A DNA stretch of 64,000 bases, taken from assembly GCF_000381085.1 (NCBI RefSeq), contig NZ_KB905903.1, positions 1 through 64,000 on the forward strand. Direction: 5' to 3'. Below are positions 1 to 64,000 of this stretch, one piece after another. Every line of letters begins with the position of its first letter. The stretch's first letter is position 1. The stretch comes from Thiomicrorhabdus arctica DSM 13458. GTDB taxonomy: Bacteria; Pseudomonadota; Gammaproteobacteria; Thiomicrospirales; Thiomicrospiraceae. The notes beneath the pieces are model-generated. The model saw only the letters and a program-made list of their open reading frames with translations. It searched no databases and had not been told where the DNA came from. The translations under genes were made by a program, and so were the position numbers.

Positions 1-38
1 GTGGGAGTTCCCATGTGAGAGTAGGTCATTGCCAAGCT
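1..38 (+). rRNA. rrf: 5S rRNA, 3' end only (partial)
   Basis: The first 38 bases match the 3' end of a bacterial 5S rRNA: the CCCATGTGAGAGTAGG block followed by TCATTGCCAAGC corresponds to the E. coli segment CCCATGCGAGAGTAGG…CTGCCAGGC. A rho-independent terminator follows at once. The rest of the gene, and presumably the 16S and 23S genes, lie left of the window. The exact 3' end is uncertain by one or two bases. Confidence 0.88.
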
Positions 39-46
39 TATATTCT

Positions 47-85
47 AAAAACCCGTGTTGCCTTAGGCTTCGCGGGTTTTTTTTT
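47..85 (+). terminator. rRNA operon terminator
   Basis: AAAAACCCG pairs with CGGGTTTTT across a short GC-containing loop and is followed by a nine-T run. It sits directly after the 5S rRNA 3' end, where an rrn operon terminator is expected. Confidence 0.88.
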
Positions 86-860
86 GGGTGGAATTATGCT
101 CTGAGTTCTAGCGGACTTAAATACTTGATAGCCGTTGAAATGATACCCTAACCATAGGGTTTCTAATAAAACCTTTCAAGGCTCTTCGACAGCCGGTTAT
201 TGATGTATTTGAATGGGATGGGTAGGGGTTCACTATGAGAGTATCAGTAAAGATATCTTAAGGAGGTTTTTGAGCTTTATCAAATATGAAAGCGCAGAAT
301 CTCTATTGATACTTTAGACCGTTTCGAACGTTTGTTTATTGCTAGGAAAAGGCGTCTTACGGTGGGTTTTTCAGAAGCAACCTATTCCTAATGCTCCAAC
401 GATATTATTCAAAATAAATCGATACGGTGACCTGTGAACAGGTTGATTGATCCATAGTTAAAGATGAAATAGGTCTACCTAATTACAAGCTTAGGCAAAA
501 ATCCTTTTTAAGCCGAAATTCATCCAAAAATGGGATCTTCCTGTTTCGTTAAAGTCCTGCTTTTATCGGTTGCTACTTGTAATCGGTAATATGGCGAATT
601 TTGTGAATGCACCTACACAATTTGTTCACCTATGAATCATAATGTTATGAGCATTCAACTGATGTGCGACCTCGATCTGCATAAAATATAGGCTTTTGAG
701 TGAGAGGGAAAAACTATTGTGTATGATACAGTAGGTAATGTAGTGCAGACTTTATAGAGAGGATTGAGCACTAAAATAAATCAATGCTTGGATGATAATA
801 GATTAATACTGATTGAGTGTTTTAGAAGTATTTTGTGACAGGTAATGTAGATAAAATTTT
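86..860. other. 775-base gene-free stretch after the rRNA operon
   Basis: I find no open reading frame of useful length, no tRNA and no recognisable small RNA core (RNase P, tmRNA, SRP RNA) on either strand. In many gammaproteobacteria birA precedes coaX, but no BirA motif is readable here. It may be a decayed gene or an unannotated small RNA region. A clear Shine-Dalgarno sequence is also missing just before coaX. Confidence 0.5.
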
Positions 861-1628
861 ATGGTTAAATTATTTTTAGATTTGGGCAATACTCGCATTA
901 AAGCCGCATTGGAAGATGAGTTTGGATACCAATATCTTGGTCCAATATCTCTGTCCGATTTTAGTCACCTTGATCGGCTCGATAAATTTCTGGGTGGTGC
1001 CAAACCTACGGCAGTGTTTATGAGTTCTGTTGTGAGTGCAAATGACCTTGATGCCGTAAAATCGGTTGTGCAAAACACCTACAAATTATTTCCAGTGATG
1101 CTGACTTCACAGAAATCGTGTTGTGGTTTGACGACAGGTTATGACGATTTCAATCAGCTTGGAGATGATCGTTGGATGGCTTTGCAAGGCTTATATTCTA
1201 AAACAAAAGAACCCGCTGTCTTAATCGATGCTGGGACAGCCATGACAATAGATGCCATATTAGAAGGGCAGCATTTAGGTGGATTCATTGTTCCAGGCCT
1301 GGATAGTCTAAGGACTTCTCTGGGGTCGGATACAGCAAACCTAACTTGTGTAGAAGAATCTACTTCTACGACAAGTAATAAGGTGCCAACGAATCTATTG
1401 GCTACAAATACTGAATCGGCCATTTTGGGTGGTACTTTATACATGACGGCTTCTTTCTGTAATCGTTTGATTACTGATCTTAATCAGCAGGTTGGAACAC
1501 AATTTAAAGTCTATATTACAGGAGGGAATGCGGATAAGCTGAATGCATTGATTGATGTGCATTCAGAGGTTGTTCCAGATCTAGTCTTACTTGGAATGAA
1601 AAAAATCGTCGAAAGTATCAAAAAGTAG
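861..1628 (+). CDS. coaX: type III pantothenate kinase
   Basis: The 255-residue protein phosphorylates pantothenate, the first step of CoA synthesis, in the cytoplasm. Visible ASKHA-fold motifs are the N-terminal phosphate loop DLGNTRIK (about residues 7-14), GDDRWMAL near 101, DAGTAMTID near 122 (catalytic-type Asp), and a late TGGNAD. Length is normal for CoaX (about 250). The ATG at 861 begins the conserved MVKLFLDLGNT start, but no strong ribosome site precedes it. The stop codon abuts the tRNA-Thr promoter. CoaX is the CoaA-independent kinase type, insensitive to CoA feedback in characterised members. coaD and coaBC of the same pathway also lie in this window, unlinked. A degenerate copy of the 12-base palindrome (TCCAGGCCTGGA, 1292-1303) lies inside the gene. 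Confidence 0.93.
   Translation: MVKLFLDLGNTRIKAALEDEFGYQYLGPISLSDFSHLDRLDKFLGGAKPTAVFMSSVVSANDLDAVKSVVQNTYKLFPVMLTSQKSCCGLTTGYDDFNQLGDDRWMALQGLYSKTKEPAVLIDAGTAMTIDAILEGQHLGGFIVPGLDSLRTSLGSDTANLTCVEESTSTTSNKVPTNLLATNTESAILGGTLYMTASFCNRLITDLNQQVGTQFKVYITGGNADKLNALIDVHSEVVPDLVLLGMKKIVESIKK
1292..1303. repeat. degenerate copy of the CCAGGCCTGG palindrome, in coaX
   Basis: TCCAGGCCTGGA keeps the inner ten-base core of the iterated palindrome and is itself a perfect palindrome. Both outer bases differ from the family 12-mer. It may be a chance coding match. Confidence 0.4.
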
Positions 1629-1656
1629 TTGACTCAAATTCTATCCTCCTTATAAT
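1629..1656 (+). promoter_or_regulatory. sigma-70 promoter of tRNA-Thr
   Basis: TTGACT (1629-1634), a 16-base spacer and a perfect TATAAT (1651-1656) lie just upstream of the tRNA gene. The -35 box starts one base after the coaX stop codon, so the tRNA has its own strong promoter. Confidence 0.8.
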
Positions 1657-1668
1657 ACGCACCATCTC

Positions 1669-1744
1669 GCCGAAATAGCACAACTGGTAGTGCAACTGAT
1701 TTGTAATCAGTAGGTTGTTGGTTCAAGTCCAATTTTCGGCACCA
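1669..1744 (+). tRNA. tRNA-Thr (anticodon UGU)
   Basis: A complete cloverleaf with encoded CCA. The acceptor stem pairs GCCGAAA with TTTCGGC, the anticodon arm is ACTGA-TTTGTAA-TCAGT giving anticodon UGU, and the T arm carries GTTCAAGTCC. The sequence closely resembles gammaproteobacterial tRNA-Thr(UGU). It is flanked by its own promoter and terminator, and no integrase or attachment-site duplication is visible beside it. Confidence 0.95.
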
Positions 1745-1750
1745 TATCTT

Positions 1751-1788
1751 AAAAGCCCGTAATTTCTCAGAAGTTACGGGCTTTTTTC
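1751..1788 (+). terminator. tRNA-Thr terminator
   Basis: AAAAGCCCGTAA(T) pairs with (A)GTTACGGGCTTTT, followed by a T run, beginning seven bases after the tRNA CCA end. Confidence 0.88.
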
Positions 1789-1805
1789 GTATTGTAGTTC
1801 TGGCA

Positions 1806-1835
1806 TTGTATTGCTGTCTGGCTAACTGTTATAAT
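1806..1835 (+). promoter_or_regulatory. probable fabA promoter
   Basis: TTGTAT (1806-1811), an 18-base spacer and a perfect TATAAT (1830-1835) lie about 37 bases before the fabA ATG. No FabR or FadR operator resembling the E. coli consensus was recognised. Confidence 0.5.
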
Positions 1836-1872
1836 GGGAAATATTTATATGAAAAGTAGTGGAAACAACTGA

Positions 1873-2388
1873 ATGGAACAACAATCTAGTTACACAAAAG
1901 AAGAGCTTTTATCGAGTGGCCGTGGTGAACTTTTTGGTCCTGGTAACGCACAATTACCTTTACCTCCAATGTTGATGATGGATCGAATTACTCATATTTC
2001 AGAAGAGGGTGGTGCCTTTGGTAAAGGCCAAATTAGAGCAGAACTCGATATCACTGAAGACCTATGGTTTTTCGAGTGTCACTTTAATGAAGATCCTGTC
2101 ATGCCTGGTTGTTTAGGTGTCGATGCTATGTGGCAATTGATTGGCTTTTTCCTAGGTTGGACAGGTGGTCCTGGTCGTGGTCGCGCTTTAGGTTCAGGTG
2201 AAATTAAATTCTATGGTCAGGTATTACCAACAGCAAAGAAAGTTGAATATGTGATTGATATGAAACGTGTCATCAAACGGAAACTATATATGGGCTTAGG
2301 GGATGCTAAGATGTATGTTGATGGTCGTGAGATTTACAGCGCAACAGATTTAAAAGTTGGTTTATTTACTAATACGGATAATTTTTAA
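1873..2388 (+). CDS. fabA: 3-hydroxydecanoyl-ACP dehydratase/isomerase
   Basis: FabA dehydrates 3-hydroxydecanoyl-ACP and isomerises the trans-2 product to cis-3, which commits carbon to unsaturated fatty acids. The 171-residue hot-dog protein has the catalytic pair His70 and Asp84 in [20 protein letters not shown], numbered as in E. coli FabA, and the typical C-terminal [16 protein letters not shown]. Length equals the E. coli enzyme. fabB starts four bases after the stop, so the two form one operon, the standard anaerobic unsaturated-fatty-acid pair of gammaproteobacteria. A sigma-70 promoter lies upstream. Confidence 0.97.
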
Positions 2389-2391
2389 GTT

Positions 2392-3612
2392 ATGAAAAGA
2401 GTCGTCATTACAGGTGTTGGGATTGTTTCAAGTTTAGGAAACAATACACAAGAAGTCACCGAATCTCTTTATGAAGGTCGCTCAGGTATTGTTGCAGCAC
2501 CTGAATATACTGAGAATGGTTTACGTTCACAAGTCCATGGTGCAGTGAAAAATCTTGATTTTTCTGATCACATTGACCGTAAGCAATTACGTTTTATGGG
2601 CGATGCTGCCGCTTACTCTTTTATTGCGATGCAACAGGCCGTGAAAGATTCAGGTTTAACCGAAGAACAAGTTTCTAATCCTCGTACAGGGTTGATTGCT
2701 GGCTCTGGCGGAGGCTCTAACTCAAACTCCACAGAAGCGGTTGATATTGCTCGCGCCAAAGGTGTCCGACGTATAGGGCCTTATATGGTCACACGTACAA
2801 TGGGTTCGACGGTTTCAGCATGTTTGGCGACACCTTTTAAAATTAAGGGTATCAACTATTCAATCAGTTCTGCATGCTCAACTTCCGCCCATTGTATTGG
2901 TTCTGCCATGGAGCAAATCCAACTTGGCAAACAGGATATAGTCTTTGCGGGTGGAGGTGAAGAGCTTCACTGGACCATGTCTGTCTTGTTTGATGCGATG
3001 GGTGCTTTGTCGACTAAGTATAACGATACCCCCGCTAAAGCATCGCGTGCTTATGATACAAACCGCGATGGTTTTGTCATCGCGGGTGGTGGTGGAATGG
3101 TGGTGGTTGAAGAGTTAGAACATGCGCTTGCTCGTGGTGCAAAGATCTATGCTGAAATTACCGGTTATGGCGCCAACTCAGATGGTTACGATATGGTGGC
3201 TCCATCAGGTGAAGGTGCGGTTCGCTGTATGCAAATGGCGATGGCCACGGTTGAGGGTGATATTGATTATATCAATCCGCACGGTACTTCTACCCCCGTC
3301 GGTGATACTAAGGAAGCGGCTGCTATCCGTGAAGTTTTCGGTACAAAAGTTCCAAAAATCAGCTCAACTAAATCCATGTCGGGCCACTCTTTAGGTGCGG
3401 CTGGAGTGCATGAATTTATTTACAGCTTGATGATGCTGGAAAATGACTTTATTTGTCCTTCCATCAATATTGATCAGCTGGACCCTGAGTGTGAAGGTAT
3501 GCCAATTGTGACCAAACGAATTGATAACGCAGGTTTAAACCGAATGATGAGTAATAGCTTTGGTTTTGGCGGTACAAACGCTTCTGTCATTTTTGAGCGA
3601 TATAAAGCTTAA
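2392..3612 (+). CDS. fabB: 3-oxoacyl-ACP synthase I
   Basis: FabB condenses malonyl-ACP with acyl-ACP and elongates the cis-3-decenoyl product of FabA. The 406-residue protein shows the thiolase fold with nucleophilic Cys162 in [12 protein letters not shown], the first catalytic His in [11 protein letters not shown] (about 297) and the second in GHSLGAAG (about 332). The tail [12 protein letters not shown] is typical. It is translationally close-coupled to fabA (three intervening bases). Both a 20-base palindrome with the iterated core and a classical terminator follow the stop codon. Confidence 0.97.
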
Positions 3613-3639
3613 AACTACATTCGCAGTGAGCTTGTTTAG

Positions 3640-3659
3640 AATGACCAGGCCTGGTCATT
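3640..3659. repeat. iterated palindrome, exact core, downstream of fabB
   Basis: The exact core ACCAGGCCTGGT occupies 3644-3655 and perfect dyad symmetry extends to 20 bases. It lies 28 bases after the fabB stop and ahead of a separate T-tailed terminator, between convergent genes. Confidence 0.9.
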
Positions 3660-3682
3660 TCGCTCTTAAAATTTAAACAATA

Positions 3683-3720
3683 AAAAACCGAGTAGGGCAT
3701 TCTCTCTACTCGGTTTTTTT
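3683..3720. terminator. bidirectional terminator between fabB and the lytic transglycosylase gene
   Basis: AAAAAACCGAGTAG pairs with CTACTCGGTTTTTTT around a short loop, with A and T runs on opposite sides. It can end transcription from both convergent units. Confidence 0.88.
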
Positions 3721-3758
3721 ATGTCTAAAACAACAGTATTCATGTTTGATGTGTGTGT

Positions 3759-4373
3759 TTAGCTACATCTAGCATACTGTCTTCTATACATTCGACTACG
3801 GTTGGCCACTTTCTTAGCGACCTTCTGTAGCCAGGGCTTTTTAAGGTAGGTTCTACGTGCATAGCCGCCTTGACCCTCATGGTAGGCGAGGTAGAGCTTA
3901 TAAGTGTCTTTACGTGAAATTCTAAGACGCTTGTGTGATTGATAGTTATACCAACCCATAAAATCTAAGGCATCTTCAATATCTGAACGACTTTGGCTCC
4001 AACGATTTGTGGCCTTCTTATAGTCATCCCAAGTGCCATCTTGAGCTTGAGAGTAACCATAAGCACTTGAGCTTCTGAATAAGGGAATAAACCCTAGTGC
4101 ATAAGGTCTATCCGGTTGGGCATCAGGTTTAAAACGTGATTCCTGATGAACCATTGCCATCAAAACATACGGTGGTGTGCCCCAACGTGTTTGAGACAGT
4201 TGCGCGGCTTCTCGCCACTCTGGATCATGTTGGAAAATGGAACAAATATTATCATAAGTCTCCTTAGGAGGAGGTGTGGTACTACAGCCGCTGAGTACGA
4301 CGAGTGTGGCCAGTAGAGCTAAGCCAAGAATGTTCTGCTTTAGGGTCTTAAATGTATGAACGTGGCGTTTCAT
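3759..4373 (-). CDS. lytic transglycosylase-like lipoprotein (SLT fold)
   Basis: The 204-residue protein begins with a lipoprotein signal ending in the lipobox LSGC at about residue 30, so it is probably lipid-anchored at the envelope. The body resembles the SLT lysozyme-like fold: MAMVHQESRFKP carries the expected catalytic Glu, followed by SSAYGYSQAQDGTWDDY and YHEGQGGYARR. Such enzymes cleave the MurNAc-GlcNAc bond with formation of 1,6-anhydro-MurNAc. Its ATG overlaps the last base of the upstream DUF2914 gene stop (TAATG), so the two are translationally coupled and may act together. The exact substrate is unknown. The paralogue class (MltC/EmtA-like or a distinct family) cannot be settled by eye. 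Confidence 0.8.
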   Translation of the reverse strand: MKRHVHTFKTLKQNILGLALLATLVVLSGCSTTPPPKETYDNICSIFQHDPEWREAAQLSQTRWGTPPYVLMAMVHQESRFKPDAQPDRPYALGFIPLFRSSSAYGYSQAQDGTWDDYKKATNRWSQSRSDIEDALDFMGWYNYQSHKRLRISRKDTYKLYLAYHEGQGGYARRTYLKKPWLQKVAKKVANRSRMYRRQYARCS

Positions 4374-5233
4374 TATTGGGTTCCATAGATAAATGTTTTT
4401 CGAAATATTACGTCTTGGTTTGCATCAAGCACTTCAATATGCCAAGTGCCTTGCCAAGCGCTGCTCATTTTTTTTGAGGACCATGTTCGATAATGATCAC
4501 TTTGAATGTTCAGCGGGATTGTCGCTAGAATTTGGTTATTAAATAGCCAGCGATGACTCAGCGTTTGATTATTAGCATGCTCTATTTGAGTATAAAAATG
4601 GAGTTCACGGATGTATTTTGGAACTGTTTGATTAAATTCGGTACCGGGTTGTTGCTCAATAATTTTACTGGTTAAAATGGCCTTAGTAATCTTAATGTCG
4701 CTATCGATAATGGGTTGCAAAGGCACGTTTTGTTCGGCTTTCTGTTGCGCATTTTTTGCTTTATAAATCTCTAAATCACTTCTTTGCGCAGAGGATAGTA
4801 GTCCTAAATCTAGCGTGTGTTTTTCAGCGATTTCTGACGGTGTCTTACCATTCACTAATGATGGCGTTTTCTGAGATGGCGTTGTTTTAGAGAAATGGTG
4901 GGTTTGTTCTGGAACACCAGCAATCAGACGTGCTTGTTCAGCCTGCTCCTCTTTTATATTATGCAGCATGAGTAGAGTCGTACTAATGCCGCCTATGAGC
5001 ATCATGATTCCCCATGCAAATCGGCCTCGCCAATCCGATTGACTCCCATCTTCAACACTTAAAGTAATATCTTCTTCTGCCTGTTCCCACCCCATTTGAA
5101 AGTAATTACGCATCTCCATATCTCTACGAATGAGACTCGGCATGCTGCTAGAAGGTTTTCCTTCAAGCGCCATTCTGTATCCTTTCTTAAAGGCATGCTG
5201 AAAGTGAATGTTCTCGGTATCAGGTATCTGCAT
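4373..5233 (-). CDS. membrane protein with RMF-like N-terminus and DUF2914 C-terminus
   Basis: The 286-residue protein has three parts. Residues about 11-55 (FKKGYRMALEGKPSSSMPSL … YFQMGWEQAEED) resemble ribosome modulation factor, whose pattern is RGYQAGIAGRS…CPY…GGWREAMAD. Residues about 71-91 form one membrane helix. Residues about 215-284 (ELHFYTQI…HRWLFNNQ…GTWHIEVLDANQ…FIYGTQ) match the DUF2914 pattern, a small beta domain presumably outside the cytoplasmic membrane. Function is unknown. It lies between ftsY (40 bases upstream) and a coupled lytic transglycosylase gene, which suggests envelope work. The RMF resemblance is by eye only and could reflect a wider helical family. Confidence 0.72.
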   Translation of the reverse strand: MQIPDTENIHFQHAFKKGYRMALEGKPSSSMPSLIRRDMEMRNYFQMGWEQAEEDITLSVEDGSQSDWRGRFAWGIMMLIGGISTTLLMLHNIKEEQAEQARLIAGVPEQTHHFSKTTPSQKTPSLVNGKTPSEIAEKHTLDLGLLSSAQRSDLEIYKAKNAQQKAEQNVPLQPIIDSDIKITKAILTSKIIEQQPGTEFNQTVPKYIRELHFYTQIEHANNQTLSHRWLFNNQILATIPLNIQSDHYRTWSSKKMSSAWQGTWHIEVLDANQDVIFRKTFIYGTQ

Positions 5234-5273
5234 ACAGCTCTATATGTTATCGGTCTTTTAAGGTTGAGGTTGT

Positions 5274-6527
5274 CTAACTGTTTTGATCAAACAGTGCTTC
5301 CGTAAATGCTAAACTTTCAAATGGTCGCAAATCATCAATGGATTCGCCGACGCCAATAAAACGAATGGGAATTTGAGTTTGTTCCGCTAAGGCAAATACA
5401 ATTCCGCCTTTAGCCGTGCCATCCAATTTGGTGAGGGTAATGCCTGAAACATCAACTGATTCTTTGAACTGTTGTGCTTGATTAAGGGCATTTTGCCCTG
5501 TTCCAGCATCAATCACGAGCATGACTTCATGTGGAGCGGTCGTATCGATTTTCGCCAAGACCCGTTTGACCTTTTTCAGCTCTTCCATCAAGTTGGATTG
5601 AGTGTGTAAACGCCCAGCCGTGTCGGCAATCAAGACATCAATTTTTTTGGCTTTGGCTGATTGAATCGCATCAAATAAAACGGCCGCAGAATCGGCTCCC
5701 GTTTTCTGAGCGATGACCGGTACGTTATTACGTTCTCCCCAGGTTTGCAATTGCTCTACGGCTGCTGCTCGGAAAGTATCTCCGGCCGCGAGCATGACCG
5801 ATTTTCCTTCTTCTTGATATTTCTTTGCAAGCTTACCAATGGTGGTGGTTTTTCCAACACCATTAATGCCGACCATTAAAATAACAAAAGGTCCCTCTTG
5901 TTTGGCTAAGTGATTATCAACATCAAGTGGTACTGCAATGGGGGCTAAAATGTCCTGTAATTGCTTTTTTAACGCGGTGATTAACGCTTGAGGATCCTTA
6001 AGTTCTTGACGCGTAACTTGTCCTGTTAAATGACTAATAATGCGGTCAGTGGCATCAATGCCCACATCGGCCGTTAACAAAATCATTTCCAACTCTTCAA
6101 GCAGGTCCCCATCAATTTCTTTACGGCCTAAAACTAGAGTCGCCAAGCTGTCTGTGAAATTTTGACGCGTTTTGCTTAAGCCTTTTTTTAAGCGGGTAAA
6201 GAAATTTTGTTTTTGAGACGCCGTTTCATGGTCGGCAATTTCTTGGGTTTCCGTTGGTAAAATAGACGCTTTTGCGACGACAGCATCTTCATTAAAATGC
6301 TCAATATTGTTTAATAGGGTTGTCTCAGCTTGCAACTCAGTGATTTGAGGTGCATTATTCATTACACTCTTTTCAGTCACCGTCTCTCTATTCTCAATGG
6401 ACTGAATTTTGGGTGTTTTTTCAGTTGTTTCTGGGCACTCAACTTCAGCGGCTAACTCTAAAGGCTGAGCCTGCTCGATAGGCTGTTCTGCAGAGTGTTT
6501 TTTCTTACGACGTAAAAAACTAAACAT
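5274..6527 (-). CDS. ftsY: signal recognition particle receptor FtsY
   Basis: FtsY receives SRP-ribosome-nascent-chain complexes at the inner membrane and hands them to SecYEG. The 417-residue protein has a basic start (FLRRKKKHS), an acidic low-conservation A region to about residue 110, then the NG GTPase: GINGVGKTTTIGKLA (P loop), DTFRAAAVEQL, DTAGRLHTQSNLMEEL and TKLDGTAKGG. An AGGAA ribosome site precedes the ATG. In E. coli and Pseudomonas ftsY is followed by ftsE-ftsX-rpoH; here a DUF2914 membrane protein follows instead. It diverges from an M16 protease pair, a neighbourhood also seen in Pseudomonas. Confidence 0.96.
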   Translation of the reverse strand: MFSFLRRKKKHSAEQPIEQAQPLELAAEVECPETTEKTPKIQSIENRETVTEKSVMNNAPQITELQAETTLLNNIEHFNEDAVVAKASILPTETQEIADHETASQKQNFFTRLKKGLSKTRQNFTDSLATLVLGRKEIDGDLLEELEMILLTADVGIDATDRIISHLTGQVTRQELKDPQALITALKKQLQDILAPIAVPLDVDNHLAKQEGPFVILMVGINGVGKTTTIGKLAKKYQEEGKSVMLAAGDTFRAAAVEQLQTWGERNNVPVIAQKTGADSAAVLFDAIQSAKAKKIDVLIADTAGRLHTQSNLMEELKKVKRVLAKIDTTAPHEVMLVIDAGTGQNALNQAQQFKESVDVSGITLTKLDGTAKGGIVFALAEQTQIPIRFIGVGESIDDLRPFESLAFTEALFDQNS

Positions 6528-6699
6528 GATGTGTTCCTGTTAAGGCATTTTAAAGGCATTAGGGTACAGAAAACTCTGAAATTTTCCGAACTCTTTGATG
6601 TTAGAAACTGAATATTCCGCTATTATAAATGAATTCAAAACGGTTGTAGACACAACCCCCTATTCAAAATACTTGAAGAAGTGTAGAGGTGTGATAAAT

Positions 6700-8085
6700 A
6701 TGAAAACAATGTCTCCTAAAATTTGGCTGGTGGCCACACTGTTATCAGTGCTGTCTTTACCAAGCCTCGCCAATAGTTTACCCAGTATCTCTGAATACCA
6801 ATTAGATAATGGCATGAAGGTCATCGTTAAGCAAGACCACCGTGCCCCTGTTGTGGTGCATCAGGTTTGGTATAAAGTCGGTTCAACGTATGAGACCGTC
6901 GGTAATACAGGGTTGTCACATATGTTGGAACATATGATGTTTAAAGGCACAAAAACTCTAAAACCCGGTCTATTCTCTAAGCAAGTATCGCAACTCGGCG
7001 GCCAAGAAAATGCGTTTACCTCGGCCAATTATACCGCCTATTATCAAATTGTAGGTAAGCAGCATTTAGAAAAAGTCATGCAGTTGGAATCTGACCGTAT
7101 GCGTAATTTGGTGATTGATGATGCTGAATTTAATAAAGAACGCAAAGTAGTCATGGAGGAGCGTCGCTGGCGTTTAGAGGATCAACCCAGCTCTAAATTG
7201 AATGAACAGTTCAATGCGACGGCTTTTATGAACAGTCCTGCACGTAACCCCGTGATTGGCTGGATGACCGATATTGAGAATTATCAAGCGGGTGATCTGC
7301 GGGATTGGTATCGTCAATGGTATGCGCCTAATAATGCAACTTTGGTTGTGGTAGGGGATGTTAAACCACAAGCCGTTTTGGCGCTTGCCAAGACTTACTA
7401 TGGTCACTATAAACCAGAAGGTATTTCGAACGTAAAGCCACAGATGGAAATTGAGCAAGAAGGCCTGCGTCGGATTGAACTCAAAGGCGCAACCAAGGTG
7501 CCTTCAGTGCAATTAGGGTATCACGTACCAACGTTAGTGACCGCAAAAACTGACCAGGAAAAACAAGAGGTCTATGCTCTGGCTGTTTTAGAAAGTATTT
7601 TGGATGGTGGTAGCAGCAGTCGCTTACCTGTTTCTTTGGTGCGTAAACAAAAAATTGCCGCCAGTGCCAATGCAAGTTATAACGCCACAGATCGTTTATC
7701 AACGTTGTTTGAATTGAGTGGTACGCCAGTAGCGGGTCATAAAGTCAGTGATATTGAAGCGGCATTATTGAGGGAAGTCGACATTCTTAAAACAGAATTA
7801 GTCAGTCAGCAAGAGTTAGAGCGTATTTGGGCGATGGATGAGGCAGATCATGTCTACTATCTGGACTCAATTCAGGCACAAGCCTCTATTATTGGTTCTT
7901 TAGTGAGTGTGGGTTTAAAGCCGGACACGTTGGATCATTGGGTTGAAAACATCCGTAAAGTCACTCCACAACAAATTCAGGCGGTGGCTAAAAAATACCT
8001 CAAACGCGATAATTTAACCATCGCGACCTTATTCCCTGATGGTAAAGAACATTCGGGTCTAAAAGCTTACACAGGGAGACTGTAA
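6700..8085 (+). CDS. M16 family zinc protease, active subunit, exported
   Basis: A 461-residue pitrilysin-family metalloprotease. I place the start at the ATG at 6700 rather than the in-frame ATG at 6595, because residues from 6700 form a clean signal peptide ending SLPSLAN and an AGAGG site lies upstream. The inverted zinc motif HMLEH (His74, Glu77, His78 from this start) and the downstream Glu in the NKERKVVMEERR region mark a catalytically competent subunit. It is immediately followed, with no gap, by a second M16 gene lacking the zinc motif, the usual arrangement of periplasmic heterodimeric peptidases. Its substrate is unknown. Pseudomonas has an equivalent pair next to ftsY. Confidence 0.9.
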   Translation: MKTMSPKIWLVATLLSVLSLPSLANSLPSISEYQLDNGMKVIVKQDHRAPVVVHQVWYKVGSTYETVGNTGLSHMLEHMMFKGTKTLKPGLFSKQVSQLGGQENAFTSANYTAYYQIVGKQHLEKVMQLESDRMRNLVIDDAEFNKERKVVMEERRWRLEDQPSSKLNEQFNATAFMNSPARNPVIGWMTDIENYQAGDLRDWYRQWYAPNNATLVVVGDVKPQAVLALAKTYYGHYKPEGISNVKPQMEIEQEGLRRIELKGATKVPSVQLGYHVPTLVTAKTDQEKQEVYALAVLESILDGGSSSRLPVSLVRKQKIAASANASYNATDRLSTLFELSGTPVAGHKVSDIEAALLREVDILKTELVSQQELERIWAMDEADHVYYLDSIQAQASIIGSLVSVGLKPDTLDHWVENIRKVTPQQIQAVAKKYLKRDNLTIATLFPDGKEHSGLKAYTGRL

Positions 8086-9420
8086 ATGCATTTCTTTTAT
8101 AAACATATCATCACTTCAACGTTGATGAGCCTGGCATTCAGTCTGTTTTCACTCAATGCTTGGTCGGCCGTACAGATAGAACAATGGCATACTAAACAGG
8201 GCGCAAAGGTCATGTATGTGCATGCGCCCCAACTGCCAATGTTGGATATTCAAGTGAGTTTCGATGCTGGAAGTGCACGTGATGGACAGCAGTGGGGGCT
8301 TGCTTCTATGATGACGACTCTCCTCGGACTGCAAACCAAAACGCATAGTGAAGAAGAGCTTTCTGATTTAATCAATGCCTTGGGCGCAAATGTGGGCGGC
8401 AGTATTGATCGCGATATGGCGAGTTATACGCTACGAACGCTGACGCGGGAGTCCATCTTAAAGCCCGCTTTAGACCTGTTTCATGACTCAATTGTAGAGT
8501 CGACTTTTGATGAGTCTATTTTTGAGCGCGAACGTAACCGTGTCTTAGTTGGCTTAAAACAACAACAATTAATGCCAAGTTCTATAGCCTCTAATGCTTT
8601 TTGGGCTATGTTATATGGAAATCATCCCTATGCCCATCCTGTTGCAGGCAATGTAGAAAGCGTTAAAGCTCTTAAGTTAGACGCTATTCAAGCTTTTTAC
8701 AATCAATATATTGTCAGTAAGAATGCTTTGATTTCGATTGTTGGAAATGTCGATAAACACCAAGCTCAACAAATTGCCGAAAACTTACTGAAAGGACTGC
8801 CTGTCGGCAAAGTTCCTGCAATTCTCGAGGCGCCGAGTTCTGATAAAAAGGGATTGTCTGAATCACAACGCCATAAGGTCATTGAGTTTGACTCAACTCA
8901 GACTTATTTTAAACAAGGTCAGATCGGGGTCAAACGTGGTGATCCTGATTATTATGCGTTGTTCTTAGGTAACCACCTATTAGGCGGTAGTGGTTTTGGC
9001 TCGCTGTTAATGGAAGAGGTTCGTGAGAAACGTGGGTTGGTGTATGGTGTCAGCAGTGGGTTTGCCCCGATGCGTCAGCCTGGGCCTTGGTTGGTCGGTT
9101 TATCCACTAAAAATAAGAGTGCGATGCAGGCCAAAAAAGTCGTGAATCAAACCATAAAGGCCTTTATGAAAGGTTTTGATGAAAAACATTTACAGGCCAT
9201 TAAAGACAACTTAGTCGGCGGCTTTCCTTTGCGCATTGACAGTAATGGCAAAATTATTGGTTACATTACGATGATTGGTTTTTATGACTTACCATTGAAT
9301 TACCTTGAAGAATTCCCTAAGGCGATTTCAGCATTAAGCAAGCAAGACGTCTTAGATGCTTGGCAGCGGCATATGGATTTAAAGAGTATGAAATCGATTA
9401 TGGTAGGTAAGCCCGAATAG
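8086..9420 (+). CDS. M16 family protease, non-catalytic partner subunit, exported
   Basis: This 444-residue protein has the M16 fold and an N-terminal signal peptide ending near NAWSA, but no HxxEH: the corresponding region reads WGLASMMTTLL. Such subunits normally carry the Arg/Tyr pair that helps bind substrate in the partner's active site, and EKRGLVYGVSS near residue 310 fits that. The start codon directly abuts the stop of the active subunit, so the two are co-translated. A 32-base perfect palindrome follows the stop and probably ends the transcript. Confidence 0.88.
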   Translation: MHFFYKHIITSTLMSLAFSLFSLNAWSAVQIEQWHTKQGAKVMYVHAPQLPMLDIQVSFDAGSARDGQQWGLASMMTTLLGLQTKTHSEEELSDLINALGANVGGSIDRDMASYTLRTLTRESILKPALDLFHDSIVESTFDESIFERERNRVLVGLKQQQLMPSSIASNAFWAMLYGNHPYAHPVAGNVESVKALKLDAIQAFYNQYIVSKNALISIVGNVDKHQAQQIAENLLKGLPVGKVPAILEAPSSDKKGLSESQRHKVIEFDSTQTYFKQGQIGVKRGDPDYYALFLGNHLLGGSGFGSLLMEEVREKRGLVYGVSSGFAPMRQPGPWLVGLSTKNKSAMQAKKVVNQTIKAFMKGFDEKHLQAIKDNLVGGFPLRIDSNGKIIGYITMIGFYDLPLNYLEEFPKAISALSKQDVLDAWQRHMDLKSMKSIMVGKPE

Positions 9421-9445
9421 GTTATAACCTACTGCAAAACAGCCT

Positions 9446-9477
9446 ATGTAAAGTGACCAGGCCTGGTCACTTTACAT
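9446..9477. repeat. iterated palindrome, exact core, 32-base perfect palindrome after M16 pair
   Basis: The exact core ACCAGGCCTGGT lies at 9456-9467 and perfect symmetry runs for 16 bases each side. It begins 26 bases after one stop codon and ends 8 bases before the convergent gene's stop. It is the only strong dyad between the two genes, so it probably serves as a T-poor bidirectional terminator. Confidence 0.92.
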
Positions 9478-9484
9478 CTCAATT

Positions 9485-11233
9485 TTAAACGGCTATTTGT
9501 TTTGAGGTATCCTTAAGAGGACTCATATAACGCTGTTTTTTCTTAGGCTTTATCTTATCTATTTCGACAAAGATAAACGCATCAATACAATCATTGAAGT
9601 CTGGGTCGACGCTAAAATCGATAAAACGACAGCCTTTATCATCACACAGTTCTGCATATTGCTTAAATAACGTAGGCACCTTGACGCCTTCCAAATCTAA
9701 TAACGCATTCAGCTTTTTATAGCTCTCTTTATACTCACCAGAAAATTCAGTTTCGGCAATGGCCTGGGTTGGCTTACTCAGTATAAAAGGTCTTTTACCG
9801 ACGGCTAACGTTTGTTCATCGCCAAACTGTTGTTTGTAAAAGCCACTGATTAACTCTTTCGCCAATTTTGGATAGGCATCAGACAGACTGACTGGGCCAA
9901 ACATATATTGGATATGCGGGTTGCGCACCAGATAAGCGCCAATGCCATACCATAAATAATCTAAACTACGTTTACCCCAGTAACGTGGCTGTACAAAACT
10001 GCGCCCTAACTCTAACGCATTCGGTAAATAAGCTTCTATCTCGGGTGTTAATTCAAATAATGTGCTGGTATAGAGGCCTTTAATGCCTTTGTTGGCAATA
10101 ATGTTGGCACATTCGCCAATACGATAAGCCCCTACAATTTCTAAATCGTCCTCATCCCACAGCACCAGATGACGATAGTCGGCATCATAGGCATCAAGGT
10201 CTAAGCGTTTGCCAGTGCCTTCTTCAACGGTGCGAAAGGTGAGTTCGCGTAGCCGGCCAATCTCTTGCATGACGGGAGAGTCTGCTTCATAGTCAGATAG
10301 GTAGATCTGCTTGCCATCTTGAGTTTCGCCCAAGCGCTCGGCACTTTTCAACGCTTTTTTGAGTGCACTACGATTCACAGGGTGGGCAATGGTTTCTAGA
10401 GTTTCTAGGAAAGGTCGCTGTTTTATTTTTTTAGGTTTGTCCAAGCGGTAAAGGTATTTTCTAAACTCATTCGCCAGTTTTTTCCCTTTGTGCTCAGATT
10501 TGGCAATGGACTTCCAAGGAATGGGTTTACTGATATGAAACTGAATCTCTTGGTGGCTTTGCTTAAACATCTCCTGCACTAACATGAGCGTGCCTAAGGG
10601 TTTATAAATTGCAGATAAGGCATAAAACAGCGCCGAGTTTTGGGCATCGATATAGATGGGCAGAACAGGGGATTTAGTTTTTTCAGCCAACTTTAAAAAG
10701 CCGGCTTTCCAGGCACCATCACGTACGCCGTTTGGGCGGATTCTGGAGACTTCACCTGAAGGGAATATAATGACGGCCTGGTCAGATTTCAGGGCGGATA
10801 GCATCGCTTTAAATTGACTTTTATGTTGTGCACCAGCGCTCATATTGTCGACTGATAAAAACAAAGAATCCAGTGGGTCGATGTGTGACAACAGTTCATT
10901 GGTCACAATACTCACATCAGGACGCACGCTACGCACCAGTTTTAATAATGCTAATCCATCTAAAGAACCAATAGGGTGATTGGCGACGATAATTACTCGG
11001 CCTTCAGAAGGAATATTATTGAAATCACGATTGTTTATCTGGTAACTGAAGTTAAAGTGATCTAAAACATGCTCTAAAAAAGCAAATCCCTTTAGGTGCT
11101 GATTGGTTTGAATGAATTGATTAATCTCATCTTCATGCAATAAACGTTTCAGGAGTTTTAAAAATAATTTAGCCCCCGTCTTTTTTTCAAAGTCTGGGTG
11201 CTTATGGGAGAGCGTTTTTTCAATGTTAATCAT
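9485..11233 (-). CDS. two-domain acyltransferase (PlsC-like plus GNAT/OlsB-like), possible ornithine-lipid synthase
   Basis: The 582-residue protein joins an N-terminal PlsC/LPLAT domain (NHPIGSLDG near residue 85, IIFPSGEVSR near 155, VLPIYIDAQN) to a C-terminal GNAT domain of the hemolysin/OlsB type (RELTFRTVEEGTG, VGAYRIGE, LELGRSFVQPRYWGKRSLDY). This order matches OlsF, a bifunctional enzyme of Serratia and relatives in which the GNAT part acylates ornithine and the PlsC part adds the second acyl chain. Ornithine specificity cannot be read from sequence, so I leave the symbol blank. The protein is expected at the inner face of the cytoplasmic membrane. It is monocistronic, between a palindromic terminator and the GGDEF-EAL gene. 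Confidence 0.8.
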   Translation of the reverse strand: MINIEKTLSHKHPDFEKKTGAKLFLKLLKRLLHEDEINQFIQTNQHLKGFAFLEHVLDHFNFSYQINNRDFNNIPSEGRVIIVANHPIGSLDGLALLKLVRSVRPDVSIVTNELLSHIDPLDSLFLSVDNMSAGAQHKSQFKAMLSALKSDQAVIIFPSGEVSRIRPNGVRDGAWKAGFLKLAEKTKSPVLPIYIDAQNSALFYALSAIYKPLGTLMLVQEMFKQSHQEIQFHISKPIPWKSIAKSEHKGKKLANEFRKYLYRLDKPKKIKQRPFLETLETIAHPVNRSALKKALKSAERLGETQDGKQIYLSDYEADSPVMQEIGRLRELTFRTVEEGTGKRLDLDAYDADYRHLVLWDEDDLEIVGAYRIGECANIIANKGIKGLYTSTLFELTPEIEAYLPNALELGRSFVQPRYWGKRSLDYLWYGIGAYLVRNPHIQYMFGPVSLSDAYPKLAKELISGFYKQQFGDEQTLAVGKRPFILSKPTQAIAETEFSGEYKESYKKLNALLDLEGVKVPTLFKQYAELCDDKGCRFIDFSVDPDFNDCIDAFIFVEIDKIKPKKKQRYMSPLKDTSKQIAV

Positions 11234-11343
11234 TCAATTGCTTCTTGTATGACATAGGCGTCATTAGAGAGTTTAATCACAAGGCGTTACTGCTAAGTGA
11301 CAGTTGAATGAATGACTCGTGACAGGCTGTACTGCTGGGTGTG

Positions 11344-13797
11344 TTAGACGTGAATTAATTTCTCGAATGCGTGAGCAGAGAGAGGTTTACTGATGAAGTA
11401 GCCTTGTACATAATCACAGCCTTGAGATTTTACTTTATTAAGTTGCGCTTCTGTTTCTACGCCTTCGGCAATGATGGTTCGTGATAACGCATGTCCCATA
11501 TGAATAATGGCATCGACCAACGAAGCATCCTCACGGTTGATCGCGACATCATCAATGAAACTTTTATCTATTTTAATAAAACGACATGGGAAATGTTTCA
11601 GATAACTCAGTGAGGAGTAACCCGTTCCAAAGTCATCAATGGAGAGCTGTACTTTCATCTTTACCAGTGCTTGGAGTGATTTTCGAATACTTGAAACATC
11701 TTCCATGAGGCTATGTTCAGTCAGTTCCATGCACAGTTTATTGGCAGGAAAAGCTTCTTCTTCTAGAATTGTTTTCAAGGTCTGGATAAACTCTGCTTCT
11801 CTTAGTTGCGCGCTGGCGATATTGACACTGATTGTTTGAATATCCCATTTTTTTGCATCACGGCAGGCTTGGCGAATGACCCAGTAGCCAATATCAATAA
11901 TAAGAACAGACTCTTCGGCAATAGGGATGAAAATATCTGGTCCAATGCTGCCTAAATGGGGAGAGTTCCAACGTATCAAGGCTTCACAATGTGTGATTTT
12001 CTCTTTATGAAGATCCATGATAGGTTGATATAGCAGAGTGAATTCATTTTGTTCAATGGCATGATAAAGCGCGGCCGTCATTTGTGATTTGTGGAGCACT
12101 TTATCAGCAATTGATTGAGTATAAAATTGGTGTTGGCCACGCCCATTGCGTTTCGCCGTGTACATGGCGCTGTCTGCTTGGCGTAATAGATCGCTGGCAT
12201 TATCACTGTCATCTGGTGAAATGGCAATTCCGATGCTGGCGCCAAGTATATGTTCTCGGTCTTCAAGGAGGTAGGGTTTCGTTAACTCCGTTTCAATGTT
12301 CTTTAGAAGCGTGTCAAGTTTGGTTGTGTCCATTATATCTTGCAGTATGATTAAAAACTCATCCCCTCCCAATCGAGCCACTGAATCTTGTGGACGTAAG
12401 CAACCTAAAATTCTATCTGCGGCTTCAATCAGTGCTAAATCTCCCACGTGATGTCCAACCGTGTCATTGATATTCTTAAAGCGGTCTAAATCTAAAAATA
12501 AAATGGCCATTTTGCTGTGATGGTTTTGAGTGTTTAGGATGGCTTTCTGGAGAATATCCAGTCCTAATTTTCGATTTGGTAAACCCGTTAAAATGTCATA
12601 GTTGGCATGTTGATGTAATTCATGCTCGAATTTTTTATTGCCGGAAATATCATCTTCTATGGCAATAAAGTTGGTGATCTCACCTTGGTCGTTTTTAACG
12701 GGAGAAATGATGGATCGGACCCAATAGTCACTACCATCTTTGCGTTGGTTAACAAATTCACCAATCCACTCATTACCGTCATTGAGTATTTGGGTAATGG
12801 GTTCAATCACGTCTAATTCATTGTTTGCCGATTTAAGAGCACTGGGCGTCATACCTATAAGTTCCATTTCGGAATAGCCAGATAGTTTTTCTAAAGCAGG
12901 ATTAACATAAGTAATGACATGCAAATTATCCGTAATAAGTAAGCTTGAATGACTTTGTTCTATGGCATGTTGTAATAAAATGAGCCGTTTATTCGTTTCC
13001 TGAAGGTTTTTAGTACGAGTGGCTATTTTCTGTTCGAGTAGGGTATTAGTATTGGCTATTTTGTCATCTTGTATTTTTAATTGTGCCGAGGCTTTATTAA
13101 GCGTTGAGATCAGTTGATTCACTTCTTTGGAGCCGCCTTGCAAATCAAGGGTTTTTCCGGGCATATTTATGAGCTTCTGAGAAAATTCAATGGCTTTGGA
13201 CAATTGACGCAATGGAAAGAATAGAACCCCGAGAAGAATTATAAGATTTAATAAAATGATAATAAAACCATTAACAAAGGTATCTAAAGCAAGTTTTTTT
13301 TGAATGACTTGGTAAGGTTTTAAATTGATTTCTAATAGCACCCAGCCAATATGGGTTGAGTTGTGAATAGGCTGCCAGATGCTTAATTTATGTTTGGTTT
13401 GGGTTATGTGTCTTTTATTTGACGAAAATTTTAGAGGAATTAGGTTGGGTGATAAATCGTAAATTATTTTAATCTTTCCTGAGTCTAGGATGGTTATGTG
13501 TCCAAGGTTATTGCCTTGCGGAGTCATGACTTGTAAGTTAAGGACATCTGGATATCTAGCCGCACTTAAAAGTAGATTTTCTAAGTTGTCGAGTTTATTG
13601 CTAATAAGGGGGTATTGGCTAGAAAAAGCCACATTTTTGGCCATAATGTTTGCATCAGCTTGCAGTTTGCTGAACAGAGCTGTTTTCTGGGTTTGTAAAC
13701 TGCTATAGGATAAACCCAGAATGATAATGCTTAAAACGGTAACACTAACGATTGACAGTTGGGTGTAAAGTGAGGATTGCCTCCACCAAGTTTTCAT
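11344..13797 (-). CDS. CHASE8-PAS-GGDEF-EAL c-di-GMP sensor protein
   Basis: An 817-residue membrane protein. A helix at about 13-30 and another at about 170-195 flank a periplasmic CHASE8-like domain. A helical linker, a PAS domain (about 280-390), GGDEF (about 400-560) and EAL (about 570-815) follow. The cyclase site ARLGGDEF is intact and preceded by the RPQD product-inhibition site. The phosphodiesterase site also looks intact: EALIRW, ELTEHS, IDDFGTGYSSL and AEGVETEAQ. Net direction cannot be told from sequence. The gene starts three bases after the stop of a PhnD-like binding protein, which suggests the binding protein delivers the ligand signal to the CHASE8 domain. Confidence 0.9.
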   Translation of the reverse strand: MKTWWRQSSLYTQLSIVSVTVLSIIILGLSYSSLQTQKTALFSKLQADANIMAKNVAFSSQYPLISNKLDNLENLLLSAARYPDVLNLQVMTPQGNNLGHITILDSGKIKIIYDLSPNLIPLKFSSNKRHITQTKHKLSIWQPIHNSTHIGWVLLEINLKPYQVIQKKLALDTFVNGFIIILLNLIILLGVLFFPLRQLSKAIEFSQKLINMPGKTLDLQGGSKEVNQLISTLNKASAQLKIQDDKIANTNTLLEQKIATRTKNLQETNKRLILLQHAIEQSHSSLLITDNLHVITYVNPALEKLSGYSEMELIGMTPSALKSANNELDVIEPITQILNDGNEWIGEFVNQRKDGSDYWVRSIISPVKNDQGEITNFIAIEDDISGNKKFEHELHQHANYDILTGLPNRKLGLDILQKAILNTQNHHSKMAILFLDLDRFKNINDTVGHHVGDLALIEAADRILGCLRPQDSVARLGGDEFLIILQDIMDTTKLDTLLKNIETELTKPYLLEDREHILGASIGIAISPDDSDNASDLLRQADSAMYTAKRNGRGQHQFYTQSIADKVLHKSQMTAALYHAIEQNEFTLLYQPIMDLHKEKITHCEALIRWNSPHLGSIGPDIFIPIAEESVLIIDIGYWVIRQACRDAKKWDIQTISVNIASAQLREAEFIQTLKTILEEEAFPANKLCMELTEHSLMEDVSSIRKSLQALVKMKVQLSIDDFGTGYSSLSYLKHFPCRFIKIDKSFIDDVAINREDASLVDAIIHMGHALSRTIIAEGVETEAQLNKVKSQGCDYVQGYFISKPLSAHAFEKLIHV

Positions 13798-13800
13798 CTG

Positions 13801-14622
13801 TTATTGCCCATAAACGATGGGCGTTAAATTAAGTTGTTCTAATACTTGGTAATCTTGTTGATAAGAAGCTTTAACGGGTTTTGGTATCAGAATAGCGTTC
13901 AGTAAATTTTGACCTTTTTTTGTTTGCGTTAAGTCCAAAATGGCCTGTTGAATTTCTATTTGGATTTTTGCAGAGACCCTTGGGTGTACCACAATAGCGT
14001 GAGCAGCTGTACTGGGCGTTTTATAGATTACCTGCAAAGCTGCTTGTGCTTCCGGAGGTTCTTTGGTTAAGGTTCGATAAACGCCGCCTGCGGCTTGGGT
14101 TTGTCCAGTGAGAACTTGGCGGTAAGCATTGCTGTGAGAGCCTGCATAATAGGGCGTAATATCAATGTGTTCTTTGTTTTTAAGCAGTGCTTGCATATAA
14201 AGTGATGCTGCAAAGGCATTAGGTGCTGCAAAGGCAATTTTTTGGTTTTGTAGGTCGGATAGAGTTTGAATGTTTGACCCTCTACGGCTGACTAAGATGC
14301 CGGTTAATTGACTCTTCTCATCTCGAATAAGAGGGGTGTAATTTTGCGTTTGCTTGGCCATTAAAATATGGTACGGATTCATGTAAGAGAAGTCTGATTT
14401 TCCTACTAAAAAATCAGTTTCAAACTCATTGAAGGTCTCGTATATCTTTAAAGTAAAGGTGTGGCCTGTGCGTTTTTCAAGCTCTTTTAAAATAGGGGTC
14501 CAATCATGGTGGATTGCTGAGCTTGTAAACTGGGGAACGACTGACCAAGTAAAACTTTCTGCAAAAGTGACGCAAGTAAATGACATTAGGCTAGCAATAA
14601 GGGCAATGCGTTTCAAGTTCAT
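13801..14622 (-). CDS. PhnD-like periplasmic substrate-binding protein coupled to a c-di-GMP enzyme
   Basis: The 273-residue protein has a signal peptide (cleavage near FAES) and the PhnD/SsuA-type periplasmic binding fold: FTWSVVPQFT, GKSDFSYMNPYHILMAKQ, GILVSRRGSNIQTLSDL and NAFAASLYMQ, followed by AGSHSNAYRQVLTGQTQAAG. Homologues bind phosphate, phosphite or phosphonates, but the ligand here is unknown. No ABC permease or ATPase gene is nearby. Instead the gene is transcribed three bases ahead of a GGDEF-EAL sensor, so a sensory rather than uptake role is likely. An AAGGA ribosome site precedes the ATG. Confidence 0.85.
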   Translation of the reverse strand: MNLKRIALIASLMSFTCVTFAESFTWSVVPQFTSSAIHHDWTPILKELEKRTGHTFTLKIYETFNEFETDFLVGKSDFSYMNPYHILMAKQTQNYTPLIRDEKSQLTGILVSRRGSNIQTLSDLQNQKIAFAAPNAFAASLYMQALLKNKEHIDITPYYAGSHSNAYRQVLTGQTQAAGGVYRTLTKEPPEAQAALQVIYKTPSTAAHAIVVHPRVSAKIQIEIQQAILDLTQTKKGQNLLNAILIPKPVKASYQQDYQVLEQLNLTPIVYGQ

Positions 14623-14755
14623 GAGTTCCTTGGGTCAAGCTGGTGTTGTGAATCTTTATACGGGGGTCATGTTACCAAAAAATATTGCTCGAAAAAGTTG
14701 TGTTCATAAAGTTTAGGACAAGAGTTTTTTATCTAAGGATAGACATACTGAAATA

Positions 14756-15205
14756 TTATTTAGTCGATTGGGTCAGTTTTCTGTCTAAATGATTTGCAAA
14801 AGCCTGCCGATCCGCTTGACTCATCGCCGTAGGGCCTCCCGTTTGAATGCCGCTAGAACGCATGCTTTCCATAAAATCACGCATATTTAGTTTAGGTTTA
14901 ATATTCTCTGCAGTAAAAAGTTCACCCCGCGAACTGAGCGCATGACCTCCTTTAGTAATCACTTCGTCTGCAAACGGAATGTCGCTGGTAATCACCAAGT
15001 CTCCCGGCGTTAAGCGGTTAACGATTTCATTGTCCGCTACATCAAAACCTTGTCCAACCTGCAAAAAACTAATGTAGCGTGATGGTGGAATGCTTATGCT
15101 GTGATTAGCCACAAAAATGGTTGTAGTTTGTGTGCGATTAGCCGCTTTACAGATAATGTCTTTAATCACCACCGGACACGCATCGGCATCTACCCAGATC
15201 TTCAT
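14756..15205 (-). CDS. YaiI/YqxD family protein (DUF188)
   Basis: A 149-residue cytosolic protein of the widespread YaiI/YqxD family. The start [20 protein letters not shown] carries the PIN-like acidic cluster, and [22 protein letters not shown] and the [18 protein letters not shown] tail are typical. A nuclease role has been suspected from fold similarity, but none is established. It appears monocistronic and divergent from rhlE. Confidence 0.88.
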
Positions 15206-15384
15206 TTGTAACTCTATTATATTTGCTTAAAGTGCCTAAATTATACCTTTCACGACTTACACAAAATGGATTATATTCATAATGAAAAGAGTCGGTAAAG
15301 ATGGAGAAAAATGGCGGTTTGCTGTAAGCTAGGCGGCTTGTTGTTTAAAACACATCCTTACACAGAAATAAAAGAGAACACTTT

Positions 15385-16716
15385 ATGAAATTTACCGACC
15401 TAGGTTTGTCAGCTCCGCTTCTAGAAGCCGTTGCTGGTCAGGGATACGATACTCCGTCACCGATACAGGCTCAGGCAATTCCTGCGGTACTTCAAGGTAA
15501 GGATGTCATGGCGGCCGCACAAACGGGCACGGGTAAAACGGCTGGTTTTACCTTACCTCTTTTAGAGTTGTTGATGAAGGGAGAGCCTGCTCAAGCCAAT
15601 AAAATCCGTGCTTTGATTCTCGTGCCAACGCGCGAGTTGGCCGCGCAGGTTGCCGCGAGCGTTGAGACCTATGGTGCTAAATTGCCGTTGAGTTCGGCTG
15701 TGGTTTTTGGTGGGGTTAAAATTAACCCACAGATGATGAAGTTGCGTCGAGGCGTTGATATTCTCGTGGCAACACCGGGTCGACTTTTAGATTTGTATAG
15801 CCAAAATGCGCTTAAATTTGACCAATTAGAGATGTTGATTTTGGATGAAGCGGACCGCATGTTAGACATGGGTTTCATAAATGACATTAAAAAAGTCATC
15901 TCATTTTTGCCTAAAAAACGTCAGAACTTATTGTTTTCGGCGACCTTCTCCAATGAGATTCGTCAGTTGGCGAAAGGTTTGGTTAATAATCCAGTCGAAA
16001 TTTCAGTTTCAGCACCGAATACGACTGTAAAGTCAGTAGATCAATGGATTATACCGGTTGATAAGGGACAGAAAGCGGCTCTATTAATTCACATGATTAC
16101 AGAGAATGTTTGGGATCAAGTGTTAGTCTTCTCTCGCACCAAGCATGGCGCCAACAAATTGACTAAGTTATTGGACAAGGCTGGCATTAAAGCCGCTGCG
16201 ATCCATGGTAATAAAAGTCAGGGCGCACGTACGCGTGCCTTAGCGGATTTTAAAGACTATAAGGTTCAGGTATTGGTTGCTACAGATATTGCAGCACGTG
16301 GGATTGATATTGATCAACTGCCGCATGTGGTTAACTTTGAACTGCCAGATGTCCCGGAAGATTATGTTCACCGTATTGGTCGTACGGGCCGTGCCGGTTC
16401 TAAAGGCGAGGCCGTATCATTGGTCTGTTTTGATGAAATGAAGCAATTGGGTGATATTGAGCGTTTAACACAAGAGTTATTGAAACGCCAAATAGTGGCT
16501 GGATTTGAGCCCGTTCATAAATTACCTGAAACGGATTTAAGACCACCAAAGCGAGAAAATCGTCCTAAGCGCAATCGTGTTGAACATAAGGATGGTCAAC
16601 GTCCTGGTAATGCCGGTGGACGTAGTGGTTCTGGTGGTAACGCAGGCGGAAGAAACGCCGGGAGTGGTCGCGGTGCAAAACCAGGCCAGTCTCGATCTTC
16701 TGGTAATAAACGTTAA
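15385..16716 (+). CDS. rhlE: DEAD-box RNA helicase RhlE
   Basis: An ATP-dependent RNA helicase of 443 residues, expected to act in ribosome assembly and RNA turnover. All core motifs are visible: SPIQAQAIP (Q motif), AAQTGTGKT (I), PTREL (Ia), LDEADRM (II), FSATFS (III), TDIAARGID (V) and [10 protein letters not shown] (VI). The C-terminal tail from about residue 385 is basic and then Gly/Arg/Ser-rich, typical of RhlE and likely to bind RNA. The gene appears monocistronic. It ends ahead of a 32-base palindrome carrying the iterated core. Confidence 0.92.
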
Positions 16717-16768
16717 ATAAATCCAATGAATGATGTGCTGATGTTAAAGCAGGGCATTCATTCTATTG

Positions 16769-16800
16769 ATTGAGTTTAACCAGGCCTGGTTAAACTCAAT
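16769..16800. repeat. iterated palindrome, exact core, 32-base perfect palindrome after rhlE
   Basis: The exact core ACCAGGCCTGGT lies at 16779-16790 with 16 bases of perfect symmetry on each side. It begins 52 bases after the rhlE stop. No T run follows. The arms differ completely from those at 9446-9477 outside the core. Confidence 0.92.
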
Positions 16801-16981
16801 AAACAACTCTGTCCTTGCCTCCCTAGTGTCGCTAATCCTCCTTGTGCCTCACGCGCAATTCAGCATCTCTCTTTTCTTTTGTACACTTAGGCTTACATCT
16901 CTAATCTAGTCATCCCTTTGATAATCGTCTCATAAGCCAGAATCAGTACTTCTTGACTCATGCGTTAGAGTGATAACCTGG

Positions 16982-16995
16982 GTTTCATATGAAAC
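16982..16995. promoter_or_regulatory. 14-base palindrome upstream of the NYN region
   Basis: GTTTCATATGAAAC is a perfect palindrome in the otherwise featureless stretch after rhlE. It could be an operator for the downstream unit, but nothing else supports this. Confidence 0.25.
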
Positions 16996-17048
16996 ATTAC
17001 GGCAATTGATTTACAATCTACTTTTATTTGCAGCGAGACCATGAAAGC

Positions 17049-17444
17049 ATGTCGCAAACCACCACTGAACTTCAATCACAAATTCTTAACGGCTTTAAAT
17101 TTTGTGACGCCAGTAAAGCCATGAATACCACTCAAAAAATTTCTGAGAGTATGAACTTAAGTGGCAAACTGGTGCCATTGGTTTGGGCCGCACTCGTTAT
17201 TTTAACGAGGAAACAGATCTATTTCGCATTAGTGAATAGGATGATAGCGACAGTTTTAATGCACATTGACCGTTGTCCGGTTGACGGTTTTAAACAAAAA
17301 AATACCCATGAGTGGTTCGTCGTTGAATTCCGCGCAGATCCTGTTAAGTATCAAAGGGGATATAGGGCCGCATTGGGTGACACTGACAACCTGGCTACGC
17401 CCAAAAAGCAGTCCTCCTCAGAAGTGGTGCTCGGATGGTTTTAA
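17049..17444 (+). CDS. doubtful or degraded ORF upstream of the NYN gene
   Basis: An open frame of 131 residues from the ATG at 17049 (a TTG lies seven codons upstream). I recognise no family. No clear ribosome site is present. Around 17170-17230 another frame reads a more protein-like string (GLGRTRYFNEETDLFRISE) before stopping, which hints at a frameshifted remnant. It overlaps the following NYN gene by ten bases, which would favour a real upstream cistron. It could be a decayed gene, a small accessory protein, or chance. Confidence 0.3.
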   Translation: MSQTTTELQSQILNGFKFCDASKAMNTTQKISESMNLSGKLVPLVWAALVILTRKQIYFALVNRMIATVLMHIDRCPVDGFKQKNTHEWFVVEFRADPVKYQRGYRAALGDTDNLATPKKQSSSEVVLGWF

Positions 17445-17938
17445 CCTCAGAATCAATCGCTTCGGTCAATAAGATAGCCATTTTTGTCGATGTGCAAAAT
17501 ATCTATTACACCACTCGACAAGCTTATGCTCGACAATTCGATTATCACAAACTGTGGCAGCGCATCAAGCAACAAGGTGACATCATGTATGCGTTTGCTT
17601 ATGCGATTGACCGTGAAAATGAAGGTCAACGTAAATTTCAAAATGCGTTGCAACAGATGGGATTCACCATCAAACTAAAACCTTATATTCAGCGTAAAGA
17701 TGGCTCGGCTAAAGGCGATTGGGATGTGGGCATTACCCTTGACATAATGGAGATTTCACCAGAGGTGAATACCGTTATTTTACTCTCAGGTGATGGAGAT
17801 TTTGATCTGTTGCTTGATAAAGTGCATCAACGTGATGGTGTACGAACGGAAGTTTATGGGGTTCGCGCTTTAACAGCGAACTCTTTAATCCAATCCGCTA
17901 GCCTTTTCCATCCGATTGAAGCCAGTTTGTTAAAATGA
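17435..17938 (+). CDS. NYN-domain (LabA/DUF88-like) putative RNase
   Basis: The 167-residue protein is a PIN-like NYN domain: FVDVQNIYYTTRQ with the first Asp and Asn of the family, SAKGDWDVGITLDIMEI, and VILLSGDGDFDLLLDKV carrying the SGDGDF acidic motif. NYN proteins are predicted metal-dependent ribonucleases, but the target is unknown. The start at 17435 gives MVLTSESIASVNKIAIFVD; the first nine residues are not conserved, so the true start may be further in. It overlaps the doubtful ORF before it and stands alone downstream. Confidence 0.82.
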   Translation: MVLTSESIASVNKIAIFVDVQNIYYTTRQAYARQFDYHKLWQRIKQQGDIMYAFAYAIDRENEGQRKFQNALQQMGFTIKLKPYIQRKDGSAKGDWDVGITLDIMEISPEVNTVILLSGDGDFDLLLDKVHQRDGVRTEVYGVRALTANSLIQSASLFHPIEASLLK

Positions 17939-18121
17939 ATGAATATAAATCCCCTTGGCAACCAGATGGTGTCAAATAATAATTTTTTATGGATAGCGGA
18001 ATACATACTGCTTATGCCCCTAGAAATAAGAAAGTATTGAAAAGTTCTCTTTAACGTGTAATGTTATTTTGACGATTAACGAACGGTTTGCCTGAAAAAG
18101 GCAGTATGAGATATCCCCTTT

Positions 18122-20104
18122 ATGAAAGATGTACAAAGTTATGAATTTCCAATTGATATTGACAGTTTTCCGCAAAATATTGCAATTTATCGTTATGAAA
18201 AGGGAGACTTTATTTTTGTCGGCCTGAATAAGGCATCCGAAATAACTGAAGGCGTGTCTAGACTCGATTTACTCGGCAAAAAACTGATGGATGTTTTCCC
18301 CGGGGTTAAGAAACTAGGTTTGTATGATCAGTTATTAAACGTTAAACAAACGCATGAAAATGGTCATTTAAATTTTTACGCGGATGGCAGGGGGGGCGGT
18401 TGGCGTTGGCGTGAAAATGAGTTGGTTTATCTCTCTAATGGCGATGTTATGGTGATATACCGAAATGTTGCCTATGACATTTATGCCGAGGAAGAAAAGG
18501 CACAGCGTTTACTGAGTTTAATTGATAAAAGTCAGACAGTGGTTTTTTATGTTAAAAACCAACCTAAATGGCCTGTAGAGTTTGTTTCTAGAAATGTAGA
18601 GCAGTGGGGATACAGTAAGGAGGATTTTGAATCGCAAAAACGCTCTTTTATCGACTTAGTACATCATGAAGACTTTGCAGACGTTGAGGCTGAGGTATTG
18701 CGCCATATTGAACAGGAGGTTTCGCAATTTTCACAAACACATAGAATTCTCACCGCGGATGGTCAGGAGCGATGGGTAGAAGACTGCGCGGTTGTAGAAA
18801 AGGATGAAAATGGTGAGGTCAATCGCTACCTTTGTACTATTATTGATATAACGGAACGGAAAAAGATAGAGTTGCAGTTGGCTGAGAGTGAGCAGCAATT
18901 TAAGCTCATTGCAGAGACTGTGCAAGCAGGTATTTTTATCTATACAGATTATTTTGAATACGCTAATCCAGCTTTTTTAGATATTTGTGGTTACCGCTTA
19001 GAATCGTTGCTCAAAATTCACCCATGGAAGCTGGTCGAATCCGATATGCAAGATAGGCTAAAGTCTGTCGTGCAGAGGCGTTTACAGGGTGAAAGCTTTC
19101 CAGAGTTATACCAAGATTTGAAAATAGTGACACCGATGGGCGAACGGCGGACGGTGAGAATAACGACCCAGACGATCACATACAAAGGACATTATGCGGG
19201 CATAGGGTCGGCCGTAGATATTACGGATATTGAACACACCCAAGAACAGCTGAAGTTATTATCTCAGGTCGTTGAGCAAACGGAAGATTTGATCCGTATT
19301 ACTGATAAAGAGGGAATCATCACCTATGCCAATCCCGCATTTTACAAGTTTACCGGATTTGAAATGAATGACGTTGTGGGTAAGTCGAGCAATATTTTAA
19401 AATCAAATCGGCTTGACGATGTCTTCTATGAACGGATGTGGGCGACCATTAATTCGGGTGAAAGCTTTAAAGCAACCTTTGTGAATCAGAAAAAAAATCA
19501 TGAAGTTTTTTATGAGCAGCAAACCATTACACCGATTTTGAATGCGGATCATGAAATACAATATTTTGTGGGCACAGGGAAGGATATCACTGCAAGAGTA
19601 TTGGCCGAACACGAAAATGAGCGATTGGCACGAACCGATAAATTAACGGGCGTGGCCAATCGACATAAAGGTGATGAATTCTTAGACGAATCTATATTAC
19701 AAGCGCAGAGATACGGTCAGCCTTTATCGGTTATTTTATTTGATATTGATTTTTTCAAAGCGGTAAATGATGAGCATGGACATCAAGTTGGTGATACCGT
19801 TTTAGTCACCTTGTGTAATTTAGTCAAACAAGAAGTTCGTCAAACGGATCTATTTGTGCGCTGGGGCGGTGAAGAGTTTGTATTGGTCACGCCACAAACC
19901 AACTTAATTCATGCAAAGGAGTTGGCCGAGAAAATTCGACTTTCTGTGCAGAAGGCAACGTTTTGCGAAGTAAGGCAGCTGACGGTCAGTTGTGGGGTCA
20001 CCGACGTGAAAGGCCAAGAAACGGCGCAAGAATTAATGGTGAGAGTAGATGAAGCCCTGTATGAAGCTAAAAAAACAGGACGCAATAAAGTTGTGATTCG
20101 TTAA
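18122..20104 (+). CDS. multi-PAS diguanylate cyclase
   Basis: A soluble 660-residue protein with about four PAS modules (roughly 15-115, 130-245, 255-370 and 380-495) followed by a GGDEF domain (about 500-658). The cyclase site is RWGGEEF, with the RQTD inhibitory site five residues upstream, so it should make c-di-GMP under feedback control. No membrane helix or EAL domain is seen. PAS repeats with ITERKK-type ends suggest redox, oxygen or small-molecule sensing, but no cofactor motif (LOV cysteine block, heme pocket) can be assigned. It is preceded by about 180 bases without genes. Confidence 0.9.
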   Translation: MKDVQSYEFPIDIDSFPQNIAIYRYEKGDFIFVGLNKASEITEGVSRLDLLGKKLMDVFPGVKKLGLYDQLLNVKQTHENGHLNFYADGRGGGWRWRENELVYLSNGDVMVIYRNVAYDIYAEEEKAQRLLSLIDKSQTVVFYVKNQPKWPVEFVSRNVEQWGYSKEDFESQKRSFIDLVHHEDFADVEAEVLRHIEQEVSQFSQTHRILTADGQERWVEDCAVVEKDENGEVNRYLCTIIDITERKKIELQLAESEQQFKLIAETVQAGIFIYTDYFEYANPAFLDICGYRLESLLKIHPWKLVESDMQDRLKSVVQRRLQGESFPELYQDLKIVTPMGERRTVRITTQTITYKGHYAGIGSAVDITDIEHTQEQLKLLSQVVEQTEDLIRITDKEGIITYANPAFYKFTGFEMNDVVGKSSNILKSNRLDDVFYERMWATINSGESFKATFVNQKKNHEVFYEQQTITPILNADHEIQYFVGTGKDITARVLAEHENERLARTDKLTGVANRHKGDEFLDESILQAQRYGQPLSVILFDIDFFKAVNDEHGHQVGDTVLVTLCNLVKQEVRQTDLFVRWGGEEFVLVTPQTNLIHAKELAEKIRLSVQKATFCEVRQLTVSCGVTDVKGQETAQELMVRVDEALYEAKKTGRNKVVIR

Positions 20105-20187
20105 ATTAGACAGTTTCCATCTTATTTTTTGCAAGAGTATGTCCATGGTGACTTGAAAATCTTAAGTGTAAAATAACAATAAAAATG

Positions 20188-20199
20188 ACCAGGCCTGGT
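20188..20199. repeat. iterated palindrome, exact core, upstream of cvfB
   Basis: Exact ACCAGGCCTGGT. Its last base is the first base before a TATAAT at 20200-20205, so the palindrome would fill most of the -35/-10 spacer if that hexamer is used. Confidence 0.88.
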
Positions 20200-20209
20200 T
20201 ATAATTGCA

Positions 20210-20274
20210 GTCTTTGCAAAAAAGGCTTTTGTATTAGCCGATAATCAACGCTTGCAAAGACCTATTAGTTGATT
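20210..20274 (+). promoter_or_regulatory. structured leader of cvfB, possible pseudoknot
   Basis: GTCTTTGCAA (20210-20219) is complementary to TTGCAAAGAC (20252-20261) and encloses a small GGCT/AGCC hairpin. AATCAAC (20243-20249), inside that loop, is complementary to GTTGATT (20268-20274) outside it. The two pairings together would form an H-type pseudoknot ahead of the cvfB start at 20310. No known riboswitch class was recognised. Confidence 0.35.
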
Positions 20275-20309
20275 TAACCCTTAACAATCTTACGATCAAG
20301 GTACACAAA

Positions 20310-21140
20310 ATGGCTCATATCGGACAAATGAATACACTCAAGATCGTAAAATCGGTAGAGTTCGGAATGTATGTAAATGGTGGGGATTTAGGTGAAATTT
20401 TACTGCCTCTCCGTTATGTGCCTGCAAAAGCTGAAGTCGGACAGATGTTAGATGTGTTTATTCATTTGGATTCGCAAGATCGTCTAGTGGCCACCACTGA
20501 AAAACCCATGGCCTCTGTTGGTGAGGTGGTTTATTTGATGGTGAAAGAGGTCAATCGCACCGGTGCGTTTATGGATTGGGGAATGCCTAAAGATTTGATG
20601 GTCCCATTTGCTGAGCAGCGAGTGCCTATGGAAGAAGGACGAGGCTATTGCGTTTTTCTCTATATTGATTTGAGTGGACGTATTGCCGCATCGAGTAAAT
20701 TGAGTCTGCATTTGCATGAAATTAACGACAACTTCAAAAGTGGTCAGGAAGTCAGTTTAATGGTGGTGAGCCGCAGTGAGATGGGTTATACCGCGGTCAT
20801 TAATGGAACACACTTAGGATTGATTCATAATTCAGATATTTTGCAGCCCTTAAGAATGGGTCAAAAACTGAAAGGCTATATTAAAGGCATTCGTTCAGAT
20901 CATCGCATCAATTTACGAATTCAAAGACATGGCGCAGCAGCTCGTGATGAGTTGGGCGAGAAAATTTTAGCGAATTTGGCAGAAAATGGGGGTGTTTCCA
21001 TTATCACTGATAAGAGTTCTCCGGAGGAAATTTTCCAAGCCTACCGAGCCAGTAAAGCCAGCTATAAAAAAACCTTAGGTCGTTTGCTTAAAGCCCAGAA
21101 GATCACCATCTCACCGACTGAAATTCGTTTAGTTGAATAA
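20310..21140 (+). CDS. cvfB: S1 RNA-binding protein of the CvfB/YitL family
   Basis: The 276-residue protein contains tandem S1-like OB folds (about 1-65, 70-135, 145-210) and a C-terminal winged-helix segment, the CvfB architecture. Typical strings are FGMYVNGGDLGEILLP, NRTGAFMDWGMPKDLMVPF and LGLIHNSDILQPLRMGQKLKGYIKGI. CvfB binds RNA and affects virulence-factor expression in Staphylococcus, but its role in gammaproteobacteria is undefined. A possibly structured leader lies upstream and rsmD begins 38 bases downstream, so the two may be co-transcribed. Confidence 0.87.
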   Translation: MAHIGQMNTLKIVKSVEFGMYVNGGDLGEILLPLRYVPAKAEVGQMLDVFIHLDSQDRLVATTEKPMASVGEVVYLMVKEVNRTGAFMDWGMPKDLMVPFAEQRVPMEEGRGYCVFLYIDLSGRIAASSKLSLHLHEINDNFKSGQEVSLMVVSRSEMGYTAVINGTHLGLIHNSDILQPLRMGQKLKGYIKGIRSDHRINLRIQRHGAAARDELGEKILANLAENGGVSIITDKSSPEEIFQAYRASKASYKKTLGRLLKAQKITISPTEIRLVE

Positions 21141-21178
21141 TCTTCTGAATTGTTTAGATTCTATGTAAAGAACACATT

Positions 21179-21808
21179 ATGGCCAAAAAACCTGCTCAAA
21201 ACCGTCCTCAAAAAATGTCTCATCCAAAAGTGACCAGGCCTGGTTCTGCGGTTATGGGGGACGTTCGCATTATCGGTGGGGATTGGCGCGGCCGTAAATT
21301 ACCCGTCTTGATGGCGGAAGGTTTGCGTCCCACCTCAGATCGAGTCAGAGAGACACTCTTTAATTGGTTGCGGTTTGACGTGGCTGGTTCGCATTGCTTA
21401 GATCTGTTTGCCGGCAGTGGTGCTTTGGGCTTTGAAGCTTTATCACGTGGTGCAAAGTCCGTCACTTTTTTAGAGCTCTCAATACCGGTGGCTCAGCAGT
21501 TAAAAACCAATCTAAAAACTTTAAACGCGCCTGCTGCTCAGGTGGTACAAAGAGACAGCTTGCAGTGGCTAGATCAGCGAGTAGAACAGCCATTTGACAT
21601 CATTTTTTTAGATCCTCCATTTAAACAAGGTCTGATGCAGTTGGCTGTGGATAAGCTGTTTATAAATGGGATAATTAAAAACCAGCAGGCCTGGTTGTAT
21701 CTCGAACAAGAGAAGTCATTAGATTGGCCAAACCTACCTGATGGTTGGGTCTGCCATCGCGAAAAAACCACTTCACAGGTACGTTTTGGGCTTTTCCGCC
21801 AAGTATGA
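21179..21808 (+). CDS. rsmD: 16S rRNA (guanine966-N2)-methyltransferase
   Basis: RsmD methylates N2 of G966 in the 30S subunit. The 209-residue protein has RIIGGDWRGRKLP, GLRPTSDRVRETLFNWL, the SAM motif DLFAGSGALGFEALSRGA and the catalytic IIFLDPPF. The N-terminal tail of about 30 residues is longer than in E. coli and contains the exact iterated palindrome (21233-21244, read as TRPG), so the palindrome sits in a non-conserved segment. Internal Met codons allow shorter starts that would still include the fold. In Pseudomonas rsmD lies next to the M16 pair and ftsY, which here are 10-15 kb away. Confidence 0.94.
   Translation: MAKKPAQNRPQKMSHPKVTRPGSAVMGDVRIIGGDWRGRKLPVLMAEGLRPTSDRVRETLFNWLRFDVAGSHCLDLFAGSGALGFEALSRGAKSVTFLELSIPVAQQLKTNLKTLNAPAAQVVQRDSLQWLDQRVEQPFDIIFLDPPFKQGLMQLAVDKLFINGIIKNQQAWLYLEQEKSLDWPNLPDGWVCHREKTTSQVRFGLFRQV
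21233..21244. repeat. iterated palindrome, exact core, inside rsmD
   Basis: Exact ACCAGGCCTGGT within the non-conserved N-terminal tail of RsmD, translated as Thr-Arg-Pro-Gly. Symmetry does not extend past 12 bases. Confidence 0.9.
21684..21695. repeat. degenerate iterated palindrome, inside rsmD
   Basis: AGCAGGCCTGGT differs at one position from the family 12-mer. It encodes part of Gln-Gln-Ala-Trp, the same frame (QAW) as the copies in modC and coaBC. Confidence 0.45.
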
Positions 21809-21841
21809 TCGCTGAGTCCTGTTTAGTCATTACGAACCCTT

Positions 21842-22075
21842 TTATCTACGTAACATCACATTTAACTCTTCTACAACTCTTGCCCAATCGGCATCTTCCG
21901 CAATGGCTTCGCTTAAAAAAGCCGCTTGTGACGGGTTCCAGAAGTTGGCATCTGATAAACAGATAGGCAGCGGGAGTGGCTGGTGACGTTCAATAAAAGC
22001 TTGGATTTCTCCATCTGAACTGGGCAGCCCAAGTTGTTCGAAAAGTGCGTTTAGACTGTGTATAGGCGCTTGCAT
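21842..22075 (-). CDS. DUF2789 family small protein
   Basis: A 77-residue acidic cytosolic protein matching the DUF2789 pattern: LNALFEQLGLPSSDGEIQAF, then the conserved LPLPICLSDANFWNPSQAAF and a helical tail LSEAIAEDADWARVVEELN. The family is frequent in gammaproteobacteria and has no known function. It is convergent with rsmD and divergent from coaD. Confidence 0.82.
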   Translation of the reverse strand: MQAPIHSLNALFEQLGLPSSDGEIQAFIERHQPLPLPICLSDANFWNPSQAAFLSEAIAEDADWARVVEELNVMLRR

Positions 22076-22220
22076 GAATTTTCTCCTGAATGAACTTTAA
22101 TGAACTTTAATGATAACCCTTTCCAAAGCAATCGCAATCCCCTTTTAATCGGGTTATCATAGGTCGAAATCCTAGCGACCAATTATATTGCTTGAATCAG
22201 AAAGTATTTAAGTCCATTAA

Positions 22221-22740
<520 letters not shown>

Positions 22741-22762
22741 CTCTGTGCAATAATGGGCCATC

Positions 22763-23260
22763 TTAATAATTCATTGTGTCCAAACGGTAAGGGATTTGGA
22801 TTTGTGAACCATCTTTCAGGTGAATCATCAGTGTAATTTGCCACTCCATTTTTTTATTGGTACAAAAAGCCAGCATAGAGGTGCCGATATAACGCCCAGG
22901 TTGTTTAGCGGCTGTTAAGAGGACGCGGTTATAACCCATGTACATATTCACGCCCGAAATATCCAGTTCAACTTTTTCAGCTTTTATATTTTCCAGCAGG
23001 ACTTCAATGCCTAACGGACGGGCAATTGGAATCGGGTGTGGACTGATTTTCAAAGCGACTTTTGCATCCCCCTTCTGAGCCACACAATTTTCGGTATGTA
23101 AGTCACAAGTCTGGTCTGTTGGCCACTGTGTGATATTGGGTTGCGGTGATCTATCACAACTCGTTAGACCGAAGAGGCTGATTAAACCAAAGACCGCAAG
23201 CCTAAGCATCCTAAAACGTAAACGAGTGAAGGTGGGGGGTTGTTTCATTTTAAAAATCAT
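22763..23260 (-). CDS. hypothetical lipoprotein
   Basis: The 165-residue protein starts with a basic region, a hydrophobic stretch and the lipobox LTSC, so it is probably an envelope lipoprotein. After a Cys-containing segment (CDLHTENC) the body appears to be one immunoglobulin-like beta domain: VALKISPHPIPIARPLGIEV, then VELDISGVNMYMGYNRVLL and RYIGTSMLAFCTNKKMEWQ. The pattern recalls small periplasmic proteins with copper-site flavour (Met/His/Cys rich), but I cannot assign a family. The ATG at 23248 may be the real start because GAGG lies directly before the first ATG. It diverges from modE. Confidence 0.65.
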   Translation of the reverse strand: MIFKMKQPPTFTRLRFRMLRLAVFGLISLFGLTSCDRSPQPNITQWPTDQTCDLHTENCVAQKGDAKVALKISPHPIPIARPLGIEVLLENIKAEKVELDISGVNMYMGYNRVLLTAAKQPGRYIGTSMLAFCTNKKMEWQITLMIHLKDGSQIQIPYRLDTMNY

Positions 23261-23414
23261 CCTCGCAAATCATATGGTGCTATTAAATTAACACCCGTTG
23301 TCATTTTATTCAATTTTTGGAAGCAATGCATTGATTAATACTGACGGTATGGCCTGACGGTCATTTATCCTGGAATAGAGTCTCTATGGATACTTATGTA
23401 CTTTAAGGATGCCT

Positions 23415-23442
23415 CGAAACGAAAGTCCATTGACACGTTTCG
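23415..23442. promoter_or_regulatory. inverted repeat over the modE -35 box
   Basis: CGAAACG (23415-23421) and CGTTTCG (23436-23442) form a seven-base inverted repeat spaced by 14 bases and covering the -35 hexamer. A 13-base interrupted palindrome (23375-23387) and a direct repeat CTGACGGT (23341, 23354) lie further upstream. It is a candidate operator for modE or the divergent lipoprotein gene. Confidence 0.4.
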
Positions 23443-23458
23443 TTCAAATGCATACAAT
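23430..23458 (+). promoter_or_regulatory. sigma-70 promoter of modE
   Basis: Perfect TTGACA (23430-23435), a 17-base spacer and TACAAT (23453-23458), about 30 bases before the modE start. Confidence 0.8.
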
Positions 23459-23488
23459 TATACGATATGAACTTAAGGTAATATTGCT

Positions 23489-24298
23489 TTGTTAGATTCT
23501 CATCCAGAACGGCTTGTACAATCATTTTTAATGGGCTCCAAACAGTCACGTTCAGGCCAAAGGCGCCTAGAGTTGTTGAGTAAAATCGCAGCCTTAGGCT
23601 CTCTATCGGCAGCAGCCAAAGCTTGTGGCATGAGTTATAAAGGGGCTTGGCAGGCTATGGAAGCGATGAATTTAGCCGCGGAACAGCCTCTAGTCGTCGC
23701 CCAAAAAGGGGGGGTTGGCGGTGGTGGGATGATTTTAACTCCCGCCGGAGATGCTTTATTAGGGGCTTATCAACTGTTTAGTGACAAGATGCAACATTGG
23801 ATGCGCGAGTTAGACACTCTTTCACCAGGTGTTTTGAGTCAATTGGACATCATGAGGAAAATTTCGATGAAAACCAGTGCGAGAAATTTATTTCACGGAA
23901 CCGTCATCAAAATTGTGCACGGAGCGGTGAATTGTGAAGTCATTTTGGCGGTGGGCCATGATATGCAAGTGGTCGCTCAGATAACGCCTGAAAGCTTAGA
24001 AAGATTGGACTTAAAAATCAACTCGGATGCTTACGCGTTAATCAAGGCCAGTTGGGTTCTGTTGAGTGAAGATATTGCTGGTAAATTTAAGACGAGTGCA
24101 CGTAATGAATTTTGCGGTGAAATTTTGACGATAGAAGTCGGTGCGGTTAATAGTGATGTGACCATTGATATTGGCAGTGCTCAGAAAATGTCTGCCATTA
24201 TCACCAATAAGAGCGTTGAAAGTTTAGGACTGGTTGTGGGGGAGCGCTGTTGTGCCTTAATCAAAGCCAGTCATGTTTTATTGGCAATTGCTGATTAG
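23489..24298 (+). CDS. modE: molybdate-responsive transcriptional regulator ModE
   Basis: The 269-residue protein has a LysR-like winged helix (about 25-110; KIAALGSLSAAAKACGMSYKGAWQAMEAMN, shown in part as SAAAKACGMSYKGAWQAM) and two Mop/TOBE molybdate-binding domains (about 127-195 and 202-267) with the SARNxxxG(T/E)I signature twice. Molybdate-bound ModE normally represses modABC. The start is a TTG at 23489, chosen because a TAAGGT site lies 9 bases upstream and the N-terminus then has ModE-like length; the next Met is 14 codons in. A strong promoter precedes it and modABC follows after 104 bases. Confidence 0.92.
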   Translation: MLDSHPERLVQSFLMGSKQSRSGQRRLELLSKIAALGSLSAAAKACGMSYKGAWQAMEAMNLAAEQPLVVAQKGGVGGGGMILTPAGDALLGAYQLFSDKMQHWMRELDTLSPGVLSQLDIMRKISMKTSARNLFHGTVIKIVHGAVNCEVILAVGHDMQVVAQITPESLERLDLKINSDAYALIKASWVLLSEDIAGKFKTSARNEFCGEILTIEVGAVNSDVTIDIGSAQKMSAIITNKSVESLGLVVGERCCALIKASHVLLAIAD

Positions 24299-24324
24299 AG
24301 TTGTAGTGTTTTTTTTGGTAAATC

Positions 24325-24346
24325 GATATGTAGAAAAGGTTATATC
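24325..24346. promoter_or_regulatory. weak candidate ModE operator upstream of modA
   Basis: GATAT (24325-24329) and ATATC (24342-24346) are symmetric around 24335.5 in the modE-modA gap, resembling the spaced TATA half-sites of ModE boxes. Only five base pairs match per half, so this is tentative. Confidence 0.25.
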
Positions 24347-24402
24347 CTGTAAGCGTAAAGTTTAATAATAACAGTCTAATTTAGATAGTTGAGAGAGAAA
24401 AA

Positions 24403-25200
24403 ATGAGTATGTTGATAAAAAAAATGAGTTTAAACCTTATCATGATGGCGATCATCTTAATGAGTTCAGTGGCCTATTCTGAAGATTCGGTTAGGATTGC
24501 CGTCGCGTCGAACTTTTTGACAACCTTAAAAGCATTGTCACAAGATTTTACCAAAGAGACGGGGATTACAGTCCATATCTCCAATGGAGCAACCGGTATG
24601 TTGTATGCCCAAATCAAACATGGAGCACCTTATGACCTATTTTTTGCCGCAGATGCAAAACGTCCTGAGATGTTAGAAAAAGAGGGATTTATTGAACCAG
24701 GTAGCCGTTTTACCTATGTAACAGGTAAATTAGTAGCGTGGTCGCCAGAGCCCGAGAAAGTCAGCCCTGATTTATCAACGTTACAAATTGATAATCCTCA
24801 TTTGCATTTTGTCGCCATTGCCAACCCTAAAACGGCTCCTTATGGTGAAGCCGCGGTGGCTGTTTTGACTCATTTCGGTTTATATGAAATGTTAAAATCT
24901 CAACACAAAATTGCTCTAGGTGAAAATATTGGAAAAACCTATCAATACGTCGTGAGTAGAAATGCACAACTAGGCCTCGTTGCAATGTCTTATGTGTCTA
25001 ATCCAGAAAAACCCGTAGGTGGCGAGTACTTTGAAATCGACCAGAACCTTTACCCCACATTAGTGCAACAAGCTGTTGTTATAAAAGGTCGACAAAGCAA
25101 AGCGACTCAATCTTTTCTGAAGTTCTTACATTCTGAAGAAGCTCGTCAGCGTATACAAGCTTACGGTTATGGCTTAGGGCCAGGTGAAGCTGTAAAATAA
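24403..25200 (+). CDS. modA: molybdate-binding periplasmic protein ModA
   Basis: ModA captures molybdate (or tungstate) in the periplasm for the ModBC transporter. The 265-residue protein has a signal peptide ending near VAYSED, then RIAVASNFLTTLKAL, HISNGATGMLYAQIKHGAPYD (split here as NGATGMLYAQI, GAPYDLFFAADAKRP) and KTAPYGEAAVAVL, all typical ligand-site segments. It is first of the modABC transport operon, directly downstream of modE. A GAGAGAG-like purine run precedes the ATG. Confidence 0.95.
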   Translation: MSMLIKKMSLNLIMMAIILMSSVAYSEDSVRIAVASNFLTTLKALSQDFTKETGITVHISNGATGMLYAQIKHGAPYDLFFAADAKRPEMLEKEGFIEPGSRFTYVTGKLVAWSPEPEKVSPDLSTLQIDNPHLHFVAIANPKTAPYGEAAVAVLTHFGLYEMLKSQHKIALGENIGKTYQYVVSRNAQLGLVAMSYVSNPEKPVGGEYFEIDQNLYPTLVQQAVVIKGRQSKATQSFLKFLHSEEARQRIQAYGYGLGPGEAVK

Positions 25201-25251
25201 TGCTCTTTGGGCCTTGTCAGGCACTTAACCAATATAATAGATAGGAATGAG

Positions 25252-25932
25252 ATGTTAGCAGGTGTCGATCTACAGCCCTTATGGGTTACCTTACAGGTGG
25301 CGTCATACACCACCGTGTTATTAATTGTTTTGGGAACGCCTTTGGCCTTATGGTTGGCTCGTATACAGGGCATGAAAAAAGCACTCTTCGAAGCGATGGT
25401 TGCCTTGCCATTGGTCTTGCCCCCAACGGTGTTGGGCTTCTATTTATTGGTCACAATTGGTCCTGAGGGACCGATTGGCAGCTTATGGGCTTCGTTAGGT
25501 TTTTCACCGCTCACATTCTCCATGAGTGGCCTGGTGATAGGCTCTTTTTTATACTCTTTGCCGTTTGCCATACAGCCTTTAATGCATGGCTTTGAACAGC
25601 TTGGTAAACGTCCTATTGAAGTCGCAGCAACGCTGGGAGCGGGGCCGATAGATCGGTTTTTTAGCGTTATTTTGCCATTAACGCGCCGCCATTATTTGGT
25701 GGCTGCGACCCTTGCATTTGCACATACTGTAGGGGAGTTTGGCGTTATTCTTATGATTGGTGGCAATATTCCGGGGGTAACGCAAGTGGCTTCAATTGCT
25801 ATTTATGATCATGTCGAAGCCATGGAGTACTCACAAGCACATGTTTTATCGGCCATTATGTTGGTTATGAGCTTGTTAGTGTTAACGATTGTGTATAGTG
25901 TCAATCGTCGTATGGAGGTAAAAATCGGATGA
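25252..25932 (+). CDS. modB: molybdate ABC transporter permease ModB
   Basis: ModB is the membrane channel of the molybdate importer. I choose the ATG at 25252 (226 residues, normal for ModB) because an AGGAA site precedes it; an in-frame TTG at 25207 would add 15 non-conserved residues. About five membrane helices are visible, with the ABC-coupling EAA loop at EVAATLGAGPIDRFFSVILP and the ModB string HTVGEFGVILMIGGNIPG. The gene overlaps modC by four bases (ATGA). Confidence 0.94.
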   Translation: MLAGVDLQPLWVTLQVASYTTVLLIVLGTPLALWLARIQGMKKALFEAMVALPLVLPPTVLGFYLLVTIGPEGPIGSLWASLGFSPLTFSMSGLVIGSFLYSLPFAIQPLMHGFEQLGKRPIEVAATLGAGPIDRFFSVILPLTRRHYLVAATLAFAHTVGEFGVILMIGGNIPGVTQVASIAIYDHVEAMEYSQAHVLSAIMLVMSLLVLTIVYSVNRRMEVKIG

Positions 25933-27014
25933 GTTTACGCGGTAACTTTCAACTTCAACGTGGTGAATTTCGTTTAGAAACGGGAGACTTCGAAATACCA
26001 TCCTCAGGATTAACAGCGATTTTTGGCCATTCGGGCAGTGGTAAAACCACTTTTTTACGCTGTTTAGCAGGCTTTGAAGATCAAACGATGGGTCAGGTTA
26101 AATTTTTTGACCAGGCCTGGTTGTCTGCCGGAAAATCGCTGGCGATTCATAAGCGAAAACTGGGTTATGTCTTTCAAGAAGCCAGTCTGTTTGTGCATCT
26201 TAATGTAGAAGATAATTTACGTTATGGTTTAAAACGCGCTACAAAATCATCTCAAGTGGCTCACCAGATAAGCTTTCCGCAGGTGGTCGAGTGGTTGGGT
26301 TTGGCACGACTCTTAAAGCGTGATGTTGTGACGCTGTCTGGGGGCGAAAAACAGCGTGTGGCTATTGGTAGAACATTACTGTCTCAGCCTAAAATACTGA
26401 TGATGGATGAGCCTATGGCCTCACTGGATCTGTTTTCAAAACGGGCGATTATGCCGTATTTTGAGCGTTTACGAGATGAGTTGGAGATACCTATTCTTTA
26501 TATTACGCACTCGCCAGAAGAGGTGGAACGGTTAGCAGATACGGTTGTCTTTATGGAGAAAGGCCGCATTTCGAAAATTGAGTTGATTGAACAGGCCTTA
26601 AACCGAGAGGGCACACCGTTGTATCAAAGCGCGGAACCGCGTTCGGTGCTCTCGGCACAAGTCGTTGAACAGCATCTAGAGGATGGTTTAACGGGATTAA
26701 AGGTGGGTGATGCCGAGCTTTGGGTGCCTGCAGTTCAGCAGGGTATCGGCGAGTGGGTGCGTGTGGTCGTTTCAGCGCAGCAAGTCAGTCTGTTAGCAGA
26801 GAAACCGTTGCAGAGTTCGATTCTCAATCATTTACCCGTGACAATAGAGTCTTTAGAGGCGATTAATGACTATAGTGTGCTTGTGCATTTACGGGTAGGC
26901 AATGAACCTTGGCCATTATTAGCGCAAGTCACTAAACGCTCTAAAAATGGGTTAGGTCTATCTGTTGGGCAGCAATGGATTGCGGCCATAAAATCGGCTT
27001 CTATTTTAAACTAG
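25929..27014 (+). CDS. modC: molybdate ABC transporter ATPase ModC
   Basis: ModC powers molybdate import. In 361 residues it shows Walker A GHSGSGKTT (about 33-41), the Q loop YVFQEA, the signature LSGGEKQRVAIGR, Walker B ILMMDEPMASLD, the His switch YITHSPEEV and a C-terminal TOBE domain (about 295-358) that can bind molybdate for feedback. The start overlaps the modB stop. An exact iterated palindrome (26110-26121, read in frame as DQAW) lies in the variable turn between Walker A and the Q loop. The gene converges on a P-type ATPase gene without an obvious terminator. Confidence 0.95.
   Translation: MSLRGNFQLQRGEFRLETGDFEIPSSGLTAIFGHSGSGKTTFLRCLAGFEDQTMGQVKFFDQAWLSAGKSLAIHKRKLGYVFQEASLFVHLNVEDNLRYGLKRATKSSQVAHQISFPQVVEWLGLARLLKRDVVTLSGGEKQRVAIGRTLLSQPKILMMDEPMASLDLFSKRAIMPYFERLRDELEIPILYITHSPEEVERLADTVVFMEKGRISKIELIEQALNREGTPLYQSAEPRSVLSAQVVEQHLEDGLTGLKVGDAELWVPAVQQGIGEWVRVVVSAQQVSLLAEKPLQSSILNHLPVTIESLEAINDYSVLVHLRVGNEPWPLLAQVTKRSKNGLGLSVGQQWIAAIKSASILN
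26110..26121. repeat. iterated palindrome, exact core, inside modC
   Basis: Exact ACCAGGCCTGGT, translated within Asp-Gln-Ala-Trp-Leu at about residue 61 of ModC, in a poorly conserved turn. Confidence 0.9.
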
Positions 27015-27069
27015 TCCAATGACATACTTTTATAAGGTTTAGGGTGACTGATCTTTTACAGGGAATGGC

Positions 27070-29763
27070 TTATAGCCACTTTAACTTGAATATGTCGTTC
27101 ACGGCTGAGAGTAGTAATACGGGTAAGCAGCCCACTAGGAAAGCTAATCCTAGGTGCTCTGGACTTAACGGTAGAGTGCCTAGCAGCAAATTACCAAAGG
27201 GTGCATACACCATTATGAGCGATAAAATAGCTGAACCGCTTACCGCCCACAGCAATGCACGATTACTGAAAGGGTTTCGGCGGTAGATATTGGTGAGCGT
27301 TCGGCTATCAAAAACCTGTATTAACTGGCCAAAAATTAATGTCATAAAGGCCAACGTTTGTGCATAGGCCATCTCAACTCCAAGACTAAGTGCATACATA
27401 AACATTCCATAAGTGACTCCACCCATAATCAAACCACGAATCAAAATAGTGTGGCCTAATCGTCCCGTAAAGAAGCTTTCATTTTTGGGACGAGGTGAAC
27501 GACTCATGACATCGTCTTCTGCGCCATCGACTCCTAATGCCAGCGAAGGTAAACCATCACTGATCAAGTTAATCCATAGAATCATTAAGGGGGCGAGAGT
27601 GAGCAACGGCTCGTCAATAATTAAAACAAATGCAAACAGCAAAGCAGAAACTTCACCGACATTTGTGGTTAAATCCTGCCGGATGAATTTGCGAATATTG
27701 TCATAAATACGTCGACCTTCCTTAACCGCTTCAACGATGGTGGCAAAGTTGTCATCGAGTAGGATTAAGTCAGCCGACTCTTTGGACACACCTGTCCCCG
27801 TTATACCCATGGCAACGCCCATATCGGCCGTACGCAATGCGGGGGCGTCATTGACGCCATCACCTGTCATAGCCACGACATGATTGTGTTTTTGCAGAGC
27901 TTGTACAATTCGTAGTTTGTGTTCTGGGGTCACTCGCGCAAATACCGAGGTATTTTCGACCTGATTATAAAGTGCTTCATCCGACATCAAGTTTAGAGTT
28001 TTGCCTTCTAGCACCGGTGCTTCAGTACTTTCTATAATACCCATTTGTAAAGCGATGGCTTTAGCGGTAGTGGCGTGGTCACCTGTAATCATGGAGACCT
28101 TTATACCCGCAGAGTGGCACGCAGCGACGGCTTTGATGGCTTCAGGGCGCGGAGGGTCGATAATGCCATAGATTCCCGCGAGTGTTAGGTTGGTCTCTAA
28201 TTCGTTATAAGGGCGTTGCAAATCGTCTTTGTGTAACTTGCGATAGCCGATGGCTAAGGTGCGTAATGCTTGAGCCGCAAAGTGTTCCACAACGGCTTCA
28301 ATTTGAGGTTTATCACTGAGCATATCCCCAAGTTTGTCATGCAGTTGTACCGCCTCACTGTTTTGGATCATAATATCTGGCGCACCTTTAACAATGAGCC
28401 AGTGTTGGCCTTGTTGATCTTTTACAATGAGACTCATCAGTTTGCGTTTGGAGTCAAAAGGAAAGTTCTTTATCTCTTCAAATTGCATCAAGGCCATGGC
28501 TTTGGTCATGCCTGTCTTAGCCGCCGCCACTAAAATCGCACCTTCCGTCGGAGAGCCAATGACACTGTATTTATGATTGTTTTCAACCAATTCAGCCTCA
28601 TTACACAAGACCGATAATGTCACCATGTGTTCTAAATGATGAATCTCTTTGTGGGATACAGGGTGTTGGTTATGGTCTAAAAACTGCCCGATTGGCTCAT
28701 ATCCTTGGCCCTCAAGGTGATAGTAGTTGCCGCCTGTCCACAACTGAGTCACTTGCATTTTATTTTGCGTGAGAGTCCCCGTCTTATCAGAACAGATAAT
28801 AGAGGTAGAACCTAAGGTCTCTACCGATGCCAGTTGTCGTACCAAACCATTGTTTTGCATCATGCGCGTGGCACCAAGGGTTAACACGATAGTCAAAATA
28901 GTCATTAAGCCTTCTGGGGTCGCAGCGACCGCCAGCGAGATACCTGTTGTCATCAATACTGACCAGCTCATGCCATGCATTAAGCCAATGCTTATAACCA
29001 CCATGACCACTAACAACGCCGCCATTATCAATACATTGGAAAGACGGTGTACTCGTTGTTGGAGGGGAGTTAAGGTGGTAGCAGCGCTCTGCAAAAGATG
29101 TGCTATTTTGCCTACTTCTGTGTGCATGCCTGTGCCAATGACAATACCAAACCCTTGACCTTCGGTCACAGCCGTACTCATAAAAGCCATATTGAGCTGG
29201 TCGGCAATCGGTAAATCATTTTGTGGCATGGGCAAGTTATGTTTACCAACCGGTTCAGATTCACCAGTTAAGGCGGACTCATCAATTTTGAGTTGCTGGG
29301 TTTCAAGCAGTCTAAGGTCAGCTGGTACAATGCTTCCTGCATCCAGTCTAATGATATCGCCGGGTACAAGCTCCCTTGCGGGTAGTGATTGCCACTTATG
29401 CGACCGTAAAACAAGGGTCTTGGGGGCGGCCATCTGCTTGAGGGCATCGATTGATTTTTGAGCTTTATACTCTTGCACAAAGCTAATGGTGGCGTTGATT
29501 AAAATGATAAGAGTGATGGCAATAGCGTCGATAAAGTGTGAAGTGATAAACGAAAGCAAGGCTCCAAACATCAAGATAATGAGCAATGGGTTTTTGAACT
29601 GACGAACAAACATCCAAAGCGCAGAGGCGCGTTTTATTTGTACAATCTCATTGTCGCCAAACTGCTGACGAGCGGACAGTATTTGCGTGTCATCCAACCC
29701 CTCTTTAGGATGGCTTTTTAAAGCTTCAATGATTTGTTCATTTTCTTGCTGAAACCAATCCAT
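27070..29763 (-). CDS. P2-type cation-transporting ATPase (calcium-pump-like)
   Basis: An 897-residue P-type ATPase with an N-terminal cation-ATPase domain, actuator motif LTGESEPVGK, phosphorylation site CSDKTGTLT, KGAPD nucleotide-site motif, MITGDH and TGDGVNDAPAL hinge, and about ten membrane helices. Calcium-pump-like ligands are present: Glu in M4 (PEGL), NVGE in M5, and NLISDGLP in M6. The M4 motif reads ATPEGLM instead of the usual AIPEGLP, so ion preference (Ca2+, Mn2+ or other) is uncertain. It is transcribed convergently to modC and lies 105 bases downstream of mutM. Confidence 0.9.
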   Translation of the reverse strand: MDWFQQENEQIIEALKSHPKEGLDDTQILSARQQFGDNEIVQIKRASALWMFVRQFKNPLLIILMFGALLSFITSHFIDAIAITLIILINATISFVQEYKAQKSIDALKQMAAPKTLVLRSHKWQSLPARELVPGDIIRLDAGSIVPADLRLLETQQLKIDESALTGESEPVGKHNLPMPQNDLPIADQLNMAFMSTAVTEGQGFGIVIGTGMHTEVGKIAHLLQSAATTLTPLQQRVHRLSNVLIMAALLVVMVVISIGLMHGMSWSVLMTTGISLAVAATPEGLMTILTIVLTLGATRMMQNNGLVRQLASVETLGSTSIICSDKTGTLTQNKMQVTQLWTGGNYYHLEGQGYEPIGQFLDHNQHPVSHKEIHHLEHMVTLSVLCNEAELVENNHKYSVIGSPTEGAILVAAAKTGMTKAMALMQFEEIKNFPFDSKRKLMSLIVKDQQGQHWLIVKGAPDIMIQNSEAVQLHDKLGDMLSDKPQIEAVVEHFAAQALRTLAIGYRKLHKDDLQRPYNELETNLTLAGIYGIIDPPRPEAIKAVAACHSAGIKVSMITGDHATTAKAIALQMGIIESTEAPVLEGKTLNLMSDEALYNQVENTSVFARVTPEHKLRIVQALQKHNHVVAMTGDGVNDAPALRTADMGVAMGITGTGVSKESADLILLDDNFATIVEAVKEGRRIYDNIRKFIRQDLTTNVGEVSALLFAFVLIIDEPLLTLAPLMILWINLISDGLPSLALGVDGAEDDVMSRSPRPKNESFFTGRLGHTILIRGLIMGGVTYGMFMYALSLGVEMAYAQTLAFMTLIFGQLIQVFDSRTLTNIYRRNPFSNRALLWAVSGSAILSLIMVYAPFGNLLLGTLPLSPEHLGLAFLVGCLPVLLLSAVNDIFKLKWL

Positions 29764-29868
29764 GGTCTTTTCCTTGCCATAAAGCAGATATGAAATAAGC
29801 GGTTACAAAATGTAACTTGTGGATATTATTGTCGATGGATACGATGACTCGGTCAATCGTTCGAGTCG

Positions 29869-30729
29869 CTATAGTTTCGATATTTTTAACACTCTGGGCG
29901 CTTGATAAGGTTGACATTTTGGACAATAAAAACTGGCGCGTTGATTAATCATTATTTTTTCAATCGGTCTTTGGCATTTTGGACAGGCCTGTCCATCCTG
30001 GCCATAGACATTGAGTTGTTGCACAAAATAGCCAGGTTTGCCGTCCGGCGAGAGGAAATCTTTCAAAGTAGTACCCCCTTGTTCAATAGCAGCAATCAAC
30101 ACAGATTTGATGTTCCTTACTAATAAATCACATTGGTTACGGGTGAGTAAATTGGCCTGCGTTTGGGGGTGGATACAACTCATAAAGAGCGCTTCATTGG
30201 CATAGATGTTTCCAGCTCCAACCACCACTTGACTGTTCATCACCAGGCATTTAATGGCCACTTTACGGTGAGCGCTTTTGGCATAGAAGTAAGCCCCATT
30301 AAAGTTATCTGTTAATGGTTCGGGAGCAAGTTTTGCTAATAGTTTGTGGCCTTCAACTGGCCCTAATATAGCATCGTGCCATAAAACTGAACCAAAACGT
30401 CTTGGATCGTTCAGGCGTAATAGGTAACCATTTGCAAAACCGATATCTATATGATCATGTTTTTGGACTTCGGTGTCGATGGGTACTATGCGTAAGTTAC
30501 CAGACATGCCCAAATGAATTAATAAACTGCCCTTACGGGTGTTTAGCAGAATATATTTTCCGCGCCGTTCCACCGATAAAACCACAAGGCCGGGCAATGT
30601 TTTTTGCAAGTGCTTTTCTACCGGCCAGCGTAATCGTCCATCACGAATGACGAAAGCGGTGATGGTTTGTTGAGCGACTTTGGGCTGAATGCCTTTACGA
30701 GTAGTTTCAACTTCGGGTAATTCTGGCAT
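29869..30729 (-). CDS. mutM: formamidopyrimidine-DNA glycosylase
   Basis: MutM/Fpg removes 8-oxoguanine and formamidopyrimidines and nicks the abasic site. The start MPELPEVETTRKGI gives the catalytic Pro1 (after Met removal) and Glu2. RRGKYILL carries the conserved Lys, GNIYANEALF the helix-two-turn-helix, and CPKC…FYCPKC the C-terminal zinc finger. At 286 residues it is slightly longer than usual because of about a 13-residue tail after the zinc finger. A GGACAGGCCTGTCC palindrome in the zinc-finger codons is a different sequence from the iterated family. Confidence 0.96.
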   Translation of the reverse strand: MPELPEVETTRKGIQPKVAQQTITAFVIRDGRLRWPVEKHLQKTLPGLVVLSVERRGKYILLNTRKGSLLIHLGMSGNLRIVPIDTEVQKHDHIDIGFANGYLLRLNDPRRFGSVLWHDAILGPVEGHKLLAKLAPEPLTDNFNGAYFYAKSAHRKVAIKCLVMNSQVVVGAGNIYANEALFMSCIHPQTQANLLTRNQCDLLVRNIKSVLIAAIEQGGTTLKDFLSPDGKPGYFVQQLNVYGQDGQACPKCQRPIEKIMINQRASFYCPKCQPYQAPRVLKISKL

Positions 30730-31233
30730 AAACGAATCTTCTCTCTGGGCCGTGAGCGGTTTAGGGTTTTGTTATCCATATTGTAAACAAAGTGTTAAGT
30801 GACCGCCATTAAACTGGTCGTGCTTATTTCTAACCTCGGTTTAAAGTATATTTATGGAATTCAAATCTTATTGAATCAGCTGATCGATTGTTAAGTTTAT
30901 GAATAGTGGGCTTTATCGGTGTTTAACAAGGTATCGCTGGTCTCAAAGAGCTTGAGCTGTTAAACAGGGTGTAAAGTCAGGTTTGTCGGCTTAACTTGTA
31001 TGGTTCTCAAATGAGAGTCGCGTCAGACCGCATTCTGTCATGGCAAAGAAATCTTGAGGGAAAATTCTGCTGTGAAGATGAAATAAATCTCGATCCATTA
31101 CGAGAGATTCTATTCATAAAACATGAACTGAGGCCATGGCTTTATTATGAATTAGGTTTTGCAGATTTTAAACCTTTGTTATTAAAATAAGTAAAAATAT
31201 GTATTTAGCGTCTAAGTATTCTATAATTGAAAC
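30730..31233. other. about 500 bases without a supported gene
   Basis: Between divergent mutM and the SBP-PAS-GGDEF gene. A 64-codon open frame (30996-31190, TTG start) lacks a ribosome site and any recognised similarity, so I do not call it. The only clear element is a TATAAT at 31222-31227. Confidence 0.4.
31222..31227 (+). promoter_or_regulatory. -10 box of the SBP-PAS-GGDEF gene, likely leaderless mRNA
   Basis: A perfect TATAAT ends six bases before the ATG at 31234. A start of transcription seven or so bases after the hexamer would coincide with the start codon, and no Shine-Dalgarno sequence is present. The -35 region is poor. Confidence 0.45.
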
Positions 31234-33180
31234 ATGACTAATCATGACTATAGTTACCCTGATCTTATAAACTTTCTAATTGGCTTGATTGGTGGTGGAC
31301 TATTACTTCTTTTTCCTCTTCAAGTGCTCTCGTCTGAAAATATTGCACCATCAGCCCCATCAGTGCTTGTAAACGCTTCCAAGTTAAAGCCGGTCAGTAT
31401 TCAGCATGATGGTAATCTTTCCATTCAGCTTGCGGACGCTTCTATAACACAAAAAAAAAGTGACTCAATTAATCGAGTTGAGTTGACAAAAAACGATACG
31501 AATGATTTTATACTTGATGCCTCTGAGGGACCGTCTTCTGTTGAAAAGCCCACCTATCTTAGAGAGCACACAGATGGAAACATTGACGACCGTATCGATT
31601 GGGCACTCGACGAAAAAAAAGATTTTCGAGGTCTCGTTTCAGCTTATTTAAGTTTAATGGGGGGTAAGGCAGGCTTTGAGTTTGTATCTGTTCTGGATTA
31701 TTCTCATCTAAAAATCCCAGCATTCGATGTTCTGGCGAGTGCTGTCGAAACCCAAACGCATAGGAATCATTTAAATTATATTCAATCCCCCCCCACTTTG
31801 CCCATGGTGTTGGCCAACGACGATGGGTTCGATTATATCGCTCTCAATGATCCATTAAATGGTCGGACGGTTGCCGTTATTGAACATACTTGGCTACAAG
31901 AAGGACTTACATCGTTTGATCCAGAGATCAATGCAGCGCCAGTCGATTCAATTACTAAAGGTTTACTTTCCATTTTAGACACTCGAACGACCGTTTATTC
32001 GAACCATTCCGTCGCACTCAATTATGCTAACAAACCAGAAGGTTTGAGTAGAGTTTGGAGTCCTGAAGCGCTAGAAAGGCGTTTTAAAGCCGCAATGGAT
32101 ATGCAAAATGAGACGCCCTATATATATTCTATACTGGAAAATACGCTTGTAAGCGTTACGGAAACGCAGCGCCAGCAGATTTATGAGAATTGGGTGCAAT
32201 TAAAAATGGTGACAAAATCGTATCGTTGGCTGTATGGCATCGCCCTTATTTTACTGGCCACATTGATTATATTACTGTTATGGATGTCATCAGTTCAGCG
32301 TTCTAAGAAAGTTTTACAGTCTTACATTGATACCGTGAACGAGTTAAGCCTCGCGACAGTGACTGACAATAAAGGTCTTCTCATCTGGGTGAGTGACAGT
32401 TTTACAAAATTAAGTGGCTATGATAAGCAAGAGTTGATTGGTCAACCCCCTAGTATCACTAAGAGCTCCGCTATGTCTGATGATGAATATAATGAAATTT
32501 ATCAGAGGGTTAAAAAGGGGGAAACTTGGCGGGGTGAAGTCGAAGGTCGCCGAAAAGATGGTTCTTTGTATTGCGTTAATTTAACCGCCATTCCTGAAAT
32601 GCGATTTGGCAAGCTTCAAAAGGTAACAGTTACACGTGAGGACTTAACGGATCGGAAAAAAGCAGAAGAGTTAAGCATTCGAGATTCATTAACAGGATTA
32701 TATAATCGACGTTACTTTACGGAGGTATTTGAACGCGAGATTAAACGAGCGCAGCGTGAAGATATGCCATTTGTATTTGCCATGGCTGATATCGATTTCT
32801 TTAAAAATTTAAATGATCATTATGGGCACCAGCAGGGGGATGTTGCCTTGCAAAAGGTTTCTAACTTGCTGCAACAGAGTTTAAGACGTCCTCAAGACTT
32901 AGTGTTTAGATTAGGAGGTGAAGAATTTGGAATGATTCTAAATGAAATTGATTTAGAGCATGTTAACGATTTTCTCAGGAACGTAAATGCGGCTATTAAA
33001 GCGTTAGGCATTCAAAACAAAGAAGGTGTTGATGGTGTCGTGACTCTTTCTTGCGGTGCGATCATATTGCCTTCTGACCATCAATTAAGCAGTGATGCGG
33101 TATTTAAATTAGCCGATGACTTGATGTATCAAGCAAAAGAGAATGGACGTAATAGAGTTGAGGTTGAGCTATTTCAATAA
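31234..33180 (+). CDS. membrane diguanylate cyclase with periplasmic SBP-3-like sensor
   Basis: A 648-residue protein with an N-terminal membrane segment (about 13-30), a periplasmic region ending in a type 3 solute-binding-like lobe (about 200-320; LNDPLNGRTVAVIEHTW, RVWSPEALERRFKAAM), a membrane helix (about 333-352), PAS (about 365-480) and GGDEF (about 485-646). The active site RLGGEEF and the RPQD inhibitory site are intact. Ligands of such sensors are often amino acids or other small molecules; the one here is unknown. The only credible -10 box almost abuts the ATG, so the transcript may be leaderless. The first periplasmic 150 residues are unassigned. Confidence 0.85.
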   Translation: MTNHDYSYPDLINFLIGLIGGGLLLLFPLQVLSSENIAPSAPSVLVNASKLKPVSIQHDGNLSIQLADASITQKKSDSINRVELTKNDTNDFILDASEGPSSVEKPTYLREHTDGNIDDRIDWALDEKKDFRGLVSAYLSLMGGKAGFEFVSVLDYSHLKIPAFDVLASAVETQTHRNHLNYIQSPPTLPMVLANDDGFDYIALNDPLNGRTVAVIEHTWLQEGLTSFDPEINAAPVDSITKGLLSILDTRTTVYSNHSVALNYANKPEGLSRVWSPEALERRFKAAMDMQNETPYIYSILENTLVSVTETQRQQIYENWVQLKMVTKSYRWLYGIALILLATLIILLLWMSSVQRSKKVLQSYIDTVNELSLATVTDNKGLLIWVSDSFTKLSGYDKQELIGQPPSITKSSAMSDDEYNEIYQRVKKGETWRGEVEGRRKDGSLYCVNLTAIPEMRFGKLQKVTVTREDLTDRKKAEELSIRDSLTGLYNRRYFTEVFEREIKRAQREDMPFVFAMADIDFFKNLNDHYGHQQGDVALQKVSNLLQQSLRRPQDLVFRLGGEEFGMILNEIDLEHVNDFLRNVNAAIKALGIQNKEGVDGVVTLSCGAIILPSDHQLSSDAVFKLADDLMYQAKENGRNRVEVELFQ

Positions 33181-33234
33181 AGTGTTATGTGCTTTTCTGG
33201 AGGTAAAGTGTCATGCTCACTTTTCTCTAGGCAT

Positions 33235-33264
33235 AAAAAAACCCGGTCTTTTGAACCAGGTTTT
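33235..33264 (-). terminator. rpmB-rpmG terminator
   Basis: On the minus strand AAAACCTGGTT pairs with GACCGGGTTTT (one mismatch), followed by a T run. It lies just downstream of the rpmG stop. Confidence 0.8.
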
Positions 33265-33286
33265 ATCAAATTTATCTGGATAAGAT

Positions 33287-33439
33287 CTACTTGATTTTAG
33301 CTTCTTTGAACAAGACGTGTTTACGAACCACTGGATCAAACTTCTTGATTTCAAATTTCCCAGCCATGTTCTTCTTATTTTTATCAGTAGTATAAAAATA
33401 AGGAGACTCAGTTGACTGTAGTTTAATTTTATCGCGCAT
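33287..33439 (-). CDS. rpmG: 50S ribosomal protein L33
   Basis: The 50-residue product begins [20 protein letters not shown] and ends [10 protein letters not shown], the standard gammaproteobacterial L33 with [15 protein letters not shown]. It is a late-assembly protein near the E site of the 50S subunit. The CxxC zinc pairs are absent (C-minus form). The ATG is preceded by GGAG and lies nine bases after the rpmB stop, forming the rpmB-rpmG operon. Confidence 0.95.
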
Positions 33440-33448
33440 TGCAGTCTC

Positions 33449-33685
33449 CTAGACTTTCTCACCACGTAAACGCATCTCAGCGATCACAGAGTCAATACCA
33501 TTTTTATCAATAGTACGCATAGCTGAAGCAGTTACGCGTAATTTAACAAAACGGCTCTCAGCTTCTAACCAAAAACGATGCGATTGCAAGTTTGGTAAGA
33601 AACGACGACGTGTTTTACGGTGAGAGTGGGAAACATTGTTACCGACTACAGGACGTTTTCCTGTTACTTGGCATACTTTAGACAT
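33449..33685 (-). CDS. rpmB: 50S ribosomal protein L28
   Basis: A 78-residue L28: [20 protein letters not shown], then [14 protein letters not shown] and [20 protein letters not shown]. The length is normal. An AAGGGA ribosome site lies seven bases before the ATG. It is the first gene of the rpmB-rpmG operon and is often next to mutM and radC in gammaproteobacteria, which here flank it at 3 and 5 kb. Confidence 0.97.
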
Positions 33686-33906
33686 TTCACAATCCCTTAT
33701 AAGGTTCTTAAAACATTTAATTTATTTGAAAATCTCAATAAAATCAAAGGTTTTTATATATTAAAAATATTCGAATATTTCTATATCTTATGCAGTGGTC
33801 AGCCCACTACGGAAAATAAGAAGCGGAATTATGCATGGTTGTCGCTTAAAAAGCAAGTGATTACCGTGTATATATTTATGTAATGGGTTTTGGTTTGCGA
33901 ATAGAG

Positions 33907-35595
33907 TCAATTATGAATCACTGGTTTTTTAATTCCGGTTTTTTCACCAGTGGGTACGATATCCCAGCTCGTCGTAACAGGTTTTACGTGGGCATCTCGT
34001 CCATAGATATAACTTTGCTCATCAACAATGATTTTATAGGCCTTGTTGAGTCTGAGAGCTCGTTTAGCAGACGGTAGCAGTAAGTGTCCGATATCCTTGT
34101 GAAGGATTTCCACTTCGGACGGTTTTAAGCGGCCAGCTGCGTTAAAAAATTTTCCAATGACTTCCTTGTTATTGCGGAACTCATTCGCAGAGTGATTTTG
34201 GAGGAGGTATTCGGTATATTGCCAATGGCCATCGGGAAATTTAGGTTCAGGCAGACCGTTTAAATCTTTTTGAGTCCAATGAAACCAACTCGCCTGGAGT
34301 TGTTCGCTTCCCAGCTTTCTTGGGAATGCAAAACTGCTGTCCGTTGTGACACCTAAACCCGAGTGACATCCCATACAATTCAACGATTCCTCAAAACTCT
34401 GTGGCCGTAGCTGACCTTTTTGATCTTCAATAAATCCTTGATATGCCCAACCTAATCCATTGGGCATTCCAGCTTCTGGGTTACCCATCATCCGACGTAA
34501 TCGCTCTGGAAAATCATGCAGTTCTTTTTCTTCAGCCATGGCTGAATTTTGTAGTTGACCGTAGTTGTTCCAGCCTGTTTTAATGCCATAACGCAACTCT
34601 TTAAAGCGATTGGCAAGCATAGTATGACCTTGAGCATCGACATTAATATAACGGACGGAGTGTAAAAACTCAGTGCCCTCAGGGTAAAGACCTCCGGCTA
34701 GATGAAGTTTTTTTTCGGTCATTAATATTTTGGCTTTACCCACATAAGACATAAATACCCCTTCTCTAGGTGCCCAGAGATAAACTATTTTTTGGGCAAT
34801 GTCGAGTTTGCCGTTGCGATTTAAATCAACGCCATATAATCGTTCATCGGTGGCTGGAATAGGAATGTCTATGCGTTGGATAAGCGCTTGCACGATGGCT
34901 AAGTTTATTTTATAAATGCCCAAATCCATCTTGCCATTTTCATCTTGTCGAAAAGGGGGGGCCAAACGAATGATGACATCATTTGTGCTGCCATTGGTGG
35001 GCCAAAAGGTACCCAGGAAGGGAGCATAAGCAAAAGCTCTCCAGCCAGAAATCTCTCCATTTGGTTTCCTGTCAAAACCTTCTTTATCAAAGTGATAGTA
35101 GCAATCCGGTGTAAAACCATTCCATTTTCCATCGCCATTAACATCCCACTCAGCAGGGAGTTCAGCCATTTTTTTGGCCAGAATGATCTGACCTTGCTCG
35201 TCAAAATAATTTGATTGACGTATGTACTTCAATATAGCTTGATCGGTTATTTTGGCAACTTGTTCAGTTCGGTCTTTAAAAAGATTACTCCATGGGTTTT
35301 TCCGGGTTGCTTCTTTAAATTCATACGCAAGCTGAAGGCTACTGTCATCAATATAATTTGGCGCTATGGGGGCGGTATGACAACTAAAGCACGGGTTATG
35401 TATCTGCCCATTCTCACTTTTGGTTTTGGTATAACATTGAGCGGGAATATAAGCTCCATTCGTATTCACTATTCGGTTGTTCAGTAGCGATATATCAGTA
35501 TGCTGTGATTCTGAGCAGCCCGTTAAAATTACGCTGATAAAAATAAATATCATCCTTAGGGGCATCGTTCTCGCTTTACTAAATGTTTTCAACAT
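33907..35595 (-). CDS. diheme c-type cytochrome-like lipoprotein
   Basis: A 562-residue exported protein with a lipobox ILTGC near residue 27. Two heme-attachment motifs are visible, CFSCH (about 69-73) and CMGCH (about 408-412), so it should carry two covalent c-type hemes outside the cytoplasmic membrane. Two calcium-like loops also appear, DVNGDGKWNG and DLNRNGKLDI. The large body has no family I can name. It lies 170 bases downstream of the PhoX-like lipoprotein gene but behind a terminator, so linkage may be functional rather than strictly operonic. Electron partners and substrate are unknown. The first Met is followed by other possible starts at residues 11 and 15. Confidence 0.75.
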   Translation of the reverse strand: MLKTFSKARTMPLRMIFIFISVILTGCSESQHTDISLLNNRIVNTNGAYIPAQCYTKTKSENGQIHNPCFSCHTAPIAPNYIDDSSLQLAYEFKEATRKNPWSNLFKDRTEQVAKITDQAILKYIRQSNYFDEQGQIILAKKMAELPAEWDVNGDGKWNGFTPDCYYHFDKEGFDRKPNGEISGWRAFAYAPFLGTFWPTNGSTNDVIIRLAPPFRQDENGKMDLGIYKINLAIVQALIQRIDIPIPATDERLYGVDLNRNGKLDIAQKIVYLWAPREGVFMSYVGKAKILMTEKKLHLAGGLYPEGTEFLHSVRYINVDAQGHTMLANRFKELRYGIKTGWNNYGQLQNSAMAEEKELHDFPERLRRMMGNPEAGMPNGLGWAYQGFIEDQKGQLRPQSFEESLNCMGCHSGLGVTTDSSFAFPRKLGSEQLQASWFHWTQKDLNGLPEPKFPDGHWQYTEYLLQNHSANEFRNNKEVIGKFFNAAGRLKPSEVEILHKDIGHLLLPSAKRALRLNKAYKIIVDEQSYIYGRDAHVKPVTTSWDIVPTGEKTGIKKPVIHN

Positions 35596-35691
35596 TTGAA
35601 TTTTTTCCCTCTGGTTATCATGAAAGTGTTTAAAACAGTAAGTGATCGTAAACCTAACGTGTTAAATAGCGTTTTATCAATATGCTAGGTA

Positions 35692-35731
35692 ATAAAAAAG
35701 CCTTGATCACAAGAATCAAGGCTTTATATTG
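35692..35731 (-). terminator. terminator after the PhoX-like gene
   Basis: AAAGCCTTGAT pairs with ATCAAGGCTTT around a short loop, with an A run on the plus strand (T run on the minus strand) immediately after, matching termination of the minus-strand PhoX-like gene. Confidence 0.85.
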
Positions 35732-35765
35732 CAAAAGAGAGTTACCTCACTTTTTTGCTTGTTGG

Positions 35766-37604
35766 TTATTTCATCTGAGAGAAATCAAACGGACCGATAT
35801 AACCCGCTTCTGTCATCATTTCTACACCTGTTGGAACAACATACCCCACAGAGACTTCCCCAAATGGATGTTGAGTCGTCGCCGTTAAGTAGCCTTTGCC
35901 ATTGATGTTTTTATGCCAAAATGGAGATGTCGTTTCAGCGCCATAAGGCACCGTCAAGATGCGATCCATCCTGCCATTTTTAATGTTATACGCCCAAATC
36001 ATATCATTTGGATGTGCACTGGTATCTTCACCAATCACTAAAATGTCAGAGCCTTCTAAAAAGGTGAGGTTATCAGGACTTGCAATGCCATCTATATCAC
36101 AAGTATTGCCTTCAAGAGCCGTTCCAGTATAGTCAACAGCCTTTCCAGCAACCAAGCCTTTCATGCTATAAGCTACATAATCAGAGCCCATGGTTTTATT
36201 TGTGGCAACATCTAATGCATAGACGGCGCCACAACCGTTGTTGGCAACTTGAATGTCACCGATGGTATCCTTCATTAGGCTGCCCACATTTGACATGGAA
36301 ACATACAATTTTCGATCACGTGGATTAAAGGTGATGCCTTCTTCTTTTTTGAACTCTGTGGTTGCACCTTGCATGGCTGCCATGCGTCGTGTTTCAAACC
36401 GAGCGGCTATGGCAATATCAAGAGCGTCAACCGTTGTATCACCATTAATATCTTGTAATGCTAAGCACTCCTCACCTGTTGCCGTATTAATATAGGTATA
36501 GGTTGCTGGAGTCGGACATGCACCAGCTGCCGGCGTTTCTGTCGTAAAGATATTCGCAAAAGTAATTGCATCTGTTCCCGTTGCCACATTATTATCTGTG
36601 TTTAAGTAGCCTTTGATCCCGACATCAGTCGAATGGCCTAAATCAATCCAAGAAAGTACGGCTTCTCCTGTGCCAACTCCAGGAAGAGAGGTTTGTGTCC
36701 ATTTAGCGGCATAAAGTGTCCCTGCGCTTAGATTCTCTGCAACGTCTGCGATATACATAAATAGACCCACATTTGTACCATCATCTGACAGATACACCGT
36801 TTTATGGTCAGGCATTACATACGATAATTCATGTGCAAAACGACCCATGCTGTAGTGTTTCGTATAATTAGGTGTCCCATCCGTGTTGATCTTTACTTCA
36901 GGTGTCCAGCCATAGTAGTAAGGACTGTTTCTAGTCGCATCGCCACCCCAGAAGTTATTCGTCACTGAATCCCAGTAACTCCCACTAGGAGCGGCCGCAT
37001 TGGGTTCATATTCTTCAGAACCTAAATGCGAATTCCAAGGTGTCGTCATTCCTGCGCAATGTACCCAACCACCAAACTCTTCTTTTTGGCTTACATATTG
37101 TAAAGTGTTTGCTTTGACACTTAACTTACCGTCTGCAGCTTGTTCTATTTCGCTCATATAGATGGCGCCAGGAGCACATTCGAACTGAGAAACCATGTAA
37201 ACGTTACCGTTTTTTTGTAAAAATGAGAAGTGATCCAGACCAGACCCTTTCGCACCTACTGTGCCACCGCCATTACAAAGCATAGGTGTCGCGTCGACAT
37301 TTGTGATGATGGCATCTGTAAAATCTTTAACCACACCAAAGGTTTCACCATTATTGGTATCCCCTGTTTTCATCAGGGTGTTATAGGCAATCGCTTGTTT
37401 TTGGCCGGCAATGGTGACTTCATTCGTGGCACGAATGGTATTTTTTTCGTTTGTTGTAATGGCGGGAGCAATCGATTTGAATTCAACATCGGTTGAGAAT
37501 ATGCTGCCATTACTACCGTTACTGCCATCTTTACCAGCACAGCCAGTAAGCATTAAAGCTGAAACTGTTAATGCTAATGGCATCGTTAGGTTCATAGTTT
37601 TCAT
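35766..37604 (-). CDS. PhoX-like (DUF839) lipoprotein with a dockerin-like calcium loop
   Basis: The 612-residue protein has a lipobox LTGC and a Gly/Ser/Asn linker, then a PhoX-type beta-propeller. Family strings include GLDHFSFLQKNGNVYMVSQ, VHCAGMTTPWNSHLGSEEY (with the Cys and Glu of the PhoX Fe/Ca centre), and VYLSDDGTNVGLFMYIAD. PhoX enzymes are calcium- and iron-dependent alkaline phosphatases; this one could instead be a non-phosphatase family member. Unusual is LQDINGDTTVDALDIAIAAR near residue 385-404, an EF-hand or dockerin-like loop with D, N, D, T, D, D at positions 1, 3, 5, 7, 9, 12, flanked by a Cys pair. It neighbours a diheme lipoprotein gene. Confidence 0.82.
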   Translation of the reverse strand: MKTMNLTMPLALTVSALMLTGCAGKDGSNGSNGSIFSTDVEFKSIAPAITTNEKNTIRATNEVTIAGQKQAIAYNTLMKTGDTNNGETFGVVKDFTDAIITNVDATPMLCNGGGTVGAKGSGLDHFSFLQKNGNVYMVSQFECAPGAIYMSEIEQAADGKLSVKANTLQYVSQKEEFGGWVHCAGMTTPWNSHLGSEEYEPNAAAPSGSYWDSVTNNFWGGDATRNSPYYYGWTPEVKINTDGTPNYTKHYSMGRFAHELSYVMPDHKTVYLSDDGTNVGLFMYIADVAENLSAGTLYAAKWTQTSLPGVGTGEAVLSWIDLGHSTDVGIKGYLNTDNNVATGTDAITFANIFTTETPAAGACPTPATYTYINTATGEECLALQDINGDTTVDALDIAIAARFETRRMAAMQGATTEFKKEEGITFNPRDRKLYVSMSNVGSLMKDTIGDIQVANNGCGAVYALDVATNKTMGSDYVAYSMKGLVAGKAVDYTGTALEGNTCDIDGIASPDNLTFLEGSDILVIGEDTSAHPNDMIWAYNIKNGRMDRILTVPYGAETTSPFWHKNINGKGYLTATTQHPFGEVSVGYVVPTGVEMMTEAGYIGPFDFSQMK

Positions 37605-37907
37605 TTTCAGGATTCCTATTTTAGAGAGTGAATAGAGCTATGCTTGGAGAGTTAATAATAAAAAATGCTTATTTCAGGCAGGTTTAAGTTTAGTGACAAG
37701 TTGATGGTGGGAATATTACGAATGTATGATGCTTGTATGACTGCCCAGTGACCGACATTGATAGACTTAATTTCTTGTGGAAAGTTGTTTTAATCAGAAG
37801 GGATTCAGGTAGTGGAATATAGAAATGTATGCCCACGAATATGGGTTCATGAGCGTTAAATCAATAAACTTTATTTGCAGTGCGAGCAAAATAATTCAAT
37901 TTTAAGG
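37605..37907. other. 303-base gap, nothing recognised
   Basis: AT-rich spacer between the DUF1461 gene and the PhoX-like gene on the minus strand. It presumably holds the PhoX-like promoter, but I cannot point to a convincing hexamer pair or a Pho box. Confidence 0.4.
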
Positions 37908-38654
37908 TCATGAATTAATCTTACTTAGATGAATGCGATTTAGGGCATGGAACAGTTTAACGATGAGGATGAAGAGCAGTATGCCTAAAACAAGTAGGCT
38001 GATGCTAATATAGGCAAATAGGTCAGGCGCTTTCATCATCGTACTCATCAGTGAGTCTTGGTAGTAAAAAAACCAATGATGATCTGCCGGAAATACCCAT
38101 ATATGCAGTTGGTAAAAAACCTTCTGGGCTCCAAATATGGCAATGGGTATCGCCAAAATAAACAAACTGAATGTTACATTCAGTAAACCTTTTTGTGGCG
38201 ATGGAAAAGGTTGGCGTGATCTGAGCCGGTAAATACTCAGAGCCCCCCATATGAACAATACCCCCCAGCCCAATTTTTTTAAGAGCTCAATGAGCTTTGC
38301 AACATCGGTTAAATGGACAATTTCTGCAGAGTGTAATAACGGAATATCAATGGTTTTAGTTCTGTCTTGGTACGTTAAGCTTTGTAAACCATGGCCTTGG
38401 TGATGAATTGCTTTAACGATTCCGGCAAATAGCGCTTTACGGGTTTGGGCATCGGTCGTCTCAAAGTCATGACGAAAACGATTTTTGGGAGCATAGTGGT
38501 CAATGTGTTCACTTATACCTGCATAGTCGTACCAAAAGCCATACAAAAAGTTGGCCTTAGCAAGGACTATCCAGCTTAAATACAAGGACAGTATGAGTGT
38601 CAACCAGATCCATAGGAACTGCTTCAATGGTAATAAAAAAATGAAGCGTCTCAA
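37908..38654 (-). CDS. DUF1461 family integral membrane protein
   Basis: A 248-residue protein with about four membrane helices (near 10-32, 125-140, 158-178, 215-238) and the family string FYQLHIWVFPADHHWFFYYQ followed by DSLMSTMM. Function unknown. The start is a TTG (38654), with no other start codon close by and no Shine-Dalgarno sequence. An exact iterated palindrome begins four bases upstream, and the reading frame stays open through it, so the true start could lie further upstream and the palindrome could be translated. radC lies 91 bases upstream on the same strand. Confidence 0.72.
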   Translation of the reverse strand: MRRFIFLLPLKQFLWIWLTLILSLYLSWIVLAKANFLYGFWYDYAGISEHIDHYAPKNRFRHDFETTDAQTRKALFAGIVKAIHHQGHGLQSLTYQDRTKTIDIPLLHSAEIVHLTDVAKLIELLKKLGWGVLFIWGALSIYRLRSRQPFPSPQKGLLNVTFSLFILAIPIAIFGAQKVFYQLHIWVFPADHHWFFYYQDSLMSTMMKAPDLFAYISISLLVLGILLFILIVKLFHALNRIHLSKINS

Positions 38655-38657
38655 TTT

Positions 38658-38671
38658 AACCAGGCCTGGTT
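38658..38671. repeat. iterated palindrome, exact core, just before the DUF1461 start
   Basis: ACCAGGCCTGGT at 38659-38670, 14-base symmetry. It occupies the position of the ribosome-binding site relative to the TTG start at 38654. Confidence 0.9.
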
Positions 38672-38745
38672 TGTTTCTAGAGCGAATGATCTCAACATGG
38701 TCTCGATTCCTAATAAATATTATTTTGCGTGCTTATTTATGCCGT

Positions 38746-39426
38746 TTATGGCATTTGGTGGTGTTGAGCTAAAGAGTGCCAACGACCCGCATCACCAATA
38801 ATGATATGATCCAGAACTCTGGCCTCAATAAATTCTAAGGCCTGTTTAATCCGAAACGTAATATCTATATCGGCTTGACTGGGCGTTGGGTCACCCGAAG
38901 GATGGTTGTGCGCTAGAATAACGGCTGCAGCGTGGTGGTCGAGTACGCTTTTGACCACTTCACGAAGATGGACCTGAGATTGGTTTAAGGTGCCTTCAAA
39001 TAACACTTTGAAGGCGATTAGCTGATGTTGCTGATTGAGTAATAAGAGTGCAAATTTTTCGCGATTTTGGTGACCAAGTTCAGATTCTACAAAACGTGCT
39101 ACTAATTCAGGCGAAGTAAATGCATCGCGATTTTTTAGACCAGACTCAAAGTGGCGCTTTGAAATTTCCAAGACAGCTTGAAACTGGACAAATTTAGCTT
39201 GTCCTAACCCTTTGGCTTGACAAAAATCGGCTTCACTGGCTTTTAAAAGTTGATGCAAACAGCCAAAGTGGTCAAGTAAATCTTGAGCCAACTCAACGGC
39301 ACTTTTACCTTTAACCCCGACCCTTAATAAAATGGCTAAGAGCTCAGCATCAGAAAGTTGACCAGAACCAAATGCCAGGAGTTTTTCTCGAGGTCGATCA
39401 TTTTTATGCCAATCAGAGATCGCCAT
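38746..39426 (-). CDS. radC: RadC family JAMM-motif protein
   Basis: A RadC protein of 226 residues from the ATG at 39426, selected because AAGGAG lies eight bases upstream. The extended TTG start at 39450 would place that site inside the gene. It has an N-terminal helix-hairpin-helix region ([20 protein letters not shown]) and the C-terminal metalloprotease-like JAMM motif [14 protein letters not shown]. The once-claimed DNA-repair role was not confirmed, so function is open. The radC, coaBC, dut order is conserved in gammaproteobacteria. Confidence 0.93.
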
Positions 39427-39534
39427 TACAATACTCCTTTTTAAGTTCAATGATGTCGCTCTATAAGTAGGTAGAGAAAATCCGTGACTTGTCTTACTAT
39501 AGGTTTATATTAAAAGTGCTAAGGAAATTGGTCA

Positions 39535-39933
39535 ATGTTTAAGTATGAAATGCGTGTACGTGATTACGAATGTGATTTGCAAAAAGTTGTGAATAACAGT
39601 GTCTACCAAAACTATTTAGAACATGCTCGCCATGAATTTCTCTTAGCCAACGGTGTTGATTTTGCTGAACTTGCAGCAAAAGGTATAAATTTGATGGTGA
39701 TTCGAGTGGAATTGGATTTTAAAAAACCACTGACCTCTCAAGATGATTTTTATGTCACGGTTGAGGTACAGCAAGAGTCACGCATCAAATTTGCTTTTAT
39801 ACAGCATATTTACCACCAAAAAGATAATCGACTTATTGTTTCAGGTAAAGCAGTTGGTTTAGCGGTCAATTTACAAGGTCGGCCAATGGTTTGTCCAGAC
39901 TTAGAACGACTCATGATTATTCAAGCGCCTTAG
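39535..39933 (+). CDS. 4HBT hot-dog acyl-CoA thioesterase
   Basis: A 132-residue single hot-dog domain of the YbgC/4HBT type: VRDYECDLQKVVNNSVYQNY, then LEHARHEFL, VIRVELDFKKPL and an extended beta sheet ending VCPD. Such proteins hydrolyse acyl-CoA or acyl-ACP thioesters. The usual DxxGxVxH active-site run reads DLQKVVNN, so chain specificity is uncertain. The 3' end overlaps the convergent mscK-type gene by 17 bases. Confidence 0.83.
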   Translation: MFKYEMRVRDYECDLQKVVNNSVYQNYLEHARHEFLLANGVDFAELAAKGINLMVIRVELDFKKPLTSQDDFYVTVEVQQESRIKFAFIQHIYHQKDNRLIVSGKAVGLAVNLQGRPMVCPDLERLMIIQAP

Positions 39934-42900
39934 TTGTAGAGGCTTTTTCACTCTTAGCTTCCCTTTTTAGGTGGATTTCTAACGGTTCAGAAGTATTGAG
40001 ATGGACATCTCGTTGTGGGAATGCGATCACGATATCGGCATCATTGAGTTTGTCATTAATGGCTGAGTGGAGTTCGGATTTGACTGTAATAAAGTTTTCT
40101 AAATCTTCCACAAATACCCGCAGTTCTAACTGTAATGCACTGTCACCAAAACTGTCGAAAATAACCGATGGAGCAGGCGTTTTAAGGGCTTTTGGATGTT
40201 CATCAGCGGCTTGCTGAATCAATTGCAAAGCTAAATTGACATCACTACCATAAGCGATGCCTACGGGCACTTTAACGCGCGTTATCGGATCTGAAAGTGA
40301 CCAGTTTATAAATTGCCCGGTAATCATCTGTTTGTTAGGAATAATTAATTCCTGGCGATCCCAGTTAATGATGGTGGTGGCACGTATACGAATTTTAGAG
40401 ACTTTTCCGCTGACCCCATCCACCGTCACAATATCTCCGACTCGCATCGGTTGCTCAAATAACAAGATAATCCCGCTCACAAAGTTGGCAACAATTTCTT
40501 GCAAACCAAAACCTAGTCCAACGGAGAGGGCGGCAACCAGCCATTGAATATTTGACCATTCAATACCCAAGGCTCTAAAAATAAGCACCAATCCAATAAT
40601 CACCACGACATATTGTGTCAGTGAACTCACGGCATAGCGGACGGCTGCGCTGATGGGTAAAAACCTAAGCAGCGTAAATTCCAACAGGCCTGGTAGATCT
40701 TTTGATAACAATAGTGTCATAGCGCCCAATGCAATTCCAAGCGTTAAGTCGCCTAACGTTAGGGGGACTTGTTGCACGATGCCATTAATCATCTGTGACT
40801 TTGTTATATCTAACGTGCTATTGCTAATAAGGTTTAAGGCGGGAAAAATGTCACTCCAAATCAACCATATACCCGTTAAGAAAAACAGTACAGCCCCTAA
40901 ATTTAATGCCTGTCGAACCTGATTACTCAACTTACTGTAATCCATTTCTGGTTCCTCTACTAACGGTAAGGCATCCGGATTTGTTGGAGATTCTGTGGTT
41001 GTCGCTTGTTGTTTAGCTTGTTTTTCGGCTTGAAGTGCCTGAAGCTTTTGCACACGTTCGGCATAATGCAGTTTGCGTTCGGATAAATAGAGACTACGTA
41101 GCAATAATTCTCGCAGAATATAAACACTCAGAATTAAACCAAGTGACCAGTTCAGATGCTCGGAAATCACTAAGGATGAGTAGTAGTAGCCATACACGGT
41201 CATCCAAATAAGAGAGAAAGGAATCGCCAACAATAACGGAAACCAGATAAAGTGCAGTTGTGTCCAATTAGCCATATTTGAGTCTCGCTTGAAATCGCGC
41301 ACAATTTCGCTGTGAGGTGACCATAGACGATATATAAGTATGCCTAAACCCATCATGAATGAGATAAAGGCCAACCGTCCAATCATTTGTTGATCGGTAG
41401 GGGCTATGCTGACGGTATTGATATCAATAACAATGATTAGAATCGTCCCGAACAATGCGGCCCAACCTAACTCACGCTGAAATGAGTTTCTAACACTGGC
41501 ACGCCAGCGAAAATGACGCTCTGCCAAACCATCAGGACGACATATCTGTTTAAGTCCTCCTAGAATAAAGACTAATATCCCCGCATGGTTCAGACCTTTA
41601 ATAAGGCCTTGGGTATATTCGGCAGGGTCAGAGTGCTGATTCAAAAGTGCCGCTGCACCTAATAGAATTAATGGAGCCAAAATCGAAAGGCCAAAGGTAA
41701 ACACAAGAGCTTGCAGGCTATAGAGCATAGAATCCGTACGGATTGACATGATCAAAGGCACTATTTTGGCGATTCCTTCCTTAAAACGCGGCCGAGCGAA
41801 AGTAAGCAAACCGATGAGTAGGATCCAAAAGGCGAAACTTATTTTGTGCGTATTGAGTACTTGAAGACTATCCTCAAATAGCGATTTAAGGTTGTTTAGA
41901 GACAAGAACCAATGGAGACTTTGTGTCAATGCTGCCATCGAAAACAGTCCACTGATACCCACATTAGGTAACCATAATAAGTGGTCATTTAGAAAACGAG
42001 TGTACACAATGGTCTTGTCTTGTTGTTGTGCAGTGACGGCATTGAGTTCAGCAAGTTTGCTAATATAACTGGGGTAGAGTGTTTGGAGTTCTTTGGCCGT
42101 TTCGATGAACTTATTATGTAAATCCACTAGCTGTTGTTTAAGCTGTAAGCGTTCTTCCTCGTTTAAATTAACCAATGAATCGCCCAGCAAGACATGGAGT
42201 TTTTTTGTTAAATCTTGATTAACGGTATCTGCCAATTTTTCACTGAGTAATAATTGGTTAAGTACCGAAGTATTCAGTTGATTTTTGATCTTGAGTGCAT
42301 TGCCTGGACTAATTTTGATTTTAGAGAGGCCTTCCAACCGTTTATGCAGTACTTGAGCAATTGTTTCTTGCGAACCTTCCAGTTCAACAATCTGTTTGTC
42401 TCTTGCAAAATGCACTTGTAAAGAGGTGATGGATTCATTAGCCGCGTTTATTTTTTGATCGATTTGTTGTTCATTTTGAATCAAATCAGCTTTAAGTTGT
42501 TGGGCTTCAATGATGAGTTGCTGAAGTGGGTAAAGAGGGTTTGTCTGATTAAGTTGTGCAGATATACTTTCTTGAAGTGCTTCAGTTGCTTGGAAAGCCT
42601 TGTCATTTTGCAAGAGTGTTTGAAAGGACTTCACTTTTTTTAACAAGAGCTTCTTATGCACATTCCAGTAGTCTCTTTCAGTTTGAGCCAACTGCGTGAG
42701 CACTCCTAAATTGTCCATTTTGAAGTTAATAAGCTTTAGGGAGGTCTCAAGTACTTGCAAACTCGCAATTAAACTAAAGGAGTGAATACGTGTCGGAACA
42801 TCTAGCATTGAGCCAACATCTTGATTAGAAGTTGCTTGGAGCGCATGCTGTTGGCTAATACGCTTTTCCAATTGGGCTATTTGTTGGGAGCCCTCAGTGG

Positions 42901-43381
42901 CCATGGTTAAAAGTTGACGGAGCTTTTTTTCACTGTTTAAAAAATTTGTATTAGCTTGTTGAAGTTCGGTTTCGGTGGTATTTAAAAGCTGGCTTAATTT
43001 ATCTTTCGGTAGCTTGTTAAACTCAAGACTCAGTTCATTATTAAGTGCTTGCATCGTTTTTTCTTGAGACGCTTTGAGTTCATTAAATCGTACTGGTGCT
43101 TCAGAGACGCGGTTTTGCAAAGCTCGTAATTGTTGCTGATAACTTTGTGATTCCGTCACCCAGTTTTGGGCAAGGTTCAGTTGTGATGTGAGTGTCTTTT
43201 GCTCTTCTGGGGTAAGTGTTTCAGCTTGGACTAGCGTTTGGCTTAGTGATTCAATATCAGTGGTGGTTAGAATTTGATCACTTGGCTTTAGAGACGGCTC
43301 CACAGCGGCTTCTACTTGGAGGGTTACACCAAATAGGAGCCAAATTAACATCAGAGAAAATATTGTTGGAGTGCGTTGCAT
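39917..43381 (-). CDS. large mechanosensitive channel, MscK/MscM type
   Basis: A 1154-residue MscS-superfamily channel. It has a signal peptide (cleavage near VEAAV), a long Gln/Leu-rich coiled-coil periplasmic region (about 30-480), multiple membrane helices (about 480-960), and the C-terminal MscS core: VGLGFGLQEIVANFVSGIIL (pore helix), EQPMRVGDIVTVDGVSGKV and NKQMITGQFINWSLSD. It should open under membrane tension to release solutes. Size and layout match E. coli MscK (KefA) or MscM. Smaller MscL and MscS genes lie 7 and 10 kb away. Confidence 0.9.
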   Translation of the reverse strand: MQRTPTIFSLMLIWLLFGVTLQVEAAVEPSLKPSDQILTTTDIESLSQTLVQAETLTPEEQKTLTSQLNLAQNWVTESQSYQQQLRALQNRVSEAPVRFNELKASQEKTMQALNNELSLEFNKLPKDKLSQLLNTTETELQQANTNFLNSEKKLRQLLTMATEGSQQIAQLEKRISQQHALQATSNQDVGSMLDVPTRIHSFSLIASLQVLETSLKLINFKMDNLGVLTQLAQTERDYWNVHKKLLLKKVKSFQTLLQNDKAFQATEALQESISAQLNQTNPLYPLQQLIIEAQQLKADLIQNEQQIDQKINAANESITSLQVHFARDKQIVELEGSQETIAQVLHKRLEGLSKIKISPGNALKIKNQLNTSVLNQLLLSEKLADTVNQDLTKKLHVLLGDSLVNLNEEERLQLKQQLVDLHNKFIETAKELQTLYPSYISKLAELNAVTAQQQDKTIVYTRFLNDHLLWLPNVGISGLFSMAALTQSLHWFLSLNNLKSLFEDSLQVLNTHKISFAFWILLIGLLTFARPRFKEGIAKIVPLIMSIRTDSMLYSLQALVFTFGLSILAPLILLGAAALLNQHSDPAEYTQGLIKGLNHAGILVFILGGLKQICRPDGLAERHFRWRASVRNSFQRELGWAALFGTILIIVIDINTVSIAPTDQQMIGRLAFISFMMGLGILIYRLWSPHSEIVRDFKRDSNMANWTQLHFIWFPLLLAIPFSLIWMTVYGYYYSSLVISEHLNWSLGLILSVYILRELLLRSLYLSERKLHYAERVQKLQALQAEKQAKQQATTTESPTNPDALPLVEEPEMDYSKLSNQVRQALNLGAVLFFLTGIWLIWSDIFPALNLISNSTLDITKSQMINGIVQQVPLTLGDLTLGIALGAMTLLLSKDLPGLLEFTLLRFLPISAAVRYAVSSLTQYVVVIIGLVLIFRALGIEWSNIQWLVAALSVGLGFGLQEIVANFVSGIILLFEQPMRVGDIVTVDGVSGKVSKIRIRATTIINWDRQELIIPNKQMITGQFINWSLSDPITRVKVPVGIAYGSDVNLALQLIQQAADEHPKALKTPAPSVIFDSFGDSALQLELRVFVEDLENFITVKSELHSAINDKLNDADIVIAFPQRDVHLNTSEPLEIHLKREAKSEKASTTKALE
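40683..40694. repeat. degenerate iterated palindrome, inside the MscK-type gene
   Basis: AACAGGCCTGGT differs at one position from the family 12-mer. It may be a relic or a chance match. Confidence 0.45.
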
Positions 43382-43695
43382 ATTTATGTGAACTCGTCTA
43401 TTTTTGAAAAATAAAATCTATTTATACCTTATATTATCTAAGTTAACAGCTCTTATCACCACTTACTTGCTTTGCTTCTATCGTTGTTGGTCATCCTGAT
43501 CGTTAAATAGCAGTAAAATATGCGACATTAAAGCTATATTCATAGGAAATTGTTGTAAGATGTTTTGCTTAATAAACAAGTATTGAAATCAGTTTGGTTC
43601 GGCATCGCTATCAATTGTCGGATTTATAAATGTCAGGTATTATTTCAGCATTACTGCAGATTCAGTCGCGCTATTTTGTTTTGGGGGAAGGATTT
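43382..43695. other. about 310 bases between divergent genes
   Basis: Contains the divergent promoters of the MscK-type and cytochrome b561 genes by position. I see no further gene, strong dyad or convincing hexamer pair. Confidence 0.4.
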
Positions 43696-44244
43696 ATGAA
43701 CTGGAAAAATACAAGTCAAAGATACGGCTTTTGGTCTATTACAATGCACTGGTTAATGTTTCTGCTGATTGCAGTGACGTTTGCAAGTATGGAGTTACGT
43801 GAGTTTTTTGAAAAAGGCACAGGAATCAGAGAGGCTTTTAAAACTTGGCACTTTATGCTCGGCTTGTCGATTTTAGCTCTTGTGAGTCTGCGTTTACTTA
43901 TGTATTTTCTTCAGCAGTCTCCCGAAATAACACCGAGACCAAACTCAATGCAGCACACGTTGGCAAAAGTAATGCATGGTCTTTTGTACTTTTTCATGTT
44001 TTTTATGCCGATCATCGGTTGGTTGATTTTAAGTGGAGAAGGCGAGGTGATTCCCTTTTATGGATGGACGCTGCCAGCCTTGATCTCTGAGAATAAAGAG
44101 CTGGCCGATTTTTTTGAAGAAGTGCATGAGATAGGAGGGGTGATCGGTTATTGGTTGATTGGTTTACATGCCACCGCGGCCCTGTTTCATCATTATGTGC
44201 TCAAAGACAATACGCTACTTAGAATGTTGCCTAAAAGATCATAG
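43696..44244 (+). CDS. cytochrome b561-type membrane protein
   Basis: A 182-residue four-helix diheme b-type cytochrome. From the ATG at 43696 (GGAAGG just upstream; a 22-codon longer start at 43630 adds a non-conserved tail) it reads MNWKNTSQRYGFWSITMHWL. Heme-ligand histidines fall in MHWLM, TWHFMLG, VMHGLLYF and GLHATAALFHHYV, as in bacterial cytochrome b561. It probably moves electrons from the quinone pool or to oxygen species such as superoxide; the partner is unknown. No adjacent cytochrome c or YceI gene is seen. Confidence 0.88.
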   Translation: MNWKNTSQRYGFWSITMHWLMFLLIAVTFASMELREFFEKGTGIREAFKTWHFMLGLSILALVSLRLLMYFLQQSPEITPRPNSMQHTLAKVMHGLLYFFMFFMPIIGWLILSGEGEVIPFYGWTLPALISENKELADFFEEVHEIGGVIGYWLIGLHATAALFHHYVLKDNTLLRMLPKRS

Positions 44245-44509
44245 TTTTTAGTGCTTCACAATGATTCGCAGCGCCTCGAATCAAAAAATGATCACCGTTT
44301 CAGCCGCTCTCTAATGACTACTTTTTGTGAACATTAGAGATCTGCTGCTTTGCTCTCCACTGAACGGTACACTTCCTGATGTTATAGCTCTTAACTTTCT
44401 GCTGTTTGACGTTAACAGTTCCCAGCCACTTAGCCGAATAGAAAATCCGCTCTTTACATCCTAAAGACAGTATCATAAACGCAGTTTAATTCAGAATATT
44501 GAAGCTCAT

Positions 44510-45736
44510 ATGAAAATTCTCCTTGGCGTCACCGGTGGTATCGCCGCTTATAAATCCCTAGAATTAACACGCCTATTTATTAAAGCGGGTTTTCAGGTGC
44601 AAGTTGTCATGACGGCTGGCGCGAAAGCGTTTATCCAACCGCTCTCTTTTCAAGCATTATCAGGTCATCCTGTGCGCGATAGTTTGTTTGATACGAATCA
44701 AGAAGCGGGTATGGGGCACATTGAACTAGCGCGCTGGGCCGATCAGATTGTGATTGCGCCCGCTTCGGCTGAAACCCTTGCTAAGTTACGTATGGGGCGC
44801 GCCGATGATTTGCTCACCACCTTGTGTTTAGCGACGGACAAACCCATTATGGTTGCGCCCGCGATGAATCGCTTGATGTGGATGAATGCGGCCACACAAG
44901 ACAATGTGCGGGTTTTAAAACAACGTGGGTTTACGCTATTAGAACCTGCAGAAGGTGAACAGGCATGCGGCGAAGTTGGCGCGGGCAGAATGCCTGAGCC
45001 TATCGACATTTTTGATGCGGTGGTGGCATTTCAAACTCAGTTTACAATGTTACAGACTCAAACGGACCAGGCCTGGTTTAATGCCAAAAGCTTTTGGCAG
45101 GGTAAAAGCCTTTTAATCACTGCAGGTCCAACTTTTGAGGATATTGATCCGGTGCGTTTTATCGGCAATCGTAGCTCAGGAAAAATGGGATTTGCCATCG
45201 CTGAAGTGGCTTCTAAATTAGGTGCGAAGGTCACTGTGATTGCCGGACCCATCCAGCTAGTTACCCCATTAGGTGTCAAACGCATCAATGTACGCAGTGC
45301 TCAACAGATGCTGACAGCGGTACAAGCGTTGTATAGTGGCGTGGATTGTTTTATCAGTGCCGCGGCTGTAGCCGATTTTAAAGTTAAGCAGATCGCCGAG
45401 CATAAGCTTAAAAAGCAAACAGACTCCGATGAGGTGACGCTAACCTTCATTAAAAACCCGGATATTGTGGCATGGGTGGCTGCCCAAGCCGATAAGCCTT
45501 TTGTGGTGGGATTTGCAGCGGAAACGCAGAATGTACTTGAGTACGCCAGAGACAAACTTCAGCGCAAAAGTTTAGATATGATTTGCGCTAATAAAGTAGG
45601 TGACAATCAGGGGTTTGAACAAAACGACAACGCCTTAACATTCATAACGGCGACCGAACAGGTTGAACAATCGCTTTCGAGTAAAGAACAACAAGCGGTC
45701 ACCCTGTTAAGTTTTATTGCTCAACAATCGTTTTAG
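44510..45736 (+). CDS. coaBC: bifunctional phosphopantothenoylcysteine decarboxylase / phosphopantothenate-cysteine ligase
   Basis: CoaBC joins cysteine to 4'-phosphopantothenate and decarboxylates the product, steps two and three of CoA synthesis. The N-terminal CoaC domain (about 1-185) starts LGVTGGIAAYKSLELTR and carries VAPAMNRLMW with the catalytic PAMN and a Cys in GEQACGEVGAGRMPE. The CoaB domain begins near 195 with LLITAGPTFEDIDPVRFIGN and has the KNPDIVAW loop. The exact iterated palindrome (45066-45077) encodes DQAW in the linker between domains. Length (408) is normal. dut, usually adjacent, lies 4 kb away. Confidence 0.95.
   Translation: MKILLGVTGGIAAYKSLELTRLFIKAGFQVQVVMTAGAKAFIQPLSFQALSGHPVRDSLFDTNQEAGMGHIELARWADQIVIAPASAETLAKLRMGRADDLLTTLCLATDKPIMVAPAMNRLMWMNAATQDNVRVLKQRGFTLLEPAEGEQACGEVGAGRMPEPIDIFDAVVAFQTQFTMLQTQTDQAWFNAKSFWQGKSLLITAGPTFEDIDPVRFIGNRSSGKMGFAIAEVASKLGAKVTVIAGPIQLVTPLGVKRINVRSAQQMLTAVQALYSGVDCFISAAAVADFKVKQIAEHKLKKQTDSDEVTLTFIKNPDIVAWVAAQADKPFVVGFAAETQNVLEYARDKLQRKSLDMICANKVGDNQGFEQNDNALTFITATEQVEQSLSSKEQQAVTLLSFIAQQSF
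45066..45077. repeat. iterated palindrome, exact core, inside coaBC
   Basis: Exact ACCAGGCCTGGT at the CoaC/CoaB domain junction (about residue 186), read in frame as Asp-Gln-Ala-Trp, the same as in modC. Confidence 0.9.
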
Positions 45737-45768
45737 GCCTCTTTTACCAGGTTTGACTTGCCTATACT

Positions 45769-47145
45769 TTAGCATTCAACCCAAGTTACCGCCAAGCCTC
45801 CTAGCGAGGTTTCTTTATACTTGTGTGACATCTCTTCCCCTGTTTTTTTCATCGCAGCAATACAGCTATCCAAAGGCATCATATGCTCGCCGCTTTCACG
45901 TTTTGCAATACTGGCAGCGGTAAACGCCTTAATGGCACCAAAACCATTACGCTCAATGCAGGGCACCTGTACTAAGCCTTTTACAGGATCGCAAGTCATT
46001 CCTAAATGGTGCTCTAAAGCCATTTCAGCCGCTTGTTCTACTTGCATAACGGTTCCACCACGCACGGCACATAAGCCCGCTGCCGCCATCGCTGCCGCCG
46101 AACCAACTTCTCCCTGACACCCGACTTCAGCGCCTGAAATAGAGCTACGATGTTTGATCAAACCACCAATTGCAGCGGCTGTGAGCAAAAAGTTTTTAAC
46201 ATCCTTAAAGCTGCCATTTTCATGAGTCATAAAGTAGTAGAGTATGGCCGGAATCACGCCCGCTGCACCATTGGTTGGCGCAGTCACCACCATGTGGCCA
46301 TCGGCATTTTCTTCATTCACAGCCATGGCATAAGCACATAACCAATCGTTAGCGGTGCTAGGGGTTTCGTCATGTAAGAGTTGTTGGTGCAAATTTTTAG
46401 CACGTCGTTTTACATTGAGTCCACCTGGCAAAATTCCGGTTGAGTTGAGACCATTCTCTACGCAGGTTTTCATGGCATCCCATAAGGTCTGCAAGGCTTG
46501 ATCGAGCTGTTCTGCAGAAATATACAACAACTCATTCGCTTGTTTCATCTCGGCAATAGATAGGCCGCCGTTAAGTGCCATTTCCATCATAGAATTTGCA
46601 GAGTTAAATGGGTATGGACATTGTTCCGCAGGTTGGCCTTTTATAGGCGCTTTAATCTGATCTATTTCTGCCAGTGTTGAGATGAATCCACCACCAATGG
46701 AAAAGTACGTTTCCGAAAAAATAACCTGTTGATGTTGATCAATACATTCAAAAATAAGACCGTTGGGGTGCTGCGGCAGCGGATCCTTGAAGTCAAAAAT
46801 GACATCCTCAAGCGGATTAAAGATGATCGTTTCACTCGCTGATAATTGCAGTGTAGTGGCTTGGTAGAGTTTGGTCGTTAAGCTTTTAACATCGGCACTC
46901 GCAAGGTCTTGTGGTAAATAACCGTGCAGGCCCAAAACAACGGCCTTATCTGTCGCATGACCATGGCCGGTAAAAGCCAAAGACCCTTTTAGAATGCAGC
47001 GGAGTTGGAATGGCTCAATTTCGCTGAGTGTCCCTTGTTTTCTGAGCTTGCCCATAAAATCGTGAGCAGCGACCATGGGTCCCATGGTGTGTGAGCTTGA
47101 TGGGCCAATTCCAACTTTGAATATATCTAAAGCACTAATAAACAT
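45769..47145 (-). CDS. sdaA: L-serine dehydratase, iron-sulfur type
   Basis: A single-chain (458-residue) serine deaminase converting L-serine to pyruvate and ammonia with a 4Fe-4S cluster. Opening [14 protein letters not shown] is the beta-domain signature. The alpha domain holds [14 protein letters not shown] and the cluster cysteines in [13 protein letters not shown] and [13 protein letters not shown]. Length matches E. coli SdaA. An alanine/glycine-type Na+ symporter gene lies 168 bases upstream on the same strand, but a palindrome between them may terminate that transcript. Confidence 0.95.
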
Positions 47146-47250
47146 ACAGCAGCTTCCTGGTTAAATGGAAAATTTAAATTGTTAATATGCCAGAAAAAGT
47201 AGATAAGAAAAACCTGTTTTATATACGGGATTTTATTGGGACATCTTAAA

Positions 47251-47284
47251 ATGAACAACTAACCAGGTCTGGTCAGTTGTTCAT
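47251..47284. repeat. 34-base imperfect palindrome with a degenerate iterated core, after the symporter gene
   Basis: Core ACCAGGTCTGGT (47262-47273, one change) sits at the centre of a 34-base dyad with only two unpaired positions. It lies 29 bases downstream of the minus-strand symporter stop, consistent with a terminator or 3' stabiliser. Confidence 0.82.
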
Positions 47285-47312
47285 AACAGTATTTTAAGGG
47301 GTGCAGCGGCTG

Positions 47313-48656
47313 TTATTTATTTTTTTGTATTTGACTGAGTTTGATAATAACAGGGGAAAGCACGAGTAAGGCAATTAGGTTGGGGATCGCCATGAGTGCA
47401 TTCAGTACGTCGGCTAGAATCAATACGGTATTAAAGTGGTTCGAGAGAGCTGCGCCCGCAAAAACGGCCAAAACCCAGAGAATACGATAGCCAGTGATGA
47501 CTTTGGTTCCGGCTAAATATTCGGCACACCGTTCTCCATAATAACTCCATCCAAGTAAGGTTGTGAAGGCGAATGTCGCTAAGGTGATCGCGACCACCAC
47601 CGCGCCTAGGTCTGAATCTAAGCCTACTGTAAAGGCCAATGCGGTCAGTGGCGAACCCGTTTCACCGCTCTGCCAGACGCCAGTCACCATTATGACCAAT
47701 GCCGTCATCGTACAGAGGATAATCGTGTCAATAAAAGTCCCCAGCATGGCAATGTGGCCCTGTTCAACGGGATCATTGGTTTTTGCAGCCGCGTGGGCAA
47801 TGGGCGCCGTCCCCATACCTGCCTCATTGGAAAACACCCCACGCGCCACGCCAAATTGAATCGCTAGGATAAGACCCGCACCAGCAAATCCACCCGCTGC
47901 GGCACTGCCCGTAAAGGCGCTTTCAACGATGGTCACTAGAGCACCAGGCAGTTTATCAAGGTAGGTTCCTAAGATATACAATGAGAAACCAATATATAAA
48001 ATGGCCATAATCGGCACTAAGGCTGTCGCAGTATGTGCAATGCGCTGGATACCACCAAACATAACGAGCCCTACTAGTATCATCAACACAATACCGGTAG
48101 CTTGATTATCAAAACCAAAAGCCGTTTCCATCGCGCCAGCGACTGCATTGGCTTGCACCATATTACCGATGCCAAATGCCGCGATCGTACCAAACAACGC
48201 AAATGCTACGGCAAGAGGTTTCCATTTTTCGCCCATGCCATTTTTAATGTAATACATCGGACCGCCAACGTGCCGACCTTCATCATCGGTTTCACGATAT
48301 TTTACAGCCAATAAAGCTTCACTATATTTAGTGGCCATACCGACCAATGCCGTCATCCACATCCAGAAAATAGCGCCAGGGCCACCAATAAAGAGGGCCG
48401 CTGCCACGCCTGCAATATTGCCCGTACCAACCGTCGCAGCCATCGCGGTCATTAATGCGGCAAACGGACTGATATCACCTTCCTCTTTTGGGTTTCTGCG
48501 TTTCCATAAAAGGCTAAAGGCATAGAAAAGATTTCTCAACGGCAGAAAACGCAAGCGAATGGTTAAATACAATCCTGTTCCTAATAATAGAATCAGCATG
48601 GCCGGTCCCCAAGCCCAACTGCTGGCGGTTGATAAGATGTCGTTAATGGATCCCAT
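47313..48656 (-). CDS. AGCS family sodium/alanine (or glycine) symporter
   Basis: A 447-residue sodium-coupled small amino acid transporter with about ten membrane helices. Signatures include GNIAGVAAALFIGGPGAIFW, MATKYSEALLAVKYRE and FGVARGVFSNEAGMGTAPIA. The ATG at 48656 is favoured over an in-frame TTG at 48686 because AAGGAA lies between them. Alanine is the usual substrate, but glycine or serine cannot be excluded. The serine dehydratase gene downstream makes serine plausible as a linked substrate. No glycine riboswitch was recognised in the short upstream gap. Confidence 0.9.
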   Translation of the reverse strand: MGSINDILSTASSWAWGPAMLILLLGTGLYLTIRLRFLPLRNLFYAFSLLWKRRNPKEEGDISPFAALMTAMAATVGTGNIAGVAAALFIGGPGAIFWMWMTALVGMATKYSEALLAVKYRETDDEGRHVGGPMYYIKNGMGEKWKPLAVAFALFGTIAAFGIGNMVQANAVAGAMETAFGFDNQATGIVLMILVGLVMFGGIQRIAHTATALVPIMAILYIGFSLYILGTYLDKLPGALVTIVESAFTGSAAAGGFAGAGLILAIQFGVARGVFSNEAGMGTAPIAHAAAKTNDPVEQGHIAMLGTFIDTIILCTMTALVIMVTGVWQSGETGSPLTALAFTVGLDSDLGAVVVAITLATFAFTTLLGWSYYGERCAEYLAGTKVITGYRILWVLAVFAGAALSNHFNTVLILADVLNALMAIPNLIALLVLSPVIIKLSQIQKNK

Positions 48657-48840
48657 AATCAGCTTTTCCTTAAAAGTTTTAATCAAATTACCTGGAAAGT
48701 TCGGGTTTGTCGAGAAAAAGAGCTTTATGAATGAATTAGATCCACTGGTGTATGTTTTATCACCCTGGAATTTAGCCTTTTGATTTACTCTGAAGATTGA
48801 GGCACAATAGCGACCCGAAATACTTCATTAGATAGATTTT

Positions 48841-49635
48841 ATGCTTAAACTCGTTGTTACCGATTTGGATGGAACTTTACTCGATCAGCATCATCAAATC
48901 CCTCTTATTTGTAAGCAGGCGTTACAGGCAGTTGATGCATTAGGCATTCAGGTGATGCTGGCTACAGGGCGTCATTTCAATGACGTTTTTGTCTTAGCAC
49001 AACAGCTTGAGATTGACAGCTGTCTGATTACATCGAATGGTGCGCGGGTGCATAATCAACTAGGTGAACTGCTGTATGAAAGTCATATTCCGGGGTGTTT
49101 GGCTTCAAAAGTACTGTCATTAAGTGCTGAATTTGGAGTGCATCGTAATATTTATCAAGGTGACCATTGGTGGGTAGAGTTGCCTAATGAAGCTTTGCTG
49201 GCGATCCATCATAGTTCACAGTTTCGTTATCAATTGACGGACTTTACGCAACTCAATCCAGAAGGCATTGATAAGTTTTATTTTTATGCTGAGCATGAAC
49301 AGCTATTGCCGCTTGAAGCAGAATTAAAAGCACAGCTCGGTGATGAACTCTATATCACTTTTACGACTGAAAACTATCTGGAAGTGATGAATAAAGGGGT
49401 TTCTAAAGGTCAGACATTACAGACTGTTTTGCAGAATAGGAATATTTGTCCGAGTGAAGTCATGGCATTTGGCGATGGGTTTAATGATATAGATATGTTG
49501 CAGTTGGTCGGAGAGCCGGTAGTGATGCAGAATGCCCATTCTGATATCAAACAATTGCTAAAAGACGCGATGATTGCACCTTCAAATAGCGAAAATGGCG
49601 TGGCTTTGCATCTCCATAAAACCGTGTTGCGCTAA
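48841..49635 (+). CDS. Cof-type HAD family phosphatase
   Basis: A 264-residue cytosolic HAD-IIB hydrolase. It has the nucleophile motif VTDLDGTLLDQ, motif II ATGRHFNDV, the Lys in VSKGQTLQ and the terminal acidic motif AFGDGFNDIDML. Cof-type enzymes dephosphorylate sugar phosphates, FMN or pyridoxal phosphate, and the substrate here is unknown. The gene precedes dut by 84 bases and may share its transcript. Confidence 0.9.
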   Translation: MLKLVVTDLDGTLLDQHHQIPLICKQALQAVDALGIQVMLATGRHFNDVFVLAQQLEIDSCLITSNGARVHNQLGELLYESHIPGCLASKVLSLSAEFGVHRNIYQGDHWWVELPNEALLAIHHSSQFRYQLTDFTQLNPEGIDKFYFYAEHEQLLPLEAELKAQLGDELYITFTTENYLEVMNKGVSKGQTLQTVLQNRNICPSEVMAFGDGFNDIDMLQLVGEPVVMQNAHSDIKQLLKDAMIAPSNSENGVALHLHKTVLR

Positions 49636-49719
49636 CCGTACAACATCGCGACTCTATAGTAGAATGTTCCACAAAATATTTATAAATTTGATGAATCTAA
49701 ATTCAAGTAAAGGAAGATC

Positions 49720-50181
49720 ATGACGTTACAAGTTCAATACAAAATTTTAGACAAACGCCTTGGTAATGAAATCGAAATGCCACATTATGGTACGAAAGGG
49801 TCTGCGGGCTTAGATTTACGTGCATGTATTGATGAAGACTTGACGATAGAACCAGGTCAAACTATTTTAATTCCGACCGGTATGGCGATTCATTTGGACG
49901 ACAGTGGTTTGGCGGCAATGTTACTGCCTCGCTCTGGTTTAGGTCATAAACACGGGATTGTCCTAGGCAACTTAGTGGGTTTGATTGATTCGGATTATCA
50001 AGGGCCGTTAATGGTTTCTTGTTGGAACCGTAGTGAAGTCGCTTACACCATCGCGGTGGGCGAGCGCATTGCACAAATGGTGATTGTGCCGGTTTTACAG
50101 CCAGTGTTTACTGAAGTGGTAGAGTTTGGTGATGCCACTGAGCGTGGCGAAGGTGGTTTTGGCCACACAGGTTCTCAATAA
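49720..50181 (+). CDS. dut: dUTP diphosphatase
   Basis: Dut hydrolyses dUTP to dUMP and pyrophosphate, keeping uracil out of DNA and feeding dTMP synthesis. The 153-residue trimeric enzyme has all five motifs: GSAGLDLRA (1), [12 protein letters not shown] (2), [13 protein letters not shown] (3), [10 protein letters not shown] (4) and [10 protein letters not shown] (5). An AAAGGAAG ribosome site precedes the ATG. In many gammaproteobacteria it directly follows coaBC; here the sdaA, symporter and HAD genes lie between. Confidence 0.96.
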
Positions 50182-50328
50182 AGTAAATATCCTCCGTTGG
50201 CTTAACGTCTTCCCCCTTAACATAAAAGAACATAAAAGCCGTTGGCTAACACGAAAAGAGGATGGAATCGCGACACCTTCCTTGTATTTAAGGAGGAGTG
50301 TTTTCGTTTCGAGGGAGAAAAGTATGAA

Positions 50329-50730
50329 TTACTTAGCTCTTAGTGCATCACGAATTTCTGTCAATAACACTTCTTCCGTAGAAGGTTTTGGATCTGCTTT
50401 TGGTGCAACTTCTTCGACTTTCTTCATAGAGTTCATTGCTCTTACAATCATGAAAATAACAAATGCGATAATGACAAAATCAACAACTGTTTGAATAAAA
50501 ATACCGTAGCTCATCACAACAGCCGGAGCGTCACCAACCGCTTCTTTAATGACAATTGATAAGTCAGAAAAATCCACACCGCCTAATAACACCCCGATTG
50601 GAGGCATTATAATATTTGCAACCAAGGCGGTTACCACCTTTCCAAAGGCGACCCCGATAATTACTGCAACGGCTAAATCGACAACATTACCTTTAAGTGC
50701 AAAAGCTTTAAATTCTTTCATCATGCTCAT
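50329..50730 (-). CDS. mscL: large-conductance mechanosensitive channel
   Basis: A 133-residue MscL that gates at near-lytic membrane tension. Typical are [20 protein letters not shown] (N-terminal helix and TM1), the periplasmic loop, [20 protein letters not shown] (TM2) and the C-terminal helix [12 protein letters not shown]. Start may be Met1 or Met3. It appears monocistronic, between dut and an aminotransferase gene. Confidence 0.95.
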
Positions 50731-50886
50731 TTACGTAACTCCTAGATTTTTTATTTTAAGGTGGCATTTATGCTGTTTATGGCATCCATAAAACGAACAG
50801 TTTGATATTAGGTTATCGGCTCTATGGAGTCAATCACTCATGTGCTAAGTAATGGGGCTAGTTTTTAGTCGGCGCTAGTAAAAGGA

Positions 50887-52089
50887 TTATTTAGACGGGT
50901 TGATATCTTTTATAAACTGAGCCATCTTCTGAACGGCCAGCACGAGTTCCGCTTCTGTTGTGGTATACGCCAAACGGACGTGTTGGTTCGCTTGGTAATC
51001 ACCAAAATCTCGTCCAGGGGTAATCGCTACCCCGGTGTCCCTTAATAAGTCGAAACAGAATTGATCTGCATTGTCAGTAAAGTCGGAGATATCCCAATAG
51101 AGGTAGAATGCCCCTTGCGGTAATACTTTTAAGCGAAAACCAGCATCTCGCATACTATGATAGAGGGTGTTTCGACGTGCTTCGAACATTTGTCTACGTA
51201 GTTCTAAATTGTCTAGAGCATCAGTCTCTAATACGCGTAAAGCGCCGTATTGTGATGGGGTTGACGCGGCTAAAAATAGATTTTGACCAAGACGTTCTAA
51301 TACGGGCATCAGCGCATCGGGGGCGATACACCATCCTAGGCGCCAGCCAGTCATACCAAAATACTTAGAGAATGAGTTAATGACAATGACATTATTCGGT
51401 AAGTTTTTATGTGCCAAGATACTTTCTGCAGGCCGTTCATAAATTAGCCCTTGATAGATTTCATCGACAATAAAATAACAGTTTTTCTCGGCAAGAAAAT
51501 TTGCCATGGAAAGCAACTCTGCTTGTTCTATAATCGTCCCGGTAGGGTTGGCCGGGCTGGCGACCATTACCGCTTTAATGCCGGGTTGCCAATGCGTCTT
51601 GAGCAATTCGCTATTCAGTTGATATTGGGTCTCACAGCCGACGGGAATTCCAATAATTTTACCTTGTAGTAACTTTACAAATTGGCGATTACATGGATAG
51701 GCCGGATCGCTCAATAATACTTTATCCCCCGGGTTAAGGATGGCGGTTAACACCAAATGTAAAGCACTGGAGGAACCTGGGGTAATCATAATATTATCGG
51801 CTGCGACGTCTGCAGAGTAAAAGTGTTGATAAAAATGGGAGAGCTTATCTCTTAAAGCCGGCAGGCCCATTGTGGGCGTGTAGTGCGTTAATCCCAAAGC
51901 GGCCGCATGCATTGCGGCTTCATGGACACACGGCAGTGATGGAAAGTCGGGTTCGCCAATTTCCATATGGATGATTTTTTTACCTGCTGCTTCCAGTGCC
52001 TTGGCTTCACCCAGTATTTTCATCACATGAAATGGTTGAATTTGCTCAGCAATCTGGGCTATAGAGGCTTTGAACGGACTTATATTCAT
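50887..52089 (-). CDS. class I/II PLP-dependent aminotransferase
   Basis: A 400-residue fold-type I aminotransferase. The PLP Lys lies in SFSKYFGMTGWRLGW, with VASPANPTGTIIEQ (substrate/PLP-phosphate loop), DEIYQGLIY and TPGRDFG near the C-terminus. The family covers aspartate, aromatic, alanine and valine-pyruvate aminotransferases, and substrate preference cannot be decided here. The N-terminal FHVMKILGEAKALEAAGK fits the aspartate-like group. It is divergent from yajQ. Confidence 0.88.
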   Translation of the reverse strand: MNISPFKASIAQIAEQIQPFHVMKILGEAKALEAAGKKIIHMEIGEPDFPSLPCVHEAAMHAAALGLTHYTPTMGLPALRDKLSHFYQHFYSADVAADNIMITPGSSSALHLVLTAILNPGDKVLLSDPAYPCNRQFVKLLQGKIIGIPVGCETQYQLNSELLKTHWQPGIKAVMVASPANPTGTIIEQAELLSMANFLAEKNCYFIVDEIYQGLIYERPAESILAHKNLPNNVIVINSFSKYFGMTGWRLGWCIAPDALMPVLERLGQNLFLAASTPSQYGALRVLETDALDNLELRRQMFEARRNTLYHSMRDAGFRLKVLPQGAFYLYWDISDFTDNADQFCFDLLRDTGVAITPGRDFGDYQANQHVRLAYTTTEAELVLAVQKMAQFIKDINPSK

Positions 52090-52251
52090 AGAGAAACGGT
52101 CTACTTATTTCGGGGATTTAAGAGAGTAAAATACATAAAATTGAGAAACTTATTATAGGGTGCATGAGCCATTAAACAAAATGCTTATCTAGTGGTAAAA
52201 TAGTGCCAACTTTTTTAAATAATATGCGCCTGGATTGTCTTTTACAAAAGC

Positions 52252-52263
52252 ACCAGGCCTGGT
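52252..52263. repeat. iterated palindrome, exact core, just before the yajQ ribosome site
   Basis: Exact ACCAGGCCTGGT ending two bases before the GGAG ribosome site of yajQ. Symmetry stops at 12 bases. Confidence 0.9.
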
Positions 52264-52273
52264 AGGAGTAAAA

Positions 52274-52759
52274 ATGCCTTCATTTGATATCGTTTCAGAA
52301 CTGGATAAACACGAATTAACTAATGCAATTGATCAAGCCAATAAAGAGGTCACGACACGTTATGACTTTAAAGGCAGTGATTCAAAGTTTGTTCTTAAAG
52401 AGACTACGGTCACCCTGCATACGCAGTCAGATTTTCAATTAGATCAGATGTTTGATATCTTGGTCCAAAAAGCGAATCGACGTGGCATTGATGTGAAATG
52501 TATGGAACAAAAAGAGGCTGATGTCCAGCTCAAAACGGCCAAACAAGATATTGAAATGAAAGAAGGTCTGGATGCGCCGATGATTAAAAAAATCATAAAA
52601 GCCATTAAAGACGCAAAGCTTAAGGTTCAAGCTGCGGGTCAAGGTGATAGTGTGCGTGTGACGGGCAAAAAACGCGATGATTTGCAAGACGCGATGCAGA
52701 TGTTACGCGGCATGGAAGATCTGGAGTTACCTTTGCAGTTCAATAACTTTAGAGATTAA
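52274..52759 (+). CDS. yajQ: YajQ family nucleotide-binding protein
   Basis: From the ATG at 52274 the protein is 161 residues and begins MPSFDIVSELDKHELTNAID, the canonical YajQ start, with TAGGAG seven bases upstream. An upstream in-frame TTG would translate the iterated palindrome and is unlikely. Two ferredoxin-like halves and VRVTGKKRDDLQDAMQMLR are typical. Homologues bind RNA, GTP or c-di-GMP (the Xanthomonas and Pseudomonas effector), which is notable because this window encodes three GGDEF proteins. argB follows after 33 bases. Confidence 0.94.
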   Translation: MPSFDIVSELDKHELTNAIDQANKEVTTRYDFKGSDSKFVLKETTVTLHTQSDFQLDQMFDILVQKANRRGIDVKCMEQKEADVQLKTAKQDIEMKEGLDAPMIKKIIKAIKDAKLKVQAAGQGDSVRVTGKKRDDLQDAMQMLRGMEDLELPLQFNNFRD

Positions 52760-52780
52760 ATTTTTTCATTAAATTGGTAA

Positions 52781-53704
<924 letters not shown>

Positions 53705-53780
53705 TCATGCTATTTTCTGTGATGTCCCTCACAGGGCTAAATAAGTTATTAATGAATAAAATTGAATAAAGGAAAAGAGT

Positions 53781-54620
53781 ATGGATTTAGACATGATTTT
53801 AAATGAATACGCTATGCCTTGGGGCATCAAGATTGCGATGGCAATATTGATCTTTGTGGTGGGTAAGTTTGTCGTTAAAATGATCGTGAGCTTAGTAAGA
53901 AAGTTATTAGGTCGTTCGCCGGCAATGGATGGAATGTTGGTTGATTTTATCGTTTCCATTGTCAATGCCGTGTTAATTTTATTCGTCATTATTGCAGCTT
54001 TAGACCAACTAGGCGTTGACACATCTTCATTAGTCGCTTTAATTGCAGCAGCGGGTCTAGCGATTGGTTTAGCACTGCAAGGCTCCATGCAAAATTTTGC
54101 TGCCGGCGTAATGATTTTGGTATTCAAGCCGTTCAAAAGTGGTGATTTTGTTGAAGCCGGTGGTGTATCAGGCGTGGTGGAAAGAGTGCAACTTTTCAGT
54201 ACAACCATGCGTACCACGGACAACAAAGAAGTAATTGTGCCAAATGGTGGCATCTATAGCGGTCCAATTACCAATTTCTCAGCGCGTGATACACGTCGAG
54301 TTGATATGGTTTTTGGAATTGGTTATGACGATGATATCCGTAAAGCCAAAACGATTCTTGAAACATTGGTGGCTGAAGATGAACGTATCTTAAAAGATCC
54401 TGTTCCAGTAGTGGCTCTGTCTGCCTTAGCAGAAAGCAGTGTCAATTTTATCGTCCGCCCTTGGGTGAATTCAGGGGATTATTGGAAAGTCTTGTGGGAT
54501 ATGAATGAGAAAGTAAAATTAGCATTTGATGAAGCGGGTATCTCTATTCCTTATCCGCAAATGGATGTTCATTTACATAAACAACCTGTTGAGCAATCTT
54601 CTGAGCTACCTGCTGAGTAA
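53781..54620 (+). CDS. mscS: small-conductance mechanosensitive channel
   Basis: A 279-residue MscS. Three membrane helices (about 18-38, 62-82, 90-120) end in the Gly/Ala-rich pore helix ALIAAAGLAIGLALQGSMQN, followed by FAAGVMILVFKPFKSGDFVE and the beta and alpha-beta cage. Length matches E. coli YggB (286). GGAAAAG precedes the ATG. A terminator follows the stop. It is the third mechanosensitive channel gene within 15 kb. Confidence 0.93.
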   Translation: MDLDMILNEYAMPWGIKIAMAILIFVVGKFVVKMIVSLVRKLLGRSPAMDGMLVDFIVSIVNAVLILFVIIAALDQLGVDTSSLVALIAAAGLAIGLALQGSMQNFAAGVMILVFKPFKSGDFVEAGGVSGVVERVQLFSTTMRTTDNKEVIVPNGGIYSGPITNFSARDTRRVDMVFGIGYDDDIRKAKTILETLVAEDERILKDPVPVVALSALAESSVNFIVRPWVNSGDYWKVLWDMNEKVKLAFDEAGISIPYPQMDVHLHKQPVEQSSELPAE

Positions 54621-54663
54621 TTGGTCTGGTTTATATTGTGTTAAATGAATATTCATTCGTTTG

Positions 54664-54691
54664 AAAAGCCACTTATAGAGTGGCTTTTTTG
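54664..54691 (+). terminator. mscS terminator
   Basis: AAAAGCCAC pairs with GTGGCTTTT around TTATAGA, followed by further T residues. Confidence 0.87.
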
Positions 54692-54746
54692 TTTCTGTCA
54701 AACGCTCATGGGGTTGGTCTGGGGAGTTAAATCCACATCACAAATA

Positions 54747-54758
54747 ACCAGGCCTGGT
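54747..54758. repeat. iterated palindrome, exact core, upstream of the TauE gene
   Basis: Exact ACCAGGCCTGGT, 26 bases before the TauE-like ATG. It would overlie the -35 region of the TACAAT box at 54772-54777. Confidence 0.9.
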
Positions 54759-54784
54759 CAACATTGTCGAATACAATAGTGCCC

Positions 54785-55549
54785 ATGGAAATCATCAATC
54801 AAATTGGCCTGTTGGTCATCTCTCTCGTAGCAAACCTATTTTCCGCTTTAGCAGGTGGAGGCGCAGGTTTGTTGCAGCTACCCGCTTTATTGTTCCTAGG
54901 TCTACCTTTTGGAACCGCGCTTGCCACCCATAAGGTTGCCAGTGTATTTTTAGGGCTGGGTGCCACTGCTCGCCATCTTAAAACATCTACTTTTGATTGG
55001 TCGTTTTCGCTCTTTATTCTCGTCACTGGACTTCCGGGTGTTGTGCTTGGCGCCAGTATTATCTTGCAGGTTGAAGATGATATTGCTCAAGGTCTGCTTG
55101 GTTTACTAACACTCAGCTTAGGTCTGTATTCTTGGCTTAAACCAGAATTAGGTCGAACCCATGATCATAAAAACAGACACCGATCAGGTTTGGTTATTGG
55201 CGGAGGGGTTTTGTTTATAATTGGCGTTTTGAATGGTTCATTAACGTCGGGCACGGGCTTATTTGTCACCTTATGGCTCGTGCGTTGGTTTGGTTTGGAT
55301 TATAAAACGGCTGTTTCTTACACGTTGGTACTGGTTGGTATCTTCTGGAATGGGTCAGGAGCGGTTACCTTAGGTATTTTAGGAAATATTCAATGGGCAT
55401 GGTTGCCAGCATTGATTTTAGGTTCTCTTATCGGCGGTTACTTAGGAGCGCATTTAGCGATAATCAAAGGTAACGGTCTGGTGAAGCGGTCTTTTGAGGT
55501 GATTACCGTTTTAGTGGGACTTTCATTAATGGCCAAATCCTTAATCTAA
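54785..55549 (+). CDS. TauE/SafE family sulfite/anion permease
   Basis: A 254-residue membrane protein with about eight helices in two related halves. Family strings are NLFSALAGGGAGLLQLPALL, then LATHKVASVFLGLGATARH and GVLNGSLTSGTGLFVTLWLV. TauE/SafE members export sulfite, sulfoacetate or related anions, but substrate is undefined here. I use the ATG at 54785 over a TTG seven codons upstream. There is no Shine-Dalgarno sequence, and a TACAAT ends seven bases before the ATG, so the mRNA may be leaderless. Confidence 0.86.
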   Translation: MEIINQIGLLVISLVANLFSALAGGGAGLLQLPALLFLGLPFGTALATHKVASVFLGLGATARHLKTSTFDWSFSLFILVTGLPGVVLGASIILQVEDDIAQGLLGLLTLSLGLYSWLKPELGRTHDHKNRHRSGLVIGGGVLFIIGVLNGSLTSGTGLFVTLWLVRWFGLDYKTAVSYTLVLVGIFWNGSGAVTLGILGNIQWAWLPALILGSLIGGYLGAHLAIIKGNGLVKRSFEVITVLVGLSLMAKSLI

Positions 55550-55698
55550 TTTTCTTAAGTACTAGGGTAGTCTCTTGTTTTAAAATGTGAATCACAAGGA
55601 CGTATCCATGGAGTTTCTAAATAGTGTGGTACGTGTAAGGTTGCTTCTCAATAAGCCTTCGTTTTTAAACGATTCAACCAAATTGCTGAATTTAAGAC

Positions 55699-55733
55699 AA
55701 AAAAATACCCGCAACTCAAAGAGTTACGGGTAT
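55699..55733 (-). terminator. terminator of the OmpA-family gene
   Basis: TACCCG…AACTC pairs with GAGTT…CGGGTA, one mismatch each arm, with an A run on the plus strand that becomes a T run for minus-strand transcription. Confidence 0.82.
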
Positions 55734-55772
55734 AGCGCTTAAAAAGGAACGCTTAATAAAGGTGAATTACCC

Positions 55773-56420
55773 TTATTGTGCTTTAATAACTTTAATCTCA
55801 ACACGACGGTTTTCAGCACGTCCTGCTTTGGTTTTGTTGGTCGCGATTGGTGCACTTTCACCCATGCCGAAAGTTTCAATGCGTTCACCACTAATGCCTT
55901 TACCTGTTAAGTAGGCTTTAACAGCATTTGCACGTTTCTGAGATAGTGACTGGTTGTAATCTGCTTTACCCGTAGCATCTGTATGACCTGTTACTTGAAT
56001 ATGTCTTGCAGGGTTACGCGTCATGTAATCAGCATAATTATCTAGCTCTTGATTTGCAGGAAGCTTTAAGTTAGCTTTGTTAACATCAAAGAAACCACGG
56101 AATGCTGCAGGTACATCTTCAATAATTGTTTCAACGAAAACTGGCGTAGGTTTTGGTGCAGGTGCAATAACAACGGCCACTGGTGCTGGCTTAGGCTCTG
56201 CGATGCCTTCACATTTGTTAATAGCTGTTTCTTTTGTCCAGTTGCTTGAGTGAACACAACGGTTCCAAGAATCGCGGACGACATTACCGTTTGAATCCAC
56301 AACATAAGCGCCTTGTGCGTTGTCTTGGATAGCAGCAGAATCTTCTACATGAGAATGAGCCTGTGCGCCAAATGTCGCTAGAGATAAAATCGCTGCAAGG
56401 GGTAGTAATTTAGTTTTCAT
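55773..56420 (-). CDS. OmpA family outer-membrane/peptidoglycan-binding protein
   Basis: A 215-residue exported protein with a signal peptide ending AQAHSH. A short N-terminal part carries a Cys pair (NRCVHSSNW…NKCEG) seen in OmpA-like proteins of this group, and a Pro/Ala-rich linker follows (PKPAPVAVVIAPAPKPTP). The C-terminal OmpA domain (about 105-213) has ITGHTDATGKADYNQSLSQK, shown in part as GHTDATGKADYNQSLS, and the peptidoglycan-binding NRRVEIKV tail. No beta barrel is present, so it probably anchors envelope layers as a periplasmic or lipid-free protein. Confidence 0.88.
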   Translation of the reverse strand: MKTKLLPLAAILSLATFGAQAHSHVEDSAAIQDNAQGAYVVDSNGNVVRDSWNRCVHSSNWTKETAINKCEGIAEPKPAPVAVVIAPAPKPTPVFVETIIEDVPAAFRGFFDVNKANLKLPANQELDNYADYMTRNPARHIQVTGHTDATGKADYNQSLSQKRANAVKAYLTGKGISGERIETFGMGESAPIATNKTKAGRAENRRVEIKVIKAQ

Positions 56421-56594
56421 GAGAAAATCCTTAACATATTTAAAAAAAGTGAGTTTGCAAACATTAATATAACAGTTTATTAGTTAATCTGTATAGTTGA
56501 TTTTACGAACAGATCAACTGTTAGATGACGTTCATAGGGTAAAAGTCACATGCTATTTTACTTATTTTACTTATTTTATGTTTTTATGTTTTTA

Positions 56595-57110
56595 TTATTT
56601 GAATGGAATATCTTTTGGGCGAATAAATTGTATCAATTTACCATCACCCTGTTCAAGATTATGCCAGTCTTGAGGCAAAATAAAGTGTGCTAGAGAGGCG
56701 GTCGGAAAGAGATGGATTGCATCTTCTTCAGGCTCATTGTGTAAAAATCGATACAGATATTCTAAGCCGGGATTGTGGCCTATAATCATCACGCGCAGGG
56801 CCGTTGGCGCATCACCGAGTACCTTTTGTAACGTGTTCAACTCGGCCAGATAGAGTTCATCTACAGTAATCTTATTGGCTGGACATTCGCTGCAGATTCG
56901 ACGCAGAGTCTGTTGTGCCCTTTGTGCTGGCGAGACCAATATCAGATCCGGCATTAAGTTCTGAGCCCTTAACCACTTGCCCATTTTTAGAGCATTCTTT
57001 TTACCCTTGTCTGACAGTGGTCGGTCAATATCCAGTAAGTCAGCTTGCTTCCAGTCTGATTTAGCATGTCGAAGCAACAGTAACTCACGCAATTTACTTG
57101 CCATTAGCAT
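56595..57110 (-). CDS. sixA: SixA-type phosphohistidine phosphatase
   Basis: A 171-residue histidine phosphatase with the N-terminal motif LLLLRHAKSDWKQ (the RHG-type catalytic His), the first-branch RPLSDKGKKNAL, and the second His in MIIGHNPGLEYL. SixA removes phosphate from histidine phosphotransfer proteins, such as ArcB or PTS components. No phosphorelay gene is nearby. Starts at 57110 or 57104 are both possible. Confidence 0.86.
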   Translation of the reverse strand: MLMASKLRELLLLRHAKSDWKQADLLDIDRPLSDKGKKNALKMGKWLRAQNLMPDLILVSPAQRAQQTLRRICSECPANKITVDELYLAELNTLQKVLGDAPTALRVMIIGHNPGLEYLYRFLHNEPEEDAIHLFPTASLAHFILPQDWHNLEQGDGKLIQFIRPKDIPFK

Positions 57111-57181
57111 ATTCCGCCATATTGGGTACTAAGGTACATGGCTTGAGTGTTTGATTGTATTTGACAGAAGCAGCCATAGAT

Positions 57182-57826
57182 TTACCCAATGCCATATTCT
57201 GAACGATAGGTTTTCATCGCATCCAGATACTGTTGGCTTAAAGGGTCATCAGATAACGCGAGGTAATCAATAATATCGTTTAAAGTAATAATGCTCATGA
57301 CAGGGATGCCATACTCTTGTTCTACTTCTTGGATGGCTGAAAGAGTACCTTTGCCTTTTTCCATGCGGTCCAAGGCGATGACGACACCGGCTGGTTTTGC
57401 ACCGTTGGCCGTGATAATATCCATTGCTTCTCGAATGGCTGTGCCTGCCGTAATGACATCATCGATAATCAAAACATTGCCTTGTAACGGATGACCGACA
57501 ATATTGCCACCTTCACCATGCTTTTTGGCTTCTTTGCGATTAAAGGCATAAGGTTTGTCGATGTTGAAGTCCAATGCCAATGAGACACTGGTGGTTGCGG
57601 CAAGCGGGATGCCTTTGTAAGCAGGGCCAAACAATACATCAAATTCAAAATTAGACTCTTTTATCGCACTAGCATAGCCTCTGGCAAGCGTCGCTAACTG
57701 AGAACCTGTATTGAACAGGCCTGCATTGAAAAAATACGGACTGATACGCCCAGATTTAAGAGTGAATTCTCCAAGCTTTAACACACCGGTTTGCATGACG
57801 AATTTGATAAATTGATTTTTATTCAT
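57182..57826 (-). CDS. pyrE: orotate phosphoribosyltransferase
   Basis: PyrE makes orotidine monophosphate from orotate and PRPP. The 214-residue protein has [26 protein letters not shown], the flexible catalytic loop [15 protein letters not shown] and the PRPP site [14 protein letters not shown]. Length is typical. Neighbouring argB and nfo-like repair genes resemble the Pseudomonas order around pyrE. Confidence 0.96.
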
Positions 57827-57976
57827 TGAGAGTAGGGCTTTTTGCTTTTAATCGAGTAGAACAATATTTTACTCCAAGCGATTCCTTACACCAAGTTTTT
57901 ATAGTTTTCTCACTCGTTTGAAAAGGTTGGAAGCTCACTGAGGTATGGATTCACATAAGACGTCAAGAATTAAAGC

Positions 57977-58834
57977 TTATGACGACTCAATTCCTGCAAA
58001 TTTTTTCAGTGTTTGAATCTCTTCTGCCCAAATAGAAGGGTCGGCCGTTTCTAAAATCATCGGAATACCGTCAATTCGACTGTCGCTCATCAGAAGTTCA
58101 AATGGATGCCAGCCAATTTCTCCCTGCCCAAGACTGTGGTGCCGATCCAGTTTTTGTCCTAAAACCGCTTTAGAGTCATTAATATGCATGCCTTTAAGGT
58201 ATTCAAAACCGACTACAGATTCAAAATCCGCCATCACGCCGACATAGTCATTACGTAAGTCATAACCTGCGGCATAGGCATGACAAGTATCAAGACAAAC
58301 GCCAATACGTGTTTTATCTTCGACCTTGTCAATAATATGCGCGAGATGCTCATGTTTATACCCTAGGTTTGAGCCTTGTCCGGCGGTATTCTCAATGACT
58401 GCTGTAACACCTTTTGTTTGCTCCAAAGCAACGTTAATCGATTCCGCAATGTAGTCCAAACAAAGGTCCTCGCTTATTTCACGTAAATGACTGCCGGGAT
58501 GAAAATTCAGTAGTCTAATGCCGAGTTGCTCACAGCGCTGTAACTCATCAATAAAGGCGTCAAGTGATTTTTGACGTTTATCAATATCCGGATGACCTAA
58601 ATTAATAAGATAACTGTCGTGTGGCAGAATTTGCTCTGGGCCATAGCCGTGGAGTTCACAGTTGGCTTTGAACTGTTCAATACTACTTTCAGTTAAGGGT
58701 TTTGCTGTCCATTGGCGTTGGTTTTTTGTAAATAATGCAAACGCTGTTGCGCCAATTTCATGCGCTCTCAAAGGAGCATTCTCAACACCGCCGGCAGCGG
58801 AAACGTGGGCACCAATATACTTCATGACTCTCAT
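57977..58834 (-). CDS. nfo: endonuclease IV
   Basis: Nfo cleaves DNA at abasic sites using three zinc ions. The 285-residue TIM-barrel protein shows [67 protein letters not shown] and [20 protein letters not shown], the zinc-ligand segments. An AAGGA lies five bases before the first ATG, so I keep the three-residue longer start (MRVMKYIG). Confidence 0.95.
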
Positions 58835-59008
58835 TTAATCCTTGGGTTATTGTCTATTAAATATTTGTTATTTTTTTTAGCGGAAAACTTGATCTTGGCA
58901 CGGAATCTGCATCATACAAATAATAATAGACAAGAAATTGACACCTGGGTTAGTAGCACGACTGCAGGCTGTTCTTGACATACATAATTGAAACACAAGG
59001 AAAGCGTT

Positions 59009-59515
59009 ATGGCGATTGATTTAAGAAAGGTAGAACCTTTAGGCTCCAAAAGTGTGTTGTTAGAGCAAGCGATGCGTCGTCAAAGAGACAGTGGTGCTCA
59101 CCAAACGAACAAAAACCGGTTTCATGATATTGATATGTCCGACATGATTACCCCTGATTTTCAGTGGCTTAATGAAGATAAAACGGCTATTCAAGGACTG
59201 GTAAAACAGATGGATGCCTCTATTGGTCTATTGGCTAGCCAGATGCGTGATGTAGAGGAGAAATCAAGAAAATCCAACTTGTCGATGGAGAAAGAGCAGC
59301 AATTGCTATTTAAACAAATTCGTACTTTGAATGGCTTGTTGAAAAAACAGGTGGATATTTTTAGCGCGGTTGAACGTCAAATCTCGACAATTGATATGAA
59401 ACAAAATAATCTTGTTCCGCAAATTGGCTTAGGGCTGGTTGCCGGTTTAATGTCAGCGGTCACCATTCTGGCAACGGCACCTTGGTTAACCGTTTTAATG
59501 GAAAATATTCGTTAA
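59009..59515 (+). CDS. hypothetical coiled-coil protein with a C-terminal membrane anchor
   Basis: From the ATG at 59009 (AAGGAAAG eight bases upstream; a TTG seven codons earlier lies before that site) the protein has 168 residues. No known family was recognised. It has a charged N-terminus (LRKVEPLGSKSVLLEQAMRR), a DIDMSDMITPDFQWL segment, a helical, heptad-like region (about 65-135) and a single C-terminal membrane helix (about 140-162). The topology suggests a cytoplasmic coiled coil tethered by its tail. The CysJ-like reductase gene follows after 129 bases. Confidence 0.6.
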   Translation: MAIDLRKVEPLGSKSVLLEQAMRRQRDSGAHQTNKNRFHDIDMSDMITPDFQWLNEDKTAIQGLVKQMDASIGLLASQMRDVEEKSRKSNLSMEKEQQLLFKQIRTLNGLLKKQVDIFSAVERQISTIDMKQNNLVPQIGLGLVAGLMSAVTILATAPWLTVLMENIR

Positions 59516-59588
59516 GGTTAAGCGATGACTGCTTTTCAGCTTTTAGGTCACGTTAAATTGTCACCTGGTAAATCGATGTTAAGCCCTA

Positions 59589-59600
59589 ACCAGGCCTAGT
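59589..59600. repeat. degenerate iterated palindrome, upstream of the CysJ-like gene
   Basis: ACCAGGCCTAGT differs at one position. It lies 44 bases before the ATG at 59645 and near the expected -35 position of a TAAAAT at 59618-59623. Confidence 0.6.
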
Positions 59601-59644
59601 TAAGTGATTAAGCATGCTAAAATGTGTCCATTTGAATTTTCTCA

Positions 59645-60760
59645 ATGAGTACTTTTGCAATGCGTTTTCGTGTTACCTCCAACCAAAATATTACCCACCT
59701 TTGTCAAGATAAAGCCCTCTATCATTTGGTATTGGAGCCCGAAAATGGTCAAATTCTTGATTATCAACCAGGCGACTGGTTAACGCTACAAGCGGCCAAT
59801 CAATCTGAATGGGTCGCTGTCCTATTGGCAGAGCTATCCTTGTCTGGTGAAGAAATCATAGAATTACGTCGGATCGGTCTTGTCTCGGTCAGGCAGGCAT
59901 TAACGCATCACTTAGAAATATCGCAGCTGAATCCGGCAATTCTCAACAAAATACAGCGTCAATATGGTTTAGGCGATTGGGTTGATCGACACGCTATGAT
60001 AGCGTACGCCAGAGGTCGAGATATCTTGGATATTCTACAGACCTTTATTCCGCTTAAAGCGTTAGGGCTTGAATTCCTCAGGCTACTCTCTCCCTTAGCA
60101 CCGCGGTACTATTCCATTGCATCAGCATCAGTCGCAGTTGGTAATACACTGCATCTAGTGGTGAAGTTGGTAACCTATTTGCCTGAAGCCGCTTGTGAGC
60201 TCGCTAACCGCAGGCATTATGGTGTTGCTAGTTATACCGTTAGCCAGCTGCAGGTTGAAGATGTGATTGAGGGTAGTATTAAATCCAATCCCACTTTTAA
60301 ACTTCCACTCGATCCGAGTACACCCATTATTATGATAGGCGCAGGTACAGGAATTGCACCCTACATCGGTTTTATACAACAACGTGTCAACGATAAAGCC
60401 AGTGGGCAAAATACGCTATTTTTTGGTGAAACTCACCAGGCCTGCTCATTTTTATTTGCGGATTATCTCCAACGCTGTCAGAAAGCAGGGAAGCTGAATT
60501 TGTTTACTGCTTTTTCAAGAGACCAAGCCGAAAAAAACTATGTGCAAAATGTCATGCAGAAGGAGGCTAAGTTTCTTTGGGAACAGTTCGAGCAGGGTGC
60601 TATCATTTATATTTGTGGAGATCAGTATCATTTAGCACAGTCGGTTGAAGACACCTGGATTGAGTTGATCATGCAGTTTTATCGTGTCAACCAACAGTGC
60701 GCACAAAATACTTGGCAGGCCTGGCGAAAACAGAAACGGGTACAATTGGACATATACTGA
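59645..60760 (+). CDS. CysJ-like FAD/NADPH reductase lacking a flavodoxin domain
   Basis: A 371-residue diflavin-reductase-type module: FAD-binding RYYSIASASVAVGN (about residues 159-172), connecting domain, NADPH loop MIGAGTGIAPYIGFIQQR, YICGDQYHLAQ and a C-terminal Tyr (QLDIY) that would stack on FAD as in CysJ. CysJ is about 600 residues with an N-terminal FMN flavodoxin, which is absent here. It may pair with a separate flavodoxin, ferredoxin or siroheme reductase, but none is seen nearby. The start at 59645 has no good ribosome site. A degenerate palindrome (60435-60446) lies inside the gene. Confidence 0.82.
   Translation: MSTFAMRFRVTSNQNITHLCQDKALYHLVLEPENGQILDYQPGDWLTLQAANQSEWVAVLLAELSLSGEEIIELRRIGLVSVRQALTHHLEISQLNPAILNKIQRQYGLGDWVDRHAMIAYARGRDILDILQTFIPLKALGLEFLRLLSPLAPRYYSIASASVAVGNTLHLVVKLVTYLPEAACELANRRHYGVASYTVSQLQVEDVIEGSIKSNPTFKLPLDPSTPIIMIGAGTGIAPYIGFIQQRVNDKASGQNTLFFGETHQACSFLFADYLQRCQKAGKLNLFTAFSRDQAEKNYVQNVMQKEAKFLWEQFEQGAIIYICGDQYHLAQSVEDTWIELIMQFYRVNQQCAQNTWQAWRKQKRVQLDIY
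60435..60446. repeat. degenerate iterated palindrome, inside the CysJ-like gene
   Basis: ACCAGGCCTGCT differs at one position from the family 12-mer and is read in frame as part of His-Gln-Ala-Cys. Confidence 0.45.
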
Positions 60761-60875
60761 TAGTGCATAAAATTACTTATAATATACTAAAATACACTAG
60801 ATATTGTTTTGGAAAGCCTCTATAATAATTCTTAAAGCATTTTCATGTTTAAAGACACTTCGGGAGTAATTCAAA

Positions 60876-61043
60876 ATGAAACAAATATTAACATTATTGA
60901 CTTTAGTTTTTGCCGTCACCATGACCCTATTTATTGCATCAGGTTCAGCACATGCTGTAAATGATGATGTGAGTCAGCAACAAGCTCAGAACGTTCCTTT
61001 AAATCCCGAAACTTCATGTGCTCTGGCAGTAAAAAAAGTCTAA
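60876..61043 (+). CDS. small exported peptide, 55 residues
   Basis: A 55-codon ORF with a strong signal-peptide pattern: Met-Lys start, a hydrophobic run ILTLLTLVFAVTMTLFIA, and cleavage near SAHA. The mature part would be about 28 residues (VNDDVSQQQAQNVPLNPETS, then C and a basic tail), with one Cys. A GGGAG site lies about 10 bases upstream. No family was recognised. The gene stands alone between the CysJ-like gene and a terminator 210 bases downstream. Confidence 0.6.
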   Translation: MKQILTLLTLVFAVTMTLFIASGSAHAVNDDVSQQQAQNVPLNPETSCALAVKKV

Positions 61044-61389
61044 GAGTAAGAGAAATAAGTTTTTTAGTATTAGACCTTGAGCTAAAACCCGCAAATACAT
61101 TTAGACGCACTGGACTGTTGATAAGCGTTTAATTCAATTCAGACTTTAATTCTCTGGCAAACTTATGTTTGGTTCCTGAACAAAGGCTTCTAGGATTTAG
61201 CTTAACGTTACACACCGTATTAAAGGGTAACGTGACTTGATATAACGCGGTATAAAAAAGGCGATTCAATTTCATTGAATCGCCTTTTTTGTTGCCTGAA
61301 ATTGAACATTATGGAAGAGGTGTTACAACTGGAGTGAGTTAAGGTTTATTGCTTTTTTATTCTGTAGCTTGGGCTTAGTAAACGCATCG
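61044..61389. other. about 345 bases without a gene, holding a terminator
   Basis: Apart from the bidirectional terminator at 61254-61290 and a short inverted repeat ACGTTAC (61205) / GTAACGT (61227), nothing was recognised on either strand. Confidence 0.5.
61254..61290. terminator. bidirectional terminator between the small peptide and ppx genes
   Basis: A perfect 17-base stem (AAAAAAGGCGATTCAAT with its complement) closes a three-base loop, with A and T runs on both sides. It serves the convergent transcripts. Confidence 0.92.
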
Positions 61390-62922
61390 TTATTCTAAAG
61401 AGAGCTTTAAACCTATCGCATTCAGGCGTTTCGCTTCAATCTCTAAATCCATTCGAGTTAATGGGTGATCTTGCAACCAATTGTCTTCAAATTCTAGGTG
61501 TATATGGTTTTTATTTTCAATGTGAAGCAGGGGGTCAGCCTGTTCGAAATCTCGTCCGCGGTGAATACGAACGGCTAAGCGGAGCAAAACGGTTAAATAA
61601 ATCTGTTGTTCGGCAGTCGTTTCATCTAAATCGCCATAAACAGCAGAATTGAATTTCCCACGATGATTTAACATCATGGCGCTCAGCATCTGTTTTTCCT
61701 GTTGGTCAAAACCAGGCATGTCAGCTTGTTCAATCAGATAAGCACTATGGTGACGATACCGTCTGTAACTGATGGCAATTCCACATTCATGAAGCATGCT
61801 AGCCCATTTTAATAGGCGTTTTAGGTCGTAATCAGTAGAACGTAATTTCCAAGTATTATGGGCTTGTTTGAAGAGCGCTTTCGCGGTTTTTGCAACATGT
61901 GTGGCTTGCTGAGTGTCGACTCGCATCCATTGTTGCATGGCACTGACACTCACTTCTCGAACATCTTCAGCATAAAGTCTACCAAGTGTGTCAAACACTA
62001 ACCCTTCACGTAAGGCATTCGCTGAGACTTGCATTTGTTCAATATTTAGCTCCATAAAAGTCGCCATTAAAATGGCTAATCCACCTGCCAATACTGGTCG
62101 GCGTTCATCTTTTAAACCCTCTAGCTTAAGGGATTCTGCCGATTCGGCTTCAATGAGTGCAGCGGCGAGTTTTTCCATTCCAGGTAAGGTTATGCCTGAT
62201 TCCGACCATCCATTTAACTCCAAGATCTGACCAATAGATTTAATCGTGCCTGAAGCCCCTATGGCGGTATCCCAGTTCAGATTTTTGAGCTGAATTCGAT
62301 GTGGTCTAAGAATTTGACGACATTGAGAGATGGCAAAATTCATGCGTTCCGCGTTGACTTTTCCTTTGGGAAAACAGTTTTGCGTAATGCTAACGCAGCC
62401 CATTTCGGTACTGGTTAGGTGGCTGTTTTCAAAGCCTTTGCCAATAATATATTCAGTACTGCCACCGCCTATATCCATGACCAGTCTCTGTTCATCACTG
62501 GCAGCTAAACCATGTGCAACGCCTAGGTAGATTAGACGCGCTTCTTCTTGACCAGAGATGATCTTAATGGTGTGTCCAAGGACTTGTTTGGCTTGCATTA
62601 AAAATGCATGGCTATTTCGGGCATTCCGTAATGTATTTGTGCCCACAGCACGCACATTTTGAGCGGGAATGCCTTTGATGAGCTGCCCAAACCGTTCCAA
62701 ACATTCAATCCCCTGTTGAAAGGACTTGTCCGTCAGTTTGCCATCTTTATCCAGACCAGAGCGTAAACGTACCATCTCTTTATGTTTATCAACCACCTGC
62801 ATCTGACCGTGCACTTCGCGCGCGATGATGATATGAAAACTGTTCGAGCCTAAATCTATCGCGGCATATAATGATTGATCTGGTTCACTTTCTGGTTCGG
62901 AAGGTTGAGTCTGTTTTGACAT
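61390..62922 (-). CDS. ppx: exopolyphosphatase
   Basis: Ppx removes terminal phosphates from polyphosphate and may also act on pppGpp. The 510-residue protein starts at the ATG at 62922, with AAGGTG eight bases upstream; the longer TTG-start version lacks a site. ASKHA motifs are AAIDLGSNSFHIIIA, LVMDIGGGSTEYIIG and the GASGTIKSI loop; an HD-like helical domain fills about 310-510 (SMLHECGIAISYRRYRHHS). Length and order match E. coli Ppx/GppA. It lies downstream of ppk on the same strand. Confidence 0.95.
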   Translation of the reverse strand: MSKQTQPSEPESEPDQSLYAAIDLGSNSFHIIIAREVHGQMQVVDKHKEMVRLRSGLDKDGKLTDKSFQQGIECLERFGQLIKGIPAQNVRAVGTNTLRNARNSHAFLMQAKQVLGHTIKIISGQEEARLIYLGVAHGLAASDEQRLVMDIGGGSTEYIIGKGFENSHLTSTEMGCVSITQNCFPKGKVNAERMNFAISQCRQILRPHRIQLKNLNWDTAIGASGTIKSIGQILELNGWSESGITLPGMEKLAAALIEAESAESLKLEGLKDERRPVLAGGLAILMATFMELNIEQMQVSANALREGLVFDTLGRLYAEDVREVSVSAMQQWMRVDTQQATHVAKTAKALFKQAHNTWKLRSTDYDLKRLLKWASMLHECGIAISYRRYRHHSAYLIEQADMPGFDQQEKQMLSAMMLNHRGKFNSAVYGDLDETTAEQQIYLTVLLRLAVRIHRGRDFEQADPLLHIENKNHIHLEFEDNWLQDHPLTRMDLEIEAKRLNAIGLKLSLE

Positions 62923-63028
62923 TTTTAGCACCTTGTAAATCGTTTGGGGCATTTTACCTGGTTTTAGCCGTTTAACCCATCAAACGATTATATTAAGTGT
63001 TTGAATGTTTGCAGAGGCTGATCTTGAA

Positions 63029-64000
63029 CTAGCTGTATTTTTCAATTAACGCTTGTTGGGCACTAAAGGGTATTTTTCCATCTAAAGGTTTAGGAATATA
63101 TGTACCGTCCGGTTGGAGTATCCAAGCACCGGTATTGTCTTCTAAATAGATGGCTAAACCTTCGGTATAGACTTGTTGAAAACAGGCTGGATCTAAGATG
63201 GGGAACCCTGTTTCAACTCGCGCCGTTAAGTTACGTTTCATCCAATCGGCACTTGAACAGAATAGGTCGGGTTGACCGCCATCGTTTTCAAAGTAATAAA
63301 TACGATGGTGTTCTAAGAAGCGGCCGATAATCGAAGTGACCGTAATGTTCTCAGATAAGCCCGGAATGCCAGGGCGCAAACTGCAGATACCACGCACAAT
63401 CAGATCAATTATAACGCCGGCTTGTGAGGCTTCATATAATGCATCAATAATGGTTTGCTCTTCTAGTCCATTCATTTTGGCAATAATGCGAGCAGGTTTA
63501 CCGGCTTTGGCGTGTTCAGCTTCGCGTTCAATTCTTTTAATCATGCCCGACAACAGCGTGAAAGGTGATTGCAGCAGGACTTCAAGATCTTTAGTATCCC
63601 CGAGGCTTGTTAACTGTTGGAATATTTTGGAGACATCGCGACCAATTGCTGGATTGGCCGTCATTAGGCCAAAGTCAGAGTAGAATCGGGTAGTGATGTG
63701 GTGATAATTACCTGTACCCATATGAGTATAGTGGCGAATTTTGTCTGCTTCCCGACGCACCACTAAAATCATTTTGGCGTGGGTTTTATAACCAACGACG
63801 CCGTACATGACATGGACACCAGCATCTTGCAAGCGGGTTGCCTGAATAATATTATTGTCTTCGTCAAAACGGGCCCGTAATTCTATTACCGCGGTGACTT
63901 CTTTGCCATTTTTAGCGGCACGCTCCAAGGCTTTGATGATAAGCGAATCTTCACCCGTACGATACAACGTCATGCGGATGGCGAGTACATCTGGATCTGT
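63029..64000 (-). CDS. ppk: polyphosphate kinase 1, C-terminal part (5' end outside the window)
   Basis: Ppk1 makes polyphosphate from ATP. The window holds the last 323 codons; the frame is open to position 64000. Readable segments include AIRMTLYRTGEDS, AVIELRARFDEDNN, GYKTHAKMILVVRRE (catalytic-type His), MGTGNYHH, SSADWMKRNLTARVETGFP and an HR-like HHRIYYFEND. ppx follows 106 bases downstream on the same strand, so synthesis and breakdown genes are linked. Confidence 0.95.
   Translation of the reverse strand, partial: TDPDVLAIRMTLYRTGEDSLIIKALERAAKNGKEVTAVIELRARFDEDNNIIQATRLQDAGVHVMYGVVGYKTHAKMILVVRREADKIRHYTHMGTGNYHHITTRFYSDFGLMTANPAIGRDVSKIFQQLTSLGDTKDLEVLLQSPFTLLSGMIKRIEREAEHAKAGKPARIIAKMNGLEEQTIIDALYEASQAGVIIDLIVRGICSLRPGIPGLSENITVTSIIGRFLEHHRIYYFENDGGQPDLFCSSADWMKRNLTARVETGFPILDPACFQQVYTEGLAIYLEDNTGAWILQPDGTYIPKPLDGKIPFSAQQALIEKYS

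What the first reader, a model, noticed from the sequence alone, without database searches (positions are those of the whole stretch)
4373..5233. RMF-like domain fused to a membrane helix and DUF2914
Residues about 11-55 follow the ribosome modulation factor pattern (GYxxAxxG, a P/L-rich turn, GWxxAxxD). Residues 71-91 are a membrane helix and the C-terminus is DUF2914. RMF dimerises ribosomes in stationary phase, so a membrane-tethered RMF-like domain coupled to an extracytoplasmic sensor-like domain would be a new arrangement. It sits between ftsY, the SRP receptor, and a translationally coupled lytic transglycosylase. This is the best candidate for an undescribed protein system in the window: a possible link between the ribosome or SecYEG side and the cell wall.
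Basis: partly seen in the sequence, partly recalled or inferred. Interest (0 to 1): 0.62.

Follow-up and report, generated by a model that had tools for sequence, protein, structure and literature searches.

The report
Membrane-anchored RMF-fold protein with DUF2914
This bacterium carries a membrane protein whose inner end looks like a worn-down version of the small factor that puts ribosomes to sleep, and whose outer end is a widespread envelope domain of unknown role; the combination is real, but the parts needed to pair ribosomes are mostly missing.

Summary
On the minus strand, 4373-5233 encodes a 286-aa protein: an RMF-like hairpin (residues about 9-56), one membrane helix (about 72-94), a variable linker, and an Ig-like DUF2914 domain (176-286). 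The single sequence gives only a sub-threshold RMF match. A profile of 47 orthologues matches real RMFs (hhalign P about 7e-9; score 42 against at most 21 for 200 column shuffles), and the predicted fold has three RMF chains as its top PDB matches. The architecture is kept in about 53 of 63 genomes of the family; one genome of another gammaproteobacterial family has it too. The family has no canonical RMF. The function claim is weaker: R3, K5, R11, C29, W40 and R45, each needed for 100S ribosomes in E. coli, are replaced, and the domain is near neutral instead of +4 to +6. The ftsY link is also weak: relatives without the gene still have ftsY directly followed by the transglycosylase. Best reading: a divergent RMF-family head on a membrane anchor, probably docking a cytoplasmic partner (possibly ribosomes) but not a dimerising factor. 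New variant of a known kind; function untested.

The parts
4373..5233 (-). RMF-like / TM / DUF2914 protein, 286 aa
   Evidence: ORF; orthologues in 51-53 of 63 genomes of the family
5066..5209 (-). RMF-like helical hairpin, residues 9-56, predicted cytoplasmic
4952..5020 (-). membrane helix, residues about 72-94, preceded by conserved R69 and R71 (positive-inside, N-in)
   Evidence: sequence; conservation; helix 68-105 in the model
4730..4951 (-). variable linker (residues about 95-147) and helix 148-168
   Evidence: low pLDDT in 106-140 and low conservation
4376..4708 (-). DUF2914 domain with its flanking strands, residues 176-286, Ig-like beta sandwich, predicted periplasmic
   Evidence: Pfam E=1.5e-16; seven strands in the model; Ig-like PDB matches
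3759..4373 (-). SLT_4 lytic transglycosylase, lipoprotein, start overlaps the stop (TAATG)
   Evidence: Pfam SLT_4 E=5.8e-77; sequence
5274..6527 (-). ftsY, SRP receptor, 40 bases upstream
   Evidence: Pfam SRP54 and SRP54_N

Best explanation
A single-pass inner-membrane protein (N-terminus in, C-terminus out). Its cytoplasmic head is a divergent member of the RMF fold family, joined through one membrane helix and a flexible linker to a periplasmic Ig-like DUF2914 domain. Shown by computation: the fold relationship, the architecture, its conservation and its gene order. Inferred: the topology. Inferred mechanism: the head no longer dimerises ribosomes; it is a docking hairpin that brings a cytoplasmic partner to the membrane while DUF2914 binds something in the envelope. 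The single most likely partner is the ribosome or 30S subunit, held at the membrane as E. coli YqjD holds stationary-phase ribosomes, but I put that at only about 35 to 40 percent.
For: RMF relationship by profile, reciprocal genome search and fold. The core residues of the hairpin (A12, G16, Y17, G23, P30, G43, W44 in E. coli numbering) are kept in 40 to 47 of 47 orthologues. The cytoplasmic head is the most conserved folded domain (mean pairwise identity 51% against 39% for DUF2914; linker hardly conserved). A new set of conserved basic residues exists: K16 47/47, R20 46/47, K26 43/47, R36 and R42 as R/K in 46-47/47. No canonical RMF in 63 genomes of the family, and the window's genome has a short HPF and no long HPF. 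DUF2914 proteins elsewhere mostly carry signal peptides or membrane helices, which fits C-out. Precedent for membrane-held ribosomes: YqjD (PMC8778775).
Against: R3, K5, R11, C29, W40 and R45 are replaced; in E. coli each alone is needed for 100S formation, and C29 and W40 also for ribosome binding (PMC8126665). Net charge of residues 1-56 is -2 to +3 against +4 to +6 in RMFs. No ribosome-binding evidence of any kind was or could be obtained. Ten of 63 genomes show no homologue, so it seems dispensable.
Confidence: 0.6

Rival explanations
1. A true membrane-tethered hibernation factor: the head binds the 30S platform near the anti-Shine-Dalgarno region as RMF does and, with short HPF, makes or stores inactive ribosomes at the inner membrane, with DUF2914 sensing the envelope.
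For: RMF homology; no canonical RMF in the family, short HPF only in the window's genome; equivalents of R24 and R37 (K26, R42) stay basic.
Against: Loss of R3, K5, R11, C29, W40 and R45; near-neutral charge; relatives without the gene also have no RMF.
Confidence: 0.15
2. The RMF-fold head is only a small cytoplasmic cap or protein-docking hairpin with no ribosome contact; the protein works in the envelope with the coupled transglycosylase or another cell-wall factor.
For: TAATG overlap with slt in the window, and overlapping or abutting frames in most relatives; loss of rRNA-contact residues; other RMF-like hairpins occur in unrelated small proteins.
Against: The head is the most conserved domain, which a mere cap would not need; ftsY-slt adjacency exists without this gene and two genomes keep this gene without a detectable SLT_4 next to it.
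Confidence: 0.3
3. The RMF resemblance is chance or convergence of a short helical hairpin.
For: Single-sequence scores are below both curated cut-offs; PF04957 also gives E about 3e-4 hits inside FeoB-like proteins by chance.
Against: Profile score twice the best of 200 shuffles; RMF is the top hit in three searches; conserved core residues coincide in order and spacing.
Confidence: 0.07

Closest known systems
Ribosome modulation factor (RMF, PF04957; PDB 2jrm, 4v8g, 6h4n)
   Same: Two-helix hairpin with A12, G16, Y17, G23, P30, G43, W44 in register.
   Different: No N-terminal KRQKRD arm; C29, W40 and R45 replaced; near-neutral charge; fused to a membrane helix and DUF2914; below curated cut-offs.
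DUF2914 proteins (PF11141)
   Same: The C-terminal domain is a clear member.
   Different: Of about 70 other gammaproteobacterial DUF2914 frames examined, none outside this family carried the RMF-like head; the homologue in G105 was found separately.
YqjD / ElaB / YgaM (E. coli membrane proteins that bind stationary-phase ribosomes; PMC8778775)
   Same: Idea of a cytoplasmic part that could hold ribosomes at the inner membrane.
   Different: C-terminal anchor, no periplasmic domain; no sequence relationship was tested.
Short RMF-like proteins with a C-terminal hydrophobic helix (L050, L053, L060, L052)
   Same: RMF-like hairpin joined to a probable membrane helix.
   Different: Anchor at the C-terminus, 126-173 aa, no DUF2914, NPY/NPF loop.

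Membership tests
RMF (PF04957) | Sequence score over the curated cut-off | tested here: not met
   13.4 of 27.9 bits in the window protein; 0 of 63 genomes of the family over the cut-off
RMF (PF04957) | Profile-level homology to canonical RMF | tested here: met
   hhalign P=7.4e-9, above all 200 shuffles; best outside hit of the profile in 369 genomes is an RMF
RMF (PF04957) | Two-helix hairpin fold | tested here: met
   AlphaFold2 pLDDT 88; top three PDB matches are RMF chains; VIA-align Z 6.8-7.7, tied with some unrelated helical rows
RMF (PF04957) | Core residues A12, G16, G23, P30, G43, W44 | tested here: met
   kept in 40-47 of 47 orthologues
RMF (PF04957) | Invariant R3, K5, R11, C29, W40, R45 needed for 100S formation (PMC8126665) | tested here: not met
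   C29, W40 and R45 positions hold M, F and E in most orthologues; the basic N-terminal arm is replaced by MxLPxTDN
RMF (PF04957) | Ribosome binding and 100S formation | not testable with these tools
   needs sucrose gradients or cryo-EM
DUF2914 (PF11141) | Pfam score over cut-off | tested here: met
   60.3 bits against 23.6
YqjD-like ribosome anchors | Ribosome binding by the cytoplasmic part | not testable with these tools
   no binding data
[quoted passage not shown]
   helix at 72-94 followed by about 190 residues with DUF2914

The most novel reading that the evidence does not exclude
A whole bacterial family has replaced soluble RMF by a membrane-anchored RMF relative whose periplasmic Ig-like domain reports on the envelope, so that ribosomes are parked or released at the inner membrane in response to the state of the envelope.
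Probability: 0.15. Interest if true: 0.75.

Novelty: new variant of a known kind. Interest (0 to 1): 0.45.

Why it matters
It shows the RMF fold used as a module in a transmembrane protein, in a lineage that lacks ordinary RMF. If the head still touches ribosomes, it would be a direct physical link between ribosome state and the envelope; if not, it shows that RMF-like sequence alone should not be annotated as ribosome hibernation.

Tried and rejected
Chance resemblance: tested by shuffles, reversal and reciprocal search and disfavoured. A conserved ftsY partnership: about 40 loci have ftsY directly upstream, but the block M16-ftsY-slt-fabB-fabA is conserved as a whole and ftsY-slt are adjacent without the gene in G002, G004, G054, G055, G056 and G060. 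Phage origin: no match in phage records or PHROGs. Functional hints from the DUF2914 fold: matches are generic Ig-like and carbohydrate-associated beta sandwiches, plus UNC119/RhoGDI by Foldseek, none specific. FeoB-like and other long-frame PF04957 hits in the class search were short chance matches or reading-frame artefacts. Literature on RMF-like fusions or DUF2914: nothing relevant found. The family search around G105 gave no further genomes, as only one is held. The promoter and terminator scan of the operon was uninformative.

Full report
What is there. The open reading frame at 4373-5233 lies on the minus strand and encodes 286 residues. It begins 40 bases after ftsY (5274-6527) and its stop overlaps the start of an SLT_4 transglycosylase lipoprotein (3759-4373) as TAATG. 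Pfam finds DUF2914 at 223-281 (E=1.5e-16) and, far below its cut-off, RMF at 12-55 (E=0.085, 13.4 of 27.9 bits). NCBIfam gives RMF at E=0.0039, also below its cut-off. The single sequence therefore does not prove an RMF relationship.

Test of the RMF relationship. Orthologues were collected from the window's family: 51 of 63 genomes by single sequence, 53 of 63 by profile. The nearest named relative is a Thiomicrorhabdus MAG (73% identity in the best segment). Forty-seven N-termini (A2) were compared with eleven canonical RMFs (A3). hhalign gives probability 95.8 and P=7.4e-9. In a local repeat the score is 42.2, against a mean of 10 and a maximum of 20.9 for 200 column shuffles; the reversed alignment gives P=0.68. 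Scanned one by one, 29 of 47 members match PF04957 at E<=1 and no other family matches more than two. The A2 profile, which contains no canonical RMF, has Vibrio RMF (2jrm) as its best hit among all PDB sequences, at a modest E=0.011, with the other two RMF sequences in the top five. In 369 gammaproteobacterial genomes its best hit beyond the orthologues is a canonical RMF (E=6.6e-6; the place is the one that gave L033), with two more RMFs at 0.025-0.029. AlphaFold2 predicts helices 9-24 and 39-63 with a short helix 33-37 between (mean pLDDT 88). Foldseek ranks three RMF chains first among 350,542 (prob 0.97-0.99; E about 0.4 because the domain is so small). VIA-align gives Z 6.8-7.7 to RMF, tied with some unrelated helical chains, so the fold match alone is not decisive. 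Sequence and fold together make a real, remote RMF relationship the best conclusion.

What has been kept and lost. In E. coli RMF thirteen residues are invariant, and single alanine changes at the eleven tested besides M1 and A12 greatly reduce 100S ribosomes; G16A, C29A, W40A and W44A also suppress ribosome binding (PMC8126665). In the orthologues A12, G16, G23, P30, G43 and W44 are kept in 40-47 of 47. C29 is mostly M, W40 mostly F, R45 mostly E, and the basic KRQKRD arm with R3 and K5 is replaced by a motif like MxLPxTDN; no conserved R stands at the R11 position. Net charge over residues 1-56 is -2 to +3, against +4 to +6 for RMF 1-51. These are the features expected of a hairpin that keeps its fold but not the 100S-forming contacts. 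New conserved basic residues are present: K16, R20, K26, R36, R42. Some form of RNA, lipid or protein contact is therefore likely, and ribosome contact is not excluded.

The rest of the protein. Conserved R69 and R71 lie just before the membrane helix, so the head is predicted to be cytoplasmic. The linker is variable and poorly predicted. The C-terminal domain is a seven-stranded Ig-like sandwich. DUF2914 was found in 97 of 370 gammaproteobacterial genomes. Of the roughly seventy frames read, most have a signal peptide or an N-terminal membrane helix, some follow a polytopic membrane part, and none outside this family had the RMF-like head. The head is more conserved than DUF2914 (mean pairwise identity 0.51 against 0.39), so it is under strong constraint.

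Genome context. The family has no canonical RMF: 0 of 63 genomes over the cut-off, with E. coli as positive control. The window's genome has one short HPF and no long HPF. That leaves this head as the only RMF-like sequence found in the window's genome. Gene order M16-M16-ftsY-[this gene]-slt / fabB-fabA is conserved in about 40 loci. In six relatives without a detectable homologue, ftsY is followed directly by slt, so the gene was inserted into, or lost from, an existing ftsY-slt pair. Two relatives have a strongly divergent version at the same place. Two others have the gene but no SLT_4 recognised beside it (L071, L088). Neither ftsY nor slt is therefore an obligate partner.

A second occurrence. 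G105, in another family of the class, has a 302-aa protein with the same order: RMF-like head (PF04957 E=0.0028), membrane helix, linker, DUF2914 (E=1e-9). It keeps W40, G43, W44 and R45 (sequence EWELGWRAG), and is not next to ftsY, which there precedes ftsE/ftsX-like genes. The fusion is thus not a peculiarity of one locus, but it is rare. Whether the two are one old fusion or two events was not resolved.

Mechanism. Shown by computation: fold relationship, architecture, conservation, gene order. Inferred: N-in topology, periplasmic DUF2914, docking function. [quoted passage not shown] A true 100S-forming role is unlikely. A purely envelope role with the head as a protein-docking hairpin is a serious rival.

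Verdict. A real and apparently undescribed domain combination; a new variant of the RMF kind, not a proven hibernation factor.

Noticed in passing
L050:1441-1824, L053:524-901, L060:1297-1677(-), L052:1309-1827(-): Uncharacterised short gammaproteobacterial proteins with an RMF-like hairpin (PF04957 E 6e-5 to 7e-4, NPY/NPF loop) and, it seems, a C-terminal hydrophobic helix: possible tail-anchored RMF relatives.
   Followed up: partly
L117, L174, L184, L198, L201 (N-terminal parts of DUF2914 proteins): Several membrane-anchored DUF2914 proteins begin with a short basic tail of the type LKIKIKLG before the membrane helix; its meaning is unknown.
   Followed up: no
L103, L110, L115, L122, L127, L176, L206: In some gammaproteobacteria DUF2914 is the tail of what looks like a multi-helix membrane protein, another arrangement.
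   Followed up: no
L145:1876-2658 and L146:2816-3613(-): Two relatives have a strongly diverged version at the same site, with a degenerate hairpin and a DUF2914 region barely recognisable.
   Followed up: partly
L002:4995-5857: In the nearest named MAG the gene is split in two overlapping frames, either an assembly error or a frameshift.
   Followed up: no

Follow-up and report, generated by a model that had tools for sequence, protein, structure and literature searches.

A PhoX-type lipoprotein and its conserved downstream diheme lipoprotein in Thiomicrorhabdus arctica, a possible phosphate-starvation module

PhoX is among the main bacterial phosphatases, and export by the Tat pathway is typical of its characterised members without defining them. 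The Fe3+/Ca2+ centre of PhoX is unusual. An argument made in part of PMC4223295 is that the Tat route of PhoX and PhoD serves to allow the insertion of iron before export. Another phosphatase, Psip1 of picocyanobacteria, is described in a section of PMC11098088 as having no overall sequence identity to PhoX, no counterpart of PhoX D292, and Lys in place of PhoX Arg385. Here, we analysed a stretch of 64,000 nucleotides from Thiomicrorhabdus arctica DSM 13458 (the window), in which a PhoX-like lipoprotein (c1) is encoded next to a diheme lipoprotein (c0).

The c1 gene is a long ORF with a PF05787 match (612 aa; 35766..37604, minus strand). The c0 gene, a long ORF with two CxxCH motifs (562 aa; 33907..35595), lies directly downstream on the same strand and belongs to an uncharacterised family. 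These positions, given in a first-pass annotation made from the sequence alone, are borne out by the ORF list, and the lipoboxes ILTG/C and LTG/C, read directly, agree with its prediction that both products are lipoproteins. The PhoX-like identity that it gave to c1 also holds, since the PF05787 match is well above the cut-off (E 1.3e-21; 77.8 bits vs 24). The same family was matched by 32/32 c1 relatives at E<=0.1. The family profile of these 32 relatives (alignment A1) matched the PhoX crystal structures 3zwu and 4amf at E 1.3e-77; A1 reaches 3zwu and ordinary PhoX class-wide partly because two of its rows, from loci L067 and L076, are canonical Tat-type PhoX. As a single sequence, c1 gave only chance-level matches against the PDB (E 0.13 or worse).

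We found that PhoX residues C179, E193, E194 and E273 correspond to C183, E197, E198 and E259 of c1, and D292, E387 and D479 to D275, E422 and D511. Each of these is conserved in 41/41 c1 proteins of the pair-bearing loci, a count that leaves out L126_6 and L135_0. We take C179, E194, E273, E387 and D479 to be metal-site residues of PhoX; D292 and R385 are named as such in part of PMC11098088. R385 is replaced by K420 in c1, and the residue is Lys in 41/41 proteins of the pair-bearing loci. In this it resembles Psip1, but D292 is retained in c1, whose sequence marks it as a homologue of PhoX. The c1 signal is of the Sec type with a lipobox and not of the Tat type. Apart from the canonical PhoX of L067 and L076, no clear twin-arginine motif was found in the c1 proteins of the c0 loci. 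A doubtful RR is present in c1 of L080 and L117. Taken together, the data strongly indicate that c1, a PhoX-type protein carrying the Fe/Ca ligands, is exported and anchored by a lipid, and we infer that it probably hydrolyses phosphomonoesters at the outer membrane.

The calcium-type loops reported earlier, DVNGDGKWNG in c0 and DINGDTTVDALD in c1, are both present. The latter is a single EF-type loop (residues 385-396; 36417..36452, minus strand) and forms a 9-residue insertion, that is, a lengthening of a segment found throughout the subfamily anyway. This segment has 18 residues, with the loop, in 15 of the 30 readable subfamily sequences, 9 residues in 14 and 10 in one; the script counted 14 loops, and DINKDGAVNAAD of L082 was added by eye. 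The first-pass annotation described an EF-hand/dockerin-type insertion flanked by cysteines. Dockerin type I (PF00404) shares with c1 one DxNGDxxVxxxD calcium loop; however, it consists of two repeats in a stand-alone domain, whereas c1 has a single stretch of 16 residues inside the PhoX domain, which scored 15.4 bits against Dockerin_1 (cut-off 22.9). We therefore rejected the dockerin identity, the loop being present in about half of the subfamily. The flanking cysteines do exist, as C363 and C380 in 31/41 c1 proteins of the pair-bearing loci, but they occur with or without the EF loop. The c1 protein is like PhoX of Pseudomonas fluorescens (PDB 3zwu, 4amf; PF05787) in its profile match, its metal-ligand residues and its PhoB-box-like control, and differs from it as a Sec rather than Tat-exported lipoprotein with Lys for R385, a cysteine-flanked insertion (with the EF loop in about half) and a diheme partner gene downstream.

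To survey the gene neighbourhood, as proposed in the first-pass annotation, we located both genes in relative genomes and found that the pair recurs. c0 and c1 are present in the same 24 of 58 genomes, and c0 adjoins c1, with c1 upstream, in 22 of these 24. In a class-wide sample, 16/19 genomes with c0 had a PhoX (c1-profile) match, compared with 72/369 overall (hypergeometric 6e-10). The pair extends further, to a Desulfocapsa MAG and to Pseudoalteromonas, where c0 is annotated as 'hypothetical protein'. A single c0 lies beside two tandem c1 genes in L062, L063, L064 and L077. Where c0 has no c1 neighbour, PhoX lies just downstream in genome G285, and a Porin_O_P match lies upstream in G062. 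For L119 (G181), where greedy ORF calling did not recover the pair, and for L116 (G124), where it did not recover c0, profile-search positions were used. Conversely, genomes without c0 carry Sec-type c1 at L133, L134, L135 and L137, which makes c0 dispensable for some Sec-type c1 proteins; the assumption that Sec export of PhoX is always accompanied by c0 was rejected on this ground. Viral contigs scanned with both the c0 and c1 alignments contained no relative. A search of the literature on PhoX/DUF839 with cytochromes, P460 or diheme proteins, at title and abstract level and covering few subscription journals, returned no such gene pair.

The two proteins also co-evolve. The distances of c1 and c0 are correlated over 22 loci (r 0.904), and the partial r was 0.91-0.94 when four neighbouring genes were removed one at a time. 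Because related genomes are not independent, the p-values of this study overstate the case. L071, where c0 is split over two frames, was left out of both this test and the c0 alignment (A2). These observations strongly indicate that c0 is a conserved, co-inherited downstream partner of c1.

The two heme sites reported for c0 proved invariant. The first heme c motif, CFSCH (residues 69-73; 35377..35391, minus strand), and the second, CMGCH (residues 407-411; 34363..34377, minus strand), are both conserved in 42/42 relatives. The calcium-type loops of c0 are not universal in the family: the pattern of DVNGDGKWNG (35116..35145, minus strand) occurs in 13/42 relatives, and that of a second loop missing from the first-pass annotation, DLNRNGKLD (34801..34827, minus strand), in 20/42. 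No curated family matched c0 at its cut-off, no Pfam or NCBIfam match to the CCP/MauG diheme peroxidase families appeared up to E 1, and no PDB match was found with c0 either as a single sequence or as a profile. Structure predictions of c0 and c1, made from two-row alignments (the window and the Desulfocapsa locus L061), reached pLDDT values of 28 and 33 and were unusable.

A weak match was found to the cytochrome P460/c'-beta superfamily (PF16694), which shares with c0 a C-terminal GW...CxxCH stretch containing the second heme motif. However, c0 differs in having two hemes, a length of about 530 residues once the signal is removed, and a score of 23.7 bits, below the curated cut-off of 27, covering only profile positions 63-115 and not the whole domain. 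The match was found at E<=0.01 in 23/25 c0 relatives (best Pfam stretch 357-412). Profile-profile comparison gave a probability of 72-81% over 41-44 columns, and hhalign, tried four ways, confined the confident alignment to these C-terminal columns. The heme-lysine cross-link residue of P460 is given as NeP460 Lys70 in part of PMC11928373. In c0, the invariant H312 lies in PxGTxxxH, which resembles PDGxxxxK of P460, and no alignment confirmed that H312 matches the cross-link lysine.

Upstream of c1 in the window we identified a PhoB-box-like array of four half-sites with an 11-bp period (37714..37753, minus strand), using what we take to be the PhoB half-site motif. The array falls only in the 94-97.5th percentile of control upstreams, and 0.5% of same-size window stretches score as high with three half-sites. 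A clear array of this kind also lies upstream of the genome's own best PstS match. Across loci, such tandem repeats are enriched upstream of c1 genes, with an AUC of 0.853 at period 11 vs 0.63-0.76 at nine other periods, and 0/150 column-permuted motifs performed as well. A thinned set of loci gave 0.863 on 16 sequences; a single half-site by itself already gave 0.818. These figures come from a weighted scan; the unweighted scan gave weak locus-by-locus results. The test drew on 37 of 39 listed c1 starts, as L080 and the first copy of L063 had <230 bases of upstream DNA; c1 of L112, L117, L122 and L130 and of the c0-less genomes were not among the cases and may have entered the controls. The evidence strongly indicates that the c1 promoter carries PhoB-box-like repeats.

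No enrichment was found upstream of c0 (AUC 0.488), and a Pho box of its own was rejected on this value. In addition, an intrinsic-terminator-like hairpin with a 12-bp stem and a T run lies between c1 and c0 (35697..35725, minus strand). Such hairpins occur in 26/34 pair gaps vs 17/190 other codirectional gaps (Fisher p 5e-16; L079 first pair, G181, G382 and contig-split pairs left out). The level of c0 is therefore probably lower than that of c1, and, given the hairpin and the lack of Pho-box enrichment, Pho control of c0 is no more than a possibility. Of the surface redox or phosphatase unit proposed in the first-pass annotation, the phosphatase side thus gains regulatory evidence, while for the redox side there are only the two heme motifs. 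The broader proposal of a functional pair is supported by the recurring neighbourhood, the co-evolution and the phosphate context.

We consider it somewhat more probable than its opposite that the pair is a phosphate-starvation module, consisting of the surface PhoX-type phosphatase c1 and a low-abundance diheme accessory, c0. Taken by itself, a role of c0 as a sub-stoichiometric redox accessory is a tentative reading to which we give clearly less than an even chance. The proposed mechanism starts from export: c1 would leave the cytoplasm unfolded through Sec, and its two irons would therefore have to be loaded outside the cytoplasm. The c0 hemes could then accept electrons as Fe(II) is oxidised and the Fe(III)-oxo-Ca centre of c1 arises; alternatively, they could reactivate this ferric-oxo-calcium centre or keep it oxidised. 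The Cys-bound iron of PhoX, described in part of PMC4223295 as redox-inactive, counts against a redox accessory. That the PhoX branch leaving the cytoplasm unfolded relies on a dedicated diheme cytochrome, expressed more weakly behind the terminator-like hairpin, as the maturation factor that builds or reactivates the centre extracytoplasmically is a more specific idea, and we regard it as rather unlikely.

The same genes can be read in other ways. As a two-heme lipoprotein beside phosphate genes, c0 might act at the surface as a reductase of ferric minerals and so release their phosphate under phosphate starvation while PhoX uses esters, the two sharing regulation and not a reaction. There is a precedent in another marine bacterium, where, according to part of PMC5348524, phosphate limitation triggers iron dissolution, there via chelators. 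However, no obvious outer-membrane electron conduit was seen among the recurring neighbours, few of which were identified by family search, and tight co-evolution with one PhoX clade is not expected from shared regulation alone, which leaves this explanation improbable. Slightly less credible still is a loss of phosphatase activity, with c1 as a PhoX-fold oxidoreductase passing electrons to c0, for example by oxidising a reduced phosphorus compound. The presence of the c1-c0 pair in many genomes and the invariant Lys at R385 (41/41) would fit, but every mapped metal ligand is kept, close c1 relatives exist without c0, and the phosphatase Psip1 also has Lys at this position (part of PMC11098088).

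We give just as little credence to the idea that c0 is a gas or nitrogen-oxide protein of the P460 or c'-beta type, linked to PhoX by history and having no reaction in common with it. The similarity in 23 of 25 relatives and the profile-profile probability argue for it; the pairing and co-evolution conserved across families argue against it, as do the purely C-terminal match and the fact that the cross-link lysine was demonstrated in no c0 member.

The preferred reading, a phosphate-starvation module with c0 as its accessory, suggests that some PhoX-type phosphatases work with a cytochrome helper. If c0 were indeed a maturation factor, phosphate acquisition would be coupled to redox conditions at the cell surface. 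Conserved, co-evolving and unannotated, c0 is a concrete candidate for such an accessory role, unless it is instead a new cytochrome of phosphate starvation; in both cases phosphorus scavenging would be connected with the redox chemistry of iron.

Two lipoprotein genes lie in tandem on the minus strand: c1 (35766-37604, 612 aa), which matches PhoX, and c0 (33907-35595, 562 aa), a two-CxxCH, or diheme, protein. c1 precedes c0 in reading order at a spacing of 170 bases. Direct reading found Sec-type signals with a terminal lipobox (LTG|C) in both, which the first-pass annotation had predicted to be lipoproteins. The gene directly upstream of c1 (37908-38654, minus strand) matches Lit, the lipoprotein intramolecular transacylase (PF07314, E 4.9e-6). 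A Lit homologue occurs near c1 in 6/26 loci examined, and a Lit gene beside a lipoprotein pair is unexpected for a Gram-negative bacterium. A GGDEF/PAS protein is also encoded near the pair (31234-33180, plus strand), with homologues in 13/26 loci examined.

Among 58 related genomes, c0 and c1 each occur in 24, and these are the identical 24. In 22 of them the two genes share a strand and c1 is immediately upstream of c0, a count that takes in one locus with a split c0 (L071); in the exceptions the genes are ~8 kb apart (G032) or on separate contigs (G049). The pair forms a recurring neighbourhood. In a class-wide sample of 369 genomes, c0 was found in 19, a c1-profile match in 72 and both in 16 (hypergeometric 6e-10). 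Fifteen of these c0 genomes are outside the set of relatives, and 11 of them have c1 directly upstream. One genome (G198) carries c1 and c0 at facing contig ends, and another (G285) has PhoX directly downstream of c0. No c1 partner was found in the class sample for c0 of G303 or of G124, where c0 is at the contig start. Several genomes have c1 without c0, and one c0 adjoins two tandem c1 in four loci.

We found the same pair in a Desulfocapsa MAG. On plasmids, c0 occurs in 3 of 72,556 records, all Pseudoalteromonas, and c1 is directly upstream in both of the two examined; where annotated, c1 is labelled 'alkaline phosphatase PhoX' and c0 'hypothetical protein'. Two second copies of c0 lie away from c1. 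The copy in G062 (L114 3233-4864) is preceded by a gene matching Porin_O_P (phosphate-selective porin O/P), and the gene preceding that in G207 has no Pfam match. A literature search, mostly without subscription journals, found no paper on such a pair.

Pairwise distances of c1 and c0 are correlated at 0.904 (22 paired loci). The partial correlation is 0.91-0.94 with one of four neighbouring genes held fixed (MutM, RadC, L28 and thioesterase, labelled from sequence reading; 15-16 loci each), whereas correlations between these genes and c1 or c0 reach just 0.08-0.49. The c1-c0 pair moves as a single unit.

Judged by its sequence, c1 is a PhoX. It matches PF05787 (PhoX) at 77.8 bits (cut-off 24), and a profile of 32 relatives, including two canonical Tat-type PhoX, matched the crystallised PhoX chains 3zwu and 4amf (E 1.3e-77). 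In PhoX numbering, C179, E193, E194, E273, D292, E387 and D479 are kept in 41/41 c1 proteins of pair-bearing loci; these are positions of the PhoX metal site. At the R385 position all 41 have Lys, and the two canonical proteins have Arg. Numbering was taken from the HMMER alignment, which reproduced R385 and D292 as PMC11098088 names them for PhoX. Both canonical genes (L067 1177-3105 and L076 4715-6646, minus strand) encode an SRRDFF signal. They lie on the strand opposite to c1 and upstream of it, adjoining it in L076 and ~4 kb off in L067. A further PhoX-like domain sits within an open frame of >2600 residues (L126 from 5072, in G274).

The calcium-type loop of c1 had been called dockerin-like, an identity that did not hold up: the Dockerin_1 match covers 16 residues and scores 15.4 bits (cut-off 22.9). 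Segment length was counted in 30 sequences that could be read between ECL and the next helix. Fifteen of these have a segment of 18 residues that includes an EF-type loop (one called by eye); in 14 others the length is 9 residues, and in the last it is 10. Since only part of the subfamily carries it, the loop is a small insertion of that part and is not common to all DUF839 proteins. The flanking cysteines are retained in 31/41 c1 proteins of pair-bearing loci.

To score phosphate control sites, we applied PhoB half-site preferences to the DNA upstream of 37 c1 genes and to 281 other upstream regions of the same loci, and compared the best score for two half-sites. The medians were 10.5 and 5.1, respectively (Mann-Whitney p 1.4e-12; p-values are overstated because the relatives are not independent). 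The AUC was 0.853 at the 11-base period versus 0.63-0.76 at nine other periods, and 0.60 with the half-site reversed; 0/150 column-permuted half-sites reached 0.853 (best 0.797). Sixteen sequences from thinned, more diverse loci gave 0.863. A single half-site gave 0.818, so part of the c1-upstream signal sits in single sites. In the window, a PhoB-box-like array lies upstream of c1 at 37714-37753 (94.3rd to 97.5th percentile), and the positive control was TGTCACATACTTGTCATATTTCTGTCAAC, upstream of the best PstS match in the same genome. Upstream regions of c0 showed no PhoB-site enrichment (26 vs 125 upstreams, AUC 0.488).

Terminator-like hairpins with T runs occur in 26/34 c1-c0 gaps versus 17/190 other codirectional gaps (Fisher 5e-16; shuffles expect 0.5), and on visual inspection at least two of the eight gaps scored without one (L065, L066) hold a comparable palindrome. 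Read most simply, c0 would be produced at a lower level than c1 or from a promoter of its own. Besides the terminator, five gaps (L063, L069, L074, L077, L082) contain long AT-rich inverted repeats with ~18-23 bp arms, whose sequence varies from genome to genome.

Every c0 sequence compared (42/42) has the two CxxCH motifs and a third cysteine at C54, together with H312 and K339. No curated family matched c0 at cut-off, the best being Cytochrome_P460 (23.7 bits vs 27). A rival, less likely reading gives c0 a P460-type side function: 23/25 c0 members match P460 at E<=0.01, and hhalign gave a probability of 72-81%, over 41-44 columns. This likeness is limited to the C-terminal stretch round the second CxxCH, and the words 'diheme' and 'bis-His' are absent from the main text of a P460 review (PMC11928373). 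H312 is a candidate counterpart of the P460 cross-link lysine. The Desulfocapsa c0 (L061 5617-8703) is longer, with a PD40 beta-propeller bearing a third CxxCH. The window's genome also encodes an ordinary single-domain cytochrome P460 match (G000:C1:1764692-1765072, 125 bits).

Two other, less likely readings were considered, namely that c0 serves surface iron reduction and that c1 is a PhoX-fold oxidoreductase; the Lys of c1 at the R385 position is likewise found in the active phosphatase Psip1 (PMC11098088). The authors of PMC4223295 see Tat use by known PhoX and PhoD as allowing iron to be inserted ahead of export. Because c1 is exported by Sec, its iron would have to be inserted and oxidised outside. 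A maturation role for c0 is argued from this Sec export, from the single c0 beside two tandem c1 and from the hairpin before c0; against it, Sec-type c1 without c0 occur, and we regard a redox accessory or maturation role as possible but less likely than not. We favour a phosphate-starvation module, with c1 as a probable surface phosphomonoesterase and c0 as its putative sub-stoichiometric redox accessory.
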